From positions 20,284,527-20,348,526 of the forward strand of contig NC_089730.1 of NCBI RefSeq assembly GCF_035083965.1: a stretch of 64,000 nucleotides of DNA, read 5' to 3'. A program made the position numbers and the translations under genes. The first letter of the stretch is position 1. Every line of letters starts with the position of its first letter. Positions 1 to 64,000 of this stretch are shown one piece after another. The stretch comes from Branchiostoma lanceolatum. Its lineage: Eukaryota; Chordata; Leptocardii; Amphioxiformes; Branchiostomatidae. The notes under the pieces are model-generated. The model saw only the letters and a program-made list of their open reading frames with translations. It had not been told where the DNA came from and did not search any database.

Positions 1-206
1 AATTGTGTAAATTAAGATCAAATTTGCATAATTGATGCAAAAATACTGTAGTTCCATGGTGATGATATGAATAATTGTCTTGGATGCACCCTCACGTGCC
101 CGTTTTGAGTGCATGTGTTTTCACTAATTTTCATTAATTGTCTTTGGTACTAGTGTCGTACTAGTGCTAACTGTATAACTCGTTGACAGACAAATGTTTT
201 CCTTAC

Positions 207-423
207 CTGTAGTGCTGGGCAATGATTGTTGTGTTTCCCTTGGCACATCTCTGTTGGATGGTGGTCTTATCGAGCTTTGGGAACTCGAGGTAGATCGCGA
301 GGTATCTAAACCATGAGAAGACGTTTTCTTAGATGATGACCTCGTTTCTCTCTGGTATTGTCTGCCGCTCTCATCTCCGTCTGACTCGTCCGAGAACGCG
401 CCCAGGCTGGTATTTTCTCCCAT
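207..423 (-). CDS. 5' coding exon of an unidentified gene running off the left edge
   Basis: I do not recognise this gene. It opens with ATG at 423 (reading leftwards) and gives 72 residues rich in Ser, Thr, Asp/Glu and Arg, beginning MGENTSLGAFSDESDGDESG, then ends at a good donor (CAG|GTAAGG on the minus strand, phase 1). The remaining exons would lie left of base 1. There is no signal peptide or membrane segment, and it looks like a disordered N-terminus. The acidic-serine start resembles the disordered nucleoplasmic start of the LAP1-like gene at 56105-58990 in character, but that is only a compositional likeness. It is divergent from the torsin gene, whose ATG is 2.5 kb away. Confidence 0.4.
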
Positions 424-450
424 GTCGCCAATCTAACATAATGATAACCA

Positions 451-659
451 AATAAAGGTTTTTGTTAAGTTAGTAGAATTTCAGATGAAACAAATTTGTA
501 ACCTGTAGATGAAAATGGCATATCAGAAGACATTGCTTGTTGTCGAATTTGGGAGGGTCGAATAAAGGTTTTTGTTAAGTTAGTAGAATTTCAGATGAAA
601 CAAATTTGACTCTGAATGTTGTAACCTGAAGATGAAAATGGCATAGAAGACATTGCTTG
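451..659. repeat. Tandem duplication, about 90-100 bp unit, two copies
   Basis: Two near-identical copies start AATAAAGGTTTTTGTTAAGT at 451 and 561 and end ...GACATTGCTTG at about 538 and 659. The second copy carries a short insertion (ACTCTGAATGTT). Confidence 0.85.
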
Positions 660-684
660 ATTTACAAAATATAGTCACATTTGT

Positions 685-700
685 GGGGGGGGGGGGGGGG
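685..700. repeat. Homopolymer G run (16 G)
   Basis: Sixteen consecutive G in otherwise AT-rich sequence. The length is likely uncertain in any assembly. Confidence 0.9.
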
Positions 701-1194
701 TAACAATGCAACTTAGGATGATATAATGAAAAAGCAAGTCTACTTTAGATACAACATTGTTTAAATCAAACAGCTTAGCCATTTAGATGTCTAGATATGG
801 TTGGAGAATGTTACACTTGAATTTTGGAAAGGTCATTAAGTTATAATGCAAACGTATAATGAAGATACCTATCTTTGCTCACATCTATATTCACATTCTT
901 TTTTGTGCACTTCTGACTGCACAATACTTATTACATGACGTTAATATAAAAAAAACGGGGCAATCTTAATTAAATAGGAGAAATTTAACTACCAAAACTT
1001 ATTGTCCTAATCCAATTCTGTAGGCTAGAATATATTGAGTCTCACACCTGTTACCCAGGAACTATTTGGAGTCTATTTGGCAACACTATCAACACAAATG
1101 TCTAGGGGAAACAGTTCCAACAAAGACATGACTTTCGGGGACGAAAGTTGAATGGTTGTACGTTGATGAAAGTTAGACATCCAGGCAGTAAGAT

Positions 1195-1282
1195 ACGCCA
1201 AAAATAATTACTCAAGCAACTGGATGAAATTTTTAACATTTTCAAAATTTTATCCAGTTGCTTGATTAATTATTTTTGGCGT
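1195..1282. mobile_element. Foldback MITE-like element
   Basis: Two arms of about 31 bp, starting ACGCCAAAAATAATTACTCA and ending ATTAATTATTTTTGGCGT, are near-perfect reverse complements around a 26-bp AT loop. No ORF. The inner arm, TCAAGCAACTGGAT, resembles TCAAGCATCTGGAT in the larger foldback at 27422-27593. Confidence 0.7.
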
Positions 1283-2942
1283 TTGAATGGTTGTACTTTG
1301 TGACCAGCTGTCCGCCAAATTGTAAATACATGTCAAGACTGCGCTGATAAGTTTCGAAATTAACTGTCACCAAAAACCCTAAGGCTACTGTAAATACTGC
1401 ATTGTTTGAATAACTAGTTATATATGTTAGCAACCAAAAATACGAATTTTTGATTTATTAAACTGTTATAACGTCAAATCGAATAGCACCAGTCGAGCAC
1501 CATGCAAGAGAAATACTTCAGGCAGTACCGAATCCTGCACGATTGCCTCAATGGTCTTAAGTTTGGCAAATATTATCTCACTGCCATGGCGTCCACAGCG
1601 TGACCCTTTGTTGAACCTATGGTGAAGGTCAAAGGTCTGCTCTGATGTTTGTGCACAAAAGACCGGTGTTGTTTTCACCGACGAAATGATTTGACAGGCA
1701 CCATTGTTCTGCCCTAGCACAATGTCCATGGCAACAGGATTTAATGCCATTCCCCGTTACTTATTTACAAGGGCTCAATGGAATTGAAAAGGCTAGTGTT
1801 ACCAACGACATTGGCAAAAGTAAATACCTTAATGACGCCTAGTCTATTCTTCAAACTACATCACTCATGCCTATTAAATAATATACATTTAAAATTGGAA
1901 CATTTGGCTGTTGAAAGAAATTCACTCTTGTCATAAATTGCTTGGTGCTAATATGCTAGATGTTGACTTAATATGGAAAGAACTTTGGATGAAGTATGGG
2001 GGAAGATGGCTGTTCAATATTGAGTAGAATGGCCCTAAACCTGGTCAAAGAAGACGTAAGATTGATTTTTTGTTTTTGTTCACGCGTTGATAGATAAATA
2101 ACTCCCTGTAAGAATGCTTCCACTATCAGTAGTCAAACCCTGGGATGGAGTAAGGTACATTTATCATGGTCATTTCTGTAATAACACCATTCATCATTCC
2201 AGACAATATCTCTAAACCAGTATCTTTTCTGTGAGTCTCATGGCTACAAGCTGACGTTTGTCATTATTCTAGTAGATTACATTAGCTATTGCTCTTCAAC
2301 GTTGATATTCTATAATCGCCCTGGTCCTGCCTGTTTACCAAATTTCAAACGACTGTTTATCACACGAAGGACATAAGCGATACGTTTAGTCAATAGTCAC
2401 TTCCAAGTGAATTCATGGCTTGTGGTTTCCTTATTTTTGGTTGAACTTGTGACAAAAAGAATACAAATTTTGAAGTCAGATAAAAAAAGTACTCACGGAA
2501 AGATAGTTCCCACGGTTGGCTGGTGAGGTGTTTGTCTGGTGGAGTTACACTGGTACAGACTTGTACCATGAGCTTATCAACAAAGAACAAAAGAATAAAC
2601 CACTTACTTCACGCAGAGGGAACATTGATTCGTCTAATAGATTTATACATCGATTCAAGGTTGTTTGATATTGTGGCACGCTAGTATATTGACCAATACA
2701 TCCACTCACGCATAAAAGACAAAGTTATGAAAGCCATAGAAGACAACATTTACAAAGAAATAAAACAATGAATGCAAACATCCCTTTCGCAACAGATTGT
2801 GGTATAGTCAATTGCTACATAGGTGGGAGGGGGTTGATGTATTGCTTTCTTGGAAGCCACACCTGACATGAAATCAATACCTTTGTAGTTTGCAAACTGA
2901 GAGGTGGCAGTTCCAATGCAACGTCTGTAGTGAACGGTCACA

Positions 2943-4805
2943 ATGAGTATGGCTAGGCCCCCACCCCAAAGAGATGACGATCCCCCGCCCCCAAGATTGC
3001 GGAGATGGGCTACATTACCATTTCTAATTTTCGCTATCGCTGTGGCGTGTTTAGCGTATTACGTGAGCAGAAATCAAGAACAATTCAAACCAATTTTGGA
3101 AGCCCTCTGGTTAAAGAAGGAGACACCACCTCCACCGCAAGCACCTCAACCCTGCAATGGAATGTTCAAACCAAACGTCACCTGTAAGTACATCGTAATA
3201 CTTGGCCTTCGATGAAAGCCTAAAATCATAACAAAATGCAGATAGATCTTCTACATAGTTCTATTGAATTAGTTATTGGAGAAAAATGTTGTCGACAGCT
3301 CTCTGTTGTGCACAAAAATGGTGTTTGGCAAATATTTGACGATGGTAACGATGAAAATAATCAATTTCTCACCCAAAGATATACATGACAGAAAGAACGT
3401 CTCACTTTCCTCTACGTATTCAATGAATTACGTTCACATTTCAAAACAATATCAGTTACAACTAAGGTTGTTGTATTTTATTTATCATGTATGAATTTAA
3501 GGACAACAATTGCGATCTGGTACAGTGGGCCATTCTACCAGCAATGGTCACGATCAGAGTCCCTACCCGTATTATAAATAGTTATCGAAAGAGATTGTAC
3601 CAGTTGAACCGCCCATTTTACCTTTTGTAGTGGGGAGGCAGATGACGAAATATGCTATTTGGTCGTGTTGCCTAGTTTTTATTAAATCGTTATAGTCTTT
3701 GAGAAGTTCAGGTAAGCACTGACATAGATTTTGACTTAAACATCTTGCTCCACCTGTTCTTGAAACCAGACTTGGAAAGCATCATCACTAGACGCCTACA
3801 TGGACAGCCACTTGTCCTGAAACTCGTAACGGAATCGCTCCGGGACCACCTCGGCAGCCACGCCCCCAGCAAGGCTCTGCTGCTCTCCTTCCACGGGCCT
3901 CCAGGGGTGGGCAAGAACTACATCAGCGGCATGATAGCGGAGGCAATGTTCGAGGGTGGACTCGAGTCGCCTTATGTTCATCACTACTCGGCTACAAGGC
4001 ACTTTCCACACAAGGACGAAGACCACATTATGCAATATAAGGTTGTTTGTTTTTAACTTCCCTGACATTGGAAAAGCTACAATGAAAGAAATATTTTACA
4101 GGTTTAAGCAAAACGTATAGATTATGTAGCTATGATAATGACAGAATAGCAAGGTTCTTTCATCCACAACCAAGTATTTACAAGAGTTTCGATGACAGTC
4201 TGTCATCTTCATCAGGCTGATAATGATGACAGACAGTCATTGAAACGTCGGCTCATGTAAATACTTGCTTGTGAACAAAAGAACCTTGCTATTAAGTCCT
4301 TCACCAACCTGATGAAATCATTCACGGATATAATAATCACAGTTCTCTCCTCCAGACTACAGTTTCTTCCAGAGTTTTGTTTTTCCTGATTTCCATAGTC
4401 TAATGCGTTGCTTCATCTTTCAGGACAAGCTTCATCGTGAAATTCCAGAAAAAGTACAAAGCTGTCAAAATGTTATGTTTATATTCGATGAGATGGACAA
4501 AATGCCTCAGAACCTAATAGACACCATCAAGCCTTTCGTGGAGGAAAATGTCCATGTTGACGGCATTGACTACAGGAAGACTATATTCCTGTTCCTGAGG
4601 TGATGAAAGGATAAGTACCATTCTATCATGTAAATGTATGTACGTAATGTGTATGTGTATTTGTATGTGTGTGTGTTTGTGTGTGTGTGTCTGTACATAT
4701 GTATTCATGAGTATGTATGTACATGTGTGTTTACATTTATGTATATATACAAAGCATTTATGTGAGTCTGTGTGTGTACGCTTGTGTGTTTCTGTATGTG
4801 AGCGT

Positions 4806-4856
<51 letters not shown>

Positions 4857-7475
4857 ATAGCATCTACACGTCAGTATATTGTAAATCATCAAATGGACAG
4901 ATGCCTATTATATTGTATTTGACCACAGTAACACAGCAGCGGAACCGATCATCGACAAAACCTTGGGGTTGAGAAGACGCGGCGTAAACAGAGAGTCGTT
5001 CCGTCTTAAGGATTTTGAGCAGGTCATCATCACGAACGCACTTGGAGAACAACGTGAGTGCTTCTCAAACTTGTTCTGCACAAGTTTGTCAATCGTTTGA
5101 CACTTTTAAGACTAATCATCATATCAATAACCAAACTTTCAATAACGAGTGAATATCAGGCTGCTTATTGAAAATAGAGATACACGTCCTTTTTAGAGGC
5201 GTCTCTTGGCGGCTTTGATATTGGTGTGTACATTTGTCGGATTTGAGGAATGTGTGAAAACAGCTCAGCATATCTGAACTGGTAAAGCAAGTACGTCGAC
5301 TAGAAGCCACATTTATGATTGTGAGTAAACATACATGAAATCATTAACAGTACATGTAATCATTAACAGCTTGGTGCCCTGACCTTCGCATGGCGGGGCT
5401 CACCAGTCCAGCAATGGGCGACTATCGCAATACCAAGACCCGAGCTGATCGCCCCGTGTACAAACATATAGAACATGAGCTCTACATGTTCTTTGACGGT
5501 AACAACTGGCGCGTGGGAGAAGAACAACGAACCAAAGCCACGGCGTTGATGATTCTTGAAGATAAGGTAATGCGACCGGAAGAAAGCAAGAAACATTGGA
5601 TCGAGTTGCGGGACGGCAGTTGGGAAGACGTGCCTGAAGTCCAAGTTACCTGTCTGGGTGAGTCAAATTCTGAGCCTCACACATTAGTACCAAAGTAAGG
5701 TTTCCAATTTTGTTGTTGTGTCTGTGCGTGTGTGTGTGTGTTGGGCGGGGCCGGGTGTGTGCAAACTAAGGCTAAATGTCTCATGCTTGTGTTGACAGAT
5801 GCGCCCCCTGCCGGTGGACCCCACGTGTGCACGAAAATCAAGTCATATCCCTGCATCGAGACTTCCATCGAGGAACATGAAGTCACGTGCTGGCTATTCT
5901 GGACTTGCCTCAGGTATCATTTAAAGCACTTTTACTTTAAGTACTTTTACTTTTATGAACACTTTTAACCTACATGAAGTTATTGCAACTGACACATAAT
6001 AGTATGAACTACATGTAAGAATAGACAAATTAAGTTCAAATAATTCAATGCTTCTAAACACCACACACGTTCCTCGGTCAAAGATTGCAACCAGTCCCAA
6101 AACATCATAAAACATTTGTTTTACCCAACAGCCAGCGCACAGTGCGGAGAAAGACGGCCTGCTCCCAGACGCAGTACTTTTGCTGTGACGGATTCACACA
6201 ACTTGGAACAGAATGTGTGAAAGGTAGGTTGCCCTAAAGTTGGTTATATGCATAGACTGTGTACATAAACATACGATCTATACCTGTGAAAGCTTATTTT
6301 TAAAGCTTATAAAAGTAGGTGCAGACCTAAACGACATAGCAATTCAGCGTGAGGCCACCATAATAACCCACAGTGTAAATAAAAGTATTTGCCCAATTTC
6401 AAATTCTGGCTCACATTCCCACATGTGTGGGGAGGGGTGGAGAGTGGGATGTTTGTTTGTGCGTGTTTGTGTGCATGTGCATGTTGTATCTACATGTCAT
6501 TATGCAGTAAATCATTAGATGGGCAGATACCTGCTAGCCCAGTGTCATGACTGAACAATTGTGCAAGTTTTTTTCTAAAAGCAACAAATTTGGCATACAT
6601 GTACTTGGATGTATTCTTGATAAGTATAGATATGGATGTATGAAACCTTTACCAATGTGATACTAACGTATAGCATCTTTATTGTCTTGCAGGCACGGGC
6701 TTCTGGCAGGCAGAATTGCTGAGTCACAACCTGGTGAACCACGTGGTGCCCTTCCTGCCCCTGGAGAGGGAACAGGTGGAGATGTGCGCCAGGGACGTCC
6801 TTCTGGAGAAGGGACTGGAACATCTGCTCACGGGGGTAAGTAGGACCTTTTGTCAGTTTGTAAGACTATGATCAATCAAGAATAAAAGAACAAGGAAAAT
6901 AGGGAGTACAGACTCCATCCCCTTGCCCATACGACTTTGTGACCCTTCCAGGCTCACAACTTTATCTGTTGGGAATTGTAGAAAGTTAACGCAAACAAAA
7001 ACGCTTCACTCAAGACTGAAGCTTGACTTTGTTGGCCTAAGTAAGGTAGCCCTTTATCTACGTGGTGCAGCTGTCGTGGTTAGCTTGACGCATCTTTTGC
7101 TTGTCTTCCTTTTTAGTTGATCTCGTTACATCTCTGAAAAGTTAAAAAGGTTATTTAAAAAAAAAAAACAATTTTCTTGTCGTCCTCCTTTTCTTTTTTC
7201 AGCTACATCCCAATTAAACATGGGAATCAATATTTGACAGCGTCTTGGTAACAAATGTCTGCAACTTCTTCCTTTACCCAAGTTAATGAACATAATCATT
7301 TACATTCATCCATTGTTCAATAGGCTCTTTCATACATGTATGTCTTTCCGCTCAGGCCAAACTGAGACAGATTTCCGACGAGCTGCGCTACCTGCCGAAG
7401 GGTGAGAAGATCCAGTACTCTGAGCACGGATGTCGTCCTGTTAGGAGCAAAGTTAGCATGCATGTCAAATCATGA
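2943..7475 (+). CDS. Torsin-family AAA+ ATPase with inserted RPVYK-type and EMI-like modules
   Basis: Nine exons: 2943-3183, 3728-4041, 4424-4599, 4929-5053, 5370-5657, 5799-5913, 6132-6223, 6693-6835, 7356-7475. All phases close, giving 537 aa (ordinary torsins are about 330). Residues 1-22 are Pro/Asp-rich, followed by a hydrophobic anchor (about 24-42), so this looks like a type II membrane protein of the ER/nuclear envelope lumen. Torsin hallmarks: Walker A GPPGVGKN (137-144, with the torsin-type Asn after Lys), Walker B VMFIFDEMDKM (catalytic E208), sensor-1 Asn (N245), the GFWQAELL and VVPFLPLE blocks, and the paired cysteines in EMC (C482) and the GCR sensor-2 motif (C524). Residues 286-450 (exons 5-7) have no torsin counterpart and are treated as a separate feature. 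Torsins act on membrane and nuclear-envelope substrates and need LAP1/LULL1; a LAP1-like gene is at 56105-58990. The acceptor of exon 2 is the least certain boundary. Confidence 0.9.
4145..4293. mobile_element. Foldback MITE-like element in torsin intron 2
   Basis: Outer arms AATAGCAAGGTTCTTT and AAGAACCTTGCTATT pair. The inner parts also pair: AAGTATTTAC with GTAAATACTT, and GATGACAGTCTGTCATC with GATGACAGACAGTCAT. It contains GAAACGTCGG, a motif shared with other foldbacks in this window. Confidence 0.75.
4636..4855. repeat. TG-rich microsatellite in torsin intron 3
   Basis: Degenerate TG/TATG repeats lead into a pure (TG)n tract from about 4810 to 4852. The long reading frames here are low complexity. 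Confidence 0.9.
5370..6223 (+). other. Exons encoding two extracellular-type modules inserted in the torsin
   Basis: Exon 5 (5370-5657) encodes about 96 residues with the pattern RPVYKH...LYMFFDG.NWRVG...HWIELRDGSW...VTC. I recall this kind of module from lancelet and other invertebrate deuterostome extracellular proteins but cannot attach a Pfam name. Exons 6-7 (5799-5913, 6132-6223) encode about 69 residues with eight Cys and the ending YFCCDGF...C, which resembles an EMI domain. Phases are 1-1 around exon 5 and 1-1 around the exon 6-7 pair. Joining exon 4 directly to exon 8 keeps frame and gives GEQRTGFW, matching the ordinary torsin region before GFW. This is therefore a clean exon-shuffling insertion that could also be skipped as a unit. 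Confidence 0.65.
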
Positions 7476-7655
7476 CATAAAAACTGAACATTTTTTCTTC
7501 ACGGCGGTTTACATGTATTGTCACAGTAAGAGACATTCATGGCAGCTGAATAGACGTGTCTACTACTGTCTAGACAACGGGTAGGTATCCAAATTCAGCT
7601 TTTGGTCGCAAAGGTTTGGGCTTTGTTTTCAATCCAGTTATAATTGACCAAGTAA

Positions 7656-7661
7656 AATAAA
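7656..7661 (+). other. Candidate polyadenylation signal of the torsin gene
   Basis: AATAAA lies 180 bp after the stop codon at 7473-7475 and is the first good signal downstream. Confidence 0.45.
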
Positions 7662-8394
7662 ACAAAAACAAGCTCTCAAACACTCAAATTTTAGGGCACT
7701 ATATAAAGACACGTTTGCTTTTGTTCATTTCAAATGTAGAAGAAACGTTATTGATGAATGAAACTTGAACAGGTTCAATCATAAGACAGGAATGTCCAAT
7801 GTAAATTTACATCAGTAATGAATCCATATCAACCTGGACACAAAGTGTAACGACACTACCTTTATTCCATATGTTGGGTTTATTTTGTATAATGTGCTTT
7901 TTTTTTGGATGTCAAACCTTTATCAATGTTATCAAAAGAGTGAACTTTCTGAAAACATTCATGTTCATTGTACAAATGCAACTTACAGTTTCACATAATG
8001 CAGTACCACCTGTTTTAAGGTAAGTTCAGGCCTCCGAAAATTAATTTTATGGCAACAATCTACAAGAAACACCCAAATGTTGCCTTGCCTAAGATGATAC
8101 ATGTAGTAAAAGCTCCTGTGACAGTGAGTAGGTAATGAAGTACTGTAAACGTCTGTAAGTTTTCCGGGATTTGTTAATGCTTGCATGTAAATAAAAGTTA
8201 TGACGTGTCAGCTTATTCTGCTGGTAAAGTAGTTTCATGAATAGTTTACTGAGACTTCTAGATTTGATATTGGGGTGGCAGCAAAATTGTTGGGCACTGC
8301 ACATTTTCAAATTGCAAAATAAAATAGAACAGAAATCTATCTCTGGTGGTCTTATTTTCTCCTTCACAAAGTTAGATTATTGTAACTTATTGTC
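7662..8394. other. Gap between torsin and METTL13 3' ends
   Basis: The two genes converge here. This is non-coding AT-rich sequence, probably including the METTL13 3' UTR. A minus-strand AATAAA near 7860-7885 could end that transcript. I see no gene. Confidence 0.5.
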
Positions 8395-8745
8395 ATGCAA
8401 GCTTTAGCCTGTCCAGCAGTCCTGTCAATCCAAGCTTTGGTCTAATGTTTTAGAACAACTCTAATCTTCTGTAAACTGGTATGAAACCAATATTGTTTAG
8501 CCTTATTTTGTGTAAGGATATGTCAACTAGAATCTGGTCCAGTTTCTGAGGACAACTCCTGGCCACCTTCTGTCATAGTATGAAATTAATATAGTCTGGC
8601 GGCTCTGGCCTCAGCAAAGTGACTGACTAACTAGAATTTGACAAAATGTAACCAAAGCTTCAGCCCGTCCAACAGTTCTGTCAACTCCAGTGTCTGGTCC
8701 CATCTCTAGGAACATCCCTTTGCTGCCTTTAGTCAATCGATATGG
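8395..8745. repeat. Diverged copies of the METTL13 last-exon 3' end
   Basis: The plus-strand text around the METTL13 stop (CAGCCCGTCTAGCAGTTCTG, then ACTCCAGTGTCTGGTCCCAT) recurs in weaker form at about 8655-8735 and 8405-8455. Shared flanks such as CCTTATTTTGTGTAA occur at 8500 and 8773. This looks like an old tandem array whose last unit contains the end of the coding region. Confidence 0.65.
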
Positions 8746-8810
8746 TATAGTATGAAATCAAAATTTGGCCTTATTTTGTGTAAAGAGATGGACTAGAATT
8801 AGACCTAGCA

Positions 8811-11800
8811 TCACGCAAGTTTCAGCCCGTCTAGCAGTTCTGTTAACTCCAGTGTCTGGTCCCATCTCTGAGAGCATCCCTTCGCTACCTTCTCAACAAC
8901 TCCTACCGCCTTCTTAAGATTTCCAAGCTCCTCCAAGGAAATTTCCATCATTTGTTTGGTGTCGCCGCCCTGATGTACATCTTTCTCGCAAGGAAAACAG
9001 AGGAGAATCTCGTTCACTTCGTCCTCGATCTTTTTACTGAGGATCCTGGGAAATACGGACCTGACGGTTTCCACGACGGAGGCTTGCAGGGTGACGTCAC
9101 GACACACCAGGTTCAGGATCAACAGACCTGGGAGAAGGCAAATAAACCTCATGACCACAGTTGAACATTAAGTTTATAAAAGGTCACTGGTGAAGATGCA
9201 CAATGTATAGGGGCAGTAGCCATTGGGCCACATAACACAACATTTAGCTCCAATACTCTTTCTAGCAAGGAGGTGAAAAAAATCTATCTTAAAGTTTTAA
9301 TCTCCTTGCTTATATGTACTCGAGTGTAAGGCAGAGAAAGCAGTATTTATTTATTCATTTATTTATTTCGATTTACCACATTTGTGGAAGGAGTATGTAC
9401 CATTTTCATGGTTGACAAGAGCATAGTTTCTGATATGGCACATTCCTATTCCAGTTTGTTGATCTGCCTAAGAAGGAGGCTTTCAGAATGTTACCAAAGC
9501 CAACCTCAAATTAAACCTTCTCCCTGCTGACTTACCCTATAACCAATACAAATTTGGTGGCAAATGGCTACCTTAGCAGGCAGGCACATCAATACTTATT
9601 CCAAGTCTTACCATCGTCATGTAGGATGCCTTTGATGTTTTTCAAACACTCCTTTTCAACAAATGGCTGCGGAGGAAAGGTCATCCCCACGGTAACGTCC
9701 TTACTGTCCACATCAAGGATCACCACGTGGCAACTTCTGTCTGCTGGGGGGGGAAGAGATAATTAATAAAACAGTTACTCAGCATCTGTATTCACAGTAA
9801 TTGTATATCATTGATATGGTTATGGAAACGTTTCAGTCAGACGCTTCAGGTAGCATTCGCTACCTAACTTTCGTCAGTGACACTGAAAAGAAAAAGAGGC
9901 CAACTTCAAGTTGCCATTAATACCGGCCATATGATGATGATACTATTTTTAACTCCATAATAAAATTTAAAGCAAGTTTGGGTTGCTTGTAAATGTAAGG
10001 CAAATAAGACATTTGATAAAATTCAGAGAGAGATCTGGATACAACTCCAAATGTATAGAAAGTGCCGCAAAAGATCCCAGCCATTGCAAGAGAGGGTAAG
10101 TACATTGTATACAATAGCTTTCTTTCAAAGCACTCATTCGAATCACTCTTCTAGTCCTGCATGTAGCCAGCCCACAGACCTTGTTTAGCTCGCTCCTCAA
10201 GGTAGACTAGGCCATCAGCAATGTGTACTCTCATCCTGTCATCCTGCTGGAACCCAAACCACCCCTCTGCTACCTGCAAAATGGACTGGTCCAGCTCCAC
10301 TACATCCATCTGGATCTGGGGTAAGGACCATCAGAGAATGAGGTGTGAACATTGAAATTGTAGAATGTTAACAATGTTAAAGGTATCTCACCGATAAAAA
10401 CATAAAAACAAAGTCACTGTTTTTGGTCATTTTTCTACATTTTAAGTTGAATGTACCTTATTACACTGCACAGGGATTTCACAACTTTAAAATTCCAAAA
10501 TTCTACAATATCTACCTTTCAAACAAAAAAGTATACGTGCATCTAAGTACAGGTATACCATGAAAGAAATAATCCATATGATCATAGTCAACATGATTAA
10601 CTACACCAGATTAATATAGAAATAGAAGAAAGAGACTGAAATAAAATGGTACCTTGGAGAAGTGTTTGTGTAAGAAGAGAGGAAGGCCGCCTCCACCGAG
10701 ACCCACCAACACAACATCCAGTCTGGAGTCTGTGGAAAACCACAAGCAGATTTTCAGAATACATGTGACATAATACTTGATATTACCAATGTCATTCCAT
10801 TATCGGAGGTTTACCCATCAGTTGTCTGCTGTTTGTGAGTGAGACAGTCCTTTAGTGAAACATGCCATGAACACATGACCAGTGGCTGGAGAAAAATCCT
10901 GTATCCAAGAACTATGTAATACTATGAGCCGGAGAGGACACTATAATTGATACATAGACAAAGGCCTTTATTGTACAGTTGTGGACAAGTGTTACTATTA
11001 TCCTACATTCAACATCTATCCACCATTTATGAATAAAAAAAGTGTGTTTGAGAAGTCTAAAATGCAGCACCCCAAGGTATGCACAGTTTACATGAAGATA
11101 CAGTACATTGTATACTTGTACTGTACGTGGTGCAGATATTTACCTAGTAATTGCCTAACGTTGGGCAGACACCCCAGTCCTGCCACCATGACTCTCTGGT
11201 ACTGACAGGCCAGGTACCCACAATCCACCACAAGTTTCTTCCCTGCCCGCCGTCGACCCTTCTTCTTAGGAAGGTTCTCTGCAGAAGAGAAGGGGAACAA
11301 GATCATTGATGTAATAAAACTACAGAAAAATGTATATTGTTTAGATAAATAATTTACAGAATTTATATACATCCCTTTCATTCTTGGGCAAGGTCCCTGC
11401 AATGAAGAAACGGCTGTGTCACTCACTCACTCACTATCCTGTTAAATGTCTTCTGTTCTCTATCATCTGGGGGTTGGACATGCTTGCACATGGGTGGGGG
11501 ACCTTATTAAGACTTTGAAAAAAAATGTTCAAAATAGTTAGGCCCATAAAAGACTTGAAAACTCTTGTCTACTTTTGTCCACTTTTCTCTGATGGGTGTC
11601 AAAAATTTCACAAGATTCAGTATAGCATAGAAATATCAACATTGGTACAGATTATATCAGTCCTGAAAATTGAAGTGAAAAATCCTACCTTTGGTTACCC
11701 TTTATTATCTCAGTCTGTGGTTTGTTTCTTTGCTCCTATGGTTCTTTGTTTTTCTGTTTATTTTGGTGTGCATCCACCGTGTTATGTGAATATTGCAGAG

Positions 11801-13874
11801 TGGCAGCATTTAAGGCGGAAGTGGTGTAACAGGAGACTTGGGCAATTGGAAGTATGGTCTAGCTCGTTGCTAGATTTATTCATCAGCAGAGATATTTTCC
11901 CCACCTTGCACCATCCTGGCCTGAGACTGTACAGCGTTCCGATTGGTCAGGAAGATGAGGTTCCTGAAGATGACTCCCTCCTCCCCCTCCACATCCTCCA
12001 CCACGTATGGACCGCTGAACTCGCTCGTACCCTCGTAACACACGGTCCTGGTACCGATGTCTGCACCTACGGACAGGAATGGTACCTGGAAACACACATG
12101 GACTGTTATATACTACATGTACGTATGGACCGATGAACTCACTGGTACCCTCGTAACATACGGTCCTGGTACCGATGTCCGCACCTACGGACAGGAATGG
12201 TACCTGGAAACACGCTATCCCGTCATGGACCTTTATATCTGTACCACATGCACACCACACACCACACTAACACATGGTACTGGTACCAATGTTAACTACT
12301 GAGTACAAGGCGGGGCTTTATTCTATGTAAGGTGATGTCTGATATCTCAAAATGGTCCATCCCGTCACACCAAGCGTATCTCACTTGAAACAATATTATC
12401 GTATGAAAGAAAGCAAAGTTTCAGGAAAAAAATTCATCTGTGAAAAATCTGAATCAGTGGTTTTCAGGAAAGTGCATGGTCCATAAAAATGTCTTATAAG
12501 ATCTTGTACATGTAGATTCATGAATCTCTTAAAAGATTGTGCAGGCATCTTTGTCAATTTTGTCACCTGTATTCCTTAACCTTCTCCCTGCTGCCTAACT
12601 CTGTAACCAATGAGGAATTAGGTGCCAAATGGCCACTTCAGAGTGCTAGAGGTTAAAACCCACCTGTACTTTCCTGTTGAACCCCGGAGGCGCCAACTCC
12701 ATGACCTTGGCGGACAGCTCCTTCTGTATCTCCGCCATGGTCTCATACGGGTGTTCCCTCTGCAGGGAGACCACCACCAGTCTCCGGAACCCCGCCGTCC
12801 CCGCCAGCTGTCTCCGACCCTCGTCTGTCGCAAACAGCCACTCTACCTCCCTACAACAAATAAACAAATGAACAAATAAGCAAACAAATAAACATGCAAA
12901 ATGACAGACCTTATGACAGATCTCTGCTCCTTGAGTCATGCTTTCTTAAACCCTTAGTCATGACAAATCTATATACACCATTCCTGATGATGACAATTTT
13001 AAATATATTATATATTTAAAATTGTATATATTATATATAATTATGTTTGTGGACAATGCCTGTTGAAAAGTTGTAATGACAACAGTTTACCTTTTCTATT
13101 AATACCTGTGCATGTGGATTATTTTTTGTTTATCTGAGACTGTGTCCTGAAGTACTGTGGTATCTAATATCATTACATAATCTATCCATTGTGCTTACAT
13201 CAAGAAAAGTTTTGACATATACAAAGTTTTGGCAGAAAAATCATCTTGCTTCAATAACAGAAATACAGGACTTGTGACCCCTTACCTTCCCTGAGGCACA
13301 ATGAAGACAGCGAACTGCCTGTCAGCAGCCCTGACTGTGTCTGTGTCCACGATGTGGAGGACGTATTTGGGCACAGTGGAGCTGCTGGTGCTGGAGAACA
13401 GCTCCAGGGACACCGTCTCTCCCTCCAGGCCTCTGCAGCAGAACAACAACATGAAACATGATTTTGGGACAAGGATATAGAATTTTGAAGAAAATCTCTA
13501 ATCTTCTATTCTTCTAGTCTTCTGGGACAGAGCAAGAAGAAGAACATTAAAGGTAGACTAGAGCTGCTGGTGCTGGAGAACAGCTCCAGGGAAACTGTCT
13601 CTCCCTCCAGGCCTCTGGAATAGAACAACAACAACCAACATAAAACTGGCACCAATAGATAAAAGAAGAAACTTACAATCTCGTCTGTCGTCTGTTGTTT
13701 TCCATATTATGACAATTAGAAGTTTAAAATCCTAATATGGTTTGAAGTCAAATATCTCAATAAAATCAAGACAGACACAAAGTTATTATTATATAATAAT
13801 ATAGTTGAAAATAAGTTCTTTTACAGACACACACACACAATCACAAACACACACATAAAAGCACACTCACATAC

Positions 13875-13907
<33 letters not shown>

Positions 13908-16886
13908 TAAAAACACACTCACATACACACACACAAACACATACATACACACACACACAGACACACACATATACATACACACACACAAACACACACACAC
14001 ACACACACATACATACATATATATATACCTGTTCTGCAGCTGTTGCCTCAGCATGGCGTAATGTTGTCTCTCCTTCACAGCTTTCATCACGTCCTCCTCA
14101 CAGGACAACCTCTGCATGGTCTCAGTCCCGTCTAAACACACTTCTAAAATCTGGGAGAGAGACAGTTACCACTCAACAACAGAACCAAACATAGTCTACT
14201 TCTTAATTGTGTTTTAACATTTGTTTGGAGCTGTCAAAACATGTGATGATAATTCAGCACCAAGGACATTGCCAGTCCTACTTCCACCAGTGTATGGCAC
14301 TGTGTATATTGTTAATGACTGTGTTGGTTAAAGCCTGTATTTTATTATACTACAAGGTGACACAATTCTTCAAATTCAATAAAGTAATGATTTATATACT
14401 GTAAGTCTAAATTTACACTTAGTGAAGAAAAGGAAGAACCCTTCCACTTGCAAAATCTACAAACCAACCATATTCAATACAGGTACATGAACAGCAGAGA
14501 AGAGTCAAGTCAACTCAAAAAGCAGTCTGTACAGGGAAACTATGATCATGATAATAAGAACCTTGTTCATCTGTGGCATCTTCTTAAACTTGGTGAAGAC
14601 AAAGATGAAGACAGGCAGAGGCATCTCCTTCTGCGACGTCTCCCGGTCACTGTCCGACACCTTGTGCACTCGGGTGATCCAGCCTCTAAGAAGGGGGGAG
14701 TCACAGGTTAAAAATATTAAGGACTATTTCTATGGTAAACATTGTAAACAAAATACTGGCAGATGAATGATTCCAAGTTGTCTTAACACCGTAATTCTGT
14801 CTGCTTTCTATCCTTATATTTGTGGTCTACTTACCTACCTACCTTCCTATAGTCTAATATCCTTCTTAAAGGACATCCTTACTTAATTAAAATCAAAGGC
14901 TTAAGGGTTTAAAATCTAAGTGTTAAGTTGTTGTTTTTTTTACTTACAAATCAATCTTCCCTCATAAACCACTCAATATGTACACATGTACACATAACTG
15001 CATGACTGTATGATTATGGTCAAACACATTGTACCAATTTCTGCGTGTAAAAGTACTGTAGTGCATCAAAATGCTATATCCTGCTTAAAGACTTACTCCT
15101 GAGGGAAGTACTGCATGAGCTTCTCCAGAATGTGTTCTTGAGACAGGGTGATGATGACGTAGCGACCTCCGACCTTTAACACCCTGCCGACCTCGTCAAA
15201 CATCCACGTGACCCGCTCCTGGGTCTCTGATTGGCTGTCGGGCATCAGGGCGTCCAGCGTGCCCTTGTCGAGAACCGCGCTGAAACTGGAGTCAGGAAAG
15301 TCCATCTGGAACAGGGGGAGAAAAGTTTACAACATAGCATAACAGAACGTTTTACCAATAACTTAGTCAAGGTTTTCCGTATATGTAGTCAAAGCTTTTT
15401 TGAAGGGATGGCCTGTGAATCAAGAGCAGAGAGGGTTAGGTCATCGCACACCAGGGCATAATCGTGATTTTATCAAGAAGTGTAATATAAGATGTGCTCT
15501 GAGTGATACCAGATACTTTGACAAATAATCAAAACCAGGAATGTTCTTAAGTCTACATTACAGGGCAATCCCAGGCATAGCTTTAGTCTGGTAATCTGGT
15601 ATTGTAGTTATCATCTGTTTCCTTGTTTTTTTTTTAGCTGAGGGGACTACAAGAAACCCAGCAGCTACAGTAGAGATGGATACCAGACTAGCTTTGTTCC
15701 CAAGTTCTTCCAACCACTCAAGTTGTAGATATAGTATACAAGAAAATACTCGAAGATATAAATCATTAGCATTGTTAATAAGCAAAGACATATATGTCTT
15801 GAAATTTTGTACTACCTACGAACTTGCCATACATTGTACCTGTTACATTTGTTGTGACATAAACTTTGATTGATTGATTGATGGATGGATTGATATGTAG
15901 ACCAGTGCCATTATCGGTCTTTACTCTTTAACCTTTAGCCTACTAATAAGGCAGCCATCTGGCACTAAATTTGTATTGGTTGTTAGGCATCCCAGAGAAG
16001 GTTAAACAAAACTCTTGCCAACACACTTCTCTCCCCTCATGACCTCAATGAAAAGCGGCCTGCGTGCTGATTTGAGCTTATCATGAATAAACAAAGGTTC
16101 AAACAAAGAAACAAACACTTAACCTCACCTTCATGACATCCATCTGTAGGAACTTCATCTCCGCTCGTTTCTCCGCGTTTCTCTCCGTCATCTGCCGCAC
16201 CACGACATCGCTGATGTCCATGTTGGTCAGCCCGCGGTACCCGACGTCGTAGAGATCCTCGCTGAGCCGCGAGTTGCCACACCCGACAACCAGAACCTGC
16301 TCCTGCGGCTTGATGTACTTGTGGAGGATGCCGCACAACTCTGGGTACTCGCCGTACCTGTGGGCAAATAAGCAAAAAAATAAACAAACAAAGGAGTCTG
16401 TGTGGTCCCCATACCATACTATATAGACTACGAAAATGATGTAGCAAACAGCCAAAACTGAAAGTTTGTTCTCAGTGTTTGACAATTTTCCCCTGTAACT
16501 ATTCTAGAGAAGAACTTTCTATGATCAATAGCACATAGTTTTACACAGTTGCAGTGTCTTAATAAATGAAAAAGTTTGACTTGAAACCTTACATGCACAA
16601 GGATTAGATAGTAACTAGTGACTAGAACTAATGTATTCATATGAACCTGTAGCTTGCGCTCACAGATAAAAAAGAGGCGCAATAACACCTTTTGCCATCT
16701 CCTTAAGCTTGTTTTGACTAGAAACAGATCTGAAGTTGAAGTAATTACATGTATATGTTAAAACATTAATCTTTTTTAATGAACAGAAAATCACCATTCG
16801 AATGCCTTCTCCCCCCTCTTCCTGAAGAACTTGTCCCAGTAGGCTGCGGAGCTGAACTCGGTGTGACTGCGCGGTAACAGGTCCAT
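8811..16886 (-). CDS. METTL13: METTL13, eEF1A lysine and N-terminal methyltransferase
   Basis: Thirteen minus-strand exons: 16886-16795, 16357-16129, 15305-15097, 14685-14562, 14150-14029, 13432-13286, 12850-12664, 12085-11905, 11278-11144, 10729-10653, 10315-10180, 9740-9612, 9127-8811. All phases agree and sum to 694 aa (human protein 699). The start [20 protein letters not shown] matches METTL13. The N-terminal SAM-binding motif is VLVVGCGNS (52-60), followed by [17 protein letters not shown]. The C-terminal domain has [28 protein letters not shown] and ends [19 protein letters not shown]. In human, the N-terminal domain methylates eEF1A Lys55 and the C-terminal domain methylates its N-terminus; I infer the same here. 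The gene is head-to-head with ITPA. Exons 6 and 8 each have a partial copy just upstream, listed separately. The exon 4 donor (AAG|GTTCTT) is weak. Confidence 0.96.
9822..9895. mobile_element. Small MITE-like fragment in METTL13 intron 12
   Basis: GAAACGTTTCAGTCAGACGC, then GGTAGC..GCTACC and TTTCGTCAGTG, has the same design (AACGTTTCAG, short palindrome, TTTCGTC) as the centre of the foldback at 27422-27593. The ends are unclear. Confidence 0.45.
12129..12214 (-). repeat. Partial copy of METTL13 exon 8 with its acceptor
   Basis: About 85 bp repeats the start of exon 8 (GTACCATTCCTGTCCGTAGG on the minus strand) with the same preceding TTTCCAG acceptor, then breaks off inside the exon. It lacks the rest of the exon and its donor. 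It lies upstream of the intact exon (12085-11905) in the direction of transcription. Confidence 0.9.
13555..13630 (-). repeat. Partial copy of METTL13 exon 6 with its acceptor
   Basis: About 55 bp of the 5' end of exon 6 (AGGCCTGGAGGGAGAGAC on the minus strand) is repeated with an upstream TTCCAG acceptor. The copy stops at AGCAGCTCTAGT. The intact exon is at 13432-13286, downstream in transcription. Confidence 0.9.
13825..14022. repeat. CA-rich microsatellite beside METTL13 exon 5
   Basis: (CA)n and CATA repeats run right up to the exon 5 donor at 14028. Long frames across it are low-complexity artefacts. Confidence 0.9.
16028..16101. repeat. Dispersed repeat tail, copy 1
   Basis: CTCATGACCTCAATGAAAAG, then GCCTGCGTGCTGATTTGAGC and TTATCATGAATAAACAAAGG, is nearly identical to 48888-48958. 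It looks like the 3' tail of a non-LTR retroelement. The CAAT/CGAT difference between the copies suggests modest age. Confidence 0.7.
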
Positions 16887-17367
16887 GTCTGTGGGGGTAC
16901 CAAGAAAATGTTTACAAATTTTATTAAGTTTTTACAAAATTCCCTCTTCTTTTCAAGAGCAACAGGTGTAGAATGGAAATCGTTCACTTGTATGAAACTG
17001 TTACTTTGGACGTCTTTCTTCATGCAGCGGGTTTTGTCAATAAAGCTTGGACATACCAAACTTAGATTTCGGAGTAACATAACATTTTTTCTAAGAGGCC
17101 ACATACAAGGAGGCACTAGGCAGCCCCCCCTCCCACAACTTTTGTTACAAAAAGTATATCAAACATCAAAAAAAATGTCAACGATCATTGTATCATTATG
17201 CGGAAAGATATGCGTTACCTTTCAGTGTATATCAGTGTCCAGGAAATAGCGTACGTCACTCAGAAACGGAAGAAAAGTTCCGCTATCTTTCTCAGCTCCG
17301 CATGTTTCCACCGCGCGCCGCCATCTTGTCAGGTCATAGGTTACGGGGTCAGCTCAGGTCAGTCGGC
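16887..17367. promoter_or_regulatory. Shared upstream region of METTL13 and ITPA
   Basis: The two start codons are 481 bp apart on opposite strands, so this stretch must hold both 5' UTRs and promoters. The ITPA side is richer in GC (CACCGCGCGCCGCCATCTTG at about 17310; GCCGCCATCTTG fits a YY1 site). No clear TATA box. Confidence 0.5.
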
Positions 17368-20300
17368 ATGGCGGCCAACTCAAGACGGATCGTCTTTGTC
17401 ACGGGGAATGCCAAGAAACTAGAGGAGGTGAGACGATTGTTCTGTCCTTAGACATATATCCATGACTTTAAGGAGTATGCCTGTCTTCATATATAATGAA
17501 AAATATTTATTTTAGCGAGATATAGAAGCCGTTTCTGTAGAGTGTGGTGTGGGTACAGTCCACATGCATGTTTTAATTTGGCATGACAATTGACATTTCA
17601 GTCAAGATCATCGAGATGAATATAAATTTCTTTGGCGATTATAACCAGTATCATCATGATTTTAAATGAGGATAACAGTTATCATTGTTAAGGAAAATGA
17701 ATCAATGAATTATTTCCCCCAGTTATATACTAAGTAAGATACTCATGATAACCGTTATATGGAATCATTATGATATCAAAAGAGACATTGTATTGAAAAA
17801 TGTGTTGTTTGTTCCAGGTGAAACAGATCCTGGGAGCAGGCTTTCCTTATGAGGTGGTCGCCAAGAAAGTAGACTGTAAGTAACTTAACATTGACTTAAT
17901 GATATATAGTCATATGTCATATATGCTGCGGTTTTGTTTCAGGGATACCTGAAAAACAGGCTTCACAGCCTGAGTTGTATTTGCCCTGTATAAATAAAAT
18001 GAAATGAAATATATATACAAGCTGATGGAATGCGGCTGGCATTTATGACATATGTAACTGTTCACGTTAATGTTATTAACTAGTACATCACCATGATTAT
18101 GGCATTGATGATTATGGAAATGATGATTTATGATGATGATGATGATGACGATGAAGATTTATGATGATGTTGATGATGATTATGATGATGACGATGATGT
18201 TGATGATGATGTTGATGATCATGATGAGGAGGAGGAGGATGATCACTTCCATGATGATGAAGATTTCCTCCCCTCTCCACAGTACCAGAGTACCAGGGTG
18301 AACCAGATGACATCTCTAGAGCCAAGGCAAGGGAGGCGGCAAAACAGGTCAGATTTGAAATGTTTGAATGAACCACAGTTAAATCCGCATACAATTCCAA
18401 CTGAAAGCTGTTCACCAGCCCTTCTGGTGTAGCCCTCTAACTTTACAGGCACTTGGCAGCAAATAATTTAAATGTCTTTGCAGCCTATCACACCTAGACC
18501 TGAGGTGCATATCTGACACCAGGCTTTGATAACAACTCTCCAATAAAGAGATTCCTGATATAGTTGATGATAACTAGTTTGACTCTACAATACTGGTAGA
18601 CACCTAACATTGTAGGGGAAAATGAATTTCTAAACATCACAACCAGCTTTTGTTTCATTTCCTCGCTTTGCTCTCTGATTAAACCAAACAAATAGGTACA
18701 ATGATAACATGATGTCCAACGATAATCTTTTTTTCTGTTTAGATCCAAGGCCCCTGTGTGGTAGAGGACACCTGTTTATGTTTCAATGCACTGGGAGGAC
18801 TCCCTGGTCCATACATGTGAGTACAGTACTTATGTAACTTTTCTTTCTCTCTTTCACATGAATATGGCAAAATTTGTTGCATCTTTATGTTATGGATATA
18901 ACATCTACTAAGTCAATTCCACCAGGGTACATAATTCTACCATGATACATCCAAACAGATCTCCAACCCAACGTCCCCCAGTATAATGCACTCCTGTATA
19001 TCTAGACTGTGCATACCTGGGGTGCTCCACTACAGATCTCTCAAACCCACTGTTTTTTAAAGTGGTTGATTTCTGTAACCCAGTAGATTAATGTTAATGG
19101 ACATTCTCTGTTATATTTGTTAAGATGGGTTCTGAAGTTGGAAATTCCTTTTGTTTTACAGAAAATGGTTCCTGGAAAAGATTGGGCCAGAGGGTGAGTG
19201 AATCTCGATGCATGATATTTCATATCAAAGCAAGGAGGTTAAAGAGAATCCCCTTCATCAAAGCAAAGCAGATCCACTTTTGAAAATATGAATTTCACAT
19301 GAGTGTGCTAAAATAATATATATATCTGCCAGTTAGTTTTGTCCTCCTCTGCTATATGAACTATGTCAATTACACACAATCAAACTCTTGTACTAGAATC
19401 ATTATTTATAGGGAAAGCTAGTAAGAGATCGAAGAAATTGATGATTTTTCTTTGTTATGACTTCCAGGTCTACACCGAATGACTGGCTGGGAGGACAAGT
19501 CAGCCTCTGCCATGTTCACCATATTAGCTATATACAGTCAAACCTTTGAGACAATCATTATAGGAAATGATTGTGTAATGATAGATGTTGTTTGTATGTT
19601 CAGGCTTGCACAGAATGCTGACAGGCTTGGAGTACAAGTCAGCCTCTGCCAGCATGTGCACCATTTAATTATGTACACAATCAAACCAGTGAATAGTTAT
19701 CATAGGAGCAGCTAGAAATGAAATAACTGTTGGTCTGTATTGTTTATAGGCCTGTACCGTATGCTGACAGGCTGGGAGGACAAGTCTGCCTCTGCCATGT
19801 GCACCATGTTAGTTACACACACGTTTGTCTCTGTTGATTGTATGTCCAGGCCTGTACCGTATGCTGACAGGCTGGGAGGACAAGTCTGCCTCTGCCATGT
19901 GCACCATGTTAGTTACACACACGTTTGTCTCTGTTGATTGTATGTCCAGGCCTGCACCGTATGCTGACAGGCTGGGAGGACAAGTCAGCCTCTGCCATGT
20001 TCACCATATTAGCTATATACAGTCAAACCTTTGAGACAATCATTATAGGAAATGATTGTGTAATGATAGATGTTGTTTGTATGTTCAGGCTTGCACAGAA
20101 TGCTGACAGGCTTGGAGTACAAGTCAGCCTCTGCCAGCATGTGCACCATTTAATTATGTACACAATCAAACCAGTGAATAGTCATCATAAGAGCAGCTAG
20201 AAATGAAACAACTGTTTTTCTGTATTGTTTATAGGCCTGTACCGTATGCTGACAGGCTGGGAGGACAAGTCTGCCTCTGCCATGTTCACCACGTTATTTA

Positions 20301-22601
20301 CATACAGTCTAACCTGTACAAGAACTGTTTCTCTTGTTAACAGGCCTGCACCGTATGCTGACAGGCTGGGAGGACAAGTCTGCCTCTGCCATGTGCACCA
20401 TGTTAATTATTATACAGTCTATAACCTGTACTACATTCATTATAGGAGCAGTTATAGTAAAGTGATTTTTGATTGTATGTCCAGGCCTGCACCGTATGCT
20501 GACTGGCTGGGAGGACAAGTCTGCCTCTGCCATGTGCACCATGTTAATTATTATACAGTCTATAACCTGTACTACATTCATGATAGGAGCAGTTATAGTA
20601 AAGTGATTTTTGATTGTATGTCCAGGCCTGCACCGTATGCTGACAGGCTGGGAGGACAAGTCTGCCTCTGCCATGTGCACCGTGTTAGTTACACACAATC
20701 AAACCAATGATAAAGGTTATTATAGGAACAGCTAGAAATGAAATGATTTGTATTTCTAGGCCTGCACCGTATGCTGACAGGCTGGGAGGATAAGTCAGCC
20801 TCTGCCATGTGCACCATGTTAATTACATACATGTTTGTCTGTGTTGTTTGTATGTCCAGGTCTGCACCGTATGCTGACTGGCTGGGAGGACAAGTCAGCC
20901 TCTGCCATGTTCACCACGTTATTTACATACAGTCTAACCTGTACAAGAACTGTTTCTCTTGTTAACAGGCCTGCACCGTATGCTGACAGGCTGGGAGGAC
21001 ATTACTAAGTCAACCTCTGCCACATGCACCATGTTAGTTATTATACAGTCAAACCTTTGAGACAATCATTATAGGAAATGATTGTGTAATAAAAGATGTT
21101 GATTGTATGTTCAGGCCTGCACCGTATGCTGACAGGCTGGGAGGACAAGTCTGCCTCTGCCATGTGCACCGTGTTAGTTACACACAATCAAACCAATGAT
21201 AAAGGTTATTATAGGAACAGCTAGAAATAAAATGATTTGTATTTCTAGGCCTGCACCGTATGCTGACAGGCTGGGAGGACAAGTCTACCTCTGCCATGTG
21301 CACCGTGTTAGTTACACACAATCAAACCAATGATAAAGGTTATTATAGGAACAGCTAGAAATGAAATGATTTGTATTTCTAGGCCTGCACCGTATGCTGA
21401 CAGGCTGGGAGGATAAGTCAGCCTCTGCCATGTGCACCATGTTAATTACACACATGTTTGTCTCTGTTGTTTGTATGTCCAGGCCTGCACCGTATGCTGA
21501 CTGGCTGGGAGGACAAGTCTGCCTCTGCCATGTGCACCATGTTAATTATTATACAGTCTATAACCTGTACTACATTCACTATAGGAGCAGTTATAGTAAA
21601 GTGATTTTTGATTGTATGTCCAGGCCTGCACCGTATGCTGACAGGCTGGGAGGACAAGTCTGCCTCTGCCATGTGCACCATGGCCTTCTCACCAGGAGGC
21701 TCTCAGGACGAAGTGCTACTGTTTAAAGGCATTGCGCCGGTTAGTACCAACATCAGGGCCAATTTTCAGTTAGATATAGTTGAAATATATTTGAAAAAGT
21801 TTCAAATACTCTTGGACTATATACCAAAACATGTAAAACAAACAGATGACGATTTGTTCTAATTCAAGTTCTAGATGATAGTGAAGTAAGAAAACATGGA
21901 AAATGCTGACTAATTACTTTCCAGTTGGTCCTGTTTGAGCGGTTTTAGCTGCATTGTGAGAATAAATGCTGTAGGGTTGGTGTATTTATGCTTTCATTCT
22001 CTTAAGCAACATCATTTCTTTCTGTATGAAAGCCTAATGCATCCTTTACTTTCTGCAGGGTAAAATTGTGGACCCTCGCGGCTCCAGAGACTTCGGCTGG
22101 GATCCCTGCTTTCAGCCAGATGGGTTTGAGAAAACGTGAGTATAAAACTGGTCCCTGAATGTTGCATTAGAATTAGATGTAGCAGAGGTGTGCCCAGGAC
22201 AAGAACCATGTTTCCTTCATCGCAGGGCTGTCTCCAGCTTGGCATTGTTTTCGGTCCCACTCATTGTTTTGTATTTTATGTTGTTGAATTCACCATTTTA
22301 AGCTCCCAATGATACATTTTCATCAATTTCATGTCATAGAGTTCAGATTTTGCGACGGGCAGGGTCAATTTTTTTCCGTCCTGACAAGCAAATTTCCTTC
22401 CCAGGACGGAGGGACGGGTCCTGGAGACAGCCTTGAGTCACTTGCCATATGATATAGATTTCATACACTGTTTAACTTTACTCTCATCCCCACAGTTACG
22501 GTGAGATGACGAAAGAGGAGAAACACGAGATCTCCCACCGCGGTCGGGCAGTCCGAGCCATGCAGGAGTACTTCCTCAAACAGGCGGAGCAGAACAGCTG
22601 A
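17368..22601 (+). CDS. ITPA: Inosine triphosphate pyrophosphatase (ITPA)
   Basis: Eight exons: 17368-17427, 17818-17875, 18283-18347, 18743-18816, 19162-19193, 21624-21739, 22059-22135, 22496-22601. The frame closes at 195 aa (human 194). The enzyme hydrolyses ITP, dITP and XTP to monophosphates, cleaning the nucleotide pool in the cytosol. Family signatures: [14 protein letters not shown] (8-21), [60 protein letters not shown] and [10 protein letters not shown]. The start ATG sits 12 codons before TGNAKK, as in vertebrate ITPA. Exon 6 is preceded by 17 partial copies of its own 5' part in intron 5, all with acceptor sites. Only the last copy runs on to a donor, so I chose that one. A polyA signal follows 62 bp after the stop. 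Confidence 0.96.
17936..18012. repeat. Retroelement 3' tail in ITPA intron 2
   Basis: GGATACCTGAAAAACAGGCT, CACAGCCTGAGTTGTATTTG and then TAAATAAAATGAAATGAAAT is a typical simple-repeat non-LTR tail. No coding remains. Confidence 0.5.
18127..18250. repeat. GAT/ATG trinucleotide repeat in ITPA intron 2
   Basis: Runs of GATGAT with GTT and GAC interruptions lie just before the exon 3 acceptor. Long Asp- or His-rich frames are artefacts. Confidence 0.9.
19468..21623 (+). repeat. Array of 17 truncated copies of ITPA exon 6 with acceptors
   Basis: Copies begin right after AG at about 19468, 19604, 19750, 19850, 19950, 20089, 20235, 20344, 20485, 20626, 20760, 20860, 20969, 21115, 21249, 21383 and 21483. 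The intact exon starts at 21624. Each holds about 62 bp of exon (core CACCGTATGCTGACAGGCTG, then GGAGGACAAG) to ATGTGCACCATG, then switches to intron text. None keeps the second half of the exon or its donor. A 485-bp higher-order duplication is visible: copies 1-3 match copies 5-7. Copy 1 lacks one in-frame CTG codon. Confidence 0.95.
22222..22437. mobile_element. Foldback element in ITPA intron 7
   Basis: Ends GCAGGGCTGTCTCCAG and CTGGAGACAGCCTTG are inverted. An inner CCGTCCTG..CAGGACGG pair is visible near the right end. No ORF. Confidence 0.5.
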
Positions 22602-22662
22602 TGTGGTCGATGCCTCATAATCGTTACCCCAGTACATCTGTTTATTCTACTATTCTATGAAT

Positions 22663-22668
22663 AATAAA
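22663..22668 (+). other. ITPA polyadenylation signal
   Basis: AATAAA lies 62 bp after the TGA at 22599-22601 and is followed by T/G-rich sequence. Confidence 0.75.
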
Positions 22669-22719
22669 ATATTTGTACCTTCATCGTTGAAGAGATTCAT
22701 CAGTCACGTGTAATAACAG

Positions 22720-22913
22720 TTATAAGAATATTCCTCAAACAGTGACTTAAAAAGAAAGGTAGCGAAATACGCACCTCCAAATTTTCGCATCTTCTGTAAG
22801 TCTTGAGACTAGGTCACTCCGTGAACAAGACGTACAGAAGACGTCGAAAATTTGGAGGTGCGTATTTTGCTACCTTTCTTTTTAAGTCACCGTTTGAGGA
22901 ATATTCTTATAAT
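22720..22913. mobile_element. Long-arm foldback element downstream of ITPA
   Basis: About 80-bp arms (TTATAAGAATATTCCTCAAA at the left, its complement at the right) are nearly perfect inverted repeats around a 35-bp loop. The arms differ at only a few bases, so the insertion is probably young. No ORF. Confidence 0.85.
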
Positions 22914-23154
22914 TGTACCTTCATTTGTTCTATTTTGGTTCCCTGATGAATGAGTAGACATACCTACTGTCTAATAGTTTATTATGTTGCAAATGTTGTC
23001 TTGTGTAAATGCATTGTTTTCTGTCACAGTGTGATATAAAGTCATTTGAAGCAAACTTGAAAATGATTTTGACTGACAATACAAAATTGCTCAAGCAACT
23101 GAAGAAGTTTTATAACTTTTGATTGTTTTGTATTTGTTGACGGATTCGTCTTCT

Positions 23155-23241
23155 GAATGAATGAATGAATGAATGGATTTATTTGATCGTTGTGATCGGA
23201 AAATATGAAGTACCTCGCAGCCATAGGCTGAATTGCGTACT
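23155..23241 (-). repeat. 3' tail of a non-LTR (LINE) element
   Basis: The minus strand reads ACGCAATTCAGCCTATGGCT, GCGAGG, then (CATT)n, matching the tail of the plus-strand LINE at 50468-51062 (CGCAATTCAGCCTAATAGGC, TGCGAGG). Only the tail remains. Confidence 0.65.
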
Positions 23242-23597
23242 TTTCACATCATTTTTAACAACTAGTGACGTTAGGCAATCCATCGGTTACAAAGATAATG
23301 TACTCGTTCCCATTCAGCAATAAATGCATTCTGAAAATCACAGGTAAACACTACGTTAAACTGACAGGTATTATTCTAAGAATACAAGGGGGATTCAAGT
23401 CAAGCTAAGTGAAAATGAAAGGGAAAGGGAGTGAAAATGTATCTTCAGACTACAATGCGTGTGTAGCATGCCGTCTATTTCAGGCCAGCCGTCGATGGAG
23501 CCTAATTTAGACAAATCTGACCAGCAAGCCCCGGTGATATCAAACAGCTTGATCATCCTGAATACACCAAACACCACCTGACATTATAACCTTTATC

Positions 23598-23603
23598 TTT
23601 ATT
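23598..23603 (-). other. Polyadenylation signal of the BRICHOS-like gene
   Basis: Minus-strand AATAAA lies just beyond the minisatellite, about 680 bp after the stop at 24279. If used, it places the whole 13-bp array in the 3' UTR. Confidence 0.5.
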
Positions 23604-23624
23604 TCAACATCTAAGCTTCAAGCC

Positions 23625-24236
23625 ACATGTACAAGACACATGTACAAGACACATGCACAAGACACATGCACAAGACACATGCACAAGACACATGTACAAG
23701 ACACATGTACAAGACACATGTACAAGACACATGTACAAGACACATGTACAAGACACATGTACAAGACACATGTACAAGACACATGTACAAGACACATGCA
23801 CAAGACACATGCACAAGCCACATGCACAAGCCACATGCACAAGCCACATGCACAAGACACATGCACAAGACACATGCACAAGACACATGCACAAGACACA
23901 TGTACAAGACACATGCACAAGCCACATGCACAAGACACATGCACAAGACACATGCACAAGACACATGCACAAGACACATGTACAAGACACATGTACAAGA
24001 CACATGTACAAGACACATGTACAAGCCACATGTACAAGCCACATGTACAAGACACATGTACAAGACACATGTACAAGACACATGTACAAGACACATGTAC
24101 AAGACACATGTACAAGACACATGTACAAGACACATGTACAAGACACATGTACAAGACGCATGTACAAGACGCATGTACAAGACGCATGTACAAGCCGCAT
24201 GTACAAGACGCATGTACAAGACACATGTACAAGGCG
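23625..24236. repeat. 13-bp minisatellite, about 47 units
   Basis: The unit is ACACATGTACAAG with position variants (ACACATGCACAAG, CCACATGCACAAG, CCACATGTACAAG, ACGCATGTACAAG). Variants occur in blocks, which suggests repeated local duplication. Thirteen is not a multiple of three and no unit contains a stop in either direction, so several overlapping frames of 200+ codons appear; these are artefacts. It lies in the probable 3' UTR of the minus-strand gene. Confidence 0.97.
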
Positions 24237-24278
24237 TGTGTTTAGACTGCACTCGGGCCCGGTTCAGAAGTACCCTGC

Positions 24279-27200
24279 TCAGCAGGCGCCGGTGTTGTCG
24301 AAGTATCCGCTGCAGGATAGCTGCGTGCAGTACAGACACTGCTCCTTGGTCGTGTGCTCCGGGCAGCACAGACAGGTCTGGGGGGAAAGAAAAAGCCAAC
24401 AGACTGATATAGAACATGCAAATGTATGATTACAAAGTCGAGAGAGGTACCGTCTCGGTGCCTAGGATAGCTGCGTGCATTACGGACACTGCTCCTTCGC
24501 CGTGTGCTCCGGGCAGCACAGACACGTCTGGGGGGAAAGAAAAAGCCAACAAACTGATATAAAACATGCAAATGTATGATTACAAAGTCGAGAGAGGCAC
24601 CGTCTTGGTGCCTAGGACAGCTGCGTGCATTACGGACACTGCTCCTTAGTTGTGTGCTCCGGCCACAGACAGGTCCGGAGGGAAACGAAAGTCAAAAGAC
24701 TTAATTTCAAATGCGTCAGTTAACATATCGTCAAATTCCCTATGCCAGAACTAAGAGACTGCAGCAATCCTTCCTTCATTGCGCCATCAGACTGTACAAT
24801 AACTTATCTTCCGGGTCCTGAACATTCAGTTTCCACTTACTTAGTATGTCGCATGACTTGACTTGAAATAATGTTGTGAATCTTTTAACAGCTGTATCTG
24901 TCCTTGCGCATTGGTGATGATTTTAATGAAGATTGTAACAAATGGTACTCGATTCAGAGGGAACGCAGTTGTGTTCTCTCTGCCTATGTACATTTGATGA
25001 AGAAATGTGTAATAACAATTTAAAAAAAAAGATAGATCCCTTTTAGAACCCTCAAGTAATTTGATGACCGTGGTTAGAACTACTTGATATAATGTTCTTT
25101 ACTCTTTCGAAGAGTTTTTAGATGTCATTCTCAAGACTAGTAGCCTGGTAACCAAATCTATTACATCTGACCGCCGGCCATTATCAAATTTAGAAAGTAT
25201 ATTTCAAAGTTGATCTGTGTTCAACTTGGTAGAAGTCATTCTTCATCAAAATTGAGCTCTAATTTCATACCCAAAAATTGAATTTACCCAAATGTAAAAC
25301 CCAAATGGCAAGTCTGATTGTTTGTGTGTTGGAAATTACAGTTCAATTTTGACCAAGAATGTAGAAAATGTGGCTCTAAAGTTTACTTGAAAAGGTGCTT
25401 AGAGTGGCATCAGCAAATATGTCAGCTGGCCATGGGTTTCTGACGTTGTTTCTGCGGATATCATTATTTTAGAAATGTATGAAATACAGACAACGTTTGT
25501 TTTATACTAACGCTGACAAAATATTAGTTTGACTTTCCTGTCTATAATCTCACAATAAGACTTATAAAAAGCAGCACTATTTCACAATGAATCAATTTCT
25601 TCCCACCATGAAGAAGTAGTCCGTGACGTGGTAGCGGGGACAGTCGCTGTACATGCTGTTCTGACCTGCGCAGTAGACCAGGTACTCGTACCCGTACCCG
25701 CAGCCGGTCGGGCTGGTGGCGGCGTACTTGCGCTGCGGGGCGGCGTCATTGCGACAGCTCCCCGCGATCAGCTGCCGCTTGGAGTCAGGGGCTGCGTCTG
25801 AGGAACATAGGACGACATTAATGCAGCAAAGTACTCAACATTAGGTCCAAATCGTGCAGCCAAAGTCTGGGACAGTCTAAAACGAGAAACACGGACGGCC
25901 CAAACTTTGACTTCCTTTTAGAGGTTCTTAACCGTAACAGAAATAACCAGAACGAACGGACACAAACTAGATCTGTATCTCAGACAGGACAGACTTCACC
26001 CTCTTACCCAGACTACTTTGTGACCCATCCAACTCACAGTCAAAAGAAGAACCACTAAGTCTGTATGCCAAGGCTGCATTTTGTATACAGTATTTCCACT
26101 CGCAGACAGCCATGGACAGACAGATAGACAGACGGTTGAACACACAGTGCTAGCAGTGTACTAGCTCCAACTGTTACAGTGGTACTTAGTACTTTGTGCT
26201 TACACGGCTGTACGGCCCAAGGGCTAAGGAAACGAAGATTGGCGCTGCCCTATACACTTTATGGTGTGAGAATTTTAACTGGCTCAAAGTGACATGTTCT
26301 CGCAATGATGTCATTTCAGCACCAAGGGCAAAATGCCTCCACCATTGAGGCGTCGCCAAAAAAGCACTAAGCAGCACTCAACGTTGCTACCTAGCCTCCT
26401 TTGCATGCCTTCCGGGCGGCGCCGGCGGTTATTTTTTTGGGTGCACTGATTCGCGATTTTCAACTTATCGGGGCCAGGGTCTTTAGCTGGGGAAATCGTA
26501 TTGCCGCCCGCAGAAGGCCTGCTACATTTTGGCATCAAAAAAATGTGATAAGTGTTTTTGATGGACCTTTTTTGATGCCGTGTAGCAAGCTTTCTGTGGA
26601 TGAATCAGCGCTCCCCAAAAAAATAAACAACGGCGCCGTCCAGAAGGCCTGCAAAGGAGGCTATTTACCACCATGTCGTTACCTGCGTCAGAGCTCTCGG
26701 CTAGGAAATCAGCGCCCTCTGTCAGCTTGTCGACGCGGTGCAGCGGCAGGTCCTGGTGGAAGCGGCGCATGCGCGGGTCGGACAGTGCGGTGCGGTCCAT
26801 GTTCTGCTCCAGGACAACCCAGTCGTTACGTACCGTCACCGTGTCCGTCTCCGCCACGAGGCCCGTGCGCTGGGAGGGAAGACAAGAGGTTTGTATTCGT
26901 ATTTTCCAACCGGAAACTGCATGGACGTTAAGATCTTATCGCATCTACCAGGCCCCGCGGATGGCTGGGAAAATAGTAGAAATTGGCCAAATAGAGTGAA
27001 TAGTATGCTAAGGCGTAAGGGAGTCGGCTACAGAAAGAGGGTCAAATCTGCCATCCTAGAATATTTCTGCATTTACAGTAACTCATCAATGTCCGCAAGT
27101 ATAATATGTAATGGTGCCATATCATACCACTTTAATTATCCATTCGCTGCCTTGCTATAAGAGTATGTTGTCCATTGAATAGTGTTAGAGGACCTTAGAG

Positions 27201-28836
27201 TACTTAGTATTAACCACTAGTACCTCCAGTTGCGTGAGTTCCGTCTCCAGTACATCATCCTGCCCCTCCCCTCCGCGCTGGTCCGTCGCCATCAGGAAAC
27301 AAACACCCCTCTCCGGCAGGCAGTACATGGTTTCTCCCTAGCAGTGCAAGGCAGATTAATACAGGTTTAACAACAAATGTTTAGGTTTCCACTGAATCGA
27401 TGAAAACTGAAAGTATTCGTAACTTGGCGATCAAAAAAAAGATTACCCTTATGCGAAATGACGGATACTCAAGCATCTGGATAAAGGTTTAAAAGAGTCA
27501 CACGTTTCAGACAGCATCTGCTGTCTTTCGTCGGTCTATCCAGATGCTTGAGTAACTGTCATTTGGCGTAAGGGTGATCTTTGATCGCCAAGTGACGAAT
27601 TCTTCCCGTTTTTGGCGTATCTTCGAGTGTTGTTTTTGATAAGTTCGTCCAGGTGGCATGTAGGATTTCTGATAACTTAATAAATAAATACAGTAATCTA
27701 TAGCTACTCAAAACATAGAAACAAAACAATTGCGTGTAATACATGTACATGTTAATTGTAATACACGACAGTATAGATAAGGGCGGATGTTGGAGTGGTC
27801 ACTTCACACCTTTTTGTTGTCGTATCTTATCTGTGCGTGTTTCCGAGTAGGTTTTGTTGGCGTTCGTGTAAATACAGCCAACACGAGATAACCCCGTAAG
27901 CACAGGCACACGGGTTAGGGCTGGTAGCAAGCAAGCAAGGCCATAATGTTTAGCTAAAGTACGTCGATAAAAATTGTAAAAATTTTGTATGAAATTTGTT
28001 TAGCTTAAGTAGTTTGCTTGCAAATGGATCCGACCGAATAGAGGAATACACATTGTGTGGACGTCATCTCCCGAATTACAACAGGTTTGATGTGTTAACA
28101 CGAAAAACAAATGAATAACGACATTAGCATTGAGTCAGACGTATTTTACTAAAAAAAGTATGTAGACGGACCGTGGGAATCTTTGAGATTACCGCCATCC
28201 GCTTGTAGACCAGAGACGTTGGTCTACAAGTTGATGGCATAGGAAGGCAATAAATAAATTTTAAGTCCTTCTGGGCTGCCAAAGTTGTTCGGGTGGCAAA
28301 GGAGGACTGGCACCTGACGTAAGACAAGTAAAAGTCAAGTACGTTACCATCCTGCGACTGGTGAGGACCCGGATGTGGTCCCGGTCGTTGTGTGCGGGCA
28401 CCTCGGCCAGCCGGTACCCCCCGCCCACCTCCACCGTCTCCTGGAACCGCGCGCCCCGCTCAGAGATCGGGATATGGAACCGCTGTACAACACAAACAGA
28501 CAAGGCGATCATAGTCAGTATCAGGGTCCCGGTTGTTTTGTGCGGGCACCTCGGCCAGCCGGTACCCCCCGCCCACCTCCACCGTCTCCTGGAACCGCGC
28601 GCCTCGCTCCGAGATCGGGATGTGGAAACGCTATGGAAGAGAAACAGACAAGGCGATCAGGCATGGCCGTCTTCACCACTTATCCATACACAACTGCAAG
28701 TAATGCATTATTGAAAAGGACACGTCCTGCTCAAAGTGGAACCTCTCAGAAAAGCAGAGACAGACAAGGTAGTCAGGATCGCAGACTTCACCCCTTTATC
28801 CATATATATATATATATAAACTACGTATAATCCAAG

Positions 28837-28908
<72 letters not shown>

Positions 28909-29045
28909 AATAGGTACCTTATACATTAACAGTTGGCTTTTCAAATTTCAAGTTACCAGTGAGATACACGTGTAAATAAAAACAAGACGCAACTTACCCT
29001 AGCGCCCGCAAGGGCCACAGCACACAGGAAAATCAGCAGCTTCAT
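24279..29045 (-). CDS. Small secreted Cys-rich protein, probably BRICHOS-containing
   Basis: Six exons, minus strand: 29045-28998, 28482-28348, 27337-27224, 26869-26683, 25797-25607, 24377-24279. All phases close, giving 257 aa. Residues 1-16 are a signal peptide (MKLLIFLCAVALAGAR). The next part, FQETVEVGGGYRLAEVPAHN, then IRVLTSRRM..TMYCLPERGVCFLM, resembles the BRICHOS pattern (charged strand, VP..ND.., hydrophobic strand, MY...CFLM), as in ITM2 or gastrokine families. The C-terminal third is Cys- and Tyr-rich (CGYGYEYLVYCAG, CLCCPEHTTKEQCLYC) and ends ...TGAC. BRICHOS domains chaperone a linked peptide during secretion; function here is not shown. Exon 2 and the last exon each have truncated upstream copies. 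Identification as BRICHOS is tentative; the gene structure is firmer. Confidence 0.7.
24455..24690 (-). repeat. Two partial copies of the last exon of the BRICHOS-like gene
   Basis: Copies at about 24460-24530 and 24610-24685 repeat the acceptor (CCCCAG) and first 60 bp or so of the exon at 24377-24279, then break at CAGCTATCCTAGG. One copy has a changed codon run reading CCGTAATGC. Both lie upstream of the intact exon, and the 145-bp unit includes intron text (GATTACAAAGTCGAGAGAGG). Confidence 0.9.
24700..25606. other. Long intron 5 of the BRICHOS-like gene
   Basis: Unique AT-rich intron sequence without ORFs or repeats that I can name. Confidence 0.5.
26392..26664. mobile_element. Foldback element beside exon 4 of the BRICHOS-like gene
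   Basis: Terminal arms AGCCTCCTTTGCATGCCTTC (left) and GCCTGCAAAGGAGGCT (right) pair, continuing through GGCGCCG and TTATTTTTTTGGG / CCCAAAAAAATAA. An inner pair TTTTTTGATG / CATCAAAAAA is also visible. The right end is about 19 bp from the exon 4 donor at 26683. Confidence 0.8.
26935..27020. repeat. Dispersed repeat shared with 47745-47830
   Basis: TACCAGGCCCCGCGGATGGC followed by AATTGGCCAAATAGAGT matches, in reverse orientation, the segment at about 47745-47830. It is probably the end of a dispersed non-autonomous element. Confidence 0.5.
27422..27593. mobile_element. Foldback MITE in intron 2 of the BRICHOS-like gene
   Basis: Ends ACTTGGCGATCAAA and TTTGATCGCCAAGT are exact inverted repeats, extended by GATTACCCTTATGCG / GCGTAAGGGTGATC and ACTCAAGCATCTGGATA / TATCCAGATGCTTGAGT. 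The centre has ACGTTTCAGACAGCATCTGC and TTTCGTC. Confidence 0.85.
28519..28632 (-). repeat. Partial copy of exon 2 of the BRICHOS-like gene
   Basis: About 110 bp of exon 2, with an ATAG acceptor, is repeated upstream of the intact exon (28482-28348). It encodes the same RFHIPISERGARFQETVEVG start, then stops matching at ACCGGGACC and has no donor. The few differences (CGGTTCCAT/CGTTTCCAC) are mostly silent. Confidence 0.9.
28839..28905. repeat. (GA)n microsatellite
   Basis: More than 30 GA units lie in intron 1 of the BRICHOS-like gene, after a short (TA)n tract at 28805. Confidence 0.95.
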
Positions 29046-29734
29046 GATCTGTGGATATATGTGCACATTTATTCAACATACATGCAGCGTTGAACATTCC
29101 TCTTAGATTTGAAGCAACGTTATTGTGAATTATAACATTGGCAATCACAGTGTACCTGCTGGTTATTTCCCCCCAAAAAATAACCTACTTCCCATACTGA
29201 AGAAGGTGCAAAATATTTGTCTATTGTACTGGGGACACATCGTCAGAATCTGTCGCTACGGTGAATTTCCTCTACCAATACATGTACATCATATCAAATT
29301 CCCTGTCACACATGCTGTAGACGACGAGAAATTCTTAGAACAGTTACGGAACTGTCTTAAAACATTCATCCGTCACGAAAAAGTAGATCTTTGTCTTAGT
29401 GGTCTATGTCACTTCGCTGAAAATCGTACCACACAGAAAGTATTACGGTGGCTGCTGCTTTGAGTCATTAAAACTACAATGTATTTGTAATCTAATACTT
29501 TTGTTACATGCCAGAAGATAGAAAGTACCTCACCACGTACCGTTCGCCCAAATCCGTCCGTTCAAGAAGCGATGTGGGGAGTGAATGAAGTTCTTTCCCA
29601 CACGACTGTTTTAGTACGTGTTCCGATGTGTGCGTTACTACGGGAAACGGTGGTGGAAGGGAACATACAGGTGAGTCCTTCGTAGATTGACACCTGTTAG
29701 GTTCCCACCGCACAAAAGGCTCTCTTTTTTGTTT

Positions 29735-30020
29735 TTCTCACATAACCGGCAAACCGCCGTAAGGCCAGTTTTGTACAGTAAGTGTGCAAGACCAAACTGG
29801 TTTGATCCATCGGAATAGTCTTTTGGATAAGTGTGGTGGGTTCTTCAACGTGCTCGAGGTGTGGTCCTCCTCAAACACGGAACCTCCAGCTTTACGTCCC
29901 ATCCAAGAAGACGTCCCTAACCGAAGCTAGGTATTCATTTTCACCTTAGTGGGGCAAGGGGATAGGTTCTAAAGTACCTTTCCCAAGGGCATAATACTGG
30001 GGACAGGTAGGGGTTGGTCA
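29735..30020 (+). repeat. SINE-like dispersed repeat
   Basis: It contains GTGTGGTGGGTTCTTCAACG followed by CTTTACGTCCCATCC. The same GTGGTGGGTTCTTNAACGTG phrase occurs reversed at 48440-48490, and the TTACGTCCC phrase recurs at 38050. Boundaries are uncertain. Confidence 0.5.
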
Positions 30021-30744
30021 ACAGGTCTTATCGCAATACATGTACTTATCACAATACAATGTGTCATCTGCACATGGCCATATAATTAATATATCGATCG
30101 GTTGGTCATGTTTACATGTGGATAGTAAAGAGTTAAAGTTATGTAGAGATTGTGTATGTAGCAGAAGGTTTAGATTGGGAAACATTTGCGCTGGAAACAA
30201 GATTGCACAAAAACACAAGAAAAAGCACCCTATAGATATCATGTTTATAAATCATTTAATGATTCACACATAAATGCACACTTTTAACACACATTGTCTC
30301 TGACAATTGGTAACACACAAGAACACAACAGATAGATGCCAAAAAAAGAACAATCACTTCAAAGAAACAAAATAACAATACAGGCCACCAATATTTTACA
30401 CCCTTAAGTATAAAAGTAATGTTGATGTCTTCTCCCTATCTCGTCACCTCTATCATTGGAAAAATGATAATCTATTGCTTCATGAAAAAATTGTGTTAGT
30501 TTGAAAACAAAATCACTTTACAAGTGTTGGTAGAATATCTCAAATAATTGATGACAGGTAAACCTTGACCCTTAGGGAACAAGAGACTCCAGTGGGTATT
30601 TGTATAGATCTGGGTCGTGACCCAGCTAAGGGAATGTTCCAAGTATTCCTATTTGCTGATATATAGGATGGAATGTGATCATAAGAAAGATTAATTATAT
30701 TCCCCTTCCAGTGGGAAGGGGGATATATTGTTTTTGCTTGCCTG

Positions 30745-30785
30745 TTCTTCTTCTTCTTCTTCTTCTTTCTTCTTCTTCTTCTTCT
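30745..30785. repeat. (TCT)n microsatellite
   Basis: About 13 TTC/TCT units, interrupted once. Confidence 0.9.
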
Positions 30786-30866
30786 GCCAAAAACCAAGTA
30801 GATGCGCGGTGGTAGCTCTACTAATGGTATTGCAGAAAGTTATATGTACCTTATGTTACAATGTAC

Positions 30867-31712
30867 GGATGTTATATTTGAGATGTAGGTACCTGAAGGA
30901 AAGGTGAATACACCTGACAATAAATTATGCTAATGAGTACCTTATTTGCATAATCTATGCATAAACTTGTATTTCCCTTACCATAAAAGCTGTGGATGTC
31001 ATCTTTGAAATGTAGGTACCTTTAGGAAAGGTAAATGCACCTGGACATAAATTATGCTAATGAGGACCTCATTTGCATAATTTATGCAGAAACGTGTACT
31101 TCCGTTACCGTAAAAGCTGCAGATGTCATATTTGAGATGTAGGTACCTTCAGGAAAGGTGAACACACCTGGCCATGAATTATGCTAATGAGGACCTAATT
31201 TGCATAATTTATGCATAAACTTGTATTTCCCTTACCGTAAAAGCTGCAGATGTCATATTTGAGATGTAGGTACCTTTAGGAAAGGTGAACACACCTGGCC
31301 ATAAATTATGCTAATGCGGACCTCATTTGCATAATTTATCCATAAACTTGAATTTTCCGTACCGTAAAAGCTATGGATGTCATATTTGAGTTGTAGGTAC
31401 CTTTAGGAAAGGCGACTACACCTGGCCATAAATTATGCTAATGTGGACCTCATTTGCATAATTTAGGCATAAACTTGTATTTCCCTTACCGTGAAAGCTA
31501 CGGATGTCATATTTGAGATGTAGGTACCATTAGGAAGGGTCATAAAACCTGACCATAAATTATGCTAATGAGGGCCTCGTTTGCATAATTTATGCATATC
31601 CCTCACCGTAAAGGCTACGATTGTCATATTTCAGATGTAGGTACCTTTAGGAGAGGTGAACACACCTGTATATAAATTATGCTAATGCCGACCTCCTTTG
31701 CATAATTTATGC
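30867..31712. repeat. Satellite-like array, seven units of about 126 bp
   Basis: Unit landmarks are GGATGTCATATTTGAGATGT, AGGTACCTTTAGGAAAGGTG, ACACCTGGCCATAAATTATG, CTAATGAGGACCTCATTTGC, ATAATTTATGCATAAACTTG and CCCTTACCGTAAAAGCT. The GGTACC marks fall about every 126 bp; the last unit is shorter. Each unit has an imperfect palindrome ATGCTAATGAGG / CCTCATTTGCAT. All seven keep ATGCTAAT, and five keep the exact octamer ATTTGCAT. Confidence 0.92.
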
Positions 31713-33285
31713 AGAGACTTCATGGTAATGGGAGGGGAATATCCTGCATTTTCCCGAAAATGTTGCCATTCTAGTTTTGATCTTACACTGTTTTCAAATC
31801 ATCTTAAAACATTCAGATTGGTGGGGCATTATTTATACACATACAGGATCATTAGAAATGATTTACATAAATTGATAATAAAATACCTACAATGCATGGT
31901 GTCTATAACTTGATAGAAGATACATGATACAGTCAAAATCTTGGTTTACGTAGAAAAGTAGAAAAAAGTGTGCCACGCTTGAATCTAAATTCATAGTAGA
32001 CAATGTAACCTACTGATATGGTTACATACGTGAGTACTGAGTAGTCACAAACATACAATCAATACAAGTACTGGTTTATAAGATTAGAAAGTTAAAATAC
32101 TGGAATGTTTTAAACACCTTTAAAATCTATCACAAGATATCATTACTATCTTTTCTAAAATACATTCTGGACTATGAGAGTTTCTGGAGGGACTGTCCCT
32201 ACAATATGACACACAAACATACTTAGTTGATATATCAAACTCATAACTTACTGCAAGTGAACAAATAAAAGTGTTCAATTAAATCATGGCAGTGCATCCT
32301 ACTGGTTTGACTCATTACACAAGATTTAAGTCAGTCTAGCCAATACTGTTCAATTCATTTGTATAATTCTTTTTCGATATAAAAATGCATTACACAATTT
32401 GTTTCATTAAATTTTCTACTTCATACAGATTGGCATTATGACAATTCCTTTTCTGTCTTAATAGTCAGTATTAGAAGGAAAAAAGTATTTTATTAAATGA
32501 ACTCAAAGCAAAAAACTTCATGAAGACAATGTGTTGGATGAGGCCAATAATGGAATTAATTTCATATCATATTCTTTGGCATCAAGATCACTTTTCTGTG
32601 AGGACTCTTATTCATTTATGTTTAAAAGTCAGAGGACATGTACAAAAAGTTTCAAATTGTTTCCTATTAAAAAAAAGGAAGGAAGATGGAAACACCAACT
32701 CAAGATACCTGAGAAAAAATACTGGCAATAAAAGCGAAGATAAACATTACTTAGATAAGTACAGCTGCTTTTGCTAGACTGCAAAGTATCAAAGCACTAC
32801 TTAATCTATGCAGGGAATGTAAAAATAGTACCCATCACCCTTCTAAGGCTAGTCTTTACAAACCACTTTGTATCATAGCAGTCGAGATATCCTCTAGTAT
32901 AGATACAGTCTAGAAAATAGTGTCCATCACCATTTAAAATCCTGGGAATGTTGCTTTGTACATAAACTCATTAAATCTTAAAAGATGAACTTCTTGGTGA
33001 ATGCTGTGTCTTGTGAAAATGTCTTGTGGAAATGTCCTCTAGAGATGTTTGGTGAAAATGTCTTATGGAAATGTCTACTTGGCTGAAGAAGAGAAGAACT
33101 TCTTGGCGAAGTTTGTGTCTTGTTGAAATGTCTGGTTGAAATGTCTCGTTGAAATGTCTTGTGTATATGTCTTGTTGAAATGTCTTGTGGAATGCCTACT
33201 GAGACAAATACCTGCTTGGGGAAGGTTGTGTTTTGTGGAGATGTCTTGTAGAAAGGTCTTGTAAAATTGTCTAGATCTACTGGGT
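31713..33285. other. AT-rich stretch below the caspase gene
   Basis: Unique AT-rich sequence, probably containing the caspase 3' UTR in its right part. A minus-strand AATAAA occurs near 32486. I see no gene. Confidence 0.45.
32995..33265. repeat. Degenerate short tandem repeats in the caspase 3' UTR
   Basis: TGTCTTGTGGAAATGTC and TTGTTGAAATGTCT phrases recur with changes over about 270 bp immediately after the caspase stop codon. Confidence 0.7.
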
Positions 33286-36200
33286 CTAAGTAGAGAAGAA
33301 GAACTTCTTGGTCAAGGTCGTGACCTGGCAGGGCATCTGTTTGGCGGGTTCGGAGCCGACTGTCTCGCGAGAAGACACCTTGTTGTTGACCACCGTCAGC
33401 ATGTCCAGCAGGTGGTCAGACTGCACCTTGTCCTTGAACACTTCCAGCATCTCAGAAAGGAACCAGGAGCCCTCCCCCTGACGGCGATATGCCTTGAAAC
33501 CTGCAGCAAAAAAGATGCTAGTTGATGCTTATATTCATCTGAAGAACAGGTTATCATCTGTCAGTAATGAGGCTGTTGCAATGTGCTCCAAGCAATAGCC
33601 TCCTTTCTGTTATATCAATAGTCAATAGTCAGGATGCCCTTCCTGGATTTCTTACCCAGGTCTCCCTGTTACCATGTTACTGAGACATTAAATTGGAACC
33701 AGGAGCTCAACTGTGAGGTTGTTATCAGTTAAGCTCTTGAGTTGAACAATAACAACAACAGGTAGAACAGATCTCGTACCTTCTGTCGTAGCGTAGGCCA
33801 CCAGCACGTCAGCGTCCCGTGGCGTGGTGACAGAGCGCATGACGTCAGAGATGTCCTGCTGTCCCTCATCCCCTGGCTCTTCGTCAGCACGGTCCACACC
33901 TGGCTGCTTCTTCTCACCACGGCACGCTTGGATGATGAACATCTTCGGACTCCCTAGATGGCATGAGAGATTAGATGTACATTGATGTCAAACAATTAGT
34001 GCAAGGAGGTTATATAACCTTGATTAGCAGTAACCTTTTCATAGGGGCCCCCTGTTCATAGCAGCTAATCACCAGTCCCTTGAGTGACCGCTATAGACAG
34101 GTTTGAATGTACGACTAGTAACTAAATATAAGATTGACTTTGGCCTTTGGTTTTCTGTTCTTTTAAGGGACTGTAGCACAACAGGAAAATAGCTCAGCCT
34201 GACAATGATACTGCATGCCCTACCCTTAAGAACATTTTTGGCAGCAATATGGCCTGGAGTAGTGTCAGTGCCCAAATGTTGAGAATGATCAAAATCATTA
34301 TTTTTTGGATGGGAGAAGATCCAACCCATTGTTTACAATTAAGGAAGCAGTCCATAGAATCAATTCCACATAGTCCTGTGCCAGTTGCTTGCGGTACCCA
34401 TTGTTACTATAGCTACCAGGGCCCTTTTCTGTCCCTTCAATAAAGTAACAAGTTTATTGGACTGCTCAAATCTAAGCCCACCTGCCATGCATTTGAGACT
34501 GTCCCCCAGGAATGGAGCCTGCAGCTCAGCCATGGAGACGGTCTGGTTATCGTGGGACCTCACTCCCTCCTGTGAGCAACAGAGACTTGTGTTTTAGGCT
34601 AGATCTTAATCAAATAACAGACAGTACATATATTAGCATCATTTTCCTGTCATATAAATATGCCTATGTCAATCTTAGACAATGTAATACTGTTACACAT
34701 TGTACCATACTGTAGCATTACATGTTTCACACATTTCCCTAAATCTGGCGATACACATTGGTTCTGTTCCACCTTTAGGAGAAGAGTTAAAAAGGTGCAA
34801 TACTACAATATGTGCACTACTGAATGTTGCAAAAACGTGTGAAGCACTGAGAATGAGCTGAATCCTTACATCTGCTTGGAGATTATAAAGCCACATGACA
34901 ATTATTAATATAACTCCTACCTTGTCTCCATGGCTGGACACGATACAGATGAAGCAGGAGTACTTCTTTTTTCCTTTTCCCGCTGCAGTCTTCTGGATTT
35001 CCAGCTTGGCCATTTCCAATGCAACCAGCATCTGTTCCTTAGTGAGATCCTCCTCAGTGATGACCTTGTAGTCAATCTTCTCAAAAAAGTCATCAAGCTC
35101 TTCAACATCCTTGGTGGAAGCTGAGGGAAAGAGTTAACATGTCTTAGAGCTCACATTTTCAAGTTTGCTTTGTGAGGGTAGTTCAGAAACATGCACACAC
35201 ATGCACACGCACACATACAGAGACATACAGACACCACACATGCCCACACACATGCACACAGACACCCGTCAACATAAGCACATACACCTTTCCATGCATG
35301 GTTCTTAGACATGTACTTTATTTCTTCTCTAGTATTAGTAAACATTTAGGAAGAGGAAATCATCGAAATAGAAGGCTGTGAGGAAAACTTTAATCTAACT
35401 GCAGGGCTCGAAGTTAACTATGTCCCTATGTCCCGGGGCCACCAAAATTTGACCAGGGACAACTCAATAATCAATTTGGGACATATTTGGGACAATCAGG
35501 GCTCCTGACTGCCACTGTGCTCCTCCCTTGTGAAACTGTATACTGGTCCCACCCACTGTTTTTGGTGTGGTACTAGTCCTCTCTAAATCAATCATCATTT
35601 ATCACTCAGCATAGTGAAAGGAAAGCCTGTCCCAGCTAGGCTGTGGCACATGTCTGCTCCCCTGACAGGGGGTCAGCAGAGGGATGGTCAAACCTCATTT
35701 ACTTGATTAAGGTTTGCCCTGCAAGATTAGAAATCAAACATTTTTGGATTTATTCTACCTCCCCAAGAGCCACCGCATCAATGAAGTCTTTAAACTCTGC
35801 AGAATTATGCTTTTTCTTTTATAAACTATTAAAATACATTATTTCAGGTTGTTGACAATATTTCTGGTTGTTAACTTTGTTAAAACTTGTGTTTACTACT
35901 GAGTGTATATACCTTTGTATGTATTATATTTTTCAAATTTCATGCAATTTTCTATTTTACAATACAAAATTTTGTATATAACTAAAAAAACAAATATTCT
36001 AACACAGATTGGCTTGGGCTCAGGTCCTGACTTGAGTATAGGTCCAAACCTGAACATGAACCTCTGGAACTGAATGCAGACCCGACACTAAGTTCACATC
36101 TTTGGCCCTGGTTGGGACACTTCAGGATACTTTCGGGACAGTTGAAATCCACATTTGGGACAATGTTGGGACAGTAGGGGAAAAAGTTAATTTCGAGGCC

Positions 36201-39200
36201 TGAACTGAAAAATTGTGTAGCAAGGTACAGAATGTCTCCTCAGACTCTTCTTTTACAATGATCTTCCACAGCCTCACCATCCCTTTCCTGTGAGAAGTTG
36301 TTGATGATGAGGACGTAGCCTCGGCCTGGTGGGTAGCAGTCATCTCTCCCCGCAACCTCCACAGGATCTGCATTGGATAAACCACGTAACGGTTTGGCTT
36401 TATACTTGAACTATGTCACTGTGTACTCTCATAAATCTGCCAGGTACCCTTAGACCAAAAGATTGAAAAAAAAACAGTGCTATCAAGGCCTTCTATTGAG
36501 ACATCCACAAAGATTAATGACACTGCATTTAGATCTCTTTAAATTCACCAGTTTTTTAATATACATTTGTATGATTATACTGCAGTCTTAGTGAGACTAC
36601 CAAAAGACTGCAAAATTATGAGAGTGGGTGTTACAACAGTAGCTGACTTAACCAACTACATAACTGATTCTGTAAGTCTTGAGTCTTTTCATAAACCAAC
36701 TAATTTTCAGACATGAAATTTGGTATTCATAATGATGTCAAACACAAGTATAAAAAGTAAAAGGTAAGCAAAAAAAAGCAATGTTATTCTATGCAAAGCA
36801 CTGAAATATTCCAGTTAACATACAGCAGACAGATAATCTTCAAAGAAGAAAAGCATAGCTGTCAAACTGATAAAGATGATGCAGAAAACAGAAGTACTCA
36901 CTGTTGCTTCTAAAAAAGCGGTCTATTGCAGCATTAAGGTACAAAATCCCCAATTATTATCTGCAGTTTAGAGCAGCTTATAATGCAGCAGACAGCAACA
37001 GAGAAGACAGAAAACAGCAAGAAAGAAACTTATTATGAATCATAAAATCATGAAAATGCAAATTTCACAGCAATATACTAATGAAACAATTACAGTTGTG
37101 CAAGACAATTTCTCTACTGACACATTCATACAACTCTGACTAGACATTATGACTGAGAGCAATGTCTTTTACATGCTATGTTTAAATGAGGTTTATGAAA
37201 TTTAGGGAATCCGATGTAGTATCATTCTGTATCAAATGTATCTATATAGCCGGTACAACCGCCGTAAGGCGTAACACACCAACTTCTGTATCTGTATCTA
37301 TATAGCCGGTGCAACCGCAGTTAGGCGTAACACACCAGCTTCGCAGACATGCAGCAGCTGGTTATATTACGCCGAACAATCCGTTACACCTAGTCTTTGC
37401 ATATCCGACTGCAACCGTTCTTTTTTCTAAAGCTACTTAGTGAAGATGCTCCTACAGTACTTGAACTTATTCTACTCTTGCATGAAGGGTCAATTTTTCG
37501 GTTCATTTCAGCGTGTGGCCCCACTAACTCACTCACTGCCTATCTATCAAGACAAGGGGTATCACATACCTCTTGTTGTGACGTCATAGTCATCAACTTC
37601 AAAGCTGGACTGCAGTGACCGACTGCTCGACTGCCTCCTGAGCTGCTGCCTTGGAGACACCGAACTGTCGAAGGACACTGTCGACTGCTGGTTGGTCCAC
37701 GAGCCACGTCGCCTTTCAGCGGACCCAGGAGGGCTCATCTGCCTCTCGAAGCTGGGGTTGCTGTCCAGTGAAGACGATGACGTCTGACTCTGAAACCTTC
37801 GTCGTTTCTCCGCGGCCGACTCGCCTGGTTGGCTGCCCTGCCGTCTGAGAGGAGGACGCAAGCTTTCGTAGGGTTGTGGGATCTCATCACTGATCTCACA
37901 GCCTGGGGGAAAACAATAATGGGAATTTTTCGAAGTAATCTGAATTCAGTTTTCACTGAAAAGCTAATTTTCCTCTGTCCGTGAAAGAGATGACAGACAT
38001 TGACGCTTTATTTACAGATAAGACTGGGAAAATTCCCCTAGCTCTTTTCCGCAAGTACAATGAACAGTGGCTTTACGTCCCGCCTAAAGACGGCAACCGT
38101 ATTCAGCAACGTGCATGGAGAGTGAGCAACACAGCTGGGATTCAAACTCCCAAGCTCTAGATCTCAATCTGGAGGCAGGGCTACTTCAAACCACTGGACT
38201 ACTAGTGCACATGCTACTACGAATTTTGATTGAAGTGATACCAATGTTCACAGTCACACTGGTTTTATTTTCTTGGTTTGTGTGGTGAACTCTTCATAGC
38301 AAAATGCATTTTCCATTGTATCACTACAGAATCATATAATTTTCAACCATAACCTTAAAACACTCCTGTGAAATTTTAACTTAAAAGTCACTGCAAAAAT
38401 AAAGGAATCTACCTGCTTCTTCAAGCTTATGCTCTGTCTCTTCCACCTGTTCAATCAACTCCTGCTGCTCCATTTCTGTGAAGATGTCCTTCAATGCCTG
38501 ATAGCTGCAAGACAAGAGTTTCTCAAGTTTCACGTTCAGTTTTGGGCATTTCATTTGAAAGATACAGTCAGGTGAACCCTGTCACACAGGTAAAATTGTC
38601 CTGGGTATTTGATACTGGCCAAACAATACAGATAAAACCCAGTCTACATGTATATCTAGCACAATGTGCAATGGAACAGCCAATAGTTTGAATGCAGAAG
38701 ACCTCATGCATGACATTAGGATCTGGGAAAGACTTTGAAATTATTTTCCAGAAGGGTTAAGCTTATCACGTAAGATCTATTACTATTACACAGCCTGTTA
38801 ATCATTTACCCCTAATACAAACTGTTTTCCTTTCCCTGTCAAAAAACTGTCAGTTCTACAGTTTTTCTTTTATTTTCATTTTTTTTATTTATTCTGTCAT
38901 GTTTACCCAGGGTAGCCCTGCTCAGGACAGATCGTACTGGAAACACTTTATCGATTGTATTTCACCGGATTAAATCCGGAAGCATAATGCTGAGTGATTA
39001 CCACTGCTTTACAGAGGGGTCCTGCGTTATATAACCTAGGTATACTATGTGATTCTCCTGGACCAGGTTTAGTGATTTGGGGACTCAATTCAAAAACAGA
39101 GAGAGGAGAATGCTCACCATCCCAGCTTGATCTTGCCCTTCCTCTGCAGTTTGTCCAGTACATCAGACGGGGTGGTACACTTGGAGGCCTCGCCCGGGCG

Positions 39201-39311
39201 CAGACCCTTCCCCTGCGCGATGGACCGGAAAGAGCGGAAGTCCTCATCGGTCATCTCTTTGTTGATGGTCTCGAACAGCTTCCGGTGGAGACTTCTCTGG
39301 ACATCCTCCAT
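33286..39311 (-). CDS. DED-containing initiator caspase (caspase-8/10-like)
   Basis: Eight coding exons: 39311-39118, 38504-38413, 37902-37570, 36367-36278, 35120-34921, 34569-34482, 33953-33780, 33500-33286. They sum in frame to 461 aa. Residues 6-90 read as one death effector domain (LFETINKEMTDEDFRSF ... YQALKDIFTEMEQQELIEQV). A basic, Ser-rich linker of about 110 residues follows, encoded by one exon (96-207). The peptidase part has GYVLIINN, ERDGASTKD (P1 pocket Arg), FICIVSSHGDK (catalytic His300) and FIIQACRGE (catalytic Cys343). An Asp/Glu-rich interdomain stretch after it (DRADEEPGDEGQQDISD) probably holds the cleavage site. The protein would sit downstream of death receptors or FADD-like adaptors in the cytosol. 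Vertebrate caspase-8 has two DEDs and QACQG; this has one DED and QACRG. A non-coding first exon is likely at about 40010-40100. Confidence 0.93.
35400..36205. mobile_element. Foldback element of about 800 bp in caspase intron 4
   Basis: Ends CAGGGCTCGAAGTTAACT and AGTTAATTTCGAGGCCTG are inverted repeats. TTTGGGACA phrases and their neighbours occur near both ends. The interior is AT-rich without a transposase-like frame. It is a candidate non-autonomous DNA transposon. Confidence 0.6.
36420..37230. other. AT-rich part of caspase intron 3
   Basis: Unique AT-rich intron sequence between caspase exons 3 and 4. Nothing nameable. Confidence 0.45.
37237..37346. repeat. Short tandem duplication in caspase intron 3
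   Basis: TCTATATAGCCGGTACAACC with GTAAGGCGTAACACACCA at 37240-37281 recurs at 37297-37337 with few changes (GTGCAACCGC, GTTAGGCG). AACCGCCGTAAGGC is also found at 29752. Confidence 0.75.
38000..38215 (+). repeat. SINE-like dispersed repeat in caspase intron 2
   Basis: GGCTTTACGTCCCGCC, then CAACGTGCATGG and GCTGGGATTCAAACTCCCAA, has the layout of a tRNA-related SINE family also hinted at 29735 and 48380. No coding. Confidence 0.45.
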
Positions 39312-40009
39312 GATGGTGGTGGGCTGTCAGATCTGCAATCTTTGGTCCAGGATAAATAAAATTTAACATACATAACTTTATATATGACAATGAGTCTAAA
39401 TAACATCTTAGTAAACTAACAAATGGTAGGGTACTATAACCACATAGACACACTGCACTTGAAATTAGTCCTTGGTCTGATTATCATAAACCTGGGCAAA
39501 TCACTAATTTAAAGTTAAAGATTTGAATGTTGATGGTTTTGGTGAATACAGGACTGGACAGAATACATTCTATAGGTTGTTCTAGATTTAACTAGATACT
39601 GGTACTGGGACGTCTAAGGTACACTGTTCTTGAGTCAGAATCTTGGTTTTAATTTTAATGTGAAACTGAGCATGACTGTCACAACAGACTACCACAACAC
39701 TACCCGTACCGTGTAGCATATTTGTTGTTGTTTTGTCTTCACGTGATAGCTCTTGCGCCAAGCGTTGGATTTGTTCAGAGTGGCTATGAGGTCCAAACAA
39801 AGCTTATGGTAATGGTTGATCACACCACTGGCTGTTTACCTTTCTATTTTGTAAACAATAGGGGGGGGGGGGAGGAGGGCGTCTTTCACGTCCTGGAGTC
39901 TGGAACTATGAAGACCATCCATTTTCATGTCACTATGCCTATCTCTATAAAGTAACAGAACTACAGAAAACACAACCAAAAGCTATCAAAGAGAAAGTAA
40001 AGCCTCACC

Positions 40010-40100
40010 AAAACATAAGCGTCCGCTTGGCAGCGTTCCTCGACGGTCTCTAGACACGCGGACAGTCGGTGAGCTGGAAGCAGTTTTGCAGACCTAAAGA
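40010..40100 (-). other. Probable non-coding first exon of the caspase gene
   Basis: The minus strand shows a good donor (TTTTG|GTGAGG) at 40009/40008 and, at the first coding exon, an acceptor (TTGCAG|ATCTGACAGC) 17 bp before the caspase ATG. The sequence is GC-richer than its surroundings. The 5' limit is unknown. Confidence 0.45.
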
Positions 40101-40728
40101 GAAGGGCCTCAAACCTCTAGTCAAGTGAAGAGCAAACAAGCGCAGTCTGCAAACCTAACCGCGCTATTTTAGGCTTTAACGGAAACCACAGTATTAACAG
40201 GTATATCCCCTACTGTTATGACGTGTAGAAATTACAAAGCAGTACCGCCCCCTCCACCGAAAAAATGCCTGGAGGATTTTCTCATGACAACTATTCCGCC
40301 ATTTTACTGGGGTCACTTCCGGGTGGACAAGGCCGCATAGGCGACACCGAAACCAACTGAATGGTGCCTCGGCAGCGGAAATAAGATATGGAAAGAAACG
40401 TTGTAGTTCTTGTTTTCACTTTTAGCAATTTTCTAAAACTTCCTTAGTAAGATAGATGTGGCAAACTTAGCCAATGCTGTCCCTTTTTGGTACTGACGGT
40501 ACTTGTTTTGGTCGCGTCTCGACTCAGTTTCGCGGAAAAACAAAGGCCCCATAGCGGCGCCAACTGCCACCTGTTAACTAAACTGGCTTCACTCCTGTAC
40601 CTTGAATAAATTGTATTCTAAGATAAAACGTTGTGTTACTTTTGACAATGAATACTTGAAAATTACACAAGAATGAACTCTCTTCACACAAAACATGAAC
40701 AAATCTTGATAGCAAGAAAGGCGTGCGA
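40101..40728. other. Caspase promoter region and gap to the SEZ6-like 3' end
   Basis: About 630 bp with no frame of note. It must contain the caspase promoter and the end of the SEZ6-like transcript. I see no repeat. Confidence 0.4.
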
Positions 40729-40734
40729 TTTATT
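40729..40734 (-). other. Candidate polyadenylation signal of the SEZ6-like gene
   Basis: Minus-strand AATAAA about 310 bp after the TAG at 41046-41048. Confidence 0.5.
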
Positions 40735-41045
40735 AGTACAAAACATTGATAACTTCACTTACCAAACGTAGTTTACACGAACGATAACTTTGCAAAACTT
40801 TATACAAAATCGAACTTCATGACTTTTGTGTAATAACATATTCACAATATGTGGCATGTGGAGTCACTGATCACCATGCACGATTTTACATTGCATTTTA
40901 CTCTCTTTTTTTCAATACTATAGTATCTGTTCAGAAATGCCTACACTATGTACATGACACATAACATAAAATGTTGAAACATCTGTTCAGAAATACACAT
41001 GTACATGTATACAACAACAGTAATCAACATCTGCTTGAAGAAGAA

Positions 41046-54842
<13,797 letters not shown>

Positions 54843-55463
54843 GACGGAGCCAACATAAGGTTGAACATTAACGAAGTGACCCAGTCTGTTTATTTATGGC
54901 TCTTAATACGCCCAGGTTGCGAGCTTCTCGTGTATATAAATCTGATTCAGTAGATTGAGATTGTAAATACTGACTTTTATGTAGTATGTATGTATGTCTT
55001 ATTTTTGTCTGTTTTATGTCCATGAAGATTAGCCGCTTGCAGATCTTACATGTTGGCTAATGGACTTAATAAAGTATCCAATATCCAGTCTATATGTACA
55101 TACTGCGCTCACAGGGGTTAGACGAAAACACGTAACAATCGATGTAAACTATGAGGCTATGTCGTACATAGCCTAGTACACATGTGGGTAAGTTGCTTCT
55201 AACTGACTGCTTTGAGTGCTGATAGAAAGGTACATATTGGTCAAATATCTTAATGATGCTCCTTGTAAGCAATCTAAATTGCATTTTTATGACCTTATCT
55301 ATTTATTTATTGGCAAATGTTACAACACATTGCTGACAGCTGGAAGCCGCCGAGCCAAAGCTGAGAAAGGCTTATAGTGACAAACAAACCACCATTGCAT
55401 GGACTGTATGTACTAAAGAATGAAAAATAAATCCACACAACGACAGTCTAATGTCTGCATATA
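54843..55463. other. Gap between the SEZ6-like start and the LAP1-like 3' end
   Basis: About 600 bp containing the SEZ6-like promoter. GGCTAATGGACTTAATAAAG at 55053 looks like a retroelement tail. No gene seen. Confidence 0.45.
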
Positions 55464-55469
55464 TTTATT
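55464..55469 (-). other. Candidate polyadenylation signal of the LAP1-like gene
   Basis: Minus-strand AATAAA (TTTATT on plus) about 640 bp after the stop at 56105. Confidence 0.45.
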
Positions 55470-56104
55470 TACACATAGAACACCAGCAATTCACCATTAT
55501 TCTAGTCCAATATAAAACTATAAAGCTCTTGAAGCAAATGTTTGGTACAATCAGCCATGTGAGACTGGCCACAGTAAGTTTTGCAAGCACACCAGCTTTG
55601 CAGGGTTGCAGGTCATGTAAGTTGCTACAACAACTTGACTTACCAAAGCATTACATTTCCACCGCCACACTCTGTTTATAATCATACATTGAGGAGGCCC
55701 TTATTGATTATAACAATTTCCATTTCATTATTCAAGTCACCCATATCTGGTTAAAATACTACAAAGCCGGCATAATACAGCAGAAGAAAAGCTTTGCGGA
55801 CGAGCCTGTGAGCTCTTAAGGATATTTTCTCATGAATACAGCAGGTGTTCTCTCAATCACTGTGCAATTTTTAGGGATCAGTCAAGGTCCGGAGGTCACC
55901 AAGCTCCGTCTAAAGTGACAGTAGTTTTTCAGGCAAAAAAAGTTTGACTCTTTGATTACCTAAAAAAAAATTGGCTACCTTCTGGCAATCAACTTATTCA
56001 GCCGTTGACTGTGTGACAGTGGCTTAACTGTAAGTATTCTGAATCAGATATTACAGATATCATATAGTTTCTAGAGAATATTCATAGCCTCTTTCTTATA
56101 ACTA

Positions 56105-58990
56105 CTAAGAGCAGCTTGTCGGCAAATCATCACTTTTGTCCACTACAAGCACAAATCCTGCCATCCTGCTCATCAAAGCTCCGACCTTGTCTATGTCTAA
56201 AACCCAGTCCCTCTCCAAGTGGTTCTGTAGTCTGTCCATGGCCTCCCCCTCTATCTCGGAGTTGGACCGGTCCATGTGGATGGGTTCTTCCAGCTGCAGT
56301 ACCAGGATGATGGCCGTTTCCTTGTAGGGGGCATTGGTGTTGTCACAGTAGGAGTGGAAGATGAGGTTGGCCTGAAATGTAGAATGTGGATGTTTCTTGT
56401 TTATTTTTTGATATCAATTCATTTTCTATCTATTTGCATGTTTGAGCCTTTGCTTACTTAACAAAAAAGGAAATAGGCCCATTGGCTGCTTTTCATTGAG
56501 GTCATGATAGAGGAGGTAAAGGTCAGACAAATTATAACAAAGATCAAGTCAGACTTCGCTTTCTTTTATCAGGGTAGCTCCCTCATTATCTGTGTACTGG
56601 TTTACAGATTCAATGATACAGGGAAGTAGCAGTAGCACAAAAGTGTACATACTAAGGCCAAACCTACTAGTACAGTCCTACATGTCCAAACCAGATTGTT
56701 AAAGATAATCCTAGACCCAGCATTAATCCATGTTTGGTAACAAAACTTTACTTCTATCTATCATTCTCTACTGAAGAGTCTACATATAGCTTAAGGATTT
56801 TACCTACCTTCCTAATCCCTAGACTTCCTGGTCATGGGTGTGGGTGTGTGTTGCATGGTAGGCATGAAGAGGGAGATTTTACCTACCTACCTACCTACCA
56901 AGGATCTTACAACACTTCCAAACTGAACCTTTATAGCTACCCATACCTGTAGGGGAATGTCCTGTAGACTGTAGACTACAGCTGCCTTGCCTCCCTGACT
57001 GAACCCTGCATGGAGAACCTCGTCTAGGCGCTTCTTAGCTTCATCTGCATCCAGACCTTTCAGCTGCTCACCTGTGGGGGGAACATTCACGAGAAAGCAT
57101 TAGTTGTGTGGCAACAGTTCTGAGTTTGGTGGAACGATTAGCTTCATGTGCATGCTATAGCAATACTAGTATATGAAAATATAGGAATGTGTGTGGCAAG
57201 GTGGTCAAGGTTATTGACACATTAAAGATCCCACCACACTTCAAAATTTGTGTGAGTGGATCAAACCTTACAGTCCAGACTGTACAAAACAGCCTTAAGG
57301 CAGTTTACCAGTTATGCAAAGCAAGCAAATAAAAATTGTTAGCTATACTTACCAAAAAGCAAAATCCATAATATCAGCATACTGGAATGAAGCCTATGGT
57401 ACCTTATAAGATATAACACAGCTATAGCCTTAGGCCTACTTCTCTTACAAATTCTTCACCTGCTTGTTTTTGCCAACTCTAGGTTTACCATATATATTAC
57501 TAGGTTAGCTTTTGCTTGCTCCAACACTAGTACATATGTCCATCTTCATTTCTACCTTGTCCCCCCAACGACCCGGAGGTCAAAGGACTAGGTGGGTAGG
57601 TAGGTAGGTACACTAGTACACCGTCATGAAGGCTGATATGCAGGCTAGAGTACCAAGCGTTCTATTTCTAAATGTCATATGTATATGTTCGGTTTATGAA
57701 AGTCCCATCCTTACCGTGCACGACAGTAGGCCTCTTATCGAATCCCTGAGCGACGAGCCTGGCGACGCACCTCGCCGTGTCGTGTGTTCCCGGCGCGGAC
57801 GCAACCAGCAGCACTGCAGGCTGGGTAATAATGGCGGGCGGGTACAGGAGGGCGCGACCCATCGCACCAATGACCTGCAACATGTAACACTACTTCACAA
57901 ACAAGGAAGAGACAAGGTGGTCTTGTGTGTATGGTTGTTACACTTACAGATTAGGGCACAACTCATCGCAGCAACAACCTGCAACATGCAAGAAGCATCA
58001 TTACTTTACTCGCAGGAGTATTATTCTGGCTTGTGTGGGTGTGTTTGTTTCTGGAGTGCAGTTTCCGTCTGTTCTAACATGGGTGCCATCCTAGACTCTC
58101 ATACTCTTCCCAAAAGAACTAGGGGCCCCAGTAAACTAACTACTACTACTAGTAGTAGGATGGCATCAAGGCCGTTGTCTGTTCTGCCAGGGGGTGCTTA
58201 TTGCTAACGTTACATGTACTAGCTATTAGTATGCATATGAATGATATGATGTACATGCACATCTATAATTTTTTTTATGAAGTACTTTTTACAGTATCAT
58301 CATGACACTAATAGAAGACAATAATGTTCTCACCGTCCACGTGCGTTGGTTCTGATTGGGAAACAAAGTCTTCAACTTCCTGACGTATTCCTTGTACAGT
58401 TCGGGGGAGTCGATGGCCGGCGCCCCCTGCGACTGCAGTGGATCCTTCCGAAGCATCGGCAAAACTATTGCAGTCAGGGCGACTATAACGAGCCCTATGA
58501 TTACGATATACATGCATAATGCCGCGGGATCTGTTGCATTCTTCGCTGCACCGTCAACCTTTGATCTATCAGAACGAAGTGGCGACGTTCGTGCTTGTAA
58601 AGGCGAAGCTTTAGTCTGTGCGACAGTTTCTACGTTCTCCTTGCTCGCCCGTTGTTTGGAGCCAGCTTTAGCGGCCTTTCTACGCTTCAAGTCCCGCTCG
58701 ACCGAGTCTTTGCTGCGGGTTCGGGACGCCACGGGAGACGGTCCGGCCGACTCCTCCCCACTGAAGTCGCTTAGCCGGGAATCTTGTGAGGTGTCAGGAT
58801 CTTCAGAGTCTTCGGAGAAACTTCCCATACCGCCGGGCTTCGCTCGGGTCGGCCCACCGTCCATGTTGGCTCGGCGTCGGCCGGGGGAGAGTGGGACTTC
58901 CCCCGAGCCGAGTCGCGCGTCAGGTCGCGTCCCTCGCCCTGCGGCGTCTGCCCCGTGCAAGGGCTGGCGTCTCAGTCCGCTACGACTCAT
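56105..58990 (-). CDS. TOR1AIP1: Torsin cofactor, LAP1/LULL1 family (TOR1AIP-like)
   Basis: Four exons: 58990-58334, 57874-57715, 57071-56947, 56371-56105; 402 aa in frame. Residues 1-157 are disordered, Ser/Arg-rich and basic (nucleoplasmic side in LAP1); 158-180 is a hydrophobic anchor (YIVIIGLVIVALTAIVLPML). The lumenal domain (181-402) follows the LAP1 pattern: LFPNQNQRTWT, then QPAVLLVASAPGTHDTARCV, GFSQGGKAAVVYSLQDIP, ANLIFHSYCDNTNAPYKETA, IILVLQLEE and LMSRMAGFVLVV near the C-terminus. In human LAP1 the corresponding SRISHLVLPV contains the arginine finger (Arg563), so Arg383 here should be the finger that activates torsin ATP hydrolysis. A Cys close to the end (SCS) is kept, as in vertebrate LAP1. 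Vertebrates have two paralogues (TOR1AIP1 and 2); I see one and cannot say which it matches better. Start choice: M1 gives the longest form; M43 and M55 are alternatives. Confidence 0.9.
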
Positions 58991-61900
58991 TCTTCTACAG
59001 CTGACCTGTCGCTAGGCTGGCGAAAGTGCCTGAAACTCGGCAAAACGTCCATTTAAGCTGACGAAAGTGAAACCGCGCCATACTTTTTAGCAGGGCGCGG
59101 CCATGTTTATTACCCACTATGCACTAATCTGGAAGAACTCACTACGCTGGCGGGGGTGTCCTGCTATAAAATCGAGTCGCCGTTGTTGTAGTAATGAGGC
59201 GATCTCCTATCAAGCAGATGTACGAGGCAATATTGTAACGTTTTTCTAGCTTCCCATTTTTGCAACAAACGACTTTCGTTACCAGAGGGGTAATTTGTAA
59301 CAAAACAGGGAGCTAGAAGAAAAAGAAAAAAAAAAAAAAAACAGAAAAAAAACATCATGCTTCACCTCATAATAACTGCTTTACCTTGAGAAAAACCTAA
59401 CAATTTTGCCTTCCAACCTCTGCTTGGAGCTTAGCACTGAGGCTCTGTATGGGATTATTGCATTACGAATTACCTGAAATTCCCAGCCCAGGGCCCATAA
59501 CGATTACGCCCTACGTTGCTTTGAACTAAAGCGGCCCATTACGAACTACGTACAATCAAAACAACTCATTCAATAGAAGATCGGGATAAAGGTACACCGC
59601 CCCCTTCCATGACCCTTGCCTGGGAGGTCATACTTGCAGAGTTGTTTGCTTGGTTTGTTTGTATACAAGGTAGCTACATGTTTATACAAAGCTTTACGAG
59701 TTCGAATTGATTTTTACGATTAAAGCGGGCAACACCGATTCTAAATAACCCTTTTTTGTGTACAAAAAATCTACTCCATAATGCAAACTCAAAAGGATAA
59801 ATAAATAATCATAACCTAAACTCATAGCTTTCTTTATTTTCATGATATAGTTACTAGTAGTATTATTTCAAACAATGAATACACAGAGACGTCCAAGATA
59901 TTTCTTCCAGCACCTTTATTTCATCACCAAGCTTTATAATGTCATATATATTTCATAATGTTATGCAGAACGAACACATCAAGGCAGTTCCCTCTTATAC
60001 AGAATCGGGAACATTACAGTTTAACATTCCTCTGCTTACTTTTTAAAGTATCGCCCTGATCTCACTCCAACACAATTTCTCCATTTTTGATATGTTACAT
60101 TACTTGCTTCACAGGCACTTTCTTTTTTCTCAATTATATTTGGGCCTAGTTTATTCTCTTTTATATTTTAACTTCACATTTCATGTCTTTGTCAAAGTCC
60201 TGATTGTGAATTTAACATGCAGATTTCCACTTTAATAATGATGAATGATATTCAACGGATTTTTTCAATAAGCTCAATAAACTCAACTCTGTGTGGCTTT
60301 TCAATGAAAGGGATGTCATCAAAGTTACATTTTTTGTCTCAAATGTTTTTCGTTACTTTTTTTGTTTAAAGGCCTTGTTGATTTTCATGTATTTCCATTT
60401 TCTGAACTCTGCCTTTTTGTGTTCCTACTTTAAAGTAACATTTTAATTCACACTACGGCCTTTAACCCTTCAATGCCAAGGGTGTTTTAGGGTGGGTGGG
60501 TGATTTTGCTTCTTTTAAGATGTTTTAAGTCCCTCACTTTAAGATATGCTAATTGACTTTGCTAAGAGGTTACATCGTCAATCACTTACGCTTGTGGCTT
60601 GTGGCTTGAGTTTTTGTTTGTTTTTTGGCCCAAGAAAATGTAAATGAATTGTAATGATATCTGGTATGTGATTGGGCTTTAGTATTTTGATTTTCGAATT
60701 GTTCAAGATTCTCAATTTTGATAAGTAGAAAGCCTTCCGACACTGATTTTAATGTTAGGAATCTCAACTGTAATTTAATTGAGCAGAGAAGAATTAAAGG
60801 CTTTATGTTTAGGCTTTATGTTTATTTACTTATGTTTTTTCCGAGTAATATGAAAAGCATTATCGTAAATCTTTATCTTTAAGTTATCACTTTGACCCAA
60901 GGTGGTATTGACACTCCTGAAACAGATGTTATATTTCTTCATATGTATATTTTTTTGCTGCGAGTTCCAAAACCCATTACAAATCTTCAATAAACCCATT
61001 TTGTATTGTAGTTACTTCATTGTTAATTTTTTCCGTCAAAATGAGGGTACGTATGTATGGGGAGGGGGGCAACTGGGTTACATGATTATGAATGGTTAGT
61101 TCTTGTCCTTATCTTACGAAATTTGAAACTTTTGATTTTGCATTCAAAAGAATGTCAAAAGAATGTAGAGTGTTTGAAATGAACACTTGTTTCTGGAGTG
61201 TATTATTACTTGAATATGGAATGAAATATCTTAAAGAACTTTTAAATCTTAATCGTAGCGGCATCGGCTAAAACCTCTTAACGTAGCCTACCCTGTTGTT
61301 ATGATAGTAATTTAGCACTTCTAAGATGTAGATCACCTTTTGCCTAGGCCTAGTCGATATTAAGCACTGAAATGCCATAAGTTAACCATCTAGCTTCCAT
61401 TCTAAGCATTCTTGGTCCTTGAGTAATGAGATAACGCTTAAACCTTAACATCTAATTATTCTTGACATAATGCATATGTCTTCTGTTGCCACACTGCTAT
61501 CTTAACACTTGCATCCTGATCCTCATTACTCCTTGAGTATTTATATGATTACTTAAGTCCTAGTGTTGCCAAACTTTGTTCCTTAACATAACCTTAATGC
61601 TATTGGCCTAACGTATTCTATTGGTTTAATGTTATATTTCAACATATTTCTCATTAGCTTTCTTGTTCCTTAAGCATGGAAACAATCACTTAAGTATTAA
61701 CGTGGTCTTGGATTTTGCACCTTAAAACAGTCGGTGGCTATGGTGGCTTACGATGTAGCGCTTTTGCTGAGAACTTTTATTTTGATTTGCTTTCTTTGCA
61801 TAATGTAGGTCTTTTCCCTAATTTCTTCCGCTCTTTGTTTTAATCGTTGGTTTAGAATTGTCCTTTCTTATATTCTAGGTTTCACTTTTGTCTAAATTTA

Positions 61901-63647
61901 CTTTTGAAAGCATTTGCGATGTCTTAGAGCCTGTTCCTCGTCTATAGCAATATGTAGCCATAATGGCAGTGCTAGGCCACTAATGTCGGGCGTTGATATG
62001 CTCTTTTAGCTATAGATCCTCCTAGATCCCTTGCCACTCCCCAACCCCTCCCAAACAAGAGATAAACTACATCAAATATGGTGTTGCCAAAGGTGGATAG
62101 TCCAGTGAGGATTTAACAAAGGCTGAGACCGTTGAGCGCCTAAAACAGTTGAAAAATCTCTCAGCTGTCTTTCAGTGAGAACACAGTCATTCACAAGGTC
62201 TTCCAAGGATCTCATAATGAGATTACATTGGTCTCTAGGGTCTGGCTCGTCCCTGGGTAAAACTAGGATTCAAAGTATTTATTTAGCCTTAATTTCTGAT
62301 AAGAAGAAATGAGACTTGGGTAGGATTGATTTGCTTTGACCTCATGATATCACCAGGAAGAAAGAGAAGCATCAGAAGATGACGAATAATTTCAGATCTT
62401 AGGATCAGGGTTAGCACTACTCTCAAGATTTTAAAAGTTCCTCTGCAAAATTCATAGTTTCTGTTAGAGCTAAGGGTATGGTTGAATTTGATGATGTTTT
62501 GTTAAGTGTCTTCATGTGGCTATGTTTAAAAACCATTTGAAAGTAAAGAAATCGCCAAGTTTGCACCGAATGTCATTATCGATTACATAATTTTTCATCG
62601 TAAACCATCAGCTAGAATACACGGAAAGGAATTACTGAGATGGAAAGTATCCCCCAAAAAGTTTCGAAAAATAAGTTCAAGTTGCTACGTTTAGAATCTG
62701 TTTCGTATCAGTCATGTCCAAGGTTCGTTCCATGTCGGGAAGTCAACAACAGCGGTGTATATTTGTATGTGTATGGATAATGCATGGACCAAAATATCTA
62801 GGATTCTTTTTTTTTTCTTTTCAAGCGGAATTAGATGAATTAATGAATTAATCAATTCTGTGTATAATTGTTACCGAATTGTATATTCATGTTTACTGAC
62901 TTTTGATGTCTAATGTTTATTGTTTGATTTGGTTTCGTATTGTTTTCTATTATCATTTCAGGTTTGGGAGGACAACTTGTAAAGGTGTTGATACACCTGT
63001 TTTGTCCTCCCTTCCACTTGTTTTTCCATGTGGTAAATTCAAATAAAGAAATAAAGAAATAAAGATGAAGATGAAATTCTAGTTGGAAATATGCGTTTAA
63101 CTTTTTGTATAAGATGACTTTCTCCATTGGTTCTATACTCAACGCCAAAATGTCAACAGTAATCTAAAAAAAATGTTGGGCCCTAAAGTCTTTAATTATC
63201 AATGTACCTTGACTCACTGAATTGGTCCTGATATGTTTTTACTTGAACAGCTCGTGTATATAGTTTAGATAACTGGGATCATGATTAATGAGATGGAAGG
63301 GACAAAAAATTTCAGATAAGCTCTTTTTACGTCAGCTTTGCTCCATATTCTATCGACAGTCAACGCATTGGTCAGTGACAGAGTCACATGTGGCACTGTA
63401 AGGCTGTGAACTGCACTTCTGGTAGTCTCTGATTATTTGAAATCACAGTTGCAATTAGATGACTTTTGAGCCAAGATTACCAAAACCCCTGTTTTTGGTT
63501 AGGTCCTTCTGGTCATTTGGGCGATGATTGGTTGTTTACTCATACTTCCTCCTTTTTTTATCTACTACTCTGTATTTCCGAGGTATTACCATTATTGATC
63601 CATACACAAACTAATAAACGCCGATGGAGTGTTTCATTTCAAAATGT
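58991..63647. other. Gene-poor AT-rich stretch
   Basis: 4.6 kb. The first 150 bp is GC-richer and is probably the LAP1-like promoter. The rest is AT-rich, with A runs (59320-59350), a hairpin (62966-63011), AATAAAG repeats (63043-63065) and no convincing coding region, RNA gene or long repeat. Short frames here are random. Confidence 0.55.
62966..63011. repeat. Perfect-stem hairpin
   Basis: GGGAGGACAA and TTGTCCTCCC pair exactly, with an inner AGGTGT / ACACCT pair around TGAT. Total 46 bp. It could be a very small foldback element or the stem of a transcript. Confidence 0.6.
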
Positions 63648-64000
63648 TTAAGGGTAGGCTGGTGCGACTGGCAGGGGCTCGATAACAGGCACAGGGTACG
63701 GGTAGGGAAGCGGGTAGATGAACGGTTTGATCAGGTAATAACGACTGATCAGCCAGTACAGGAAGCGGCAGAGGAGGCGAGCAACGCGATCGGCGAAGAT
63801 TTGCACGAGTTTTTTGAAGCGGAGGTAACACTTGAGCAGATTCAGGACGTACCGCAGGAACCGGTTCACCTTAGCTGAGAAGAGCCAAGTGTAACTCTCT
63901 ATCAATTTTTCAACCTTGTCAATGACAGCGTCCAAGAGCTCGCAGAAGTCTTGGAAAGCCTCCAAAAAGAACTTCCGGAAATATTCCCGGATATAGCTTA
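63648..64000 (-). CDS. C-terminal part of an unidentified protein, cut by the right edge
   Basis: I do not recognise it. The open frame enters at base 64000 and runs to a stop at 63648, giving about 117 residues. It is rich in Phe, Tyr, Leu, Arg and Lys with repeated amphipathic helices (FLEAFQDFCELLDAVIDKVE, then RYVLNLLKCYLRFKKLVQIF and RVARLLCRFLYWLISRYYLI). It ends in a Pro/Tyr/Val tail (IYPLPYPYPVPVIEPLPVAP). No membrane span is uninterrupted by charge. GC content is higher than in the flanking 4 kb, which supports real coding. Exon limits to the right are unknown. Confidence 0.6.
   Translation of the reverse strand, partial: SYIREYFRKFFLEAFQDFCELLDAVIDKVEKLIESYTWLFSAKVNRFLRYVLNLLKCYLRFKKLVQIFADRVARLLCRFLYWLISRYYLIKPFIYPLPYPYPVPVIEPLPVAPAYP

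Follow-up and report, generated by a model that had tools for sequence, protein, structure and literature searches.

The window, by which we mean the whole analysed stretch of 64,000 nucleotides of Branchiostoma lanceolatum DNA, contains on its + strand a torsin gene (2943-7475) whose nine exons encode a product of 523 aa. Torsins are a family of ER-resident ATPases that is mutated in early-onset dystonia. In our model all 8 introns are GT-AG, and an in-frame TGA (2931-2933) lies upstream of the modelled ATG (2943). About 49 kb from the torsin gene, the window also holds its likely activator gene. The parts of the two genes are as follows.

Exon 1, 2943..3183, + strand: start codon, Arg-flanked hydrophobic segment (residues 23-41, from hydropathy) and predicted luminal stem.
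Exon 2, 3770..4041, + strand: torsin domain with Walker A GPPGVGKN.
Exon 3, 4424..4599, + strand: Walker B IFDEM.
Exon 4, 4929..5053, + strand: sensor 1 (LSN) up to ITNALGEQ; phase 1 at the 3' end.
Exon 5, 5370..5657, + strand: RPVYK-type module, 288 nt, 96 codons, phase 1-1, with the conserved Cys pair C274 and C366.
Exon 6, 5799..5913, + strand: first half of the 8-Cys EMI-like module, 115 nt, phase 1-2.
Exon 7, 6132..6223, + strand: second half of the 8-Cys EMI-like module (CCDGF), 92 nt, phase 2-1.
Exon 8, 6693..6835, + strand: torsin again from TGFWQAELL, phase 1 start; its Gly aligns with human TorsinA G251.
Exon 9, 7356..7475, + strand: torsin C-terminal domain, sensor-2 GCR and stop codon.
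LAP1/LULL1-type activator gene, 56105-58990, - strand: exons 58990-58334, 57874-57715, 57071-56947 and 56371-56105; 402-aa model.

Other features share the window with these two genes. Methyltransferase exons at 15096-16503 (- strand; Pfam Methyltransf_25, 3e-06) are presumably those of METTL13, and caspase exons occupy 33691-35133 (- strand; Peptidase_C14, 1.9e-09 and 6.4e-07). At 43899-51658 (- strand), CUB and sushi exons point to a protein that is secreted or membrane-bound, and a Thr-rich open frame (42925-43539) lies close to them. A 147-bp tandem array (51553-52983; 9.7 copies, 95% matches) overlaps the CUB exon region and is a possible case of copy-number variation of an exon fragment. 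At 23619-24233 there is a 13-bp tandem array (47 copies, 97% matches), and the long ORFs found there are repeat products.

A sequence-only reading of this DNA had described a torsin AAA+ protein with two modules in its C-terminal half, and our analysis bears this out. Pfam Torsin (PF06309) matches residues 76-192 with an E-value of 4.6e-34 (117.7 bits against a cut-off of 27), and the best PDB match of the protein is human TorsinA (6oif, 1e-56), with 5j1s matching as well. TorsinA aligns to the window protein in two stretches, 86-265 and 436-518, and the insert is the gap between them. The second stretch is the torsin C-terminal domain, which phmmer matches to 6oif with an i-Evalue of 1e-10; the Pfam TOR1A_C score of 25.2 falls slightly below the cut-off of 27. 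The torsin-family motifs, Walker A GxxGxGKN and Walker B hhhhDE, are present as GPPGVGKN and IFDEM, and the protein retains the Walker A Lys, the Walker B Glu, the sensor-1 Asn and the equivalents of E303 and of C280 and C319. It has in common with TorsinA (TOR1A; PDB 5J1S, 6OIF) the Torsin Pfam domain, the GKN Walker A, the DE Walker B, the sensor-1 Asn, the C280/C319 pair and the C-terminal domain, and TorsinA aligns on either side of the insert. It differs from TorsinA in the 165-residue two-module insert before G251, in the absence of sequons at the N143 and N158 positions, in an N-terminal hydrophobic segment that is preceded by an Arg/Pro-rich stretch, and in sensor II, where the Gly-Cys is kept and the Lys is replaced by Arg (GCR for the torsin GCK). 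Of the ten lancelet torsins whose C-terminus is complete, nine have GCR, some without an insert among them, and the paralogue P0004 has GCF; all 15 other-animal torsins compared have GCK. As a side observation, W222 is replaced by Arg and G210 by Ala in 9/9 lancelet rows checked.

Between the torsin block ending in ITNALGEQ and that starting with TGFWQAELL, three exons had been proposed, and their coordinates (5370-6223) proved exact. Exons 5-7 amount to 495 nt and encode a 165-residue insert at residues 272-436; the range of 286-450 given earlier does not hold in the present model, probably owing to a different N-terminal start. Exons 6 and 7 together form one phase 1-1 unit of 207 nt or 69 codons, and phase 1 is found at all three module boundaries. 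The phase 1 flanks and the restoration of the frame by omission, both claimed before, were confirmed: leaving out exons 5-7 yields an open 359-aa torsin with the junction GEQ-R-TGFWQ. The hydropathy maximum (2.16) falls at residues 23-41 with RLRR just before, from which a type II topology is predicted that would place the ATPase and the modules in the ER/nuclear-envelope lumen, where the ten insert cysteines could pair as five disulphides.

The earlier reading had proposed a search for the same architecture in other lancelet torsins, and we found it in orthologues and in a paralogue clade. Our protein search with the window torsin gave 146 matches among 8000 scored candidates, and the three best, all lancelet torsins, share this insert: P0001 (B. 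lanceolatum), P0002 (B. belcheri) and P0003 (B. floridae x B. japonicum). The architecture is already in deposited models, which among the matches listed are named TOR1A, torsin-1A-like, uncharacterized protein and "nuclear membrane organization". P0001 is identical to the window protein at 418 of its 428 residues and has a 22-residue gap; P0002 and P0003 contain the 22 residues, which supports exon 2 as modelled. For comparison, two other torsin paralogues show 84% and 80% identity between their B. floridae and B. lanceolatum copies, which fits B. lanceolatum as the source of the window. We compared 14 lancelet torsins, window gene counted, with 15 torsins of other animals in the same alignment. 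At least one module is present in 10 of the 14 lancelet torsins, the RPVYK module in 8 and all or part of the Cys module in 9. Both modules occur at the same site in 7/14, namely the window gene, its orthologues P0001, P0002 and P0003 and the paralogues P0004, P0121 and P0122, where P0003 and P0121 end before the Cys module is complete. Only the Cys module is present in P0005 and P0007, only the RPVYK module in P0123, and neither in P0008-P0011. An insert at the equivalent site is absent from all 15 other-animal torsins in the alignment.

In a tree of 30 rows built from torsin-core columns only, the lancelet torsins group together (support 100/100) and fall into four clades: A, which includes the window gene (95/98), and B, C and D (each 100/100). 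Clades A and B have both modules, C the Cys module only and D none. The best tree joins the insert-bearing clades A, B and C, with a support of just 28/11, and B and C were flagged as long branches. Because homologous modules occupy one site, a single origin of the Cys module is favoured; the RPVYK module would have been gained once or lost in C. Clade B comprises P0004, P0121, P0122 and P0123, and in all four the Walker B Glu is replaced by His and the sensor-1 Asn by Tyr or His. Since these two residues are lost, clade B torsins are predicted to be pseudo-ATPases despite carrying the modules (RPVYK in 4/4, all or part of the Cys module in three).

The cysteines of the insert are kept at every aligned position in nine related models: 10/10 in P0001, P0002, P0004 and P0122, 6/6 in P0003 and P0121, 2/2 in P0123, and 8/8 in P0005 and P0007. 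This observation bears on the explanation that the architecture is a gene-prediction chimera, with exons 5-7 coming from another gene or being non-functional and the error being repeated across lancelet annotations. Banyai and Patthy (2016; PMC4967905) report convergent errors in lancelet gene models and caution that errors of one kind can turn up in more than one lancelet species, and the deposited torsin models are imperfect, with 22 residues missing from P0001 and odd ends in P0003, P0121, P0122 and P0123. However, the exons sit within one gene and between the halves of one domain, not at a gene end, their phases agree, and the frame that is open around exon 5 (5360-5695) contains no Met ahead of the module's first Cys; a separate gene for exons 5-7 was rejected on these grounds. 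The module sequence and its cysteines are, moreover, conserved among orthologues and between two paralogue clades, which lie on contigs of different length in B. lanceolatum and in B. belcheri. The retention of the cysteines wherever they are aligned argues strongly against an annotation chimera, although it is not equal to RNA evidence, and we regard this explanation as very improbable. At the level of gene models, the insertion is real, conserved and unusual, and it lies in a known family.

The same gene models speak to a further alternative, in which exons 5-7 or one of the modules are a regulated cassette: the canonical 359-aa torsin would be the usual form, inclusion would be tissue-limited, and splicing would decide whether a self-assembling or a capped torsin is made. 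Such a switch would be helped by the symmetry of both units and the restoration of the frame on skipping, and the B. floridae clade B model P0123 lacks the Cys module, its RPVYK module running straight into the C-terminal half of torsin. P0123 may, however, reflect an annotation choice, its C-terminus being odd too, and P0001 and P0002, the closest models, contain the two modules. We consider a cassette unlikely, though it deserves to be kept in view.

RPVYK-type modules give the impression of occurring more widely in other proteins. The 96-residue RPVYK module of the window gene has no Pfam match, and five copies compared with Pfam gave an unrelated DUF at 0.041 as their sole match. It has no match among PDB sequences either, and profile searches of the two modules there gave nothing credible, a single LIM-protein chain at E 0.59 being the best result. 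The open-licence literature found on RPVYK concerned apidaecin peptides. The Cys module (69 residues) has eight cysteines that are invariant across six aligned copies. Its window copy matches no Pfam family and gave no EMI match at E<=10, and 4 of the 6 Cys modules scanned gave no EMI match. The remaining two, cut out of P0005 and P0007, matched the EMI profile (PF07546) over nearly its full length with E-values of 0.013 and 0.012, at scores of 16.7 and 16.8 bits that lie below the gathering score of 25; in the whole proteins the E-values were 0.65 and 0.71. EMI matches appeared in 0/10 shuffles of the P0007 Cys module, five of which had the cysteines fixed in place, and the Cys module copies also had weaker Pfam matches to other families, led by Gliadin (0.028, P0007 copy). 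The Cys-rich module recalls the EMI domain in ending in CC[DPK]G[FY]; it differs in its placement inside an AAA+ ATPase and in the scores, with no EMI match for the window copy and matches below the gathering score for those of P0005 and P0007. We therefore call the module EMI-like and do not class it as EMI. The EMI and RPVYK profile similarity expected from the sequence-only reading was found in part: the window modules match no Pfam family, and sub-threshold EMI similarity was seen in P0005 and P0007.

The same reading had attributed the insert to exon shuffling. Class 1-1 symmetry is described as typical for shuffled extracellular modules (PMC8001218), and it is the phase 1-1 symmetry of the insert that upholds this claim; a donor gene was not found in two narrow searches, which used a method that needs shared 5-mers and similar protein length. 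The whole insert of P0001 retrieved only lancelet torsins (3/59 candidates, query included) and no donor for either module, and the RPVYK part of P0004 retrieved only lancelet torsins as well (4/18 candidates, query included) and no donor. A tblastn search within the window gave no convincing further copy of the modules. From the phase symmetry, we consider an origin by exon shuffling likely. The arrangement is reminiscent of the middle domain of ClpB/Hsp104, which likewise interrupts a Clp-type AAA+ ATPase and modulates its activity and partner binding. That domain is a coiled coil in a cytosolic hexamer, and its insertion site and module fold differ from those of the lancelet torsin.

LAP1 and LULL1 (TOR1AIP1/2) are luminal torsin partners with degenerate AAA+ motifs, LAP1 being described as lacking the C-terminal small domain (PMC4358337). 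Clade B torsins are similar to them in also having an altered Walker B. The activator model in the window matches Pfam LAP1_C (1.9e-23) and the PDB chains of LAP1 (4tvs, 4.1e-19) and LULL1 (5j1s_B, 1e-16). These alignments place the Arg of its MSRM opposite the residue that is, by count, the arginine finger (LAP1 R563, LULL1 R449), and LAP1 C424 corresponds to the Cys of its ARCVAR; unlike the insert-bearing torsins, it has no inserted modules. LULL1 was reported to bind TorsinA at the nucleotide face and the small domain, with Arg449 as the arginine finger, and the authors of that complex describe the back side of TorsinA as conserved (PMC4999309). A number of the charge contacts between TorsinA and LULL1 (K113, D316, K317 and D327) differ in the window protein, as many of them do in other invertebrate torsins; these altered contacts and the GCR sensor 2 count against the reading proposed below.

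We numbered human positions as in 6oif (chain index + 50). Human 242 is the counterpart of window residue 265, and human 248 that of residue 436; the insert maps to about TorsinA 247-249, and the next conserved G-F-W is G251-F252-W253. In the TorsinA filaments described in PMC6646356, residues 232-262 on the non-catalytic face rearrange for subunit packing and self-assembly, and G251Y, D188A/Y and D264A prevent the filaments. Since the insert lies inside the 232-262 segment and LULL1 binds the nucleotide face, activator binding would be spared and torsin-torsin packing may be disturbed or re-specified. The earlier suggestion that this torsin assembles differently gains support from this position relative to the published TorsinA structures.

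The residues implicated in filament formation were compared among the same torsins. At position 188, nine of the ten insert-bearing lancelet torsins have Glu and P0002 has Asp, which is also found in 4/4 insert-free lancelet torsins and 13/15 other torsins. At position 264, Asn occurs in clade A (3/3 covered) and C (2/2) and Asp in B (3/3 covered); the position is missing in D (4/4), and the other-animal torsins have Asp in 11/15 and Thr in 4/15. G251 is kept in A (3/3 covered), C and D and lost in B (3/3 covered). Conservation by region did not separate the clades. Taken together, these patterns lean towards altered packing, with no clean split of the insert-bearing torsins. Against altered packing, G251 is kept in the window clade, the orthologue P0002 has Asp at position 188, and a change from Asp to Glu is mild. 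These patterns do not make a clean test of capping, D264 changing in insert-free torsins too.

The modules might alternatively be a passive decoration on an insertion-tolerant loop, binding nothing specific and leaving assembly unchanged. The insert is identical between the window gene and P0001 at 155/161 aligned positions and between the window gene and P0002 at 100/160 (five linker residues excluded). It diverges faster than the torsin core, as passive decoration would have it: window and P0002 are identical at 59/98 positions in the RPVYK module and 41/62 in the Cys module, against 148/180 and 70/83 in the core. The Cys-only and insert-free paralogues also indicate that the site tolerates change. 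Yet the cysteines are retained across lancelet species, whose split is placed at ~100-200 Myr ago (PMC4967905), and the insert lies in the very segment whose rearrangement TorsinA self-assembly requires (PMC6646356). We find passive decoration rather doubtful.

Based on these findings, we propose that two modules were added in the lancelet lineage to give a torsin that stays compatible with its activator, self-assembles differently and has a luminal binding arm, a reading that we favour tentatively, at a little short of even confidence. Two disulphide-type modules would have entered the AAA+ domain of a predicted type II ER/nuclear-envelope ATPase at the site of a phase 1 intron. A LAP1/LULL1-type activator would still switch the window torsin on at the catalytic face. 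The modules would occupy the opposite, non-catalytic face, where they may block or re-specify torsin-torsin filament packing, and they may act as a luminal binding arm for a putative partner or client. The exon anatomy, the in-frame conservation, the kept catalytic motifs and the site N-terminal of the Gly251 equivalent are read from the sequence itself. A broader version, which we regard as speculative and improbable, is that lancelets split torsin function by exon shuffling into an active torsin and a pseudo-ATPase paralogue with Walker B Glu replaced by His, both with arms on the packing face; these would not polymerise as TorsinA does and would pair with each other or with secretory clients under LAP1 control.

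Searches of open-licence literature on torsin in amphioxus and Branchiostoma, and the best matches of wider ones on torsin or EMI, did not bring up a description of this architecture. B. floridae is among the species in the alignments of Sosa et al. 2014 (PMC4358337), the main text of PMC4999309 does not name Branchiostoma, and the main text of the lancelet genome paper (PMC4284660) does not mention torsin. Many claimed domain insertions in lancelets have been blamed on gene-prediction errors (PMC4967905), and the present one is a comparatively well-supported case. Both the working assembly state of torsins (heterodimer, ring or filament) and their function and client are described as unsettled (PMC4999309, PMC6646356). 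A bulky insert beside the Gly251 pivot on the non-catalytic face could uncouple activator binding from self-assembly. If the window torsin is expressed and active, TorsinA-like filaments are probably dispensable for what it does, and its modules would offer a handle for fishing out a luminal partner. The insert-bearing lancelet torsins would then provide a natural test of torsin assembly.
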